40,919 bases of DNA from a virus: IMG/VR virus record IMGVR_UViG_3300042517_000181, positions 1 through 40,919 of that record. One strand, written 5' to 3'. The position numbers and the translations under genes are program-made. Positions 1 to 40,919 of this stretch are shown here, one piece after another; position 1 is the first letter of the stretch; each line of letters opens with the position of its first letter. The notes below the pieces were generated by a model that was not told where the DNA came from, made no database searches, and saw nothing but the letters and a program-made list of their open reading frames with translations.

Positions 1-362
1 ATAACACGTCTTCACCACGGGGCATCTCAGCCACAATGACAGGCTGCGACAGCGTGACCGTTGAGGTGCCGGTGGTGATACCGATTCGGTAGATAGCTGA
101 CGTATCGTTCGTGTAACCCGAGGCGTAGATGGCTGCAGGCCCGTCAGCGAAGTCTGTCCAGATCCAGTCAGTATTCGGGTGTGTGTACAGTGCAGCCGGC
201 AAAGTTGCAGACGACGGTGCAATGTTCGTGACTTCATGAATCTTGTTGTTGTTAGCCACCATGAGACGTGACTTGATCCAACGGACCAGGTTACGGTCAG
301 CAGTACCCGGAGTGTTGTAAATCTTTGCGCCAGCACCAGTGGGCAGTGTGCCCTTGTAGATA
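1..362. repeat. Left copy of contig-end overlap
   Basis: Bases 1-362 match 40558-40919 in the same orientation with no gaps and 15 substitutions (about 96% identity). Both copies lie inside the same minus-strand tail gene and in the same reading frame; only three codons change meaning. This shows that the two window ends are one place on a circular or circularly permuted genome. The overlap is not exact, so the ends probably derive from two co-occurring strains. Confidence 0.9.
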
Positions 363-946
363 CCGTCATCGTCAGCAAGAATCCAATACTCGCCAGTAGA
401 CGTAATCGACAGGATAGGTGCAGTTCCACCCCACGTAATCGTGGTAACGGTACCGTTATTAGCGACATGCTTCAACGTGGCATTATCCGAATGGATAACA
501 CCAGTACCCACACCGAGACAGTTCTGTGTAGCCCCCGCAGACGACAGTACGTTCGTCGTCGTATTCAGCAAGGTCAGTCTGCCAGGAGTCCACGGATCAA
601 CACCGCCACCCGTGTTGTAACGGAACTGTGCCTCATCCGAAAGGATCAACGGCTCAGCAACGCTCAACCCAGAGCCGTAATGCCACGACTGCTGCGACCG
701 AACCCAATAACCAGAGTCAAGAGACTGCTCGCCAGGGTTACGTTCCGTATCAATACGCTGCCTACGGAACTCGGCAGTCTGCCGTTGGAACGGATACTGG
801 TCCGAGATGCCGTACAGGAATGTCAGGTCACCAATCGAACAATCCCAGTTCATGTTCGTGGGAGCGTTGATGGTGCCTGACGATCCCTGCGGTGACCCGA
901 AGGTTAGATCATTGACTACCGGATCGGTGATTTCAATGTTGACCAC
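1..946 (-). CDS. Large tail / receptor-binding-type protein, 5' part (continues at 40918)
   Basis: The amino-terminal 315 or so residues of a tail protein whose remainder is at the right end of the window (39557-40918). The start is GTG at 946, preceded by an in-frame stop and by AGAAGGG about 7 bases upstream. Joined through the end overlap, the whole protein is about 648 residues. The sequence is rich in Gly, Thr, Ser and aromatic residues, with short alternating strands such as YWILADDDG and ITWGGTAPI, as expected for a beta-rich virion protein, possibly a beta-propeller. I recognise no catalytic motif. Its position between small tail genes and the holin/endolysin cassette supports a tail tip, spike or nozzle role. 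The exact function is an inference. Confidence 0.7.
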   Translation of the reverse strand, partial: MVNIEITDPVVNDLTFGSPQGSSGTINAPTNMNWDCSIGDLTFLYGISDQYPFQRQTAEFRRQRIDTERNPGEQSLDSGYWVRSQQSWHYGSGLSVAEPLILSDEAQFRYNTGGGVDPWTPGRLTLLNTTTNVLSSAGATQNCLGVGTGVIHSDNATLKHVANNGTVTTITWGGTAPILSITSTGEYWILADDDGIYKGTLPTGAGAKIYNTPGTADRNLVRWIKSRLMVANNNKIHEVTNIAPSSATLPAALYTHPNTDWIWTDFADGPAAIYASGYTNDTSAIYRIGITTGTSTVTLSQPVIVAEMPRGEDVL

Positions 947-969
947 GGGCCAACCCTTCTACTGGTGTC

Positions 970-1218
970 TTATTCGGCAGGTGCTTCAACGACGGGGCTG
1001 ACGAACTCGTCAAGCTCAGCGTCGTAGGTGTCACCGATACCGGCGTACTTGCCGCGTCGTGACCCGATGTATGACGTGTCAATCCACGTACCCGTAAGCC
1101 CGATGCTGTTGCAGTATGCGGTCACAGCGGCATCATCATCACCACAATGGGGGATGACAATAACCTGGGTGACTACACCATTCTCGATCTTTGCTGCGTG
1201 ACTATTTGCCGAAGCCAT
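970..1218 (-). CDS. Small phage tail-associated protein
   Basis: An 82-residue protein with the pattern ENGVVTQVIVIP, then GTWIDTSYI, then KYAGIGDTYD. This resembles a small protein common in tail regions of environmental phages, in which 'VVTQVIVV' is followed by 'TWxQTSYN' and 'YAGIGYTYD'. It has no signal peptide or membrane segment. It is read just before the large tail protein and after the HNH gene. ATG at 1218 follows a purine-rich GGAGAAG. The family resemblance is from memory; its molecular role is not established to my knowledge. Confidence 0.7.
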   Translation of the reverse strand: MASANSHAAKIENGVVTQVIVIPHCGDDDAAVTAYCNSIGLTGTWIDTSYIGSRRGKYAGIGDTYDAELDEFVSPVVEAPAE

Positions 1219-1227
1219 AACTTCTCC

Positions 1228-1821
1228 TTATGCCGCGACGAGCATCTTGTATGCCCGCCACTCTATTGACAGTTTATTATGCTTACTAAGGTTACATCTG
1301 CTACACATCATTTGAAGGTTACCAATAGCATGATGACCGCCACGACTTACTGGAATAATGTGATCCATGTGTTCTCCAGCGGCCCCACAGGAAGCACAAG
1401 ACTGGGAAAGTAGCCGTCTCATGTCCTTAGCGTTAATCTCGTAAATGCCATTGCCAGCGAGTCGTGTTCTCCTACGTGAATTACCTAGGTGAATCTTGGC
1501 TTTATAAGCAGCGGGATTGTTTTCTCGCCACTTACGCTGTGATTGACGTTCGCTTTCTAGAACGCGATCGTAGTTACGGTTGCGGCGGATAACGCTTCGA
1601 TTAGTCCTACGGTTGTATTCGCGAGCTAACGCAAGACGTTCTTCCTTAGTCTGCTTTGGCCCACGTACCTTTAGACCAGCCGCAATCCTCTTGGCCCGGT
1701 GCGATTCGCGCTGGCACTCGCGGCAGCGGTGCTGGAATCCGTCGTCAGTTGAACGGTTCTTGTTGAACTGACTGGTTTCCTTCACCGCCTTGCAAGTCAC
1801 ACAGCGCTTCTCGCTTGCCAT
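1228..1821 (-). CDS. HNH endonuclease (homing type)
   Basis: A 197-residue protein with an amino-terminal zinc-ribbon pair (CVTC at residues 8-11, CREC about 33-36) and a carboxy-terminal HNH domain. The HNH domain shows CASCG, then HMDHIIPVSRGG, then NLQMMCSRCNLSKHNK. This is the metal-binding beta-beta-alpha fold, with two further CxxC pairs for structural zinc. The middle is strongly basic (many Arg/Lys), suited to DNA contact. It is a stand-alone gene lying between a glycine-rich adhesin gene and a small tail gene, which is typical of a free-standing homing endonuclease that spreads between related phages. It probably nicks or cuts the matching site in phages lacking it. A packaging HNH is less likely because it is far from the terminase. 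Confidence 0.85.
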   Translation of the reverse strand: MASEKRCVTCKAVKETSQFNKNRSTDDGFQHRCRECQRESHRAKRIAAGLKVRGPKQTKEERLALAREYNRRTNRSVIRRNRNYDRVLESERQSQRKWRENNPAAYKAKIHLGNSRRRTRLAGNGIYEINAKDMRRLLSQSCASCGAAGEHMDHIIPVSRGGHHAIGNLQMMCSRCNLSKHNKLSIEWRAYKMLVAA

Positions 1822-1833
1822 GACTAACCTTTC

Positions 1834-3546
1834 TTAGTTTGTGATGTAACGAATAATGACAATGCCTTGGAATCCTGCACCAGCAGCGCCAGAACCGGCA
1901 CCACCACCACCGCAACCGTAACCAGTTGCAGTACCACCAGCGGTAGCACCTGAACCACCGTTACCTGCGCCAGTTCCACCAGCACCACCAGTGCTAACAG
2001 CACCGCCACCGCCTCCAGCGGCGTATGTAACCGATGCGCCACTAATAGTGTTTGCAGTACCAGCACCGGCAGCTCCGCCGTTATTTCCACTAGATGTAGT
2101 CCCAGCAGCAGCCGAACCTCCACCGCCTCCACCAGCGGTAGTGCTTCCTTGGCCTCCATTGAAACCCTGACCAGGGACACCTAGACCAGCGGGAGCGTTG
2201 AATCCGCGACCGAAACCGCTGCATCCACCACCGGAACCACCGCCGGCACCAGACATGGGGTCAAAGTTTCCAGCAGTTAGAGCTCCGCCACCGCCACCGC
2301 CAGCAGCGATGAGGCCGTTAAAACTACTGACCGTTCCGCTTCCACCAGTGATTGTTTGGCTAGTGTTATTTGCTCCCGCTGCACCAACAGTGATGGTATA
2401 CGAACCAGGGATCACGTAGCAGGAGCCCGTGAGTAAGCCTCCAGCGCCACCGCCTCCGCCGTAGTTCCATCCACCAGCACCACCACCAGCAACAATCAGG
2501 TATTCGACAGTTCCAGGTCCACCGTTTACAGTGAACGTGCTGGATGAAGTAAACGTGTGTACGTTATACGTCTTGCCGTTCACGCCGATAGTGCCGTTAC
2601 CCGTAAACGAAGTAACTGTTCCACCTGTAGCGGCGAGTCCAGCCATAGGTCCAGCCGTGATGGTACGGACAATAACAATGCCGCTACCACCAGTAGCACC
2701 GGTCTGGCCTGAGCCAGAATCTGCTGCGGCACCGCCGCCTCCGCCGCCCGTGTTGTTTGTTCCAGCCACGGGAGCAGCACCACCACCACCAGAGCCACCG
2801 TTACCGCCACCACCAGTGCCGCCAGTACCGCGAGTACCGCCACCTGAGTAGCCGCCTCCACCGCCACCGCCACCGTATGTGGTTGCAGTTCCGTTAATAC
2901 TGCTAGAGACACCAGCACCGCCGTTACCACCAGTGGTACCAGAAGCGTTACCGCCAACAGCAGAAGCCCCGCCTCCACCGCCACCAGCCTGCGCTCCAGT
3001 CCCAGCACCACCAGCACTACCTTGACCAGTAGTCCCAGCACCACCAGGAGTGCCACCGCCACCGCCTCCTGAACCACCAGGTTGAGCACCCGCGTTAGCG
3101 CCACCACTTCCAGCACCACCGCCAACACCGAATGCTGGGCCGATTGAAGATGAAAGACCACTAATTCCAGCAAGAGTGCTATTTCCAGAACGTGCAGACG
3201 CACCAGCGGCAACAGTTACCGTATAAGTACCTGCTGGCAGAAAGACAGGAGTGTTGCCAGCGGCAGTTGTGTCTTCAACCCCACCAGCACCCCCTCCTCC
3301 GCCAGCGCCGCTAGTGTTTCCAGCACCTCCAGAAGCACCGCCACCAACAACGAGTACATCAACCAAGCCAGAGTTGGAAACAGTCAAAGTACCGCTAGCG
3401 GTAAACGTCTGCACCTGATACGTCACACCACCCGACGAATACGTCGAAGTAGTACCACCACTAACAGCAGCAAAACGCCCAGCAGCAGGAATCGTCCCCG
3501 CCGTTGAAGAAGCGGAAGCGATCTGCGAATACCTCGTTACAGCCAT
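1834..3546 (-). CDS. Glycine-rich tail fibre / adhesin, copy 2
   Basis: A 570-residue protein dominated by runs of glycine broken by Ala, Ser, Thr and Asn. It has two copies of a conserved beta module with the pattern YxVxTFTxSGTxTV followed by a VEYLIVAGGG-like strand, near residues 40-70 and 320-355. It ends in GIVIIRYITN. Glycine-rich domains of this type form polyglycine-helix bundles in phage adhesins and tail-fibre tips. It is a close paralogue of the gene just upstream (3560-5245), in the same order and with the same two-module layout. Proline-rich frames on the other strand are shadows. The role in host recognition is inferred from family and position. Confidence 0.8.
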   Translation of the reverse strand: MAVTRYSQIASASSTAGTIPAAGRFAAVSGGTTSTYSSGGVTYQVQTFTASGTLTVSNSGLVDVLVVGGGASGGAGNTSGAGGGGGAGGVEDTTAAGNTPVFLPAGTYTVTVAAGASARSGNSTLAGISGLSSSIGPAFGVGGGAGSGGANAGAQPGGSGGGGGGTPGGAGTTGQGSAGGAGTGAQAGGGGGGASAVGGNASGTTGGNGGAGVSSSINGTATTYGGGGGGGGYSGGGTRGTGGTGGGGNGGSGGGGAAPVAGTNNTGGGGGGAAADSGSGQTGATGGSGIVIVRTITAGPMAGLAATGGTVTSFTGNGTIGVNGKTYNVHTFTSSSTFTVNGGPGTVEYLIVAGGGAGGWNYGGGGGAGGLLTGSCYVIPGSYTITVGAAGANNTSQTITGGSGTVSSFNGLIAAGGGGGGALTAGNFDPMSGAGGGSGGGCSGFGRGFNAPAGLGVPGQGFNGGQGSTTAGGGGGGSAAAGTTSSGNNGGAAGAGTANTISGASVTYAAGGGGGAVSTGGAGGTGAGNGGSGATAGGTATGYGCGGGGAGSGAAGAGFQGIVIIRYITN

Positions 3547-3559
3547 GAGTCCCTAATCC

Positions 3560-5245
3560 TTAACTAGTCTGGTAACGGATGATGACAAGACCAGAACCGC
3601 CGTTGCCGCCAGAGGCAGTGTCAGCAGATCCGCCTCCGCCGCCACCAGTATTGGTAGTGCCGGCAGTCACCCCAGATCCAGCGCTATTTCCGCCATTTCC
3701 GCCACCGCCAGAACCGCCAGTGCCAGGAGGTGAAGTGGCACCGCCACCACCTCCTCCACCACGAGTTACAGATGTGCCATTAATGGAGGTCGCTAGTCCA
3801 GCGCCGCCATTTCCTCCAGTAGCGGAACCACCGTTACCTCCTACGGCTCCGGCTCCACCACCACCGCCACCACCGTTAGTGGTTCCACTTCCGCCGTTGT
3901 TTCCTTGCCCAGTGACCGCGATGCCGCCAGACTGCGAGAAAGGTCCACCTCCACCAGATCCACCGTAAGCAATGGCGGCTTGTCCAGTTGTGTATGCACC
4001 ACCACCACCACCTACTCCGACAATGGAAGTTCCGATCGTGGAAGATTGTCCTGGGTATCCAGGGCTACCAGTTATCGGTGCTCCAGTTCCGCCTGCACCA
4101 ACGGTTACGGTGTAGGTTCCGGCGCTTATGTAAAGACTGGAGCCAACAAGGCTTCCGCCTGCTCCACCCCCACCAGCGGCATAGTTACTGGCACCATTTC
4201 CCTTAGCTCCTCCACCTCCGCCGCCAAGAACAAGGCAGTCAATAAAACCAGGATTGGTAACTGTAAACGTTCCCGAAGAAGTAAACGTGTGAACGTTGTA
4301 CCCAGCACCGTTCAAACCAATAGACCCGTTACCAGTAAACGTAGTTAGCGTGCCACCCGAAGCAACCACCGACAGCGGGGTGCGTGCGGTAGAAGCAAGA
4401 GTACGAACAATAATGATGCCGCTACCGCCAGAGCCAGCCGTTCCGCCATTGTTGGTTCCGCCACCGCCGCCGCCAGTATTTGCTGTTCCAGAAGTTGCGG
4501 TTCCAGAAGAAGCACCAGCACCACCGCCACCAGCACCACCAGAACCAGGAGTAGAACCACGGCCACCGCCGCCGCCAGCATAGGTAACAGACGTTCCTGT
4601 AATTGTTGAAGCAGCACCAGCGCCGCCATTGCCACCTGTGCCGCCAGAAGCAAAACCACCATTTGCCGTAGCGCCAGCACCTCCACCAGCACCGCCACCC
4701 GAACCTGAACCGTAGCCGCCAGTTTGCCCTTGATTCGTTACCCCATAACCAAGGAACTGACCTGATCCAAGAGTGGAGGAGTTTCCTCCTCCTGAGCCAC
4801 CTTTTCCGCCAGGAATGTAATCATTTACGATTCCGCCACCGCCACCGCCACCAACAGCGGTAAGTAAACTTCCAATGCTGGAGTCAGCGCCAGACTGTCC
4901 AACTTGCTTATCCCCGGATGCTGTTCCAGCGCCTGCCCCAACAGTAATAGTGTAAGTACCAGCAGATATCCAATAATTTGTGCTTTGAAGCATCCCGCCA
5001 GCACCACCGCCGCCGCCGCCGTAAGCAGTAGCGCCTGCGCCAGAAGTGCTAGCGCCAGAGCCTCCGCCACCAACTAGCAGAACATCTACCTGTCCAGCGG
5101 TAGCAACATTGAGAGTCCCCGACGCGGTGAACGTATACACGTTGTACGTGTTACCGCCCGAAGTGTAGGTCGTGAACGTGCCTCCAGATACCGCAGCAGC
5201 CGAACCAGACTGAAGGCGCTTACCACTAGCAGTAGAAAGAGTCAT
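3560..5245 (-). CDS. Glycine-rich tail fibre / adhesin, copy 1
   Basis: A 561-residue protein with the same architecture as its downstream neighbour. A short amino-terminal part (LSTASGKRLQSGSAA) is followed by a beta module (YNVYTFTASGTLNV, VDVLLVGGGG), a long glycine-rich stretch ending GIIIVRTLAS, a second beta module (YNVHTFTSSGTFTV, IDCLVLGGGG), another glycine-rich stretch, and a final GLVIIRYQTS. The start codon ATG overlaps the previous stop (TAATG), so the two are probably translationally coupled. It is most likely a receptor-binding adhesin or fibre-tip protein. The repeated glycine codons create near-repeats within and between the two genes. Confidence 0.8.
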   Translation of the reverse strand: MTLSTASGKRLQSGSAAAVSGGTFTTYTSGGNTYNVYTFTASGTLNVATAGQVDVLLVGGGGSGASTSGAGATAYGGGGGGAGGMLQSTNYWISAGTYTITVGAGAGTASGDKQVGQSGADSSIGSLLTAVGGGGGGGIVNDYIPGGKGGSGGGNSSTLGSGQFLGYGVTNQGQTGGYGSGSGGGAGGGAGATANGGFASGGTGGNGGAGAASTITGTSVTYAGGGGGRGSTPGSGGAGGGGAGASSGTATSGTANTGGGGGGTNNGGTAGSGGSGIIIVRTLASTARTPLSVVASGGTLTTFTGNGSIGLNGAGYNVHTFTSSGTFTVTNPGFIDCLVLGGGGGGAKGNGASNYAAGGGGAGGSLVGSSLYISAGTYTVTVGAGGTGAPITGSPGYPGQSSTIGTSIVGVGGGGGAYTTGQAAIAYGGSGGGGPFSQSGGIAVTGQGNNGGSGTTNGGGGGGGAGAVGGNGGSATGGNGGAGLATSINGTSVTRGGGGGGGATSPPGTGGSGGGGNGGNSAGSGVTAGTTNTGGGGGGSADTASGGNGGSGLVIIRYQTS

Positions 5246-5583
5246 TAAGAAATCTCCGACCCGAACACGGAAAACGAAACCGTAGAAGCAGAAGACGAAG
5301 CAACCAGATACTTATTCGTAGTATCCAACGTCGCACCAATAGTCGCCGTAAACGAATCATTACCGGCAAGACTCACCTGATAGAACAAGTAGCCAGCAGC
5401 CTGATACGTTGCCGAAGCAGTCGATACGGCAATAGTGAACGTAGCTGCAGTGCTAGACGTGTTGCACACGTTGATCGTAGACACGACGGCTGCCGTAGAA
5501 GAAGGACAAGTGTAGATATCGGCAGCGGTGCCAATGACACCGTTGCCCTGGGCTGCACCCAGTCGCTTGTAAACAGTAGGCAT
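5245..5583 (-). CDS. Small virion-type protein (beta-rich)
   Basis: A 112-residue protein, Ser/Thr/Ala-rich with short alternating strands (ADIYTCPSSTAAVVSTINVCN, then FTIAVSTAS, then NKYLVASSSASTVSFSVFG). Small proteins of this shape occur next to tail-fibre genes in environmental phages and look like a single beta-sandwich domain. The gene overlaps the next by one base (TAATG) and sits between a coiled-coil fibre and a glycine-rich adhesin, so it may be a fibre adaptor or decoration protein. I do not recognise a specific family. Confidence 0.6.
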   Translation of the reverse strand: MPTVYKRLGAAQGNGVIGTAADIYTCPSSTAAVVSTINVCNTSSTAATFTIAVSTASATYQAAGYLFYQVSLAGNDSFTATIGATLDTTNKYLVASSSASTVSFSVFGSEIS

Positions 5584-5587
5584 TGAA

Positions 5588-7198
5588 TTACGCTCCCATC
5601 AGAAGAAAAACAGTAGGTGTCGGGTCAGTGGTTACAGCAGCCCAAGAAGCAGTCGAGCCATCGGTTGTCAAGTAATTACCAGCGTTACCAGTCTGTGACG
5701 GTAGACCGCTTACAGCAGCCCACTTGAGGCCGGGAGTCTCAGCCGAATCGGCAGTAAGAACATATCCGTTCGTACCCACACCGAGACGAGCAACAGTGTC
5801 AGCAGCAGTGCCAACAATCAGATCGCCCTTAGCGTCAACAATCGTCTTGCTGATGAAGCTTGACGTGTCCGGTGCTACAAGATCCCAAGTGGACCCGTTG
5901 TACACCTTCATGGCGTTGGACACGCTGTTGAAGTACAGAGCACCAACGATCAGGGCGTTACCGTCATTATCGACAGTCGGGTCCGAAGTCTTCGCACCGA
6001 GGTAACGGTCATCAAAGGAATCAAACGATGCCGCTGCACTCGTGGCACTAGCCGCTGCAGACGTAGCCGAACCAGCGGCAGCAGTCTCACTCGCTGCAGC
6101 GTTTGTTGCCGACGTTCCAGCGGAAGTCGCAGACGTAGCAGCATTAGATGCTGACGTAGAAGCGGCAGACGCTGAACTCGATGCAGACGATGCTGAACCA
6201 GTCGCTGACGTTGCTGACGTTGCGGCGTTAGTCGCTGACGTACCCGCCGACGTGGCAGAAGTAGCGGCATTCGTTGCCGAAGTCGCAGCCTCCGCTGCCT
6301 TAGTCGTAGCCGTAGCAGCCGAAGCGGTAGCAGACGTTGCCGAAGTGGAGGCAGACGAGGCGGAAGCGGCAGCGTTCGTGGCCTGAGTAGAAGCCGTAGA
6401 CGCGGAACCGGCAGCAGCAGTCGCACTAGCGGCAGCGGCGGTAGCCGACGTAGACGCACCCGAAGCCGACGTGGCGGCATTCGTGGCAGACGTACTAGCC
6501 TCAGAAGCCTTTGTCGTCGCCGTAGAGGCACTAGCAGCAGCACTAGTAGCAGATGTACTAGCGTTGCTTGCTGAAGTCGCAGCGGCACTCTGAGAGGCTG
6601 CAGCAGCGGCCTGAGCGGTCTCCGCGTTAGTCTCCGCCAACTCGGCAGCAACCTCAGCAGCCTCAGCAGCAACCTTAGCCGCAGTAGCCTGAGCCACCTG
6701 GCTCGTCATAGCCGTATCCGTATACGTCTTATTGACCGCATCCGTACCAGAAGTCGGAGTAGCAAGACCAGTGATCTTGAAGCTACCCGCAGCAAGGTTA
6801 GACCCAAGAGTCTTATTGCTCAGAGTCTGGGCATCCGTAGTACCCACTACGGCAGAGCCAAGACCAAGACCATGAACAGCCTCAGTATCAGCCTCGTGAG
6901 TACGGGACTCCGCGAAGTCACGAGCAGACACGCCATGCTCAACCGTCGCACCAGCAGTATGAGTCACAGCCGGAGTTGAATCCGAACCGCGAGTCACAGT
7001 AATCGTTAGACCCGAACGGGCCGTGACAGTTACCACTTCCTCATTCACCGTATCGCGGTCAATGATCAGAGTGTACGGATACAGGGAAGGCCAACCCGTA
7101 ACACCAGCAACGTTCATAGTCGTGGCAACCGCAGTAATGTTAGCGGTCAGGGTAGTCTTACGTGCCGTAGAAGAATAGTACCTAGTGGGAGTACCCAT
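5588..7198 (-). CDS. Tail fibre with alanine-rich coiled-coil shaft
   Basis: A 536-residue protein in three parts. The amino-terminal 170 or so residues are a beta-rich attachment domain (YPYTLIIDRDTVNEEVVTV, GTTDAQTLSNKTL, AVNKTYTD). Residues about 170-390 are almost only Ala, Ser, Thr and Asn in a seven-residue pattern such as TSATNAA, giving a long trimeric coiled-coil shaft. The carboxy-terminal 140 or so residues are a compact tip-like region (NALIVGALYFNSVSNAMKVY, DAKGDLIVGTAADT) that resembles repeats found in environmental tail-fibre tips. ATG at 7198 follows AAGGATAC. The tip region probably docks the downstream adhesins or binds receptors; this is an inference. Confidence 0.8.
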   Translation of the reverse strand: MGTPTRYYSSTARKTTLTANITAVATTMNVAGVTGWPSLYPYTLIIDRDTVNEEVVTVTARSGLTITVTRGSDSTPAVTHTAGATVEHGVSARDFAESRTHEADTEAVHGLGLGSAVVGTTDAQTLSNKTLGSNLAAGSFKITGLATPTSGTDAVNKTYTDTAMTSQVAQATAAKVAAEAAEVAAELAETNAETAQAAAAASQSAAATSASNASTSATSAAASASTATTKASEASTSATNAATSASGASTSATAAAASATAAAGSASTASTQATNAAASASSASTSATSATASAATATTKAAEAATSATNAATSATSAGTSATNAATSATSATGSASSASSSASAASTSASNAATSATSAGTSATNAAASETAAAGSATSAAASATSAAASFDSFDDRYLGAKTSDPTVDNDGNALIVGALYFNSVSNAMKVYNGSTWDLVAPDTSSFISKTIVDAKGDLIVGTAADTVARLGVGTNGYVLTADSAETPGLKWAAVSGLPSQTGNAGNYLTTDGSTASWAAVTTDPTPTVFLLMGA

Positions 7199-7206
7199 AT
7201 GTATCC

Positions 7207-8100
7207 TTAGCGGGTGTAGTAACTACGGTTGGGGAAAATGTTCTGGAGCTTGCGAGCCTCTTCAGCGAGACGGATCTGATACAACTGAAGCAGATACTTG
7301 CCCATCTGGGCTGCACCACCGACAGGGCGCATGTTCGCGGAGAAGTCAGCTTCAGCCGACATACCCGCAAGATGCGCTGCATCAAAGTACGGGACCAGGC
7401 GGTACGCTGCACCGAGACGAATGACATCCTCGCAAGACGACGGCAAACCGGTAACAGTAGAAAAGTTGTCATTGTTGTTCGTCAACACCGTAGGCTGCTT
7501 CGTGAAAGAAACACGGACCTTCCGGCCAGGAACAATCATGTCATAGATAGACACAGTGACACCCGACGGGAACAAAGTAGTGTCAGCATTCTTATCGACA
7601 CGGTACCGACGGATCGGAGCCCACTCCTGAGACGGGCCAATCTGCTGCCAAGACAAGTGGAACACGTCGTCGGCACCAGCAGGCAAACCGTACGTAGTGA
7701 CCGCTGCTGAGAAATCAAACTCAGTAGAAGCAGTACCGTACAAGTCAGGGAAAGCACCCTGGATCGCGTCATTGATAGACTGCTTCACGAGGAAGCGAGG
7801 AAACATCGGTGACGACACGACACGGACACCAGCGGCGTGAGCAGCGGCAGTAGTGGACCTAAACCCGCGACCGTAAGGTGGGATGACGAGAGTAGCGGAA
7901 CCAGCGTCAATCGTATCAACCTGGATCAGTTCGTCCTCAATCTCCAGCAGACCACGAGACAACGCAGTCGTATCCGCGACAGTGAGAGACAGGGCATCAG
8001 CCGTAGTGGACTGCTGCAGGTAGGTAGCCTGGTCCTGAACGGTAGAGAAACCATCCAGGTACATGAGCGTAGCGTCAGTGAGCTGGGCAAACGTAGACAT
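7207..8100 (-). CDS. Putative head-tail connector / tail-tube-type protein
   Basis: A 297-residue protein in the position where podoviruses encode the tail-tube or adaptor protein: after the coat protein and two small genes, before the fibre. The amino-terminal half has a beta-turn pattern (TLMYLDGF, ALSLTVADTTALSRGLLEIEDELIQVD, PYGRGF) of a kind seen in phage structural proteins. The carboxy-terminal part is helical (FSANMRPVGGAAQMGKYLLQLYQIRLAEEARKL). ATG overlaps the upstream stop. No enzymatic motif is seen. The connector role is from synteny only. Confidence 0.55.
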   Translation of the reverse strand: MSTFAQLTDATLMYLDGFSTVQDQATYLQQSTTADALSLTVADTTALSRGLLEIEDELIQVDTIDAGSATLVIPPYGRGFRSTTAAAHAAGVRVVSSPMFPRFLVKQSINDAIQGAFPDLYGTASTEFDFSAAVTTYGLPAGADDVFHLSWQQIGPSQEWAPIRRYRVDKNADTTLFPSGVTVSIYDMIVPGRKVRVSFTKQPTVLTNNNDNFSTVTGLPSSCEDVIRLGAAYRLVPYFDAAHLAGMSAEADFSANMRPVGGAAQMGKYLLQLYQIRLAEEARKLQNIFPNRSYYTR

Positions 8101-8423
8101 TAGGCATCACTCGCAATAAGGTTAGCGGCCTTAGCCGTATTCTTGGAATTAATCATTGACGCAGGAGCATCCTTCTGCGAGTCATACGGGCGACCGAGAA
8201 GTTTCGTCGCCTCCATCGCTGCCTTGATCTTTGCACCACTCGTACCCTCGGGATGGATGCCGTCAGCACGAGCCTGCTTGTAGTCACGAAGATCCCGCTT
8301 AGTGTCCTCATACATGGACTGCAACGGACTGTTGATCGTGCCGGCAATAGTCACATTCGCAGACTGCAGACATTCTGCATACGAAGCGTGATCTTTAGTT
8401 CGGCAACCCGAGCGACAATTCAC
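8100..8423 (-). CDS. Uncharacterised virion-region protein
   Basis: A 107-residue hydrophilic protein with three cysteines near its start (MNCRSGCRTKDHASYAEC) and a helical middle (SMYEDTKRDLRDYKQARADGI). Similar short proteins with a CxxxC...C start lie next to coat genes in environmental phages, but I cannot name a function. It overlaps the upstream gene by 4 bases (ATGA) and the next by one base, so it belongs to the coupled structural operon. Confidence 0.65.
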   Translation of the reverse strand: MNCRSGCRTKDHASYAECLQSANVTIAGTINSPLQSMYEDTKRDLRDYKQARADGIHPEGTSGAKIKAAMEATKLLGRPYDSQKDAPASMINSKNTAKAANLIASDA

Positions 8424-8689
8424 ACGATCTCCTTGATAAGACTTCCGAAACCAGCAGCAGTAATAGCATCAATCTCTGGCTGTGTAAGAACGTAGTAATG
8501 TCCACCAGCGTAGTAATACGTCGCGTTACGAACCTGAACTTGATCAGGGAACTGCTGAAGTAAACCAGTGAACGTGGCCCCAGACTGTGTAACGAGTAGC
8601 GATACACCATGATCAATGGGGAAACGAGACAGGAGAATGTTGTCAGTGTAAGACTCTAGGCTCGTAGGCAAATCCAAGTAGTACGACAT
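8420..8689 (-). CDS. Small protein downstream of the coat gene
   Basis: An 89-residue protein beginning MSYYLDLPTSLESYTDN, with central beta-like segments (DHGVSLLVTQSGATFTGLL, NATYYYAGGHYYVLTQPEID) and a short helical end. It is the first gene after the coat protein and its downstream hairpin. Its size and position suit a head-completion or decoration protein, but no motif confirms this. Confidence 0.6.
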   Translation of the reverse strand: MSYYLDLPTSLESYTDNILLSRFPIDHGVSLLVTQSGATFTGLLQQFPDQVQVRNATYYYAGGHYYVLTQPEIDAITAAGFGSLIKEIV

Positions 8690-8719
8690 TCATTCTCCAA
8701 ATAGTGTTGAGTAGACGAA

Positions 8720-8744
8720 GGGCCGGGAGTATTAGTCCCGACCC
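8720..8744 (-). terminator. Strong hairpin between the coat gene and its downstream gene
   Basis: On the minus strand GGGTCGGGA and TCCCGGCCC can form a nine-pair stem (one G-U) around a seven-base loop. It lies 25 bases after the coat-protein stop. No run of T follows, so it is a poor intrinsic terminator. It may act as a partial terminator or protect the 3' end of the abundant coat message. Confidence 0.6.
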
Positions 8745-8768
8745 TCCGCCGTTCGTGCAACCTAGAAA

Positions 8769-9698
8769 CTAGGCGATGGACGAACCCGACTCAATGCGGT
8801 ACAGTGCCTCTTCGCGGTAACGGCTCCAGCCCTGGAGCGAGTACCACCCGACGGGGCGGAAACGCTGCAGCTTATCGACGACCGGACCAAGGACCACACC
8901 GGGCTCAACAGCAGTCGCCTCAGCGAGAGCCTGCTTGCCAGCGATGATGGTACGGTACACGGTAGCGCTGGAAGCACCATCGTTAGCCTTGTACGCACGC
9001 GGGGTCTCCACGAAGTACGCGCCACCGAGAACGCCCATGACACCACCAAGGATGTTACCGACGTTGCCCTCGGTGTACTTGCGGATATCATCGAACGAAC
9101 CCGAACCGGACTCGGCACGGAGATCGAACGCAACGTCCGGGTGGACGTATGCTGCGTACAGCATTCCGTCACGCGGGACAGCGTTCGCTGCACGAAGCTT
9201 CGCGACAGCCTTTGACACGCGAGCAGCAGAAGCCACATCGGCTGCGTCAACGGTTGCGGTGCTGCTGGCGTTGCCGCCGTAGAGAACGTTCGTGCCCTGG
9301 CGGAGAACGTTGACAACAATCTTGTCAATCGAGTCAGCCATGTTGTAAGCAACGATGTTCGCGACACCCGGATCAACGTCCGAGAAAGCGAACTCGCCGA
9401 GCTTACGGGTGTTCAGGACGACGTTGCCGTACTCGTTAAGGGTAACGGAAACGGTATCGACATCGCTGATCGCGACAGCATCGGGATCAACAGTCTCAGT
9501 GAGAGCGCTGGTCTGTGCGGCGAGATCGTTGTACAGCGAGAAGACCACGGACGAACCGGGCATTGCCTGCTGGACGGGACGCTTATCGGCAAGGTTGCGG
9601 AACAGCGGCTGCGAACGAAGAGCGAACTCAACGTAGCGGTCGTAAGCGGTCTTAACGAGACCAGCAAGCGCGGTTGTATCAGTATATGCGTTAGCCAT
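8769..9698 (-). CDS. Major capsid protein (N4 gp56-like, HK97 fold)
   Basis: A 309-residue coat protein. Recognisable stretches are TSALTETVDPDAVAIS, VTLNEYGNVVLNTRKL, GEFAFSDVDPGVANIV and AYNMADSIDKIVVNVLRQG, which follow the pattern of the N4-gp56 family of major capsid proteins. The HK97-type shell is assembled on the scaffold encoded just upstream. The ATG at 9698 has a near-perfect GGAGGTGA site about 10 bases upstream, the best ribosome site in the structural cluster, as expected for the most abundant virion protein. The downstream hairpin at 8720-8744 may stabilise its mRNA. Confidence 0.92.
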   Translation of the reverse strand: MANAYTDTTALAGLVKTAYDRYVEFALRSQPLFRNLADKRPVQQAMPGSSVVFSLYNDLAAQTSALTETVDPDAVAISDVDTVSVTLNEYGNVVLNTRKLGEFAFSDVDPGVANIVAYNMADSIDKIVVNVLRQGTNVLYGGNASSTATVDAADVASAARVSKAVAKLRAANAVPRDGMLYAAYVHPDVAFDLRAESGSGSFDDIRKYTEGNVGNILGGVMGVLGGAYFVETPRAYKANDGASSATVYRTIIAGKQALAEATAVEPGVVLGPVVDKLQRFRPVGWYSLQGWSRYREEALYRIESGSSIA

Positions 9699-9749
9699 GT
9701 TGCGTTGTCACCTCCAAATGGTGAGTTGTAATTGGATAGGCCGTATCGT

Positions 9750-10253
9750 TTACGATACGTTTGGCCCATTAACATTTTTGAACAGAAGCATGTTCAGTTC
9801 TTCAATGCTAGAAGCAGACGCAATCTGCGCTGCAATCTGGGCCGGGTCGCTTGAGAACGGTTGACCCGAGGACTGTGCCTGGGAAATCCGATTCAAAGCA
9901 GCAAGCTCAGGGTTAAACTGAGCCGGCGAGGATTCGGCCTCGCTTGAGTCTGCCTGGGTTGCTCCGAACACGTCACCGTATTCCTCAACCCAAGCCGTGA
10001 CATCATCAGCAGACGTGATATCCTTCGGAATGAAAGCAGCAATCTTGCTGTTCAAGCCACGGGACTCAAGCACGTCCTTGACTGACCTTTCACGAACGGA
10101 AGACTGCATCTTGCTAAGTTGCTCCTGAAGTTCCTTCAGTTGCTTTTCCTTAGAACGGTTAGCCTTACGAAGTTCCTTAAGAACATCGGTGCTTCCCTTT
10201 GACTCGGACTCAAAGTCGTCGTCGTCATCTTCCCAGTCGTAATTGTCGGCCAT
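9750..10253 (-). CDS. Capsid scaffolding protein
   Basis: A 167-residue acidic, helical protein directly before the coat gene. It starts MADNYDWEDDDDDFESES, then has a predicted coiled coil (LKELRKANRSKEKQLKELQ, EQLSKMQSSV), a middle segment (AAFIPKDITSADDVTAWVEEYG) and a helical, Gln/Ala/Ser-rich tail. This is the usual phage scaffold layout: acidic start, coiled coil and carboxy-terminal coat-binding helix. I chose ATG at 10253 because GGGAG lies 7 bases upstream; a longer reading frame begins nearer the tRNA but lacks such a site. Confidence 0.88.
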   Translation of the reverse strand: MADNYDWEDDDDDFESESKGSTDVLKELRKANRSKEKQLKELQEQLSKMQSSVRERSVKDVLESRGLNSKIAAFIPKDITSADDVTAWVEEYGDVFGATQADSSEAESSPAQFNPELAALNRISQAQSSGQPFSSDPAQIAAQIASASSIEELNMLLFKNVNGPNVS

Positions 10254-10364
10254 TTTATTACTCCCATTCATTAGTGTGACGCAACCCACACATCCACCAG
10301 GGGAGATGAATGTGGCTATTGCTACCGGTCTTTGCATCGTCAGGGCCGGTCGGTCTGACGAGAG

Positions 10365-10443
10365 TCCGTAGCCAAGGAATCGAACCTTGCGTGCCTAAGC
10401 GACAGGTTTACAGCCTGCTGCCCCACCTTGGGGCTTGCTACGG
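10365..10443 (-). tRNA. tRNA-Tyr (anticodon GTA), somewhat divergent
   Basis: A 79-base cloverleaf on the minus strand. The acceptor stem CCGTAGC pairs perfectly with GCTACGG, followed by discriminator A and no encoded CCA. The anticodon stem GCAGG/CCTGT encloses loop CTGTAAA, giving anticodon GTA. A 12-base variable region fits the class II shape of bacterial tRNA-Tyr. The T arm CAAGG-TTCGATT-CCTTG is canonical. Odd points are A instead of the near-universal T at position 8 and a tight D arm (GCCC-CAAGGTG-GGGC). It lies inside the late operon between scaffold and internal-protein genes, so it would be made and processed from late transcripts. Confidence 0.85.
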
Positions 10444-10454
10444 GTATTCAATTA

Positions 10455-11579
10455 TTAGAACACTGCGGGACGCGACAATGCGCCCTTTGCGAATCCAGAG
10501 GTTCCGCTAAAACGTCCACGCTCACTAGATTGAAGCTTCTTGACCTTCTGCTCAGTCTCAGCGCTAGTTCTCAACTGTGCCTGGAAGGCCTCGGTATCCG
10601 TAAGATCCTGTCCCTCAATCTCAGCGAGACGCTTAGTGGTATCGCGTAGTTCGCGAGCCGAAGCAAGATCAGTCTGTAGTGCTTCAAGACTAATGTCCTG
10701 ACCCTGAGCAAGATCAGCAGCACCAGTGGCAGCACCCAAATCAATGTTCAAACCGGCACGAGTACCGTAACCACCGATTATGGCTGCGTTAGCGAGACGG
10801 TTTACCTGGTCAGTTGTGCGAGTGGGATCAAGCACATAAGAAACCAAGGTGGCAGGATCAACATTGTAGTAACGCTGCAGAGAATCCTTAACCTCCTGTG
10901 GGGTGTCAGCAATAACCCGCTGAGCATCCTGAATACGGTTGCCAACCTCGTTCACGGAAAGGGAATACTTGCCAACTAGGTCAGCGATAGCATTGCGCTC
11001 TTCTCGTGAACCGGAAGTTCCGATGAAACTACCGAGTCCAGCATCGCGGAAAATCTTACGGTAGTCAGATTCAAGGCGAAGGTACTCGCCTTCATTTCCA
11101 ACATCCGTAATACCCTTAGCGCGAAGATCAAGCAAACCCTTAAAACGATCCTTGTACTGGTTAGATCCACGAACACGTTCAGTCAGTGAGTACGCATCGT
11201 TAGCGCCACTCTCCACGATGAACGAATCAATTACACTAGCAAGATCCTCCATACCGTACTGCTGGAAAATCTGCATAAGTAGGTTACGTGCAGGAGCACG
11301 GTCATAAGCTGGGGTCACTGGTTGAGTAGTTCCACCACCACCACCGCTACCGGCTCCTCCAGTACCACCAGCACCTTGTGCCTTCTGGATGGCCGCAACA
11401 ATCGCAGAGCCACTCATCATGGGGTTTCCGGAAATTACAGGAATACCAGCAGCGGTCGCCTGATTCGTAGACTCGATACGCTTTAGCGCACTCCAGGTGG
11501 CAGCATTAAACTTGCTAGTATCTCCACCACTGTTAAGAATCTGAACAGCCTGGGCTACAGACGGTTGCTTTACAGCCAC
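10455..11579 (-). CDS. Putative internal virion protein B
   Basis: A 374-residue, mostly helical protein with a glycine-rich linker near residue 70-90. Beyond it is a region with YGMEDLASVIDSFIVESG, GEYLRLESDYRKIFRDAGL and LVGKYSLSVNEVGNRIQDAQRV. I have seen comparable 'Y..L.R.AGL...' segments in large internal or ejection proteins of environmental podoviruses, but the assignment is weak. It starts with GTG at 11579, with GAGGTAATC just before. It follows two other large proteins of the same style. It may line the capsid or be injected with the DNA. Confidence 0.55.
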   Translation of the reverse strand: MAVKQPSVAQAVQILNSGGDTSKFNAATWSALKRIESTNQATAAGIPVISGNPMMSGSAIVAAIQKAQGAGGTGGAGSGGGGGTTQPVTPAYDRAPARNLLMQIFQQYGMEDLASVIDSFIVESGANDAYSLTERVRGSNQYKDRFKGLLDLRAKGITDVGNEGEYLRLESDYRKIFRDAGLGSFIGTSGSREERNAIADLVGKYSLSVNEVGNRIQDAQRVIADTPQEVKDSLQRYYNVDPATLVSYVLDPTRTTDQVNRLANAAIIGGYGTRAGLNIDLGAATGAADLAQGQDISLEALQTDLASARELRDTTKRLAEIEGQDLTDTEAFQAQLRTSAETEQKVKKLQSSERGRFSGTSGFAKGALSRPAVF

Positions 11580-11581
11580 GA

Positions 11582-12910
11582 TTACCTCAATCCAAACATG
11601 TTCAACACGTCATAAGCGACCTTGGCATAATCCGCCTGAGCGTTATTCGTCAACTGCCAACGAGGGTCCTTGCGAAACACCTTCTCCGCCTCGTACATTG
11701 GCATCACTGCAGGCTTCCCATCGGGAGCTACGTACTGCATAACCTGGCGAACAGCAGGATCATCAATCGTAAGATCCTCACGCTCAAGAATACGCTGCGC
11801 CGAAGCACGGTACGGCTCAGCGATATCAGCGATATCCTCACCTGCGTTAATGCGGTCAGCCCAACCGGGATACGAGCCGGCAACATAGGTGCGTCGAAGA
11901 TCACCCTTCACGTCGTCAACCGTACGATCACCGCGAACAATATCCTGAGTGTAACGTTGCAGCATGTTGTCGGTAAGTTGCACACCATTGTTACGGGACC
12001 AAGCGCGAAGATCGTCCAGGGTGCTACGGACGGTACCGTAAGCTTTGGCTTCTTCTGCTAGGTTTACGTCCTTAGCAATAAGGTTAGCGGTGCTTTCCTG
12101 AATGATCTGCGAACGCATCTCGGCAGATAAGCCAGAAACGTTAGTTCGGTTAGCTCCACTGCCGCCGGATACTGAAGGATTGCGCTTCTCCGCTGCGCGA
12201 ACCCTGGATAGAATCTTCTTGAATTCGGCATCCGTAACATCTCGACCGATAAGGGTTTGTGCCTGATCGTTAGCGAGACGCAGAACGTCCTCGTCATTAA
12301 GAACCGTAACAGTAGAAACTGGACCAGAGTATGCACGAGAACCGCCACCAGGACCAGCAGCAGAACCCATGGTACCAGGCTCAACATAAGGGCTCTTACC
12401 CTCATTGATGTCCTGGTACGCGAGCTCGCCAGGGGTAGCGACAACACCGGACTTAGAGCGACTGGCAGACTTGGTTACATACTTCTTGTAGACGCTTTCA
12501 GCCGTAGTGTTGCCACCCTTGGCATCAGCCATCCCCTGAAACATGTTGCGTTGCCAGTCGGGAAGATCCGTAAACAAGTCACTAGCATCAGCCTTGCTTG
12601 CCCACATGTTGTAAAACGGGTTGTTAGGATCGCCGGCAACTGGCGCTCCAGCACGGCCAACATCGCTCGGTCGGGTGTAGCCGGGAATGGGTGCCTCTAT
12701 CCCAGGCTTGGGAATAAAGGCCATGCCCTGATTGGGTACAGGAACTCCAGAGAAAACTTTCTTCGTCAATCCGTCTGCTGGATTACCTGCATCAGCAGCA
12801 GTATCATTCAACTCATTCGTGAAGTAGTCGGGCCTAACTCGGGGCGGCGGCTGAACCTTTGACGGGCTAGGCTTTGGACTCGGTGATGCCGAAGGGATAG
12901 GTGTGGACAT
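11582..12910 (-). CDS. Putative internal virion protein A
   Basis: A 442-residue protein with a Pro/Ser-rich start (STPIPSASPSPKPSPSK) that is probably disordered, and a helical carboxy-terminal half with RDVTDAEFKKILSRVRAAE, LTDNMLQRYTQDIVRGD and LTIDDPAVRQVMQYV. Its layout, a disordered start followed by several helical repeats with an 'IG.DVT..EF...' motif, resembles the downstream 374-residue protein, so the two may be distant paralogues. The ATG shares a base with the stop of the giant gene (TAATG), implying coupled translation. Function is inferred from size and place. Confidence 0.55.
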   Translation of the reverse strand: MSTPIPSASPSPKPSPSKVQPPPRVRPDYFTNELNDTAADAGNPADGLTKKVFSGVPVPNQGMAFIPKPGIEAPIPGYTRPSDVGRAGAPVAGDPNNPFYNMWASKADASDLFTDLPDWQRNMFQGMADAKGGNTTAESVYKKYVTKSASRSKSGVVATPGELAYQDINEGKSPYVEPGTMGSAAGPGGGSRAYSGPVSTVTVLNDEDVLRLANDQAQTLIGRDVTDAEFKKILSRVRAAEKRNPSVSGGSGANRTNVSGLSAEMRSQIIQESTANLIAKDVNLAEEAKAYGTVRSTLDDLRAWSRNNGVQLTDNMLQRYTQDIVRGDRTVDDVKGDLRRTYVAGSYPGWADRINAGEDIADIAEPYRASAQRILEREDLTIDDPAVRQVMQYVAPDGKPAVMPMYEAEKVFRKDPRWQLTNNAQADYAKVAYDVLNMFGLR

Positions 12911-15900
12911 TATCTAAGGTTTCCTTCACTATCAGCGTCAAGAAGAACATAAAGAACCTGCCGAATAAACATTGCAGCATTGGGATCGTCTTCAGAAATA
13001 GACTTCAAAGAATTAAGCAACTCCGACTTGTAGCCACTCTTAGCAATTCTTTCCGGTTCAGAAGAACCAGTAATTTCCGTCATGCGAGTCTTGAAGTAGT
13101 CGTATGTATTCATAGCCTCAGCGATGTATTCAACTGACTTCGGGATATCCTCGCCAAACTTTCCGGCATAGTAGTCGTCAACCATGCGACGAACACTCTC
13201 GGGATTATTACGGTTAATGGCTTCAGCTTCCCAGCCACCGTAACCGATGTTCTCCTTCATGTATGCTGCAAGACCAGGGAAGTCTGCGAAGATTTTTATC
13301 TTGGCATTCTTCCATGCGTTTTCTGCGGCACTAATCTGACCTTGGTCAGTGGCCTCGGCAAGAGCGTTACGGTACGAACTGCTGGCTTGACGGTAATAGT
13401 AGGCACCATCAGCGTAGCGAAGGCGGCGACTAAAGTCAGTGATTGAGGCAGAGCGAACAAGACCAGCCTGCTCGGCCTGATCAATCGCGGCAATCGTGAA
13501 CTCACCCTCGGTGGGTGCCAGGAAGTATGCCGAAGAGGGATACTTCTTGATAACCGCCTTATTGTCCTCAGCAAACTGGAATACCGTATCAAGGTATCCA
13601 ATCTCCGGAAGACCCTTTAGTTCATCCCCACGCTCACGCTGAGAAACATTCCACGTCGTGTAGTTGATACCATAAATGCTGACACCTTCCTGCAGTGCCA
13701 TACCGTAGGGATCGGTTTCTCCAGCATCACGGAACTTTTGCACGCGATTCTTGTAGTCGGAAGACATGCTAGGCATACCATACGTACGAGCAAACGTAGT
13801 AACATCATTCTCCATCACCTGCGGTGAGGCTTGGTAGAAGAAAGAGTTTACAAAACGTGAAGCAAGAATGTTAGTAGCAACAGTTGATACTGCCTTCTGT
13901 ACTTCATCCTGCGTCATATCATCACTAGTGAGATCGGGAAGTTTACCCGCTGCGTCAAGAACCTTGATTCCAGCCATGTACGCGCTTGCGTACATAGTGT
14001 TGCGCTCATCGTTATCAAGTGCAGCAAGGAAACGAACTATCGGTGCAGGGAGTGAAGATTCAACAATGCTCTTGCCGACAGCGTACTCGCCAAGAATATA
14101 CTTTTCGACAGAAGCAAACTGCGGAACAATGTTAAGCACGGTCTTAACGCCAATGGCGGCAAGAGGTCCACTTAGCATCGGCATTGCCGCGTTTGGATCA
14201 AACGAGGGAGCAAGCATCTTTACTTTGCCACCGAACACAAGAGGAACCGAACCAACGAACGAGTCGTTTCCACCAGTGAGCCACGACGTAAACCGACCGA
14301 TGGTATTATTCATCAGGCCGTCGCCAGGATACATGAAATACTTATCGCCGTACTCATCCGTGTGGATGAAACCCTGATCCTCAAGCGCATTCAATGTCAG
14401 TGCTGCCTTGTAGAATCCGATAGGCTCAAACTTAGCCATACGGTATACGCGACGGTAGAAGTCTTCCGTGGCACGGTAGTATCGAGCCCAGTTACGCAAA
14501 CGCCAAGCAAGGATGGTCTGGTTAGCCGGGTTGTCCGTGTACGACAGCATCACCTGAGTGGCGCGATCAAGTGCATGGCGATGAACCGTATCCTCTGCAA
14601 GGTCAGCGCCCATGTCACGAACTAGTGCCTGCTCATAGCCAAGAAGTTGCTTACGCTCACGAAGGTAGTTAGCAAAGAAGATAGGCTCACGGGAGATACG
14701 GTTTACCGTATTACCCATCATCTGCCAAATCTTGTCCGAAAGACTCATGTCAAGTTTGATGGCCTCAAGTTGAGTCTCGCGACCAAGAACATACTTAGGC
14801 ATGTCCTTTCCGTCTAACTTCATTAGATCGGATACGGAGATAGGTGCTTCCCACTTGCCATTACTTTGCGTAGCAAACTTAACGATACGAGTACCATCGC
14901 CCATGTCCATTACAAACTTTGACCAAAGCTCGCTATTGAACGAACCATCACGACGACTGAAAAGATTCAGAACATCCTGAACATAGCGTCGCGCAAACTC
15001 GTCGTCAGTAACTGCCGTACGCATGTCATAGAATGCAGCAAGACGCTGCTTGTAACCGTACTTAGTGTCACGGGCAATCTCATCAGCGACTAGACGTATA
15101 GCCAACTCGGGATCATCAAGAGCTTCCATGGCGATCTTACCAATGGAACCATCTGCCATGATGGTGCTACGAATGTTGCGGTGCCAGTAGGTGAAACGTG
15201 AATAGTTATTCGCACCCTCGCCAGACATCTGAATATCCTTGTACTGCCCACGGGGGTAGACAATGATGCTTTCATCGCTGATCATTCCACGATTCACAGT
15301 GCCGGCAATGTCTGCACCAGGAACTGTACCGTTACCAAGGTGTGCTGCTGATTCAGAAATCTCATCAAGCTTGGAGTATGCTGCACTGCTGCCAGCAAAC
15401 TTCTTCAGGAACCGCTGCTCTTCCTTGCTAAGCAGGCGACCAGTCTCAAGACGCAGAACCGCACGAACTGACAAGTCACGCAGTTCGTTAAGGTTTCCCT
15501 CAAGCATCGCTGCACGAGCCTTAGCCACCTCATCCGGATCAAGATTCGGACGGATCAAAGAGTTCCACACGCTGTACGGATTAGCGTCATTGAAAAACTT
15601 TTCCGTGGTCTTACGACGAGAACGTGCAAAGATTCCAAGACCCTGACCGCGAGCCTCACGGATACCCTTAGCGATACCGAAACCCTTAATGGCATCCATG
15701 AGATAGCCACCAGTGAGGGCGTAAAGGGTCCAGTCCTCCATGGCGTTACGGGTTGCGTATCGTGGACCCATAAGGTTCAGAAGCGACCAGTAGTTGACGA
15801 TCTCGGTTGCAACACTCTGGCCGCCAGTAACACCACGAACAGCATTGATAAGCGCGTTACGCTTAGTGATACGCTGAAGCTCGTTCATGTTTGGCACAGA

Positions 15901-18399
15901 CAGGTAGTCGCTCGTCTGCCAAAGATGCAAGGGATGCTCAATGCCGTTGAAGTCCGACGGTGACGCACGAAGAATGTTGTCGCCAACTTGACTCACGTCA
16001 AAGAGTGCCGGATTAACGCCATCCACCGCTGGTGCAAGGAAGTCATCAAGAGCCGTAACAGTCTCGCCCTCAACAATGCTAACTGACGACGGAGAAAATC
16101 TAACATCGTCGCGAGTTCCAACACTGAAAGTCTTCACGTACTCGCCAACACTCATGTGCTGATCGTTCGGAAGTCGAAGAACCATGTCCTTAATGTCTTC
16201 AAATCCACGAGCGTAAGTAGAAGTACGGACGACACCAATCCACATCAGAACGCGCTCTGCCTGAGTTCCGTTACGCCATTCGTCGGCAAGCAATTGGGCC
16301 TGATGCCTGGGTAGGTGCATACGGGCATACTTGTAGAACACGTCTGTGTCGCGTGCATCCTTAGTGTAGATGCGTGCCGTACCAGGAGTAGTTGAAAGAA
16401 GTCTGGTTGTCTTATCCCAGGCTGCAGCAATGTTCCTGATGGGGGAAAATCCCACACCCTTCGGACCCAACCGTGCCTCGGTACCAATTCGCTCGGCCTG
16501 CTCGTTTAGCATCATTCCGAAAGACTTGTTCGGATCGTTAGCGTCACCGAACAGTCTCTGCACGTCACGGTCACGAGTGGAGATCCTGCCGGTTGCCGCA
16601 CCAGAAACGTTACGTCGAAGATTACTTACAGCGAGCATACGATTCTGGGGAAGTAGTGGCTTAGAGCGACGGGCACCCTGCTGTCCAAGCATACGACCAA
16701 AGACTGTGCCGCCCTCAATATCGGCAACTTGCCGACCAGCCTGACCCTTTGGGAGAAGCCCGACCTCTTCCATGCCAGCAACCTCGGCACGAGCAATCTT
16801 AGCCATACGGTTAGTCTCATTGACGTATGCAATAAACTCTTCTGGAGTATGAACCTTAGCTTTGGCAAGATCCATAAGAAGATCCTGCGGAAAGTAAGTC
16901 TTGTAGTTATCTGCCAGTTTCTTGCCCAACTTGGCAGTGCTCTGACCTGCTTCGCGTGCAGCATTGTAAGAAGCAATATCTGCGGTCATGGTCTTCAGGT
17001 ACGAGTTGACCGTGGGCATAGTGAGAGCCTTCTCGACACTCTCGGCACCAGCAGTAGAAGCGAGCTTCTCAAGGCCAAAGCGAGCACCCCGGTACACGCG
17101 ATAAAACTTGCTGCCAATAATCGTCGGATCAAAAACCACAGACGATACTACGTTAATACCCTTGGACATTCCTTGCTGAAGCATGGAGCCACGCCAAGCA
17201 GAGTTAATGTCAATTGGCTCACCAGTGACAGGGTTATTTGTAGTAAGAATCGCACCGAAGTCACTAGTTGAAGCAGTGTCCAACTTATCGGCAAGAGTCA
17301 GGATTCTCTCCTGCTCTTTCTCGCGAAGCGGGTCGTCAATAACACGCTGCGATAGAAGTGCAATGTACTCTGCGCGAGCAGGATCATTGACATACTTCTG
17401 GCTAATCGTGGTAATCGGAGTCGGGTCTCCCTCAAGGGAGGCCTGCTTGATCTCCATGATTAGATCAACTGCAACGTTACCGTACTCTTTACGTGCAGCA
17501 TCAAGAACAGCGTTGTCGGTCTTGCCTTCAGCCGTATCTTCCCAGTAGAAGAAAGGATCAAGAATGTTATCAAGTCCAGGGACCCGTCCTTGACGCTTGT
17601 CCTCGGCGGAGCCGTAAGCGTATGATGCAAGCGTGTGCATGGTTCCCTCGTAGATGCTATCCACACCACGCATGAAGCCAGTTGCTAAGTCAGCTACTCC
17701 ACCACCGAAACCCTGAGCTAACTGACGGGCTGGACCGTAGGTTGTTTCCTCTTCGGTAGCAAGACGCTGATCACGCTTACGTCGCTCAACTGAATCGCGA
17801 GCATACTCCTGCTGCGAATTAAGAATATCGTTAACTACCGCACGCTGAGCCTCGGGAAGCGACAGGAAAATGTTGACCTGGCTCTGAGCAGTGACGGCAG
17901 AGTTGATAGCGTCAGCAGCAGTCCATGCTGCAGAGAAGTTGACCATGCGCCGAACGTCAGCCTCGGTCAAATCTGGAGCCTCAAGCATTGCCATGGCGAC
18001 ACTCGGGTAACGCTGAACCGGAATAGCAATACGGTTATTCCAGTCAGCAACCTTAGCGTTAGCCTCTTCAAGCTTCTTCTTCTGAAACTCGCTGCGCTGA
18101 GTCGCTGCTGCAGCACGAACTGCAGGATTAGCGGGTATGCCAGTCATGCCAGGAAGTAAAGGCTTAGTCGCGTCTTCCTTAGCGCCAAGAGCCTTAGAGT
18201 ATTCCTCGGCAGCAATCCAACGATCTTGGTTTGCTTTGTATGAACCAGTATCGGCAGGCAGAAGATTCTTGAACTTTAGTTCGTCCTCAGTTGCCGCAAG
18301 AATCTGGCTATCTCGCTCTTTCACTGCTGGAGCCGGGGTACCATCCTGAAACTTCTTTGCTGGTGCCGGCGTTCCATCACTGAACTTATTGATAGCCAA
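12910..18399 (-). CDS. Giant (1829-residue) putative internal/ejected virion protein
   Basis: The largest gene in the window. It starts at TTG (18399), immediately after an in-frame TAA and 11 bases after GAGG; no nearby ATG competes. The protein begins with a tandem motif KFxDGTPAPA, then is mostly helical with occasional hydrophobic stretches, for example QLAQGFGGGVADLATGFM and PRYATRNAMEDWTLYALTGG. Late segments include ANQTILAWRLRNWARYYRAT and GDKYFMYPGDG. I find no lysozyme, protease or polymerase motif by eye. Giant proteins in podovirus structural clusters are often internal cores injected with the DNA, which is my best guess. It could also include an unrecognised enzymatic domain. It sits between portal and scaffold genes, which is unusual. 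Confidence 0.6.
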   Translation of the reverse strand: MAINKFSDGTPAPAKKFQDGTPAPAVKERDSQILAATEDELKFKNLLPADTGSYKANQDRWIAAEEYSKALGAKEDATKPLLPGMTGIPANPAVRAAAATQRSEFQKKKLEEANAKVADWNNRIAIPVQRYPSVAMAMLEAPDLTEADVRRMVNFSAAWTAADAINSAVTAQSQVNIFLSLPEAQRAVVNDILNSQQEYARDSVERRKRDQRLATEEETTYGPARQLAQGFGGGVADLATGFMRGVDSIYEGTMHTLASYAYGSAEDKRQGRVPGLDNILDPFFYWEDTAEGKTDNAVLDAARKEYGNVAVDLIMEIKQASLEGDPTPITTISQKYVNDPARAEYIALLSQRVIDDPLREKEQERILTLADKLDTASTSDFGAILTTNNPVTGEPIDINSAWRGSMLQQGMSKGINVVSSVVFDPTIIGSKFYRVYRGARFGLEKLASTAGAESVEKALTMPTVNSYLKTMTADIASYNAAREAGQSTAKLGKKLADNYKTYFPQDLLMDLAKAKVHTPEEFIAYVNETNRMAKIARAEVAGMEEVGLLPKGQAGRQVADIEGGTVFGRMLGQQGARRSKPLLPQNRMLAVSNLRRNVSGAATGRISTRDRDVQRLFGDANDPNKSFGMMLNEQAERIGTEARLGPKGVGFSPIRNIAAAWDKTTRLLSTTPGTARIYTKDARDTDVFYKYARMHLPRHQAQLLADEWRNGTQAERVLMWIGVVRTSTYARGFEDIKDMVLRLPNDQHMSVGEYVKTFSVGTRDDVRFSPSSVSIVEGETVTALDDFLAPAVDGVNPALFDVSQVGDNILRASPSDFNGIEHPLHLWQTSDYLSVPNMNELQRITKRNALINAVRGVTGGQSVATEIVNYWSLLNLMGPRYATRNAMEDWTLYALTGGYLMDAIKGFGIAKGIREARGQGLGIFARSRRKTTEKFFNDANPYSVWNSLIRPNLDPDEVAKARAAMLEGNLNELRDLSVRAVLRLETGRLLSKEEQRFLKKFAGSSAAYSKLDEISESAAHLGNGTVPGADIAGTVNRGMISDESIIVYPRGQYKDIQMSGEGANNYSRFTYWHRNIRSTIMADGSIGKIAMEALDDPELAIRLVADEIARDTKYGYKQRLAAFYDMRTAVTDDEFARRYVQDVLNLFSRRDGSFNSELWSKFVMDMGDGTRIVKFATQSNGKWEAPISVSDLMKLDGKDMPKYVLGRETQLEAIKLDMSLSDKIWQMMGNTVNRISREPIFFANYLRERKQLLGYEQALVRDMGADLAEDTVHRHALDRATQVMLSYTDNPANQTILAWRLRNWARYYRATEDFYRRVYRMAKFEPIGFYKAALTLNALEDQGFIHTDEYGDKYFMYPGDGLMNNTIGRFTSWLTGGNDSFVGSVPLVFGGKVKMLAPSFDPNAAMPMLSGPLAAIGVKTVLNIVPQFASVEKYILGEYAVGKSIVESSLPAPIVRFLAALDNDERNTMYASAYMAGIKVLDAAGKLPDLTSDDMTQDEVQKAVSTVATNILASRFVNSFFYQASPQVMENDVTTFARTYGMPSMSSDYKNRVQKFRDAGETDPYGMALQEGVSIYGINYTTWNVSQRERGDELKGLPEIGYLDTVFQFAEDNKAVIKKYPSSAYFLAPTEGEFTIAAIDQAEQAGLVRSASITDFSRRLRYADGAYYYRQASSSYRNALAEATDQGQISAAENAWKNAKIKIFADFPGLAAYMKENIGYGGWEAEAINRNNPESVRRMVDDYYAGKFGEDIPKSVEYIAEAMNTYDYFKTRMTEITGSSEPERIAKSGYKSELLNSLKSISEDDPNAAMFIRQVLYVLLDADSEGNLR

Positions 18400-18855
18400 T
18401 TACCAACCTCGGCTAACAGCAAGGCGATAAAATTCGCCAATATCGCCTTCTTGATCGTACGGCAAAAGCTTCTCCAAAGTCTGAGCGAGGCTACTCGTGG
18501 GGCGTGCGCTCGGAATAGAGCGATAGCCAGGACCAGGACCAACATCCGAACCAGCAGTAACAGGCTCATCGGGACGAGTAGTAGGGGAAAAGATTGGGGT
18601 AGCCGTAATGGCTGCCTGCTTGCCAGTAGTCTTAGCCTGACGCTGCTTAACAGCAGGAGAGTTTGCTGAACGGGAAGCGGCAAGCGGTGCAGCCTGCTGC
18701 ATCTCGTTAAAGTCAGAATTCTCTCCGTAACCCATACCGGTCATGGGTGAGGTCTGCTGTTGCGGTCCACCATCAGTACGACGGGAAAGAGCGCCAGGAC
18801 CAGAAACGGCTGCAGGACTATTCGGGGTGCGGCTTCCGCCATGACCGTTAGCCAT
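18400..18855 (-). CDS. Uncharacterised disordered virion-region protein
   Basis: A 151-residue protein rich in Ser, Pro, Gly, Thr and Gln. It begins MANGHGGSRTPNSPAAVSGP and continues GALSRRTDGG. The end is more ordered (LAQTLEKLLPYDQEGDIGEFYRL). A 'GSRTP..P..VSGPGALS.RTDGG' start is a pattern I associate with small proteins of environmental phages next to portal or internal-protein genes. The function is unknown. It overlaps the upstream gene by 8 bases and abuts the giant gene, so it is co-translated with them. Confidence 0.6.
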   Translation of the reverse strand: MANGHGGSRTPNSPAAVSGPGALSRRTDGGPQQQTSPMTGMGYGENSDFNEMQQAAPLAASRSANSPAVKQRQAKTTGKQAAITATPIFSPTTRPDEPVTAGSDVGPGPGYRSIPSARPTSSLAQTLEKLLPYDQEGDIGEFYRLAVSRGW

Positions 18856-19135
18856 CTTCGCCTTCCAATCTCACGATACGCTCGTGTATAAGCTTCTCAT
18901 CGAAGGTGACAGTAATATCGTCATCTTCATCATCGTCTTCGTAATCTCCATCGGAGGGCTGCTCCAACATACCGAACCGGTACAACTCCAGAAGCGTGTT
19001 ATGCCACACCTCGGCAGTACGGTTGGTGATATCGCGAGCAACGTCAGGCGACCATGAACAGCCCTCCGCGACCATCGCTACACGGATATCGCCATATGAA
19101 ATGTGACAGTGAATGTCGTTCGATAATCCGCGCAT
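18848..19135 (-). CDS. Uncharacterised acidic protein
   Basis: A 95-residue protein with a helical first part (DIRVAMVAEGCSWSPDVARDITNRTAEVWHN) and a strongly acidic stretch (DGDYEDDDEDDD) near the end. ATG at 19135 follows GAGGGAGC. It may be a partner or chaperone for the neighbouring very basic proteins, but this is only suggested by charge. Confidence 0.55.
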   Translation of the reverse strand: MRGLSNDIHCHISYGDIRVAMVAEGCSWSPDVARDITNRTAEVWHNTLLELYRFGMLEQPSDGDYEDDDEDDDITVTFDEKLIHERIVRLEGEDG

Positions 19136-19149
19136 GATGCTCCCTCTAG

Positions 19150-19299
19150 TTACTTGTTCTTTGAACCCTTGACACCAGGCGTGATGTGACCGAAATGGGT
19201 CTCACCCTGCTTTGCGCCACCGTTCGACTGGACCTTCTTCTCAGAAATCGGTGCTGCCGTAGGGGCTGCTCCGTGGCTTCCGCGACCAGGCTGTGCCAT
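19150..19299 (-). CDS. Small uncharacterised protein (49 residues)
   Basis: Begins MAQPGRGSHGAAP and ends HFGHITPGVKGSKNK. ATG at 19299 is preceded by AAAGGAGAAACAC, a good ribosome site. It is probably unstructured and basic, one of five consecutive mini-proteins between the portal and the giant protein. No family is recognised. Confidence 0.55.
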   Translation of the reverse strand: MAQPGRGSHGAAPTAAPISEKKVQSNGGAKQGETHFGHITPGVKGSKNK

Positions 19300-19310
19300 G
19301 TGTTTCTCCT

Positions 19311-19577
19311 TTACCACTTAACTTTGTTAGCCCAATAGGCTGCTGACATTTTACCTTTAGCAATGTTTTCAGCATGGCGAGCCTTAAACGAAGCTTGACG
19401 CTTAGTCGGTTGACGGTCACCCGTCACGCCCTGCTGCCCGAAACGAATAGTCTTCACCTGATCGCCTTCCTTTGCCACAACAACGTGTGACTTAGTGGGA
19501 TGACTAGGTGTGCGTTTCGGCTTGTTATAGCCTTCAACACCTGCACGCTCCAGGCGTGAATCCTTTTTACTTGCCAC
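19311..19577 (-). CDS. DUF6321-like basic protein
   Basis: An 88-residue basic protein. Key segments are KRTPSHPTKSHVVVAKEG, KTIRFGQQGVTGD and FKARHAENIAKGKMSAAYWA. These match the pattern I recall for a small family in cyanophages and other aquatic phages (DUF6321), whose function is unknown. I took GTG at 19577 as the start, giving MASKKDSRLERAG; a longer frame starting at 19601 would overlap the previous gene more. Position among virion genes suggests packaging with DNA or a head role. Confidence 0.7.
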   Translation of the reverse strand: MASKKDSRLERAGVEGYNKPKRTPSHPTKSHVVVAKEGDQVKTIRFGQQGVTGDRQPTKRQASFKARHAENIAKGKMSAAYWANKVKW

Positions 19578-19725
19578 GACTTGCTCGCATGTTATCGACA
19601 AGGTTCGGGTAAGGACGACCCGCCTTCTTCGCTGCAGCCTTCGCCTTAGTCTTCTGTGCCGGAGTCATTGGAGTGGACTTCTTCTTCGGGTTTGGCTTAT
19701 CCCAAACGGCTTTCTTGGCTGCCAC
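19567..19725 (-). CDS. Lysine-rich small protein (52 residues)
   Basis: Starts GTG at 19725, sharing a base with the upstream stop and with AAGGAG just before. The protein is about one-quarter lysine (KPNPKKKSTPMT, KTKAKAAAKKAGRP), the composition of histone-tail-like proteins. It probably binds DNA or RNA non-specifically. It overlaps the next gene by 11 bases. Confidence 0.6.
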   Translation of the reverse strand: MAAKKAVWDKPNPKKKSTPMTPAQKTKAKAAAKKAGRPYPNLVDNMRASRGK

Positions 19726-19862
19726 TACTTCTCCTTGGAGTCTTCCATTTCCTCATGCGAGGTCCACGGCTTAGCCATCGGGTCATACGTGGGAACAGAA
19801 GCGGCCTGCGGAATACCGCGACCCTGGCCCATCTTCTTGCCACATCCACACTGCATACACAT
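19725..19862 (-). CDS. Small cysteine-bearing protein (45 residues)
   Basis: Starts MCMQCGCGKKMGQGRG, with three cysteines in the first seven residues that could hold a metal ion, then IPQAASVPTYDPMAKPW and an acidic end. It lies between two lysine-rich mini-proteins and overlaps the next start by one base. No known family. Confidence 0.55.
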   Translation of the reverse strand: MCMQCGCGKKMGQGRGIPQAASVPTYDPMAKPWTSHEEMEDSKEK

Positions 19863-19864
19863 AA

Positions 19865-20044
19865 CTACTTACCCTTCTTCATGGTCTTCTTGGCGGCAGG
19901 CTTAGACTTGCCAGCCTCAGACAGCGCGATGGCGATAGCCTGCTTCTTGTTCTTCACGACTGGACCCTTCTTGCCACTATGTAGCGTTCCAGTCTTGAAC
20001 TCGTGCATGACCTTCTCAACCTTGGACTTCTTCTTAGCAGGCAT
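19865..20044 (-). CDS. DUF6496-like lysine-rich protein
   Basis: A 59-residue basic protein with KVMHEFKTGTLHSGKKG followed by VVKNKKQAIAIALSEAGKS and a lysine-rich tail. This matches the DUF6496 pattern (MxEFKxGxLxSG...V.N.KQAIAIALSEAG), a small basic family of bacteria and phages without an assigned function. ATG at 20044 follows a GGGAG site. It is first of the mini-protein row after the portal. A DNA-condensing role is an inference from charge. Confidence 0.75.
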   Translation of the reverse strand: MPAKKKSKVEKVMHEFKTGTLHSGKKGPVVKNKKQAIAIALSEAGKSKPAAKKTMKKGK

Positions 20045-20052
20045 TACACTCC

Positions 20053-21957
20053 CTAGATTGGTAGACGGCGTGAAACGCCAGCAGTAAGATTCGGTTCCCC
20101 ACCAGCACCCAGGGAAGCCATAAGCATCTGAAGATCAGGGCGACCACCAGGTGACATACCAGCCTGACCGGGTGCAACACCACGCATCAAACCAGTTCCT
20201 TCACCGATACCTTCGAGGTTACCCCCGCCACCACCGGGGGGTACTTCACCTGGAGCGCCCATTTCTCCTGGGCCTGCTGCCATGGCTTCACCCGCACCCG
20301 GTGGCGTGGGAATCTCCTGCGGTTCAAACGCCTGTGCCACCACTTCTTCGATGGACTTACCACGTTGCCGACCGATAATAATGGCAGAGAGGCGTGACAG
20401 AATGTCGCCCGGATCTTGCCCGTTCTGGGCTAGTACCGGAATTGCCTGAGCATAGCCTGCAACGGCTTGCTTTAACGCGTCCCGCATCTCTTCGATGTCA
20501 ACACGCTGTTCCTCTTCGGTCGCGTTCAACGCGAATGGCATCTGCCTACGCAGGAAGTCTCGTGAAATGAGACGATCACCTCGTGCCTGGAGACCAAACA
20601 CGAGAGCACGGTTGGGGTCAAGTCCGGCCATGAGACCGTACTGGACATCGACCGTATGGTCACCCTTGATGTCCTTGCTGGGAGTGTACTTGATTTCATA
20701 CGGGGTGCCGTCGGCATTGCCACGCATGACCTTCTTCATGTCACCGAAGAGCTTCTCGTCAACTTCGAAGCACATCATGATCAGGTCACGGATGGACCTG
20801 GCGAACATGGACTGGCCGGTACGGATCTGCGTATCAAAGCCAGACATGAGTGCCTGAACGCCACGACCCGTGACAGTGGAACCGTCTACCTCGCCACTAC
20901 GGGCGTTGGGGTAGCGTGAACCCTGGCGAAGTTCCTGATCCAGTACACCCTGTTGGGCGAATGCTGCCTGCGGCACCTCAATGGGTACGCGGCGAACACG
21001 GTCACCGTTAGCGGTACGGATAATGGAGTCCGAACCGAATGCGAGTTCTTGTGCGTCGGGCGGCAGAACGATAGGTGCCTGGACTGCCTTCTGTGCAGCC
21101 TCAAGGGACAGCAGTGCGAAGCGTGCCTTAGCAACCTGCACTGCGAGAACGTCATCGAACTGTCCATGCGAGTCGTCGTCAACGCCAGGGCGCTGAGTCC
21201 ACACAACCATGCACTGACCGATGGGGTTCTTCGCCGCTTCAAGGACGAGACCGTTCTGGTCCTGTGCCAAGTACAGTACGTCTACGTGCTTGTCGTGGTA
21301 GCGAACTACCTCTACGCGGTCACTGCCGGCACCTGGACGCTCAAGAGCTCCCTTAGCCTCGGGGTACATGCCAAGTAGTTCGTCGCGAGTCTTGTAGAAC
21401 GTGAAGTAGCAGGCTTCGACGTTGCCCCAGCGGTCGAAGACGGGGTAGGAGCCGATGGAGTCGAAGAACTTGATGCGCGGTGTCATCTTGTTCATGTCGA
21501 TCTCGACCATTGCGGGGACGAAACCGTACGTGAAGTAGCGGTCGGCAGCGGTGTACATCTGCTTCTGCATGTCCGAGATGTCAACGTAGCCGTTAACGAT
21601 CTTGGTGCGAATGTCAGCGAACTCGCGTGCCTTGTCCGAAGTCATGGACGAAGCTGAGCAGTTGAATGAGGGCAGTGGTGCCAGTACCTCGGCAAGGTCA
21701 CGTGCCGCCACGTCCACCATGTTCGCTACAATGCCACGATCAAACGGGCCATCGGGGAACAGTTCGGGGTACACGTCGCGCATACGGCCCTGGCGTACAG
21801 CGAGAACGTTCTGCATACGCTGGTCGCGCTCTGAGAACCGTGACTTCAGACGGTCGTACATGGAACGAATGGTGGCAAGGTCGGCGGGACCGGCAGTTGC
21901 CTGCACGTTGCCGAACATCACCACACTGTCCTTATTGTAACGGTTGTAGTCCGTCAA
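20053..21957 (-). CDS. Portal protein
   Basis: A 634-residue portal, the dodecameric gate through which DNA enters and leaves the capsid. It directly follows the terminase. Typical features are the early DLATIRSMYDRLKSRF helix, a mid region with IKFFDSIGSYPVFDRWGNV and FYKTRDELLGMYPEAKG, the long helical segment FDDVLAVQVAKARFALLSLEAAQKAV, and a disordered Gly/Pro-rich tail. Start choice: TTG at 21957 has AGGAGGA 4-5 bases upstream, while the longer frame from ATG at 21987 lacks a site and overlaps the terminase. It is a podovirus-like portal by length and tail; the family is assigned from memory. Confidence 0.85.
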   Translation of the reverse strand: MTDYNRYNKDSVVMFGNVQATAGPADLATIRSMYDRLKSRFSERDQRMQNVLAVRQGRMRDVYPELFPDGPFDRGIVANMVDVAARDLAEVLAPLPSFNCSASSMTSDKAREFADIRTKIVNGYVDISDMQKQMYTAADRYFTYGFVPAMVEIDMNKMTPRIKFFDSIGSYPVFDRWGNVEACYFTFYKTRDELLGMYPEAKGALERPGAGSDRVEVVRYHDKHVDVLYLAQDQNGLVLEAAKNPIGQCMVVWTQRPGVDDDSHGQFDDVLAVQVAKARFALLSLEAAQKAVQAPIVLPPDAQELAFGSDSIIRTANGDRVRRVPIEVPQAAFAQQGVLDQELRQGSRYPNARSGEVDGSTVTGRGVQALMSGFDTQIRTGQSMFARSIRDLIMMCFEVDEKLFGDMKKVMRGNADGTPYEIKYTPSKDIKGDHTVDVQYGLMAGLDPNRALVFGLQARGDRLISRDFLRRQMPFALNATEEEQRVDIEEMRDALKQAVAGYAQAIPVLAQNGQDPGDILSRLSAIIIGRQRGKSIEEVVAQAFEPQEIPTPPGAGEAMAAGPGEMGAPGEVPPGGGGGNLEGIGEGTGLMRGVAPGQAGMSPGGRPDLQMLMASLGAGGEPNLTAGVSRRLPI

Positions 21958-21965
21958 GATTCCTC

Positions 21966-23846
21966 CTAAGCCCCGACCGTCATCCAAGCCCGACGGGCCT
22001 CAAGGTCAACAAGATCAATAGTTATTTGCCCCTTCTTGTCCCACGGTGTGAGGAAAGGGTTCTTTGTGTTATGTTTCGCGAAGTTACTGGCGAGTAACAC
22101 TCGGTCTCGGCAAGCCAGTTCGGCAAACCACAACGCCATAACAATGTCAGTCTTCTGACCCTTGGGTGCGCTAGGTGCCCAAGTGACAAGCTGCTCAATA
22201 AACTGCTTCATTGACTCTTGACCCTGAGTGGACGGCAGTTCAATCATCTGATTACCGTCCTCATAGCCTGAGAACAAGGTAGTCATCGCTGCCACACCGA
22301 AGTCCGAGTCGTGCTTGTTGGCACCGGTGAAGTGGGGTCGAATGATAGTTCCACGGTTAGAGCAGAACTCGTTCACTTCACGATCATGCACCAGGAAGCC
22401 CTGGAAGCCGTTCTTCTCGATACGCCATTCAATGATCCCGTACTTATCGGTCCACTGCTTGATCACATCGCGGATACCCTCGGGGCTTGTGCCAGCCTTA
22501 TTGTATACATCCAGCACATACCGCTTATTAGTGGTCAAATCTAGGCCGATACATACAGCGGCAGTACAGCCCGAGGTGGCGGGGTCTAGGCCAGCCATGA
22601 CGACTAGCCCTTCCATGCCACGTTCGCGGCAGTTCACCATACCCTTCGGCATAATGCCAGCCATGCGGTTACCGTTAATAGCGGCACGCACCGCATCAGG
22701 GTGGAATACTGCATCGTCAGCAACCTGCTGCTGCATGTACACCATGGCCCAAGCCCTAGGCGACACGCGCTTACGCTTCTTAGATAGACGAACACCGTCC
22801 CACTTCGGGAACCATCCATCTTCATCAGGCTCTAGAGCCTCGCCCTTAGCCCCAGCTTCAGGCTGGTTAGAACGAGGCCAGAGGGTAACCCAATCCTCAA
22901 CCCGGTCATTGAACTCTAGTACCGCTGGCATAGCCAGGTACGACCAGGGAGACTCATCATCGGGGTACCGAGACGGGTCATGAAGTTCAGAATACAGATC
23001 CTTACTGGACAGGCGGGTACCTACCACCAGCATCGTGCCCGAGGCACTAATACGGGAGATAACTTCCGACTGCAGCCAGTGAATCTGCTTGTCATACTCG
23101 TGGGCATTGGTCATATCCACGCAGTCATCCATGATGATCAGATCAGCACGGGCACCGTATACGTGCCCACGAATACCCAGAGCTTGTACCGTTGGGTCTT
23201 TTTCACCCGAATCGCGTGCATTGTCCGATATGTAGATCATGTTCTGATTCCACGCCTCAGACTCCTTATCGAAGCCGCCCGGAGGGCCATAGGCGTTAAT
23301 CATCTCCTGATAGCGGGGATGCGTAAGTCGCGTCTTGATCGCGTACAGCATCTTCTTCGCCATCTCCGCAGTCTTAGAAATCAAGATCACGCGGATATTG
23401 GGGTCCATCGCAATACGATACGTTACGTAGTTGATCGTGATGGAAGTGGTTTTGGCGTGCTCGGGTGGCATATTCACCATAACCAGGTCGCGTTCACCCG
23501 GCAGCCAAGTCATTGCTGGGTGTCTCCAAGAAGGCTCATTGCCCTCGATTAGATCCACCACATTCTGCATATGCGGGAAAACACGCGCACCAAGATACTT
23601 CTCTGAGAACTCCGGAAAGGACATCTCCTCGCCACGCTCCGAAGAGCCAAGCTGCTGCATGTTGCGTATACGGGTCACTGCCGACAGGAACTCGGCATCA
23701 TCCCTACGCCACCGCTCATACGCCGTCTGATGCCGGCCCACCTTAATGAGGGCATCCTTGACGGTAGAACCCGCAGAAATCTCTTTCAGAAACCGCTGCT
23801 TAATTTCGACCAGCGGCTCGTTAGCCTTACGACCAGGAGCCGCCAT
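21966..23846 (-). CDS. Terminase large subunit (packaging ATPase-nuclease)
   Basis: A 626-residue packaging motor. Residues about 15-65 look like a helix-turn-helix (KDALIKVGRHQTAYERWRR). The ATPase has a variant Walker A, MPPEHAKTT (126-134), and Walker B LIIMDDCVD (236-244). The RNase H-like nuclease begins MAGLDPATSG (D421) and has RIEKNGFQG and DFGVAAM further on, with acidic residues at the expected places. The enzyme cuts concatemers and pumps DNA through the portal. No separate small subunit gene is seen nearby; the amino-terminal helix-turn-helix could take that role. The gene follows a basic protein and precedes the portal with a 9-base gap. Confidence 0.95.
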   Translation of the reverse strand: MAAPGRKANEPLVEIKQRFLKEISAGSTVKDALIKVGRHQTAYERWRRDDAEFLSAVTRIRNMQQLGSSERGEEMSFPEFSEKYLGARVFPHMQNVVDLIEGNEPSWRHPAMTWLPGERDLVMVNMPPEHAKTTSITINYVTYRIAMDPNIRVILISKTAEMAKKMLYAIKTRLTHPRYQEMINAYGPPGGFDKESEAWNQNMIYISDNARDSGEKDPTVQALGIRGHVYGARADLIIMDDCVDMTNAHEYDKQIHWLQSEVISRISASGTMLVVGTRLSSKDLYSELHDPSRYPDDESPWSYLAMPAVLEFNDRVEDWVTLWPRSNQPEAGAKGEALEPDEDGWFPKWDGVRLSKKRKRVSPRAWAMVYMQQQVADDAVFHPDAVRAAINGNRMAGIMPKGMVNCRERGMEGLVVMAGLDPATSGCTAAVCIGLDLTTNKRYVLDVYNKAGTSPEGIRDVIKQWTDKYGIIEWRIEKNGFQGFLVHDREVNEFCSNRGTIIRPHFTGANKHDSDFGVAAMTTLFSGYEDGNQMIELPSTQGQESMKQFIEQLVTWAPSAPKGQKTDIVMALWFAELACRDRVLLASNFAKHNTKNPFLTPWDKKGQITIDLVDLEARRAWMTVGA

Positions 23847-23848
23847 GA

Positions 23849-24058
23849 TTACTTGCCCTTCTTGTGCGGTTCAGTCTTGTGATACTTCTTGCTAGCCGCA
23901 ACACCCTGCTTCACGGTCTTAGCGCCAGCCTTCTCAGTGAGATTAATCTTGTCCCACTTCTTACCACTAGAACCAGCATGATCGACAGTAACCTTCTTAC
24001 CGTCCTTCTTGAAAGTATGCTTCACGCCAGTAATCTTGACCGTCTTCTTCTCAGCCAC
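23849..24058 (-). CDS. Lysine-rich protein at the head of the late operon
   Basis: A 69-residue, very basic protein (about 20 lysines), for example KKTVKITGVKHTFKKDGKKV and KTVKQGVAASKKYHKTEPHK. It starts with GTG at 24058 and is the first gene of the late unit, next to the control region. The first 30 residues could form a small beta hairpin. It may be a nucleoid-like or DNA-binding protein. No named family is recognised. Confidence 0.6.
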   Translation of the reverse strand: MAEKKTVKITGVKHTFKKDGKKVTVDHAGSSGKKWDKINLTEKAGAKTVKQGVAASKKYHKTEPHKKGK

Positions 24059-24102
24059 GGCGTTCCCATCAGTAAGTAGTTGTCCACAAGTACCCGCAAT
24101 CG

Positions 24103-24161
24103 CGAGGTGGGGTCAAAGCCTCGGCCATCCTAGTAGCCACGGTGCGGGTCAAAGCCGTGGC
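24103..24161. promoter_or_regulatory. Twin look-alike hairpins with GGGTCAAAG loops
   Basis: CGAGG (24103-24107) pairs with CCTCG (24119-24123), and GCCACGG (24136-24142) pairs with CCGTGGC (24155-24161). The stems differ in sequence but both stay paired, while both loops end in GGGTCAAAG at the same place. A third, looser GGGG/CCCC hairpin carrying GGTCAAA lies at 24213-24231. On the minus strand this is upstream of the late operon; on the plus strand it could be part of an RNA ending near 24442. Confidence 0.6.
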
Positions 24162-24274
24162 GTACCGTACACCAGAACCCCGCAATAGCCTCGGCGTAGC
24201 CAGAGACCAGAAGGGGTCAAATAGAGGCCCCAGCAAGGGGCACAGCTATGGTCCCGGCGAAGCAAAGCAAGTAT

Positions 24275-24348
24275 CCGTACCGTACTACGCCAAAGGCTCC
24301 GTACAGTAACCGTGCCGTACCGTACTCCACTAAAAGTTCCGTACAGTA
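24275..24348. repeat. Two tandem 40-base units of CCGTAC boxes
   Basis: Each unit has CCGTACCGTACT, 12 variable bases, then CCGTACAGTA. Box starts are 24275, 24299, 24315 and 24339, so the spacing alternates 24, 16, 24. A related CGTACCGTAC stands at 24161-24170. The regular spacing, next to AT-rich DNA, fits binding sites for an initiator or a regulator (iteron-like). No initiator gene is recognised. Confidence 0.65.
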
Positions 24349-24364
24349 CGACCCCCGTAGGCTC

Positions 24365-24390
24365 CGCCCCTAGTGAGCCCCAACGGGGCG
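24365..24390. promoter_or_regulatory. GC-rich hairpin
   Basis: GCCCC (24377-24381) and GGGGC (24385-24389) form a tight stem with loop AAC. An alternative longer stem uses CGCCCC (24365-24370) and GGGGCG (24385-24390). The two foldings exclude each other. It is followed at once by AT-rich DNA. Confidence 0.5.
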
Positions 24391-24410
24391 AACCCTACAA
24401 CTATATATCC

Positions 24411-24442
24411 GTGTCAAAATAACTAAACTGTGACACTTTTTT
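24411..24442 (+). terminator. Inverted repeat with T6 tract (terminator-like)
   Basis: GTGTCA and TGACAC are separated by 14 AT-rich bases and followed directly by six T on the plus strand. The stem is short (6 pairs), so efficiency would be modest. If active, it would end a plus-strand transcript from the structured region at 24100-24400. It could instead be a protein-binding palindrome. Confidence 0.45.
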
Positions 24443-24460
24443 ATGTAAAATCTTTCAAAA

Positions 24461-24474
24461 GTGATACACATCAC
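24461..24474. promoter_or_regulatory. Operator-like palindrome GTGAT-ACAC-ATCAC
   Basis: A perfect 5-base inverted repeat in the AT-rich stretch 24390-24580, close to the GTGTCA/TGACAC inverted repeat. Such short perfect palindromes are usual for dimeric regulators. The regulator is unknown. Confidence 0.4.
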
Positions 24475-24572
24475 ATCCATAACCGTACTAAAATAGGACA
24501 ATACAGGACACCACAGCAGGAGGCCAGAATAGTAGACAAGATTACAGATATACTATTATTACCGCTATAGGG

Positions 24573-24716
24573 ACCCCTAAAACACAAACACCCAGGTCAA
24601 GTCTGTAGGGTTTGGGGTACGGTCGCGCGAGCCTTTCCTACTAAGTCTGTAGGGATAGTGTGTGGGGGTAGGGGGTAGCTTGTGTCCGTGCCATAGTATA
24701 CTAATTCTGTAGGGAA
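24573..24716. repeat. Repeated TCTGTAGGG boxes before the early genes
   Basis: Three copies of TCTGTAGGG at 24602-24610, 24646-24654 and 24706-24714, the last two inside the longer CTAAKTCTGTAGGGA, and a related CTATAGGGA at 24575-24583. They lie in the gap before the first early gene, in the direction of early transcription. They may be operators or parts of phage-specific promoters; no polymerase gene is seen, so a regulator or host sigma factor would have to read them. The remainder of 24717-24953 holds an AGGTATACCT palindrome, GGTAAC repeats and TATATAT, but no gene that I can support. Confidence 0.5.
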
Positions 24717-24953
24717 TGTCGGGTAAGGTATACCTAAGTTACTGACCGGTAACCTACTCACGGGTAACTAACGGGAGCTCACGCGTGCATATATATGGAG
24801 AGAGACTATCCACCTTCCCTTGTCCGGTGCCAGTGTTGCGGGAGCTTTCGGCCTAGGTTATCCGTTATCGAATTGTGACATATTGGCGGCATGTCGCGTG
24901 AGCTTTCGTGCTACGTTGTCCCCATGTCTACTTCACTTAGAGAGAGAGAGCTC

Positions 24954-25163
24954 ATGTCTATTGCGTATGTCGTGACCGTTAGTGTTCCCCCGCATGTCGT
25001 CCCGCATGGCCGCCGGGATAGGTGCGCCGGTTCTGGGGATACCCTAGAATGGACGTATTCCCCCGAATGGGCGCCGGGAGCTACGTCACCTATCGGTTCC
25101 GTGATGCAGTGTGAGAATTGCTGGCTAGGCTTCACCGTCAATTCTGCATACATTGTCGGTTAG
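24954..25163 (+). CDS. First early gene, small zinc-ribbon-like protein
   Basis: A 69-residue protein beginning MSIAYVVTVSVPPHVVPHG and ending with CENCWLGFTVNSAYIVG. The CENC pair and an earlier cysteine and histidines suggest a small metal-binding fold. ATG at 24954 follows AGAGAGAGAGCTC. An in-frame ATG at 24924 upstream would add ten residues (MSTSLREREL), encoded by the ribosome-site repeat itself, so the shorter start is preferred. Function unknown. Confidence 0.65.
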   Translation: MSIAYVVTVSVPPHVVPHGRRDRCAGSGDTLEWTYSPEWAPGATSPIGSVMQCENCWLGFTVNSAYIVG

Positions 25164-25172
25164 GCTTGTGTC

Positions 25173-25230
25173 GTCACCGTGCCTAGTGTACGGTGGCGGC
25201 ACTGGCCCCGCCGGGGACCATTTAGAGAGA
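25173..25230 (+). promoter_or_regulatory. Two-hairpin early leader 1
   Basis: GTCACCGT pairs with ACGGTGGC (25173-25197) around a loop containing CCTAGTG. A second stem, TGGCCCC with GGGG-A-CCA (25203-25220), has a three-base loop. TTAGAGAGAGG then leads to the ATG at 25242. The same order of elements recurs before several other early genes. Confidence 0.6.
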
Positions 25231-25241
25231 GGATTTATCTC

Positions 25242-25601
25242 ATGTCTCACACTGTCGAATATATGTCTGTCACTTCCCATTGTGGGGAAGTGTTCCCGTT
25301 CATACAGGCCGGATTCACGGTTAGTGATTCCCGCGATATCCGCGCCGATTATTCATGCGGCCACTACTTCTCACCGGGTGCTATCCGATTTTTTGGGATG
25401 CGCTACTTCCGTACGGTAGCTCCGGGAGCTAGCGTCCAACTACAGGAGAACGCCCCCGCCGGTGTCGGTCGCTATGCCGCTACGGTATGGGAAACTAGGG
25501 ACCATGGGGGACCTAATGCGCTCATTACTTGCCATCACGAGACGCGCGCGGCCGCTAATCGTTGCGCCATTGCCACGTCTAACGCACTTAGGGGAGCGTG
25601 A
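25242..25601 (+). CDS. Uncharacterised early protein
   Basis: A 119-residue protein starting MSHTVEYMSVTSHCGEVFPF. It is rich in aromatic residues, His and Cys (CGHYFSPGAIRFFGMRYF, CHHETRAAANRC), but the spacing does not match a known zinc finger. ATG at 25242 follows AGAGAGAGGATTTATCTC; a longer in-frame reading from 25179 runs through the leader hairpins and is unlikely. It is expressed early by position and may target a host protein. Confidence 0.6.
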   Translation: MSHTVEYMSVTSHCGEVFPFIQAGFTVSDSRDIRADYSCGHYFSPGAIRFFGMRYFRTVAPGASVQLQENAPAGVGRYAATVWETRDHGGPNALITCHHETRAAANRCAIATSNALRGA

Positions 25602-25605
25602 GCTC

Positions 25606-25755
25606 ATGTCTACTATTACGGTAGAACGTCATAGCCACGACGGATTCACCCTATGGGGCACGGATAGGGAGGGATGCCTGGTACACCGGCGATACGTAGG
25701 GTATACCTTGCGTGAGGCGCGTGTATCCTTCCGTGCCTACATTAGGGAGCTCTAG
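25606..25755 (+). CDS. Small uncharacterised early protein (49 residues)
   Basis: Sequence MSTITVERHSHDGFTLWGTD at the start, then VHRRYVGYTLREARVSF. This looks like a small beta-beta-alpha fold. ATG at 25606 has GGGGAG and GAGCTC just upstream and begins 2 bases after the previous stop region. It overlaps the next gene's GTG by one base. Confidence 0.6.
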   Translation: MSTITVERHSHDGFTLWGTDREGCLVHRRYVGYTLREARVSFRAYIREL

Positions 25756-25841
25756 TGGAAACTCTAATCGTCCTAGCCATGATTCCCCTAGGTGCCCTAG
25801 CGATTAGCCTAGCGGCCGGCAGTAATAGGGCACGAGACTAG
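25755..25841 (+). CDS. Tiny membrane peptide (28 residues)
   Basis: GTG at 25755 shares its first base with the previous TAG and has GGGAG five bases upstream. The peptide, METLIVLAMIPLGALAI then SLAAGSNRARD, is one hydrophobic helix with a charged, positive end, so it should insert in the inner membrane. Codon choice is extremely biased to CTA/TAG-containing words. Candidate roles are membrane disturbance or superinfection effects; the evidence is the sequence alone. Confidence 0.5.
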   Translation: METLIVLAMIPLGALAISLAAGSNRARD

Positions 25842-25858
25842 CCTAGTTTCATAGTGCG

Positions 25859-25920
25859 CGATAGTTGCCTAGTGTGCTATCGTTCGCTATGTCCCTAGGG
25901 TAGGGATATAGAGAGAGAGG
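25859..25920 (+). promoter_or_regulatory. Two-hairpin early leader 2
   Basis: CGATAG (25859-25864) pairs with CTATCG (25877-25882), with CCTAGTG in the loop. TCCCTA-GGG-TAGGGA (25892-25906) is a perfect second hairpin with a GGG loop. TATAGAGAGAGAGG follows, then GTG at 25929. Confidence 0.65.
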
Positions 25921-25928
25921 AAAGTCTA

Positions 25929-26288
25929 GTGAAGTATTCCAAGGATGAACGCGCACAATTCGTACGTGACCTACGTGCTGCCGGTGAATTGTTCGCGGCA
26001 GGCACTAGTGAGAGTGAGCTCATGGACTCTCACGCTAGCCTCATGTCGCGCTATTCGTTCGCTAATGTCTGCCGGATTCTGTCTCAGAATCCTAGCGCGT
26101 CAGTGGTGGCAGGCTTTCGGCAGTGGGAAGAATCCGGTCGCAACGTGGCGAAAGGCTCTAAGGCTATCTATATACTGGCACCTATGGCACGGAAGAATGA
26201 TGACGGCGACATGGTGAAGGTAGGCTTTCGTTGCGTGGCAGTATTCGATATCTCGCAAACTATTGTTAGTGAGCTTGCGTTAGTGTAG
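25929..26288 (+). CDS. ArdC-type antirestriction / ssDNA-binding domain protein
   Basis: A 119-residue protein that matches the amino-terminal domain of ArdC-like antirestriction proteins. Signature parts are YSFANVCRILSQNPSAS, then VVAGFRQWEESGRNVAKG, SKAIYILAPMARK and GFRCVAVFDISQT. In plasmid ArdC this domain binds single-stranded DNA and is followed by a zinc metalloprotease domain; here the protein ends after the binding domain. It probably shields incoming DNA from restriction early in infection. GTG at 25929 follows AGAGAGAGAGGAAAGTCTA. The TAG stop lies inside the next leader hairpin. Confidence 0.88.
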   Translation: MKYSKDERAQFVRDLRAAGELFAAGTSESELMDSHASLMSRYSFANVCRILSQNPSASVVAGFRQWEESGRNVAKGSKAIYILAPMARKNDDGDMVKVGFRCVAVFDISQTIVSELALV

Positions 26289-26379
26289 CCTAGTGCTATC
26301 GCGTGACTAGCAGACTCCCGAGTGCAAGTCTTGGGCACGCACTATCCGCGCCAATAAGGGTACGGATTAGAGAGAGAGG
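26285..26379 (+). promoter_or_regulatory. Early leader 3
   Basis: TAGC (26286-26289) pairs with GCTA (26295-26298), closing loop CTAGT; the stem includes the ArdC-type gene's stop codon. A looser GTGC/GCAC pairing follows. TTAGAGAGAGAGGC leads to the ATG at 26386. The first hairpin matches leaders 2 and 4; the second is less clear. Confidence 0.5.
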
Positions 26380-26385
26380 CAAGAC

Positions 26386-26997
26386 ATGTCATCATTCACT
26401 ATTCGCGCTAGTGTCTTCCGTGACCTATTGGCCGGTGCCATGGTCGCTAGTGGTACTGACGCCACGCTCCCTACGTTGCGTGCAGTGCAGCTAGAATGGG
26501 AAGACGGTATCGTAGAATCCGTAGCGACCGATAGGTACCGTATCTCACACGGTAAGCACGCTATTGGGGACCTAGGATGCACGGTAGAATCTGGCAAGGT
26601 ACTGCTTGACCGTAGCATGGTGAGTGATCTAGTGAAGGTACTCCCGAAAGCACCTAAGCGTGGCCAGGAGTACGCCACTGTCACTGTCACGGTAGGTGAA
26701 GGCAACGTCAAGGTAGCTTGCGCTCATGAATCATGGGAACGCACTATCCCTACCCTTATGGGAGACTTCCCTAAGTGGCGTGAGCTCGTGGACAAGTTCC
26801 GTAACGCTACGCGAGAATCCGTCAGTGAAGTGGCCTATAACCCGGCCTATCTGGCAGATGTCTCTAAGCTCCCTCATGATCCTAAGCGACCGGTGAAGAT
26901 GTCATTCACGGAAGCGCACAAGCCTTGCGTCATGACCTACGATGACTACAATGACGTGGCATGGGAGTACGTGCTTATGCCGGTGCGTCTAGGCTAG
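26386..26997 (+). CDS. Compact beta-sliding-clamp-like protein
   Basis: A 203-residue relative of the bacterial polymerase III beta clamp. The start (FTIRASVFRDLLAGAM, TLPTLRAVQLEWEDG, SVATDRYRI) follows the DnaN domain I pattern. The middle (ISH...KVLLDRSMVSDLVKVL, then IPTLMGDFPKW) resembles the linker and domain II end. The tail (NPAYLADVSKLP, then WEYVLMPVRLG) matches the DnaN carboxy terminus. The usual clamp has about 370 residues in three domains and forms a dimer; this one has room for two domains, so a trimer like PCNA is possible. There is no DNA polymerase gene in the window. It is expressed early under leader 3 and may recruit host polymerase III. Confidence 0.8.
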   Translation: MSSFTIRASVFRDLLAGAMVASGTDATLPTLRAVQLEWEDGIVESVATDRYRISHGKHAIGDLGCTVESGKVLLDRSMVSDLVKVLPKAPKRGQEYATVTVTVGEGNVKVACAHESWERTIPTLMGDFPKWRELVDKFRNATRESVSEVAYNPAYLADVSKLPHDPKRPVKMSFTEAHKPCVMTYDDYNDVAWEYVLMPVRLG

Positions 26998-27018
26998 TTC
27001 CCTACCGTTACGGTTAGG

Positions 27019-27081
27019 CATAGCCTAGTGCTATGTCTTCCCGTGACAGTATGGCACTGTCAAGCTAGACAATAGAGAGAG
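27019..27081 (+). promoter_or_regulatory. Two-hairpin early leader 4
   Basis: CATAGC-CTAGT-GCTATG (27019-27035) and TGACAGT-ATGGC-ACTGTCA (27044-27062) are perfect hairpins. AATAGAGAGAGG follows, then ATG at 27090. The first hairpin has the same CTAGT loop as leader 3. Confidence 0.65.
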
Positions 27082-27089
27082 GCTAGGCG

Positions 27090-27263
27090 ATGGAACACTT
27101 AGATTACTATGGTCACGGGATCACTACGGATACCGACGATATGAATGGATACGTATACCGTGACGGTCGCAAGGTGAAGACGTATCGTGGAGAGTCGGCA
27201 TGGATGGATGCCGAAAGGTACGCTAGTGACCTTGCCACTGGCATTAGATACGGGAAGGTGTAG
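27090..27263 (+). CDS. Small uncharacterised early protein (57 residues)
   Basis: Starts MEHLDYYGHGITTDTDDMNG, then YVYRDGRKVKTYRGESAWMD. It is short, with charged and aromatic residues and a likely beta-beta-alpha fold. ATG at 27090 has GAGAGAGGCTAGGCG just before. No family is recognised. Confidence 0.6.
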   Translation: MEHLDYYGHGITTDTDDMNGYVYRDGRKVKTYRGESAWMDAERYASDLATGIRYGKV

Positions 27264-27309
27264 GCGCATGATGAATACTATCTACGCCAACTAGCCTAAG
27301 CTTATGGTG

Positions 27310-27373
27310 ACTAGCCTGCCGGCAGTGTAGGCTAGTGGCCATAGTCCTAGGGTAGGACTAGATGAGAGAGAGG
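27310..27373 (+). promoter_or_regulatory. Two-hairpin early leader 5
   Basis: ACTAGCCT (27310-27317) pairs with AGGCTAGT (27329-27336). AGTCCTA-GGG-TAGGACT (27343-27359) has the same GGG loop and closing pairs as leader 2, with different outer pairs. GAGAGAGAGG follows, then GTG at 27381. Confidence 0.65.
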
Positions 27374-27380
27374 ATATACC

Positions 27381-27506
27381 GTGCCTAATCCTGACGGTAG
27401 CTTGCGAGTAGGCGAGACATGGGAGAATACGTGCAAGTGTGGCAATTCCTGGTACTGTAAGTGTTCTATAGTGTGGGCACCTAACCCTAACTATGTCGGT
27501 AAGTAG
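27381..27506 (+). CDS. Small cysteine-rich protein (41 residues)
   Basis: GTG at 27381 after GAGAGAGAGGATATACC. The core TCKCGNSWYCKCSIVW has four cysteines in two CxC pairs, fitting one zinc ion. It is followed by PNPNYVGK. The role is unknown. Confidence 0.6.
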   Translation: MPNPDGSLRVGETWENTCKCGNSWYCKCSIVWAPNPNYVGK

Positions 27507-27520
27507 AGAGAGGAAAGCTA

Positions 27521-27763
27521 GTGTCTAAGATTATGACGTTCAGTAAGTTTGTGTCAGATGCCGGCAAGGCTGACATGATCATGAATGAATACGGTTACAG
27601 TGCGTTAGTCAAGGTGACGGATATCCATGGCGATAGTGTCAAGTGCTATCTAAATGGCACCGGTAGTACGCCAGATGACGAGCTCCTACTCCTGGTGACT
27701 CCGCAAGGTTCCGTCATGTCTGAGCATTTCTTCCTGAGCGATATCGCTAGCGTGGAAGGATAG
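27521..27763 (+). CDS. Uncharacterised early protein
   Basis: An 80-residue acidic protein, MSKIMTFSKFVSDAGKADM, with VKVTDIHGDSVKCYLNG and LLLLVTPQGSVMSEHFFL. It is likely a small alpha-beta fold. GTG at 27521 follows AGTAGAGAGAGGAAAGCTA, the sixth use of this ribosome site, placed just after the previous stop with no room for hairpins. Confidence 0.6.
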   Translation: MSKIMTFSKFVSDAGKADMIMNEYGYSALVKVTDIHGDSVKCYLNGTGSTPDDELLLLVTPQGSVMSEHFFLSDIASVEG

Positions 27764-27767
27764 CGTC

Positions 27768-27881
27768 ATGGTGACATGGTGTTGCGGATACTGCTATGGT
27801 GAAGAGCTGAGTCGCGCATGGTTACCTAGGTTGACGTGCCGAGAGTGTGACAGTAAGCTGCATTTTAGAGAGACTAACTAA
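27768..27881 (+). CDS. Small zinc-ribbon protein (37 residues)
   Basis: MVTWCCGYCYGEELSRAW, then LTCRECDSKLHF. CGYC and CREC are two CxxC knuckles 17 residues apart, a complete zinc ribbon. It starts four bases after the preceding stop. It may be a nucleic-acid or protein-binding module. Confidence 0.65.
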   Translation: MVTWCCGYCYGEELSRAWLPRLTCRECDSKLHFRETN

Positions 27882-27920
27882 AGACTTGCTGACGGGTAGT
27901 TCTAGAGTGTTCCCGTTAGC

Positions 27921-27977
27921 CTGACCATGGCCGGCTGGTTGTCGGATAATAGGTAGGTTCGATTCCTGCATGGTTGG
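27921..27977 (+). ncRNA. tRNA-like element lacking an anticodon arm
   Basis: A canonical T arm, GTAGG-TTCGATT-CCTGC (27953-27969), is followed by ATGGTTGG, which pairs with CTGACCAT (27921-27928) as an acceptor-like stem with two G-U pairs. Between them is one D-arm-like hairpin, CCGG-CTGGTTG-TCGG (27931-27945), and only seven more bases, so there is no anticodon arm. It lies in a 127-base gap between genes. It may be a decayed tRNA, a tRNA mimic or chance. Confidence 0.35.
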
Positions 27978-28008
27978 CGCATCACAAGCCAAGAGAAAGG
28001 ACAAGGTA

Positions 28009-28167
28009 ATGGCCTGGTGGAATGATGAGATAGAAGATCGTGAAGAGCCCGACGAGATAGAATGTGAGCGATGCTGGTGTCTGGTATCGTGGCGCGAGAT
28101 AGAGGAGCATGACGGTTTGCGTATGTGCGCTGACTGTAGAGACGAACTATTAGAGGGAGAAGAGTAA
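28009..28167 (+). CDS. Small zinc-ribbon protein
   Basis: A 52-residue protein, MAWWNDEIEDREEPDEI, then CERCWCLVSWREIEEH and CADCRDELLEG. CERC and CADC form a zinc ribbon in an acidic protein. ATG at 28009 is chosen because AAAGGA lies upstream; the longer frame from 27970 begins inside the tRNA-like element. The TAATG overlap couples it to the next gene. Confidence 0.7.
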   Translation: MAWWNDEIEDREEPDEIECERCWCLVSWREIEEHDGLRMCADCRDELLEGEE

Positions 28168-28364
28168 TGTTTCTTATTCATAGCGGCCAGTGTTCTGGTG
28201 AAGAGATCACGGTACGTGAAGTGCAGCATAGTGAAGGTCTCACTAAGTTCCATGTGAACTTCGGATTTTCCACTACGGTATCGCTCACCATAGATGAGGC
28301 TCGTGGATTGAGCGAGCTGGTGAATCATGCGATAGGTGAGTATGACCGGAAGGCTGGTGTCTAA
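28167..28364 (+). CDS. Uncharacterised early protein (65 residues)
   Basis: MFLIHSGQCSGEEITVREVQ, then KFHVNFGFSTTVSLTIDEAR and a helical end. The layout suggests a small beta-sheet with one helix. It overlaps the previous stop by one base; GGGAG lies nearby. No family is recognised. Confidence 0.65.
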   Translation: MFLIHSGQCSGEEITVREVQHSEGLTKFHVNFGFSTTVSLTIDEARGLSELVNHAIGEYDRKAGV

Positions 28365-28366
28365 CC

Positions 28367-28471
28367 TTGGATATCTGGTTGGTGTGTGACGTGTGTGGGA
28401 AGCGTACGCCGTGGGATGTTCACCACGGTTGGGATGCTAGGCATGGCCACGAATGTGAGGATAAAGGATGA
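28367..28471 (+). CDS. Small Cys/His protein, TTG start (34 residues)
   Basis: Read from TTG at 28367, or from an internal GTG at 28382. CDVCGKRTPWDVHHG and HGHEC provide two Cys and several His for a zinc site. The stop overlaps the next ATG (ATGA), supporting a real coupled gene. The start codon is uncertain. Confidence 0.5.
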   Translation: MDIWLVCDVCGKRTPWDVHHGWDARHGHECEDKG

Positions 28472-28596
28472 GTAGAACGTGGAAGCTCACTAGGCGTGGC
28501 GAGAAAGTAATAGAGACAACACTAGGAATCCTAGTTGTCGGAGTGTTTGTAACGGTCCTGAGCTTTGCCGGTTGGATAGAGGGAGGAATGCAGTGA
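28468..28596 (+). CDS. Small membrane protein (42 residues)
   Basis: A basic start, MSRTWKLTRRGEK, is followed by one transmembrane helix (TTLGILVVGVFVTVLSFAGW) and a short end. ATG at 28468 overlaps the previous TGA. It should lie in the inner membrane with its amino end inside. Confidence 0.65.
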   Translation: MSRTWKLTRRGEKVIETTLGILVVGVFVTVLSFAGWIEGGMQ

Positions 28597-28709
28597 AGAA
28601 ACTAAAGGGTACGCTTGCCGATTACGTGCACTGTCATGGGTGCGATGAAGATATCGAGTGGGATGCTTACTGGTGTGGTCATGATTGTGGGATGGAAGAT
28701 GAGCTGTAA
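28593..28709 (+). CDS. Small zinc-ribbon protein (38 residues)
   Basis: GTG at 28593 overlaps the previous stop, with GGAGG six bases upstream. MKKLKGTLADYVHCHGCDED is followed by WDAYWCGHDCGMEDEL; CHGC and CGHDC are the metal ligands. It is coupled to the next gene by TAATG. Confidence 0.65.
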   Translation: MKKLKGTLADYVHCHGCDEDIEWDAYWCGHDCGMEDEL

Positions 28710-28927
28710 TGGAGAACAATAAGATGAATGACAGTATGGAAACTCAAGCGGTTACGGCTCTCATGGCGCGTGTCATGTATCTACGGTGGTGCGAGTTCCG
28801 TAACTTCGACCCGCGACCGTATCCGTATGCTGATGCCGGCAGTATGGACTATGCTGCTACTGCTATCGAGTATCTGGGCTATGATGATGATGCTATTGAG
28901 GCTTTGAGAGAGAGGGTGAAGGCATGA
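28709..28927 (+). CDS. Uncharacterised helical early protein
   Basis: A 72-residue protein, METQAVTALMARVMYLRW, then CEFRNFDPRPYPYADAGS and a helical YAATAIEYLGYDDDAIEALR. Acidic and alpha-helical. Its stop is overlapped by the next ATG (ATGA). Function is unknown. Confidence 0.65.
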   Translation: MENNKMNDSMETQAVTALMARVMYLRWCEFRNFDPRPYPYADAGSMDYAATAIEYLGYDDDAIEALRERVKA

Positions 28928-29076
28928 TAAAGGAAATGGTTATCTGTGATCATTGTGATTGGAAGCAGGAACTGTTTCATGGCATGGTTCCCGATACGTG
29001 GGTACGTTATGACGGGCTGCATTTCTGTGGCTTGTCTTGCTTGGACCTAGAGATGACTGAGAGAGGTGTGAAGTGA
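28924..29076 (+). CDS. Small zinc-binding protein (50 residues)
   Basis: MIKEMVICDHCDWKQEL is followed by YDGLHFCGLSCLDLEM. CDHC and CGLSC are spaced as in treble-clef zinc fingers (CxxC...FCxxxC). It is coupled to the WhiB gene by a 4-base overlap. Confidence 0.68.
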   Translation: MIKEMVICDHCDWKQELFHGMVPDTWVRYDGLHFCGLSCLDLEMTERGVK

Positions 29077-29378
29077 GGTATCCAAGCTTCAAGGGTAACG
29101 AGCCCTGCACTGAGATCGGTCCCGAGATGTTCTGTGCCTCACCACAAGGTGTATCTCGCCCATATGTGGGTATTGAGATTCTCCGTGAGGCATGTGCCGG
29201 GTGTGACATGCTGTCTGAGTGCCGTGAGTGGTCGCTGCATCACGAGGGTAACTCTGGTGGCTTCTGGGCCGGCATGTCCCCAACTGAGCGTTCCTCTGAG
29301 CGCAAGCGATTGAACATCCTCCTCGAAGATCCTATCGCTAGGTATTTTCCGCAGGAGCGTGACCGTGCGACCGCGTAA
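29073..29378 (+). CDS. WhiB-family transcriptional regulator
   Basis: A 101-residue WhiB-like protein. Four cysteines hold a 4Fe-4S cluster: C12 (EPCTEIG), then C36, C39 and C45 in the pattern CAGCDMLSEC. The family's GGxWGG-type turn appears as GGFWAGMSPTE, followed by a basic end (RSSERKRL) that contacts DNA. WhiB proteins occur almost only in actinobacteria and their phages and bind sigma region 4 of the housekeeping factor. Phage versions such as that of TM4 can repress host whiB genes and exclude superinfection. GTG at 29073 overlaps the preceding gene. The C-terminal part overlaps the next gene by 20 bases. Confidence 0.93.
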   Translation: MRYPSFKGNEPCTEIGPEMFCASPQGVSRPYVGIEILREACAGCDMLSECREWSLHHEGNSGGFWAGMSPTERSSERKRLNILLEDPIARYFPQERDRATA

Positions 29379-29664
29379 GGCCGAGATCGACGCTATGGTG
29401 GCGTTGCTTGAGGCTGAGCATGAGGACGTGGGTGTCATGGCTAAAGAAGTATTGTCTCTAGCGTGGGATCAGCTCATCGACCGTGAGTGGTGGTGCGTTA
29501 TACTGAATCAACCCGGTGTGGCTGTCACTTCACATGGGCCGTTTGAATCTAAGACGGTAGCGGAGAGGTACTTGAAGAAGTATCCCGCTGCTGTCGCTGA
29601 ACCTCGGGTGTACATGTTCCGCATGATGGGCGTGACATCCGTGGAAGGAGTGCAAGGTGATTAG
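29359..29664 (+). CDS. Uncharacterised actinophage-type protein
   Basis: A 101-residue protein, KAEIDAMVALLEAEHEDVG, then VLSLAWDQLIDREWWCVIL and a carboxy-terminal beta part (GVAVTSHGPFESKTVAERYL). The 'REWW.V.......GV...GPF.....A......' pattern is one I recall from small actinophage proteins of unknown function. The GTG at 29359 is inside the end of the WhiB gene; GTG at 29365 is an alternative. Confidence 0.68.
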   Translation: MTVRPRKAEIDAMVALLEAEHEDVGVMAKEVLSLAWDQLIDREWWCVILNQPGVAVTSHGPFESKTVAERYLKKYPAAVAEPRVYMFRMMGVTSVEGVQGD

Positions 29665-30067
29665 TGGACTGATTTCTACCGTGCTACTGGCTGCTACTGG
29701 AGCCTCTGGTGCGAGCATCCCGATGGTGCATGTTGATGCTCAGACGAAGGTTTTCATGTCGTGTGTGTCTCATCGTGAGTCTCGTGGGATTCCTACTGCC
29801 GTGTCCCACACCGGCAAGCATCGTGGGAAGTATCAGGTGACCCCAGCTATGGGTCGTGGCATGTCGTGGAACATTCTTCCGTGGCTTCGCACCTGGCATC
29901 CCGAGCCGAATAAATATGCAGCACTGTTGCGTAAGACCCCGATGAATAAGTGGCCTGAGCGTGTGCAGGATGCTGCGTTCGTGTTCACTCTGCATCACAC
30001 GACACGCTGGTCTGAGTGGCAGCATTGGTACCTTGCCGGCTCTCGATGCAATAGGCTAGTACCATGA
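29657..30067 (+). CDS. Secreted lysozyme/Rpf-like protein
   Basis: A 136-residue protein with a cleavable-type signal (MISGLISTVLLAATGASGAS). The body shows CVSHRESRGIPTAVSHTGKHRG, KYQVTPAMG, then PERVQDAAFVFTLHHTTRWSEW. It resembles the compact transglycosylase-like domain of resuscitation-promoting factors: a catalytic Glu in HRES, a G-YQ motif, and a cysteine pair (C36 and the C near the end) that could be a disulfide. It would cleave peptidoglycan glycan strands outside the membrane. GTG at 29657 has AAGGAG six bases upstream. Location in the early unit, not beside the endolysin, suggests a role other than final lysis. Confidence 0.72.
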   Translation: MISGLISTVLLAATGASGASIPMVHVDAQTKVFMSCVSHRESRGIPTAVSHTGKHRGKYQVTPAMGRGMSWNILPWLRTWHPEPNKYAALLRKTPMNKWPERVQDAAFVFTLHHTTRWSEWQHWYLAGSRCNRLVP

Positions 30068-30330
30068 TGAGACTGTTCAGAAAGAACCGAAAAGTTGTTG
30101 CGCCGCAACGGGTTTTGAACCATCCGTTTGCTGCACTGAGTGAGCCTGCCAGTGCTGACTACCGTGGTGTACCCACAACAGTGTGCCCGTGTGGTTCGGA
30201 CATGCTGCTGATCTGCTGCATCTTTGACCCTGATGAACTGCTACCCGGCATGTTCATGCTTGACGCGATGTGTGCCCACTGTGGTGCGCTACTTACTGTT
30301 GCTGACCCGACGTTATTGGAGGAATACTGA
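30064..30330 (+). CDS. Zinc-ribbon protein (88 residues)
   Basis: A basic start (MMRLFRKNRKVVAPQRV) precedes VCPCGSDMLLICC and MCAHCGALLTVADP; the CPC and CAHC pairs form a ribbon. ATG at 30064 overlaps the previous stop. It may bind DNA or ribosomes. No name is warranted. Confidence 0.68.
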   Translation: MMRLFRKNRKVVAPQRVLNHPFAALSEPASADYRGVPTTVCPCGSDMLLICCIFDPDELLPGMFMLDAMCAHCGALLTVADPTLLEEY

Positions 30331-30506
30331 TGGCTATGGAAGACGAGCTGTGTGTTGATACCCCGCATGACGTGCTGTGCTTGTGGGATACGGATGCTGC
30401 TGGAGAGAATGATGAGTGTGTATGTGAGTTGATTGCTCACGTTCGTGCCGACGAGAGGCGCGTGTACCGTAGTGAGATCATTGGCTTGATTGAGAGGAAG
30501 AGATGA
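30330..30506 (+). CDS. Small acidic protein (58 residues)
   Basis: MAMEDELCVDTPHDVLCLW, then DECVCELIAHVRADERRV and a helical end. Four cysteines, one CVC pair. ATG shares a base with the previous TGA. The protein is acidic and may pair with the basic mini-protein that follows. Confidence 0.6.
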   Translation: MAMEDELCVDTPHDVLCLWDTDAAGENDECVCELIAHVRADERRVYRSEIIGLIERKR

Positions 30507-30604
30507 AGAAACTGACAGGCAAGTGGAAGTGGTCGAAGAAACGTCAAGCTTGGATAATGAAGTGGAAGAAGCGTAAGGTATCTAAGGAGGTTCATTATGA
30601 ATGA
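30503..30604 (+). CDS. Highly basic mini-protein (33 residues)
   Basis: MKKLTGKWKWSKKRQAWI, then MKWKKRKVSKEVHYE; 13 Lys and 3 Arg. It is tryptophan-rich and amphipathic, like antimicrobial or nucleic-acid-binding peptides. It overlaps both neighbours by a few bases, supporting expression. Confidence 0.55.
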   Translation: MKKLTGKWKWSKKRQAWIMKWKKRKVSKEVHYE

Positions 30605-30746
30605 GCACAGTGTTGAATGGAATGACGGCTATCTCGCTGGCCGTATCGCTGCCGCTAAGGATCTAGAGAACTACCTGCTGGGTACTAAGCCGGTTGAGTG
30701 GGATGCCTGGAAGGCTTCTCTCGTGGCAAGTGGGGACATCATATGA
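30597..30746 (+). CDS. Small uncharacterised protein (49 residues)
   Basis: MNEHSVEWNDGYLAGRIAA, then KDLENYLLGTKPVEWDAWK. AAGGAGG lies seven bases before ATG at 30597, inside the previous gene, so this start is well supported. Helical and acidic. Confidence 0.65.
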   Translation: MNEHSVEWNDGYLAGRIAAAKDLENYLLGTKPVEWDAWKASLVASGDII

Positions 30747-30907
30747 GTTCGGGGCATTACTGCTACTGGTGCGATGCGGCATGGGGAGCTGACATACCTG
30801 CTCGTCACCAGCTAGAGGAGCCGATCGAAGACGGCGAAAGGGTTTGGGTATGCGCCTTCTGCCGTAGTGGCTCGTACTTTAAGAACTACGTGGAGGTTTT
30901 TGAGTGA
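30743..30907 (+). CDS. Zinc-ribbon protein (54 residues)
   Basis: MSSGHYCYWCDAAWGADIPA, then VWVCAFCRSGSYFKNY. CYWC and CAFC are ribbon knuckles. ATG at 30743 overlaps the previous stop (ATGA); an upstream frame from 30698 is a shadow of the previous gene. Confidence 0.68.
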   Translation: MSSGHYCYWCDAAWGADIPARHQLEEPIEDGERVWVCAFCRSGSYFKNYVEVFE

Positions 30908-31011
30908 CCCTCATGTCTGGATGGTGTATCACTGGTGACTGTGACTCGTGCCCGGTCCTGTATTCAACGTATGAATGTACGTGTGACTGCCACGATGAGG
31001 AGCCGTCATGA
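30904..31011 (+). CDS. Cysteine-rich mini-protein (35 residues)
   Basis: GTG at 30904 overlaps the previous TGA. WCITGDCDSCPVL and ECTCDCHDEEPS give six cysteines within 24 residues, enough for one or two metal sites. The next ATG overlaps the stop. An internal ATG at 30913 is an alternative start. Confidence 0.55.
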   Translation: MTLMSGWCITGDCDSCPVLYSTYECTCDCHDEEPS

Positions 31012-31265
31012 GTGGTACCACATATGGTACTACTGCGGAGCATGATCCTATGTGCATGATCCCCAAGGTTGGTGGGTTCTTCCGGATGGCAGGAGCGATC
31101 TTCCCGCCAGTGGTTGATGGTGATTGTGCGATGTGTGACTTCATCATCGAGGTGCGGGAGGACATGCTTGCCAAGTGCATCGCAGCGGTATGGGAATCAG
31201 GCCTGTACGACATGGAGAAAGAGGCCATTGAGGAAATACTGCGTGCGCTACAGGAGAAACCATGA
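31008..31265 (+). CDS. Uncharacterised early protein (85 residues)
   Basis: MSGTTYGTTAEHDPMCMIP, then DGDCAMCDFIIEVREDML and a helical end (EKEAIEEILRALQEKP). A CAMC knuckle plus an earlier Cys may bind metal. It is coupled to both neighbours by ATGA overlaps. Confidence 0.62.
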   Translation: MSGTTYGTTAEHDPMCMIPKVGGFFRMAGAIFPPVVDGDCAMCDFIIEVREDMLAKCIAAVWESGLYDMEKEAIEEILRALQEKP

Positions 31266-31483
31266 CTGGCCACCTACCCGAGTGCTACGAGCCTGGTGCG
31301 ACAACGTTTGAGCAAGCATGTATTTGTGAGCAACTGCGTGCCTGCGAGCAGCGTACTCTTGATGAAGCAGAGCAAGCAGTAGCGAAAATCTGGGAGAACC
31401 ATCCAAATTCTGATTGGGATGAATTCATGAAAGAAATACAGATGGCGTTTGACACTATTCGTTTACTTAAGGAGAAGCCATGA
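31262..31483 (+). CDS. Uncharacterised helical protein (73 residues)
   Basis: MTGHLPECYEPGATTFEQA, then CICEQLRACEQRTLDEAEQ and helical DEFMKEIQMAFDTIRLL. Four cysteines near the start and a helical remainder. Coupled by ATGA to the next gene. Function is unknown. Confidence 0.62.
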   Translation: MTGHLPECYEPGATTFEQACICEQLRACEQRTLDEAEQAVAKIWENHPNSDWDEFMKEIQMAFDTIRLLKEKP

Positions 31484-31605
31484 CGCACGATCCGCTGTGC
31501 ACTCCTTGCGAGTATTCATGCCCATGTCACCAATGCCAATGCGACCAAATAAAAAAGGCTCGGGATGTCTATATAGCAGCGTTGATACGCATAGCAAAAA
31601 ACTAA
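31480..31605 (+). CDS. Cysteine-rich mini-protein (41 residues)
   Basis: MTHDPLCTPCEYSCPCHQ, then CQCDQIKKARDVYIAAL. Seven cysteines in the first 21 residues suggest a metal-binding cap before a helix. GGAGAAGCC lies before the ATG at 31480. Confidence 0.6.
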   Translation: MTHDPLCTPCEYSCPCHQCQCDQIKKARDVYIAALIRIAKN

Positions 31606-31630
31606 TTCAACATATCAACTTGGAGGAGAG

Positions 31631-31891
31631 ATGAAGTTTGTTTACGTACCTATCGGTGACGATGTTGCCAGGATTGAAGTTCCGAATAACATCAAGTACG
31701 TGTCTTACCGAAAGGCTGAGTTCAAGGGAGGAAGGGGACCGAGATCAGGGCGGATTGGTTTGAGCCACTGGTTCACGGACCGGCATGACGTTACTTGGCA
31801 CTTTGTGCAATGGACTTCAAGAGAGAGCGCACTCAGGGAGAAGCGAAATGGTTTTGAAATTGCCCGTGTAGACGGCACCAAGATTCCCTGA
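31631..31891 (+). CDS. Last gene of the early unit
   Basis: An 86-residue protein, MKFVYVPIGDDVARIEVPNN, then SHWFTDRHDVTWHFVQW. It looks like a small beta-rich fold with no known motif. ATG at 31631 has GGAGGAGAG just upstream. It faces the sigma-like gene across only 13 bases; TAGGT-GTC-GCCTA (31892-31904) is a short inverted repeat there that might weakly end both transcripts. Confidence 0.65.
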   Translation: MKFVYVPIGDDVARIEVPNNIKYVSYRKAEFKGGRGPRSGRIGLSHWFTDRHDVTWHFVQWTSRESALREKRNGFEIARVDGTKIP

Positions 31892-31904
31892 TAGGTGTCG
31901 CCTA

Positions 31905-32507
31905 CTAACCCTTCGGTCGCTCGCCACCCAGGAACTCAACCATCTTATCCAACGCACGTTCCTCACGGCGACGAACCGTACGCTCAGAAACACCCAGCTT
32001 CAACGCAACCATGCCATACTGCACGCCACCGTCACCGTACAAGTCCTCAAGGATAGCCTTGTCGTTATCCTTCAGCGACTCGAAAGCAAGAGACACGTCA
32101 CAGATAGTAGCGATACGACTGTTGCCCTCAGAGGGACGTGACGGACCCTTCAACTCAGAGTTATCCTGAACACTGTTGAAGATCCAAGACTCCTCATTCA
32201 GCATGTCCGGTATCAGTTCACGAATCATCTGCTGCGTGTAGTAGAACAGGTCACCCATCTCTAGGCGTGACCGCTTGCGACGCTCGTTAGCAATCAGTGT
32301 GAGGCAGCGTTGCCGGCAGGCGTTACGGAGAATGTTCTGCCCGTGCTTACCCTTCTCCCGCCATGCCTGTACCTTCCGAGGATTCTGTACGATCCACAGG
32401 TACGCTTCCTGGGTGAGATCCTCTTCACCTATAAGGCCACGTCCTGAACGGTACGCTGAATGTGCGCCCTGTCGTGCCAGCTTCAGTTCGTCCTCGGTAA
32501 CTACCAT
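31905..32507 (-). CDS. Sigma-70-family-like transcription factor
   Basis: A 200-residue protein. Residues about 15-50 (SAYRSGRGLIGEEDLTQEAYL) match the sigma region 2 pattern, and residues about 160-195 (YGMVALKLGVSERTVRRREER) are a sigma region 4 helix-turn-helix. The middle (NACRQRCLTLIANERRKRSR) is basic. It is the last gene of the minus-strand replication operon and overlaps the previous gene by 7 bases. It most likely guides host RNA polymerase to phage late promoters; this is an inference. It is longer than a stand-alone helix-turn-helix protein and shorter than primary sigma factors, like ECF-type factors. Confidence 0.8.
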   Translation of the reverse strand: MVVTEDELKLARQGAHSAYRSGRGLIGEEDLTQEAYLWIVQNPRKVQAWREKGKHGQNILRNACRQRCLTLIANERRKRSRLEMGDLFYYTQQMIRELIPDMLNEESWIFNSVQDNSELKGPSRPSEGNSRIATICDVSLAFESLKDNDKAILEDLYGDGGVQYGMVALKLGVSERTVRRREERALDKMVEFLGGERPKG

Positions 32508-33241
32508 GCGTAGCGCACACCCTCAATAGTGAATGACTTGTTGTGGATTGGTACGGGTGCGGGAGTCACCGTCTTGCCTTCGACATACAAAATACCAATG
32601 CCCTGCTGCCAGTTGTGTGTCTTGGCATACAGGGCTTTCTTCATGTCCATGAGGTTGCCTACTTCGAAACCCCATAGAGTGTTGGTAATGTTACCGTTTA
32701 CACCCTGCGTGTAGGGCTGTAGTCCGAGGCGATGCGTGTGACCACACACCACCGACATGCCAACCTTCTTCGCAAGGCCTTGTGCTGTGGTTCCGGCAAT
32801 CTGCGATAGCCCAGCTTCGTCACCATGCAGTGCAACCCATCCTGGTGCTACCTTGAATGCTTCCTTATGGTACGTGATGCCGAGTTCACCGAGTCGCCAG
32901 AAGTTCTCGATCTCCAACTCCGGTAGACCCATGAGGCCAGGGATGCGACGCATCACCGAGGCGAAGAGACGATCAGTGTGGTTGGATCGGATGACGTGCT
33001 GCACCTGGAGATCCTTGAGGATCTGTACGGTAGCGTCCCGGTCCTTACCGATAGACTTCTCGTACTCCAGTGGGGTACCGGCTGACCACCGTGAAATGGT
33101 TTGGAAGTCCTGCTCGTCACCGATGGTGATGACGGTATCTTCGGGCTGCTTCAAGTCCTCAATGGCCTGGGCTACAGCATCAACGGCCCGTGCATCATGG
33201 TACGGAACTTGCAGATCACTGATAACCCAGACGCGCTTCAT
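32501..33241 (-). CDS. Calcineurin-like metallophosphoesterase
   Basis: A 246-residue enzyme with the two-metal phosphoesterase motifs in order: SDLQ (8-11, normally DxH), GDEQD (41-45), SNHTD (86-90, normally GNH), HGDE (139-142) and GHTH (167-170). The first motif has Gln where His is usual, which occurs in some subfamilies. Likely substrates are phosphodiesters such as nucleic-acid ends or cyclic nucleotides. It overlaps both neighbours (ATGA and a 7-base overlap). In phage replication operons such enzymes are thought to process DNA ends or nucleotide signals; the substrate here is unknown. Confidence 0.85.
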   Translation of the reverse strand: MKRVWVISDLQVPYHDARAVDAVAQAIEDLKQPEDTVITIGDEQDFQTISRWSAGTPLEYEKSIGKDRDATVQILKDLQVQHVIRSNHTDRLFASVMRRIPGLMGLPELEIENFWRLGELGITYHKEAFKVAPGWVALHGDEAGLSQIAGTTAQGLAKKVGMSVVCGHTHRLGLQPYTQGVNGNITNTLWGFEVGNLMDMKKALYAKTHNWQQGIGILYVEGKTVTPAPVPIHNKSFTIEGVRYAW

Positions 33242-33636
33242 CCAACACTCCTCGCTGCTGACAGGAACTTGATAGTAAGCATGTTCACGTATGCAAGAAC
33301 ATCAGCAAGCTCGTCCAACGTCTCCTCCACCATGCGGTCCACAGTGTACGTTTCGAACGCTTGGATCTTTCCCGCATACTGCCTGTGTCCAATCCCCTTG
33401 ACGCGATACACCATACGGTCATGCAGGTTGTCAGTGAAGTTGACCAACTCATCGGTTGATACGCCGTGGCCGTGCTTCTTCACGGCAGCATGATTGATCA
33501 GCGAGATGGCCGAGTATTTGGTAGCGATGGGACTTGAGCCGTCACGATTCCCGTTGTCTGATCGACCGCTATCACCTTCAAGCCAATCGCCTGTATCATC
33601 CTGATTAGTTCCGTCCAGTCCTGACTGTTCACTCAC
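33238..33636 (-). CDS. Uncharacterised protein with MazG-like helical end
   Basis: A 132-residue protein. I chose GTG at 33636 (start MSEQSGLDGTN) because AAGGA lies 8 bases upstream; the frame can also begin at ATG 33657. The first 40 residues are disordered and acidic. The end, VEETLDELADVLAYVNML, resembles the EExxxExxDxxxY helix of MazG-like nucleotide pyrophosphohydrolases, but the full four-helix domain is not clear. It may process nucleotides or be a small structural protein. Confidence 0.55.
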   Translation of the reverse strand: MSEQSGLDGTNQDDTGDWLEGDSGRSDNGNRDGSSPIATKYSAISLINHAAVKKHGHGVSTDELVNFTDNLHDRMVYRVKGIGHRQYAGKIQAFETYTVDRMVEETLDELADVLAYVNMLTIKFLSAARSVG

Positions 33637-33814
33637 GATCACTGTCCTTACCTTCAACGTTCACGAGGCGATACATGGGCAGTCGTGAGTCTTCTTCTTC
33701 AAGGATACGTCGCCATGCACGCTCATCAAGTTCGGCACGAATCCAGTTGTAGATAGCGATAGCTGCCACACATGCAAGCAGCACGGTCACGAACATTACG
33801 GCAACATCAGACAT
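33629..33814 (-). CDS. Small membrane protein
   Basis: A 61-residue protein with one amino-terminal transmembrane helix (VAVMFVTVLLACVAAIAIY) and a cytoplasmic charged part (AELDERAWRRILEEEDSR). It overlaps the primase by 8 bases and the next gene by 8 bases. It may tether replication to the membrane; no direct evidence. Confidence 0.62.
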   Translation of the reverse strand: MSDVAVMFVTVLLACVAAIAIYNWIRAELDERAWRRILEEEDSRLPMYRLVNVEGKDSDRE

Positions 33815-34469
33815 GCTGTAGTCCCATCTTCTTCAAGATACCTTCCGGTCCTTCGGCTAGGTACAGGTCGTTTACATCCATACCATCGGGCATAGTCACC
33901 ACGATAGCGACATCAATCTGTTGAGCAATCTTCTTACCCAAGTCTCGCCCTGGCTGGTCACCGTCGCAGAGTACGAACACTTTGCGGTAGTCCATGAAAG
34001 CACGGGAGTACCAGTTCTTCCATGCGTTTGCTCCTGCCAACCCAACAGCAGGGACACCGACCATTGAGCTGGCGATGATGGTGTCCATTTCCCCTTCGCA
34101 GATAGCAATGTAGTCACTGTCAAGTTCGAAGGCTGGGACGTTGTAGAGAACGGATTCTGCACCACTGCGTGACAGATACTTCGGAGAGTCGTCGTCTCTA
34201 ATGGCGCGGAAGCGTATATCAACGACCCCTGTAGGCGTGATGTAGGGAATTGAAAGCCGACCTGCATACTGCTCATGCCCGATCACCGGTTCGTGAACGT
34301 AACCGAGGCGGTGTGTAAGCGCGGCCTCTTTGCTCAGACCGCGAGCCACCAGATACGGTGCGACCTCGTTTAGTTGTGCTTGATACGCCGCTGTCGCTTC
34401 CTCCAGTAATACTCTCGCATCTAGTGACAGCATCCTTGTATCCACATCCTTCGTAGTGTCGTACAACAT
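33807..34469 (-). CDS. DNA primase, Toprim part (frame 2 of a split primase)
   Basis: A 220-residue protein with the catalytic half of a DnaG-type primase. Residues about 30-100 (YLVARGLSKEAALTHRLGY, GRLSIPYITPTGVVDIRFR) match the part before Toprim. The Toprim domain shows ICEGEMDTIIA (EGE), then FVLCDGDQPGRD (DGD) and MPDGMDVNDLYL. The zinc-binding half is in the upstream gene 34273-34656, in another frame, and the two overlap by 197 bases. The first 35 or so residues (MLYDTTKDVD...) may not be translated if a ribosomal shift joins the parts. Primers made here would serve a host polymerase. Confidence 0.85.
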   Translation of the reverse strand: MLYDTTKDVDTRMLSLDARVLLEEATAAYQAQLNEVAPYLVARGLSKEAALTHRLGYVHEPVIGHEQYAGRLSIPYITPTGVVDIRFRAIRDDDSPKYLSRSGAESVLYNVPAFELDSDYIAICEGEMDTIIASSMVGVPAVGLAGANAWKNWYSRAFMDYRKVFVLCDGDQPGRDLGKKIAQQIDVAIVVTMPDGMDVNDLYLAEGPEGILKKMGLQHV

Positions 34470-34656
34470 CTATAGCGTCGCCTGAGAATCCACATGCTAG
34501 GCATTTGACGTGGCCTGCGTCCGAGCTGATGCGGCAGGATGCGTGTCCGTCGTCGTGTGCGTGGCATTTGATGGATTGCCATACTCCTCGTGGCCCTGGC
34601 AGATCCCAACCGTATGCTTCTAGCACTGGCCAGATATCGAACCGGGCTTCAGTCAT
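34273..34656 (-). CDS. DNA primase, zinc-binding part (frame 1 of a split primase)
   Basis: A 127-residue protein. Residues about 20-60 (IKCHAHDDGHASCRIS, HVKCLACGFSGDAIDVV) form the CHC2-like zinc ribbon of DnaG primases, with CxH...C...CxxC spacing. The end (SGVSSTTKRGRTVSGG...) is low in structure and is probably frame-shifted read-through of the Toprim part. ATG at 34656 overlaps the previous gene by 8 bases. A +1 shift near 34380-34430 would give one primase of about 280 residues. Split primases are annotated in some mycobacteriophages; both a natural split and a programmed shift are possible. Confidence 0.8.
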   Translation of the reverse strand: MTEARFDIWPVLEAYGWDLPGPRGVWQSIKCHAHDDGHASCRISSDAGHVKCLACGFSGDAIDVVRHYEGCGYKDAVTRCESITGGSDSGVSSTTKRGRTVSGGSRSEQRGRAYTPPRLRSRTGDRA

Positions 34657-35581
34657 TCCCTAGTTCTCCCTGTATCCAACGTTCGTCACAGGAAGAGCAT
34701 AGCGCACCAACCTTGGATGCCTTGTCCTTAGACACACCAGCACCCCAACCCCATTTCTTGCGCTTCTCGGGGATGTCATCTCGGTCAGCGATCTCTGCCT
34801 CAAGGTCACGGATCTGCTTGGCCACATCGGGATACCACATCTCGATCTCATCGAGTTCACCAGTATGAGCGAATGATCCGCACAGACACTCGCCACTCAT
34901 GTGCAGCATTTCAGTGACTTGGTTCATGGGAACATCGTGCATGAGTCGATACGTGTTCAGGTCTAGCTTAGTCCAGTTCACCATTGGACTTGCCCATACG
35001 ATAGATCCATACCGTTCAAACATGGGAACCTGAGCCCTGCGCTTGGACTCGGTACGCCTACGTCCCGCTAGGTACACGACACGCTGCGAACGTTCCTTCA
35101 CCAGTGTCCGTCGAACCTCGTTCAGTCCACGTTCCTTCAACCGCTGATACATCTTGTAGTGATGACCCGGACCAGGAAATCCCTGATCAAGCACAAGCGC
35201 ACGGTATCTATCAACTTCTCGTGGAGGCATGAACTCAAGCAGTGGCTTGTCCCATAGGTGCGCCGTATCGCGAACGAATTGCCGAGTCTGCTCAACGCCA
35301 ATGGTTGTGTTGGCGTGTGCCAGGTGAGTGATCCTATCTAGCATTACGTGGCACAGCACAGTGCTGTCGTTACCGCCAGAGAAAAGACCAACGATTCCGG
35401 TTAGTGTCTTGTTGTCTACGTCGACATAGTTCTCTATGGCGTAATCAAGAATAAGATTTGATTCTTCAATAAGTAGGTTGACTCTACGTTGGCGCTCGGA
35501 GTTAGTAAGTGAAGCTATACCATCCACCGTGGCCGCTAACCGGTGATTGAAGTATTCACCGTTCTTCAACTCTACGCTCAT
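34649..35581 (-). CDS. PAPS-reductase-like PP-loop protein
   Basis: A 310-residue protein of the phosphoadenosine phosphosulfate reductase / adenine-nucleotide alpha-hydrolase superfamily. The PP-loop is SGGNDST at about 68-74. Further features are RRRTESKRRAQV and two Cys pairs, ECLCGSFA and CSSCDERW. ATG at 35581 overlaps the upstream stop by ATGA. In bacteria this fold activates sulfate or inserts sulfur in DNA (DndC). Phage copies are widespread and may take part in DNA modification or sulfur metabolism; no DndA/B/D/E partner is seen here. It is in the replication operon, between nuclease and primase. Confidence 0.85.
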   Translation of the reverse strand: MSVELKNGEYFNHRLAATVDGIASLTNSERQRRVNLLIEESNLILDYAIENYVDVDNKTLTGIVGLFSGGNDSTVLCHVMLDRITHLAHANTTIGVEQTRQFVRDTAHLWDKPLLEFMPPREVDRYRALVLDQGFPGPGHHYKMYQRLKERGLNEVRRTLVKERSQRVVYLAGRRRTESKRRAQVPMFERYGSIVWASPMVNWTKLDLNTYRLMHDVPMNQVTEMLHMSGECLCGSFAHTGELDEIEMWYPDVAKQIRDLEAEIADRDDIPEKRKKWGWGAGVSKDKASKVGALCSSCDERWIQGELGND

Positions 35582-35940
35582 GCTAGTGACTCCCACCTTA
35601 GCAGGTTGATGAACGTATCCAACGTCATCGTCACCCTGCCATCACCAGCAGACTTCTGCCTAGTCTTAGTAACCACCACACCATAGGCGAGAGTGTTGTA
35701 CTTCTCGTCATAGTGCCCAGCTTCCACTTCGGCTTCACGAAGATACTGTGCCATCTCGCTAGTCTTAGTGTTCTTCGCTTCAATCACAATGACATGGTTG
35801 TTGAACATCTCGATAGCCACGTCACCGATATCCTTGGCACCTGCACGGGGTAGCCGGCGTGCCTTGATACCGCACTCGTTGAGATAGTTCTCGATGTCTG
35901 CTTCCCACCGTGAACCCTTAGCCTTATTGTATTGGCTCAT
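35578..35940 (-). CDS. Holliday-junction-resolvase-like PD-(D/E)XK nuclease
   Basis: A 120-residue nuclease. The start MSQYNKAKGSRWEADIEN has the conserved Glu (W-E-A-D) of archaeal Hjc-type resolvases, then RLPRAGAKDIGDVAIEM (catalytic Asp) and VIVIEAKNTK (E-x-K). A helical end follows. ATG at 35940 overlaps the helicase stop (ATGA); the longer frame (to 36204) lies over the helicase gene and is a shadow. It probably resolves branched replication intermediates or cuts before packaging. Confidence 0.85.
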   Translation of the reverse strand: MSQYNKAKGSRWEADIENYLNECGIKARRLPRAGAKDIGDVAIEMFNNHVIVIEAKNTKTSEMAQYLREAEVEAGHYDEKYNTLAYGVVVTKTRQKSAGDGRVTMTLDTFINLLRWESLA

Positions 35941-36716
35941 CCCTCGAAGTCCTTCACCATCATGACTGCGGGTGAATAGTCCATCCAGATTGCTGTCTTG
36001 CCTGTACCATCGGCGGGACCGTAACGGTTCTTCACTGCTGCCGCTGCCAGTCCACCTGGCTGTGACGCGAGCGTCATAATTAACGAAGGAATTTGCGCGA
36101 TCTTTCCATGCAAAGCGGCACGTGGTGGACACGGGTAGCCGTCGTAGGATTCTGACGTGTGGTGGAGGATCAGGAATGCTGCGTTTAGTTCCCGACTCCA
36201 CCACTTCACCTCTCGCATAAGCGACCGGAGTGAGGAGAATTCGTCACCCGAGTCGTGCGTCACATCGACAGCGTTGTCCACTACCACGAGTTGCGGGTCG
36301 GAACCTGTCGTCATGCGATACACGTTGATCTCATCTTCAAGATCACTCAGAGTAGGAGAAGCATCGAACATCCACTTGATATGTCCGACGTTTTCCCGAA
36401 GGGTGCGTGCAGCCCAGTCAGGTTCGTTAAGCATACGCTCTTCGACTTCCTGCTGACGTACACCCGTAACCATGGATAGAGAGCGAATAGCCATAGTAGA
36501 TTCGTGGCTGTCCATAGATGCGTACAGGGTAGGTACTTGTGCCTTCACGGCTAGTGCTAGGGCCACTGTAGATTTGCCGGCACCGGGTGGGCCAGCGATC
36601 ATGCTGACCTCACCTCGGCGGATAGAGATGTGGTTGTCTGACCATGACTTGAATGGCATTGGGAGTGCCGATCCTCCACGGTCAATGGAGCGCACAGCCC
36701 TATCTAGGGTTCTCAC
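35937..36716 (-). CDS. DnaB/RecA-fold ATPase (helicase-like)
   Basis: A 259-residue ATPase. Walker A AGPPGAGKST is at 41-50, Walker B PQLVVVDNAVD at 141-151, and FLILHHTSES corresponds to motif H3. A segment near VKNRYGPADGTG resembles the last helicase motif. This is the RecA core of a DnaB-like replicative helicase without the amino-terminal primase-binding domain (DnaB is about 470 residues). It begins with GTG at 36716, immediately after the previous stop. It probably unwinds DNA for the phage primase and host polymerase, or acts as a recombination ATPase. Confidence 0.85.
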   Translation of the reverse strand: MRTLDRAVRSIDRGGSALPMPFKSWSDNHISIRRGEVSMIAGPPGAGKSTVALALAVKAQVPTLYASMDSHESTMAIRSLSMVTGVRQQEVEERMLNEPDWAARTLRENVGHIKWMFDASPTLSDLEDEINVYRMTTGSDPQLVVVDNAVDVTHDSGDEFSSLRSLMREVKWWSRELNAAFLILHHTSESYDGYPCPPRAALHGKIAQIPSLIMTLASQPGGLAAAAVKNRYGPADGTGKTAIWMDYSPAVMMVKDFEG

Positions 36717-36863
36717 TTAGTCGGACCACGCATCGTCAGAGCTGTAGCCGATATAGGTGTTGACGCTAATGAGATCCAGACCGAGCGAATCAAGATAGTT
36801 GCGGATCAAGTTAATGTCTGGTGCCGTGTCACTCTTAGTTCGTGTCGTGATAGTTACGTTCAT
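36717..36863 (-). CDS. Small uncharacterised protein (48 residues)
   Basis: MNVTITTRTKSDTAPDIN, then LIRNYLDSLGLDLISVNTY and an acidic end. ATG at 36863 has a near-ideal AAAGGAG five bases upstream; a longer frame to 36908 lacks one. It is read directly into the helicase gene. Likely a small alpha-beta fold. Confidence 0.65.
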   Translation of the reverse strand: MNVTITTRTKSDTAPDINLIRNYLDSLGLDLISVNTYIGYSSDDAWSD

Positions 36864-36887
36864 AGATGCTCCTTTAGGAAGGTTTGA

Positions 36888-36922
36888 GGCGGGGCTACTG
36901 CTTCCCATTCAATAACCCCGCC
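36888..36922 (-). promoter_or_regulatory. GC-rich hairpin before the 48-residue gene
   Basis: GGCGGGG (36888-36894) pairs with CCCCGCC (36916-36922) around a 21-base loop on either strand. It lies between the zinc-ribbon gene and the helicase pair, just before the AAAGGAG site. There is no T run. It may control expression or mRNA processing. Confidence 0.55.
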
Positions 36923-36928
36923 CCAAGA

Positions 36929-37378
36929 CTATGCGGGGAAGTTGTTCCAGTCGGCAGTGCCGCGATTCACGAACACTGCCTTGCACTGACCGGGTGTTCC
37001 CTTAGCGGTGGGGCAGAACCATCCACGCCACGGACCCTTAGCACCGACACCCGTGCGTGCAGTCATCGGACCGTGGTCACACATTTGGGTTGCTGCTGCA
37101 CCGAATGCTGCGGGTGCTGCGGCGGGTGCGTCCCATGCTGCGGGTGCGGTTGCGAATGACACGGGTTCGGGTGTTGCGTACTGTGCAACAGTCTCTCCGC
37201 CCGAAAGTAGAGGCGCTGCGTTAGAAGCAGCACGGACCAGGTTAACGAACTCAACATCGGCCTGAATCCCCTCAAGTGCCTTGTCGCGCTCAGTAGTGAA
37301 CTCCTCATAGGTGTCACCCTGAATGGTGCGGAGCTCACCGAGAATCTTTACTGTGAGCTTGTGCTTCGGCTCATTCAT
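36929..37378 (-). CDS. Zinc-ribbon protein of the replication operon
   Basis: A 149-residue protein. An amino-terminal helical/beta part (KHKLTVKILGELRTIQGD, EEFTTERDKALEGIQADVE) precedes an Ala/Pro linker and a carboxy-terminal zinc ribbon with CDHGPMTARTGVGAKGPWRG, WFCPTAKGTPGQC. A ribbon ending '...GPW.G.FCP....QCK..FV' is recurrent in actinophage replication operons, next to Cas4/RecB-like nucleases, and I suspect a single-strand-binding or nuclease accessory role. ATG at 37378 has GGAGG nearby and overlaps the upstream stop by 8 bases. Confidence 0.65.
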   Translation of the reverse strand: MNEPKHKLTVKILGELRTIQGDTYEEFTTERDKALEGIQADVEFVNLVRAASNAAPLLSGGETVAQYATPEPVSFATAPAAWDAPAAAPAAFGAAATQMCDHGPMTARTGVGAKGPWRGWFCPTAKGTPGQCKAVFVNRGTADWNNFPA

Positions 37379-38036
37379 TACTTTCCTCCAAGTCGCTATC
37401 AAAGTTAGGCTTGTGTGTAGTGCTACCGAAAGCATAGCATTCTTTCTTCAAACCACAAGAGTTACACATCATCGTAATGTTCGGGACGAACAGACCGAGA
37501 GTGATTGCCTTGTGTACGTCACGAATCCAACGGGACACCATGTCCCTCGGCATGAAGTCAAGGTCATGTACGGTGTCCAGTTTGCCGTCGCGTGCCATCC
37601 AGTACGACCCGTACTTCACGTCGATACCGAACTGCTGCTTGATGGCGAGGGCGTAGGTTGCGAGTTGGAGACTGGACGAAGGTGCCTTGCCGGTCTTCAA
37701 GTCCACGATCATCAAGTTGCCTTGCGTGTCTTGGAATACTCGGTCAATGTAGCACTTAAGCACGATGCCACCCGGGATGGTGACGTTGATGTTGAGTTCG
37801 ATGGCGGGTGTTCCGTCTGGCGTGAACCAGATGTCCATTGCCGGGTTCTGGAGTCGCCACTGGTAGTACGACTGGACCATCTTCGGTCCCTCCATACGCC
37901 ACCATGTGCCGTCTTCCTTGTTAGGCATGGCCTTAGTGGCTCGTCCACTTGCTCGCCATTCCTTGCCTTTGCCGGCAACGATGGACTCTGCCATGGACTC
38001 TTCGAACGCTTGTAGTCCTGCTGCTACTGCACTCAT
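37371..38036 (-). CDS. Cas4/RecB-like PD-(D/E)XK exonuclease, main part
   Basis: A 221-residue nuclease part. Residues about 95-120 (GIVLKCYIDRVFQDTQGN) hold the D, and LMIVDLKTGKAPSSSLQLATYA holds the D-x-K and Q of the RecB core. The end has MCNSCGLKKECYAFG, with cysteines typical of an iron-sulfur or zinc cap in Cas4-type enzymes. The missing amino-terminal motif (GGTAVH) is in the adjacent frame (38036-38227). ATG overlaps that stop by one base (TGATG). It could be two cooperating polypeptides or one protein joined by a shift. The enzyme would act on DNA ends in recombination. Confidence 0.85.
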   Translation of the reverse strand: MSAVAAGLQAFEESMAESIVAGKGKEWRASGRATKAMPNKEDGTWWRMEGPKMVQSYYQWRLQNPAMDIWFTPDGTPAIELNINVTIPGGIVLKCYIDRVFQDTQGNLMIVDLKTGKAPSSSLQLATYALAIKQQFGIDVKYGSYWMARDGKLDTVHDLDFMPRDMVSRWIRDVHKAITLGLFVPNITMMCNSCGLKKECYAFGSTTHKPNFDSDLEESNE

Positions 38037-38227
38037 CAGAACGGCACCACCTTGTCTGCGAGTAGTGCATGGTCGATTGCGTCGGCTGCCGCATGGACTG
38101 CCGTGCCTCCAGCGAAGTACCAGGCCGGATCTTCCTCTAGCTGGAGGATGCGGGACAGACGGTACTTCTCAGAACACGAGAGGTATGTCGTGAATTGTGA
38201 GAATGAAATGTATTCTGGCTGGCTCAT
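38036..38227 (-). CDS. Cas4/RecB-like exonuclease, amino-terminal part
   Basis: A 63-residue protein with ISFSQFTTYLSCSEKYRL, then PAWYFAGGTAVHAAADAI. In intact RecB/Cas4-like enzymes the first stretch is the amino-terminal helix with a cluster Cys and the second supplies the catalytic His. Here translation stops at TGA and the rest is read from ATG in a frame shifted by -1. ATG at 38227 has no ribosome site but lies 6 bases after a -10-like TACGGT, so it may be leaderless. A longer frame to 38332 includes the promoter and is rejected. Confidence 0.8.
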   Translation of the reverse strand: MSQPEYISFSQFTTYLSCSEKYRLSRILQLEEDPAWYFAGGTAVHAAADAIDHALLADKVVPF

Positions 38228-38233
38228 GGCTAG

Positions 38234-38263
38234 ACCGTACCGCCTGCGGCACGCCTGTGTCAA
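38234..38263 (-). promoter_or_regulatory. Promoter of the replication operon (leaderless type)
   Basis: On the minus strand: TTGACA (38263-38258), an 18-base spacer, then TACGGT (38239-38234). The ATG of the first gene begins only 7 bases after the -10 box, where transcription should start. TANNNT directly before a start codon is the hallmark of leaderless mRNAs in actinobacteria. Confidence 0.72.
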
Positions 38264-38492
38264 GGGTGTTGCGTTTCTAGCGTTTAGCGTGTACTGTGTT
38301 TCACGCGGGAAACCGTGGGGCGGGAACTCCATTTGACGGATGACGGAAATATCCAGGAGTTCCCCTATCCTACCTTGATCTTGAATCTTGGGGGGTAGGG
38401 GGGCGTTTCTCTTTTTCGGGAATCTGGAAATGCCGAGCTTGCGAGGCTATCCGTCCCATATCCCGAAGGGATTACAGCCCCGTAGAGACGAC

Positions 38493-38528
38493 GAAAAATC
38501 CCCCCACCTGGAGATACCAGATAGGGGG
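38493..38528 (-). terminator. Strong intrinsic terminator of the late/lysis unit
   Basis: On the minus strand CCCCC...CTGG...CCAGG...GGGGG forms a two-part stem (about 9-10 pairs, short internal loop) followed by ATTTTT. It lies about 80 bases after the endolysin stop. It should end the late transcript before the replication operon's promoter. The rest of the 380-base gap (38264-38492, 38529-38608) has G-rich and C-rich runs (about 38391-38403) but no gene. Confidence 0.8.
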
Positions 38529-38608
38529 ACTTCGTACCCGTACGGCCCTTGTAGAGCCTTCTAGGGGGTCTTACTTGCCGAGGTGTACTCGGATATATCT
38601 AAACTTAT

Positions 38609-39100
38609 TCACTTCGTGCGTACTCCATTAGAATTAATTCCTAGTTTATAGCAGGCTGCCTTGATATCGGTAGACGTCACACCAGGCTTGATCTCCCAGT
38701 GCATGTAATCGTTTGCAGGCCAGTCGCCACCCCACTTAACCCACTTACCATAACGATTCTTCATGGCCTGGATAGCGAGACGGTGCTTTGCCTGCGCGAA
38801 GAACTTTGCTCCCCACGCAGAACCTTGCGCGCCCTCCTCTGACCAGTTCAAGTCAATTGCAGTACCTGATGCGTGATTGGATTTCTTTCCAGGAGCGCCA
38901 TTCGCATCACGATTGTTGTAACCGCCTTCATCCCACGTTCCCTGGTCAATAGGCTTCACCGTCTTGTGGTAATCAGCAGCGACAGCAAGGAGCAGCGGAG
39001 CAGCATCAGCAGCAAGCGTAAGTCGCCTATCCGCGCCAGGAACAGGCTTAGTGACTAGTTTCTTAGGCGGTACAGGCCAACCATTCAAGCTTGTATCCAT
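38609..39100 (-). CDS. Endolysin, M15 (VanY/L-Ala-D-Glu) peptidase
   Basis: A peptidase of about 163 residues. SNHASGTAIDLN holds the first His and Asp of the zinc site, and DYMHWEIKP the second His and catalytic Glu. GTWDEGGYNNRDANG precedes them, as in LAS peptidases. It cuts peptide stems of peptidoglycan. ATG at 39100 overlaps the holin stop by one base; a GTG three bases earlier is possible. No cell-wall-binding domain or signal is seen, so export depends on the holin. The lysine-rich, basic end (SNGVRTK) is short. Confidence 0.9.
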   Translation of the reverse strand: MDTSLNGWPVPPKKLVTKPVPGADRRLTLAADAAPLLLAVAADYHKTVKPIDQGTWDEGGYNNRDANGAPGKKSNHASGTAIDLNWSEEGAQGSAWGAKFFAQAKHRLAIQAMKNRYGKWVKWGGDWPANDYMHWEIKPGVTSTDIKAACYKLGINSNGVRTK

Positions 39101-39324
39101 CACTCACCTGCCACATCAGTACGTCCATACGCCTGAAACTTCGGATTCAACCAGTTAATCACCGGAGGAATAGCGGAAGCGACACCGCCGATAACCCACG
39201 TCTGCCAGCGGCCAAGGTCGATAGTTCCCGAGGACACCCAGTCAGCGACAGAAGCCGCAATCACAAACGCTAGAAACGTCTTCGCAGCACTCCCAAGCGG
39301 GGTCGTTGCTAACCAGTTCCACAT
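39100..39324 (-). CDS. Putative holin, two membrane segments
   Basis: A 74-residue protein with two hydrophobic helices: TFLAFVIAASVADWV and WVIGGVASAIPPVINWL, and a polar end (NPKFQAYGRTDVAGE). Size, topology and position directly before the endolysin fit a class II holin. ATG at 39324 has GGGAG five bases upstream. Confidence 0.75.
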   Translation of the reverse strand: MWNWLATTPLGSAAKTFLAFVIAASVADWVSSGTIDLGRWQTWVIGGVASAIPPVINWLNPKFQAYGRTDVAGE

Positions 39325-39557
39325 CACTTCTCCCTATCCATATGCCAATCAATATGACCATCTAGTTTATCGTTCAACTTATCTACGGTACGTTCAATGC
39401 GATCTATAGCGTCACGCATAGACATACCCGAGTTCGGCTTAGTCTCGTGCTGAATAGCCTGCACGGCCTTGATCAGCCACGTGAGAGCAGCAACCACAAT
39501 CGCTGCAATCGACAGGATCGTAAGAATCTCCGCAGGGGAATTAACCCAGTCAGCCAT
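39324..39557 (-). CDS. Small membrane protein with coiled coil (holin-associated)
   Basis: A 77-residue protein with one membrane helix (ILTILSIAAIVVAALTWLI) and a charged heptad segment (MRDAIDRIERTVDKLND, KLDGHIDWHMDREK). It overlaps the tail gene stop by one base (TGATG). It may be a second holin or a regulator (antiholin/spanin-like); I cannot decide. Confidence 0.65.
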   Translation of the reverse strand: MADWVNSPAEILTILSIAAIVVAALTWLIKAVQAIQHETKPNSGMSMRDAIDRIERTVDKLNDKLDGHIDWHMDREK

Positions 39558-40918
39558 CACACGAGCCTAAGCAGCACGGTAGCGATACCACCATTACCAG
39601 ATACACGGTTCGTAGGTGGATTCACGCGACGGTACTCAACCCTCTCCACGTAGGCCGTAGCAGCCTCACCGGTTGTGTAGTCACGCCACTGTACCACAGC
39701 GACAGACTCTTCCAGGTCCTCCAGTAGACCCAGCTTAGCCCAAGCGTTACCGTCAGAGCCATACTTGTAGCCCTTACGGTCAGTCTCATAGTCAAAGCAC
39801 AGCAACGGTACGGACAGCAGGCGGGTACGTTCTGGTGCAGGGACTGCACGCAACTGGTAGCCAATCATCGCCGGAGCGTTAGTGTCACTATCCGAGGCAA
39901 CGAGACGGAAAGCCAGGTAGAAGTTCGTTGTCGGTTCCTGAGATACCGAAGTCAACTTACCCGTAGCATCCGGTCGGGACTCGTCGGCAGTAATGATCGT
40001 CGTCCAACCCGAAGGTGGTGCGTCATCATCCGTAGCGGCATAGCCTTCCACGGTACCGTGATACTCAACGCCACTGTCTGAAGGTTGCAGAAGCAGACGC
40101 ATGTCACGCCAAGCTTTCTGCTCCATCGTACCGAGACGGATACGGCCAGTCTCAAGCCAACCATCGGACACGAAATGGCTAGTGTCCTGACGGAACAGGC
40201 CAGTGCCCGTGACCGTGAACCAAATCTTGCTGTCCGATACGGTGACCGTCTTGGCTTGACCAGTGACACCAGCAGGAACCACCAGGTCAGCAGCACGGGC
40301 GTATAACAGTGGGTTATTGTCCAGGCTAGTGCCCAAGTCCATGCGGTACAGGCCGGCGCGAGTCTCACGATCACCAGCGTTACCCTTATCGCGTACAGTG
40401 AAGTACACGTATGAGCCCACTGCTACCGCGTCATCCACTGGTGCGACAGTCTCAATCAGAGGACCGATAGAGATGGACGCATCCGAGTCGATGGATGCTA
40501 CACGGACACCACGAGTAGTACCGATGATAATGTATGAGCCCACGTATGAGTACATGGATAACACGTCTTCACCACGGGGCATCTCAGCCACAATGACAGG
40601 CTGCGACAGCGTGACCGTTGAGGTGCCGGTAGTGATACCGATTCGGTAGATAGCTGACGTATCGTTCGTGTAACCCGAGGCGTAGATGGCTGCAGGTCCG
40701 TCAGCGAAGTCTGTCCAGATCCAGTCAGTGTTCGGGTGTGTATACAGTGCAGCCGGCAAAGTTGCAGACGACGGTGCAATGTTCGTGATTTCGTGGATCT
40801 TGTTGTTGTTAGCCACCATGAGACGTGACTTGATCCAACGGACAAGGTTACGGTCAGCAGTACCCGGAGTGGTGTAAATCTTTGCGCCAGCACCATACGG
40901 CAAGGTACCCTTGTAGAT
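39557..40918 (-). CDS. Large tail / receptor-binding-type protein, 3' part
   Basis: The carboxy-terminal 450 or so residues of the tail protein whose start is at 946. Parts overlap at 40558-40918. There are many short beta segments, for example VWFTVTGTGLFRQDTS, then IRLGTMEQKAWRDMRLLLQP and FYLAFRLVASDSDTNAPAM. The pattern of repeated strands (YIIIGTTRGVRVASIDSD, VYFTVRDKG) suggests a beta-propeller. It ends just before two membrane genes. Nothing indicates enzymatic activity. It is probably a tail tip or spike contacting the host. Confidence 0.7.
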   Translation of the reverse strand: MYKGTLPYGAGAKIYTTPGTADRNLVRWIKSRLMVANNNKIHEITNIAPSSATLPAALYTHPNTDWIWTDFADGPAAIYASGYTNDTSAIYRIGITTGTSTVTLSQPVIVAEMPRGEDVLSMYSYVGSYIIIGTTRGVRVASIDSDASISIGPLIETVAPVDDAVAVGSYVYFTVRDKGNAGDRETRAGLYRMDLGTSLDNNPLLYARAADLVVPAGVTGQAKTVTVSDSKIWFTVTGTGLFRQDTSHFVSDGWLETGRIRLGTMEQKAWRDMRLLLQPSDSGVEYHGTVEGYAATDDDAPPSGWTTIITADESRPDATGKLTSVSQEPTTNFYLAFRLVASDSDTNAPAMIGYQLRAVPAPERTRLLSVPLLCFDYETDRKGYKYGSDGNAWAKLGLLEDLEESVAVVQWRDYTTGEAATAYVERVEYRRVNPPTNRVSGNGGIATVLLRLV

Positions 40919-40919
40919 A
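40558..40919. repeat. Right copy of contig-end overlap
   Basis: Same stretch as bases 1-362, offset by 40557, with 15 mismatches clustered partly at the very end (six of them within offsets 339-350). Changes are mostly at third codon positions, so both copies are under selection to keep the protein. This is expected if the ends come from two co-existing variants of one phage. Confidence 0.9.

Follow-up and report, generated by a model that had tools for sequence, protein, structure and literature searches.

Two-hairpin leader RNAs between the early genes of a virus and of cluster BF Streptomyces phages, with a possible role in translation

Which function could be served by the hairpins that recur between the first early genes of the virus recorded as IMGVR_UViG_3300042517_000181 in IMG/VR? 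The whole stretch of 40,919 bases that was analysed is referred to here as the window. Late genes, among them those for terminase (21966-23846) and portal (20053-21987), lie on its minus strand; early genes occupy the plus strand from about 24.95 kb onward. The sites of interest are the gaps between the first of these early genes, two of which encode proteins that resemble ArdC-N (25929-26288) and a sliding clamp (26386-26997). The first-pass annotation had described five such gaps as leaders, each with a hairpin carrying CCTAGTG or CTAGT, a second hairpin (unclear in the one at 26.3 kb) and an AGAGAGAGG ribosome site, and had taken paired changes as a sign that they function as RNA.

Four of the five leaders are retained (leaders 1, 2, 4 and 5, at 25.16, 25.84, 27.00 and 27.30 kb; Table 1), whereas the leader proposed at 26.3 kb is not. 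The four consist of two adjacent hairpins followed by a GAGAG-type ribosome site, the arrangement by which members of the family are recognised. When the folding energy of each leader was compared with 200 dinucleotide shuffles (z in Table 1), none of the shuffles reached the value of leader 1 or of leader 5, one reached that of leader 4 and seven reached that of leader 2. Leader 3 (26285-26379) did not fold above chance (z -0.59; 51/200 dinucleotide shuffles), its sole stem being the 5 bp around CCTAGTG, and it stands outside the module on present evidence. The leader of the first early gene likewise gave a z of only -0.15 against dinucleotide shuffles. The reported paired change between the second hairpins at 25892-25906 and 27343-27359 was confirmed (TCCCTA-GGG-TAGGGA versus AGTCCTA-GGG-TAGGACT), but two paralogous stems with a paired change are little proof alone.

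Table 1. Positions of the leader elements in the window.
Feature	Position	Strand	Description
Stop codon TAG before leader 1	25161-25163	+	hairpin 1 begins 4 nt later
Leader 1 hairpin 1	25168-25202	+	15-bp stem, loop CTAGT; leader z -4.95
Leader 1 hairpin 2	25203-25220	+	TGGCCCC-GCC-GGGG(A)CCA; abuts hairpin 1 without gap
Leader 1 ribosome site	25223-25232	+	TAGAGAGAGG; start codon at 25242
Stop-codon segment upstream of leader 2	25837-25845	+	ACTAGCCTA; TAG 25839-25841; possible hairpin 2 partner
Leader 2 hairpin 1	25858-25883	+	GCGATAGT...GCTATCGT, includes GCCTAGTG
Leader 2 hairpin 2	25887-25911	+	CTATGTCCCTA-GGG-TAGGGATATAG; leader z -2.17
Leader 2 ribosome site	25911-25920	+	GAGAGAGAGG; start GTG 25929, ArdC N-terminal-domain-like protein
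Leader 3 candidate hairpin 1	26285-26299	+	5 bp only, overlaps stop codon
Leader 4 hairpin 1	27016-27038	+	AGGCATAGC-CTAGT-GCTATGTCT, 9 bp; leader z -3.20
Leader 4 hairpin 2	27044-27062	+	TGACAGT-ATGGC-ACTGTCA
Leader 4 ribosome site	27073-27082	+	TAGAGAGAGG; start codon ATG 27090
Stop-codon segment upstream of leader 5	27290-27298	+	ACTAGCCTA; TAG 27292-27294; possible hairpin 2 partner
Leader 5 hairpin 1	27310-27336	+	ACTAGCCTGC-CGGCAGT-GTAGGCTAGT; leader z -4.83
Leader 5 hairpin 2	27342-27360	+	TAGTCCTA-GGG-TAGGACTA
Leader 5 ribosome site	27364-27373	+	GAGAGAGAGG; start codon GTG 27381

The CTAG motif and the ribosome site, both of which had been taken as parts of the module, need to be read with some restraint. 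A CCTAGTG loop is confined to leaders 1 to 4; in leader 5 the CTAG is part of the stem. Genome-wide the heptamer is not enriched (8 observed, 5.0 expected); between 24.9 and 27.6 kb, GCCTAGTG is found four times against 0.10 expected and hairpins with a CTAGT loop and a stem of at least 5 bp three times against 0.05 expected (0/1000 shuffles in both cases). CTAG itself is about 5-6 times denser in this block than in the rest of the window (9.5 per kb in coding and 33 per kb in non-coding sequence, compared with about 2-3 elsewhere), and since this richness extends to the genes, the motif should not be over-read. A search of viral_contigs with the pattern GCCTAGTG...AGAGAGAGG gave 14 loci, of which only those of the near-identical contig came as two matches; all others had one match each and look chance-like. 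The AGAGAGAGG ribosome site is real but not specific for the module, being used before many genes that have no hairpin pair in the two relatives L034 and L044; it is a general ribosome site of this phage group. No Rfam family matched the leaders of the window, L034 or L044.

One contig (L002/L070) has 99.8% identity to positions 24000-26411 of the window. L034 and L044 reach up to 96% and 88% identity around the early block, but carry different early genes at its position and have a structured leader before the first gene only, which shows that the module moves with gene cassettes. Because the early block is absent from the closest relatives, covariation was tested in more distant phages. No relatives were found in viral_contigs with the sliding-clamp protein as query, nor any matches by megablast against phages. 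The terminase of the window shares about 48% identity with its counterpart in Streptomyces phages of cluster BF (Beephvirinae).

In the early operon of the BF phages the stop codon is followed by a long hairpin, in many cases closed by a UNCG loop, then by a short hairpin and a CAAGGGGAGAGA-type ribosome site. This layout precedes many early genes, in gaps of 55-105 nt. In 24 of 46 leaders the predicted fold has two stems, which are separated by 0-1 nt; in the remaining leaders the stems are merged within a larger fold. The distance from the last stem to the start codon has a median of 19 nt. Three sets of orthologous leaders (A1, A2 and A3) have 9, 10 and 11 pairs, respectively, that are changed on both sides. 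Their covariation scores of 0.36-0.52, obtained from small alignments of 7-8 genomes' sequences each, compare with 0.16-0.23 for shuffled alignments (0/500 shuffles reach the observed values) and about 0.20 or lower for slid alignments. Homologues with compensatory pairs, above both kinds of control, are thus present in the BF phages, which is the support that the first-pass annotation had asked for. In an alignment of 58 leaders all 21 of 21 pairs change on both sides, a figure biased toward paired changes by the fitting of this alignment to the structure. In 35 of 39 BF leaders the coding strand gives the more stable fold of the two strands (p 4e-7), 21 of 37 tetraloops are UNCG loops closed by C-G, and G-U pairs occur. 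Covariation, strand asymmetry and C(UNCG)G loops are marks of RNA and not of DNA sites.

Whether the window leaders belong to this family was addressed with a covariance model (R2) trained on BF and environmental relatives only, with no window sequence and with the ribosome site included. In a search of 24.0-28.5 kb with filters off, leaders 4, 1, 5 and 2 were the best four (19.6, 16.5, 12.2 and 10.6 bits, respectively, to all of which the GAGAGAG ribosome site contributes), and leader 3 took rank 6 with 5.7 bits. The highest control scores were 10.7 bits at 28.0-32.5 kb, 8.1 bits at 1-24 kb and 10.9 bits in L034, which has the same ribosome site. Leaders 4 and 1 hence stand clear of the controls, leader 5 does so slightly and leader 2 by rank only. 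With default filters a 275-kb search missed the window leaders and gave 16.7-17.0 bits, mostly through the ribosome site, to isolated stretches of L034 and L044 that lie beyond the control region; a model of one orthologue group (R1) failed to reach the window. R2 also scored at leader positions, on the correct strand, in five relatives of the terminase group (L005, L020, L027, L031 and L035), and hairpin 2 of leader 4 closely matches in sequence hairpin 2 of L020 and L035. The four window leaders belong to the BF family of two-hairpin leaders. The claim that they function as RNA is accordingly supported by relatives (the BF compensatory changes, the strand asymmetry and the R2 matches) and not by the two paralogous stems.

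A third pairing came to light in the BF leaders, between the hairpin 2 loop and a complementary segment located where the upstream gene has its stop codon, so that hairpin 1 is enclosed (ACTGG-CCAGT, TGCTA-TAGCA, GCACG-CGTGC, TCAC-GTGA and AACTCA-TGAGTT, among others). Complementarity was 6.08 for own and 4.79 for swapped combinations of loop and stop segment (sd 0.165, z 7.8, 0/2000 swaps) and within orthologue groups 7.85 versus 6.41, in tests that count related leaders as independent. In two orthologue groups a 5-bp helix of loop and stop segment is paired in 100% of the sequences, with four of its five pairs changed on both sides. Along the upstream gene complementarity stays flat at 3.3-4.4 and then rises, to 5.1 where the stop codon lies and to 5.3 at a point twelve bases beyond; in 19 of 38 leaders the pairing segment and the stop codon overlap. 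The third pairing in BF thus produces a pseudoknot around hairpin 1 or, in some leaders, an alternative fold around it. The predicted folds of the two L005 leaders also show partners that contain the stop codon. A conserved ACTAG loop of hairpin 2, seen in L005, L027, L031, L020 and L035, was abandoned as a general feature since loops vary; its recurrence is partly due to pairing with a CTAG stop context.

For the window the stop-codon pairing is a suggestive lead, confined to leaders 2 and 5. These two have in common the 9-mer ACTAGCCTA, located at the stop codon, and the word CCTAGGGTAGG, located within hairpin 2. The plus strand of the window has two copies of each and no more, all of them at these two leaders, whose first hairpins differ. 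The possible helices comprise 7-8 of 8-9 pairs and are not significant (shuffle p 0.05 and 0.22), and no such pairing was found for leaders 1 and 4. If real, the contact would explain why the GGG loop is kept in leaders 2 and 5.

We suggest that the leaders are cis-acting RNA elements between the early genes of a polycistronic message that control translation of the next gene, a tentative reading to which we assign just short of an even chance. Its parts differ in standing: that the two hairpins form as RNA (window and relatives) and that the stop codon is paired (relatives only) is shown by comparison, and from this we infer control of the downstream gene's translation. The long hairpin follows the upstream stop codon and has the short hairpin stacked on it; the latter ends some 15-27 nt ahead of the following start codon, at the edge of the footprint of an initiating ribosome. 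In BF, pairing of the short-hairpin loop with the stop segment closes the whole gap as a compact pseudoknot. A ribosome finishing the upstream gene would have to break, and then release, the contact at the stop codon; the fold could thereby detect translation of that gene and leave the ribosome site clean and single-stranded. The element would in this way couple, or deliberately insulate, neighbouring genes over gaps too long for ordinary reinitiation; gaps as long as 55-105 nt should abolish simple reinitiation (PMC10666635). Support for translational control comes from the closeness of hairpin 2 to the ribosome site, from the position of the stop contact at the seat of the terminating ribosome and from window gaps in which a simple consensus scan found no sigma-70-like promoter. 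The failure of leader 3 and the non-significant stop pairing in the window speak against it, and as most early genes of L034 and L044 lack the module, it is not indispensable. Sequestration of the ribosome site by the freed arm of hairpin 2 was plausible in one BF group but not in the window, and was dropped.

The main rival is that the leaders serve processing and stability, the message being cut in or near hairpin 1 so that hairpin 1 guards the upstream 3' end and hairpin 2 the downstream 5' end. Such a role would agree with the position of the leaders just past stop codons and ahead of each early gene, with the long perfect stems and the recurrent U-U interruption in hairpin 1 of BF, and with the stacking of the hairpins, 0-1 nt apart in every predicted fold that contains the two; in L020 and L035, moreover, a hairpin directly follows a TTGACT-17-TAG(A/G)CT promoter and hence lies at a message 5' end. 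Structured RNA between consecutive early genes of a phage operon also recalls the early region of T7, where RNase III sites lie between successive early genes and processing was shown experimentally; we know of no stop-codon pairing at these sites. However, at 8-15 bp the stems are short for an RNase III site, and processing leaves the covariation between hairpin 2 loop and stop codon unexplained. We regard it as unlikely, though a serious contender: the conserved BF contact points rather to translation than to the processed, individually stable messages that the first-pass annotation had considered.

Improbable in our view is that hairpin 1 acts as an actinobacterial terminator without U tract and lowers expression stepwise along the operon. 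The location past stop codons would fit, as would the UNCG loops in BF, which are common in terminators. The only apparent U tract after GC-rich hairpins in the window leaders was a spurious match, although U-less terminators may escape sequence tests, and no convincing T run follows the hairpins. The gap offers no promoter to restart transcription, and a terminator needs neither hairpin 2 nor the stop-codon pairing. Slightly less probable again is a binding site for a phage or host protein, or a two-hairpin RNA that acts on RNA polymerase, by which the early genes would be switched together. Repeated copies in one operon and the recurrent CTAG in window leader loops are in line with this, and the put RNA of HK022 likewise consists of two adjacent hairpins; but stem and loop sequences vary freely between BF copies and leave little common sequence to read, and dozens of copies are unlike antitermination sites. 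That the inverted repeats act as DNA, as operators or promoter carriers like the SigA-like promoter-bearing ESAS repeats of cluster K (PMC11373665), is a reading that the dense CTAG palindromes of the window block might invite and that we consider very improbable, already disfavoured as it is by strand-asymmetric folding, G-U pairs, leaders free of promoter matches and conservation of pairing rather than sequence.

The first-pass annotation knew of no described module of this form. None was found in the open-access literature, and two papers on BF phages (Abafar; FlowerPower and others) make no mention of two-hairpin leaders, but related start-associated repeats are known from clusters K, EF, EG and O. 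The nearest are the SAS/ESAS of cluster K mycobacteriophages (PMC3203893, PMC11373665), with similar motifs in Microbacterium cluster EF (PMC7302621), which are also repeated before a subset of non-structural genes and combine an inverted repeat with a following, unusually conserved ribosome-site motif directly ahead of the start codon; no function is established for them (PMC3203893, PMC11373665). ESAS is a single 17-bp imperfect repeat of conserved sequence with a SigA-like promoter and no described RNA fold, whereas the present leaders have two hairpins, variable sequence with kept pairing and no promoter match and, in BF, the stop pairing. The 13-bp GGGATAGGAGCCC motif of cluster K is absent, the window ribosome site being (T)AGAGAGAGG, and in the window leaders the simple consensus scan matched no promoter of the SigA-like kind that accompanies the ESAS repeat; candidates in hairpin 1, such as TTGTGT-17-TACGGT in leader 1, are too weak and were missed by the scan. 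Phages of clusters EG and O also have short inverted repeats ahead of genes (PMC7302621, PMC6439249). These are likewise small dyads, in EG typically placed 14-22 bp before the start codon, but repeat an identical sequence, a DNA-type conservation, instead of forming covarying stems. A pseudoknot upstream of the ribosome site is required for translation of timP mRNA and supported by covariation (PMC11228461), and a standby pseudoknot of tisB is cited there. Both resemble the leaders in this placement; they differ in being single chromosomal enterobacterial toxin mRNAs with an experimentally shown effect on translation, neither repeated between phage genes nor anchored on a stop codon.

It is possible, but clearly more doubtful than translational control as such, that the leaders represent a hitherto undescribed class of regulatory RNA in phages: a pseudoknot repeated gene by gene, each copy anchored on the upstream gene's stop codon, by which the terminating ribosome would set translation of the next gene over 55-105 nt, with a fold that is kept while the sequences drift. 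Start-associated elements in several actinophage groups had no known function, and the leaders described here are clearly an RNA fold with covariation. This, together with the tertiary contact to the preceding stop codon in BF, gives the vague class of 'repeats near start codons' a definite structure that can be mutated precisely in culturable Streptomyces phages. Coupling across 55-105 nt, if it occurs, would contradict the rule that only genes which overlap or lie very close together are coupled (PMC10666635).

A non-coding element is conserved between the window and L034, a close relative that lacks the early gene block of the window. It comprises a hairpin (GCTGACGGG...CCCGTTAGC), which is followed by a tRNA-like piece (GTAGGTTCGATTCCTGC) with acceptor-, D-arm- and T-arm-like parts in which the anticodon arm is absent. 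The stems of the element are distinguished by compensatory changes in the two genomes. ARAGORN made no tRNA call for the tRNA-like element. Elsewhere in the window, the tRNA-Tyr (GTA) gene carries a long variable arm that also yields a sub-threshold match to tRNA-Sec.

Positions of the RNA-like, repeated and conserved non-coding features
Feature	Genome	Position	Strand or orientation
tRNA-Tyr (GTA) gene	window	10364-10443	minus
34-base direct repeats	window	24275-24348	
Three-copy repeat	window	24610-24740	
tRNA-like element	window	27893-27985	
Counterpart of tRNA-like element	L034	about 4750-4855	reverse complement
First-gene leader	L085 (cluster BF)	about 16630-16780	
Conserved sequence of about 600 bases	L034	2470-3075	reverse-complement coordinates
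Conserved sequence of about 600 bases	L044	11510-12130	reverse-complement coordinates

The tetranucleotide CTAG is strongly over-represented at the early operon start of the window, with 12-15 occurrences per kb at 25.0-28.0 kb versus 0-4 in the adjoining kilobases, and the excess extends into coding sequence. It is also over-represented at the early operon start of L005, L010, L018, L020 and L035, to a lesser degree than in the window. In L020 and L035, two relatives from the terminase group, a clear sigma-70-like promoter (TTGACT-17-TAG(A/G)CT) precedes the start of the terminase by about 1.7-1.8 kb, and a hairpin with the loop ACTAG and a ribosome site follow directly 3' of it. In the cluster BF Streptomyces phages, for example in L085, the first early gene is preceded by a longer structured leader, which features a covarying hairpin within a CCGGGAG...CCCTTAA frame immediately before the ribosome site.

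Where the terminase and the early operon of the window diverge, the region separating them harbours (A)AGTCTGTAGGG / ATTCTGTAGGG in three copies, possibly operator or origin repeats; related copies are present in L034, L044 and L020. Two 34-base direct repeats of 85% identity (CCGTACCGTACTACGCC...CCGTACAGTA, spacing 40) are also found in the window. Upstream of the first early gene, L034 and the likewise closely related L044 carry, in place of the block of the window, a conserved, GC-rich and apparently non-coding sequence of about 600 bases. Rfam gave no match in this sequence of either genome; it could represent a large structured RNA.
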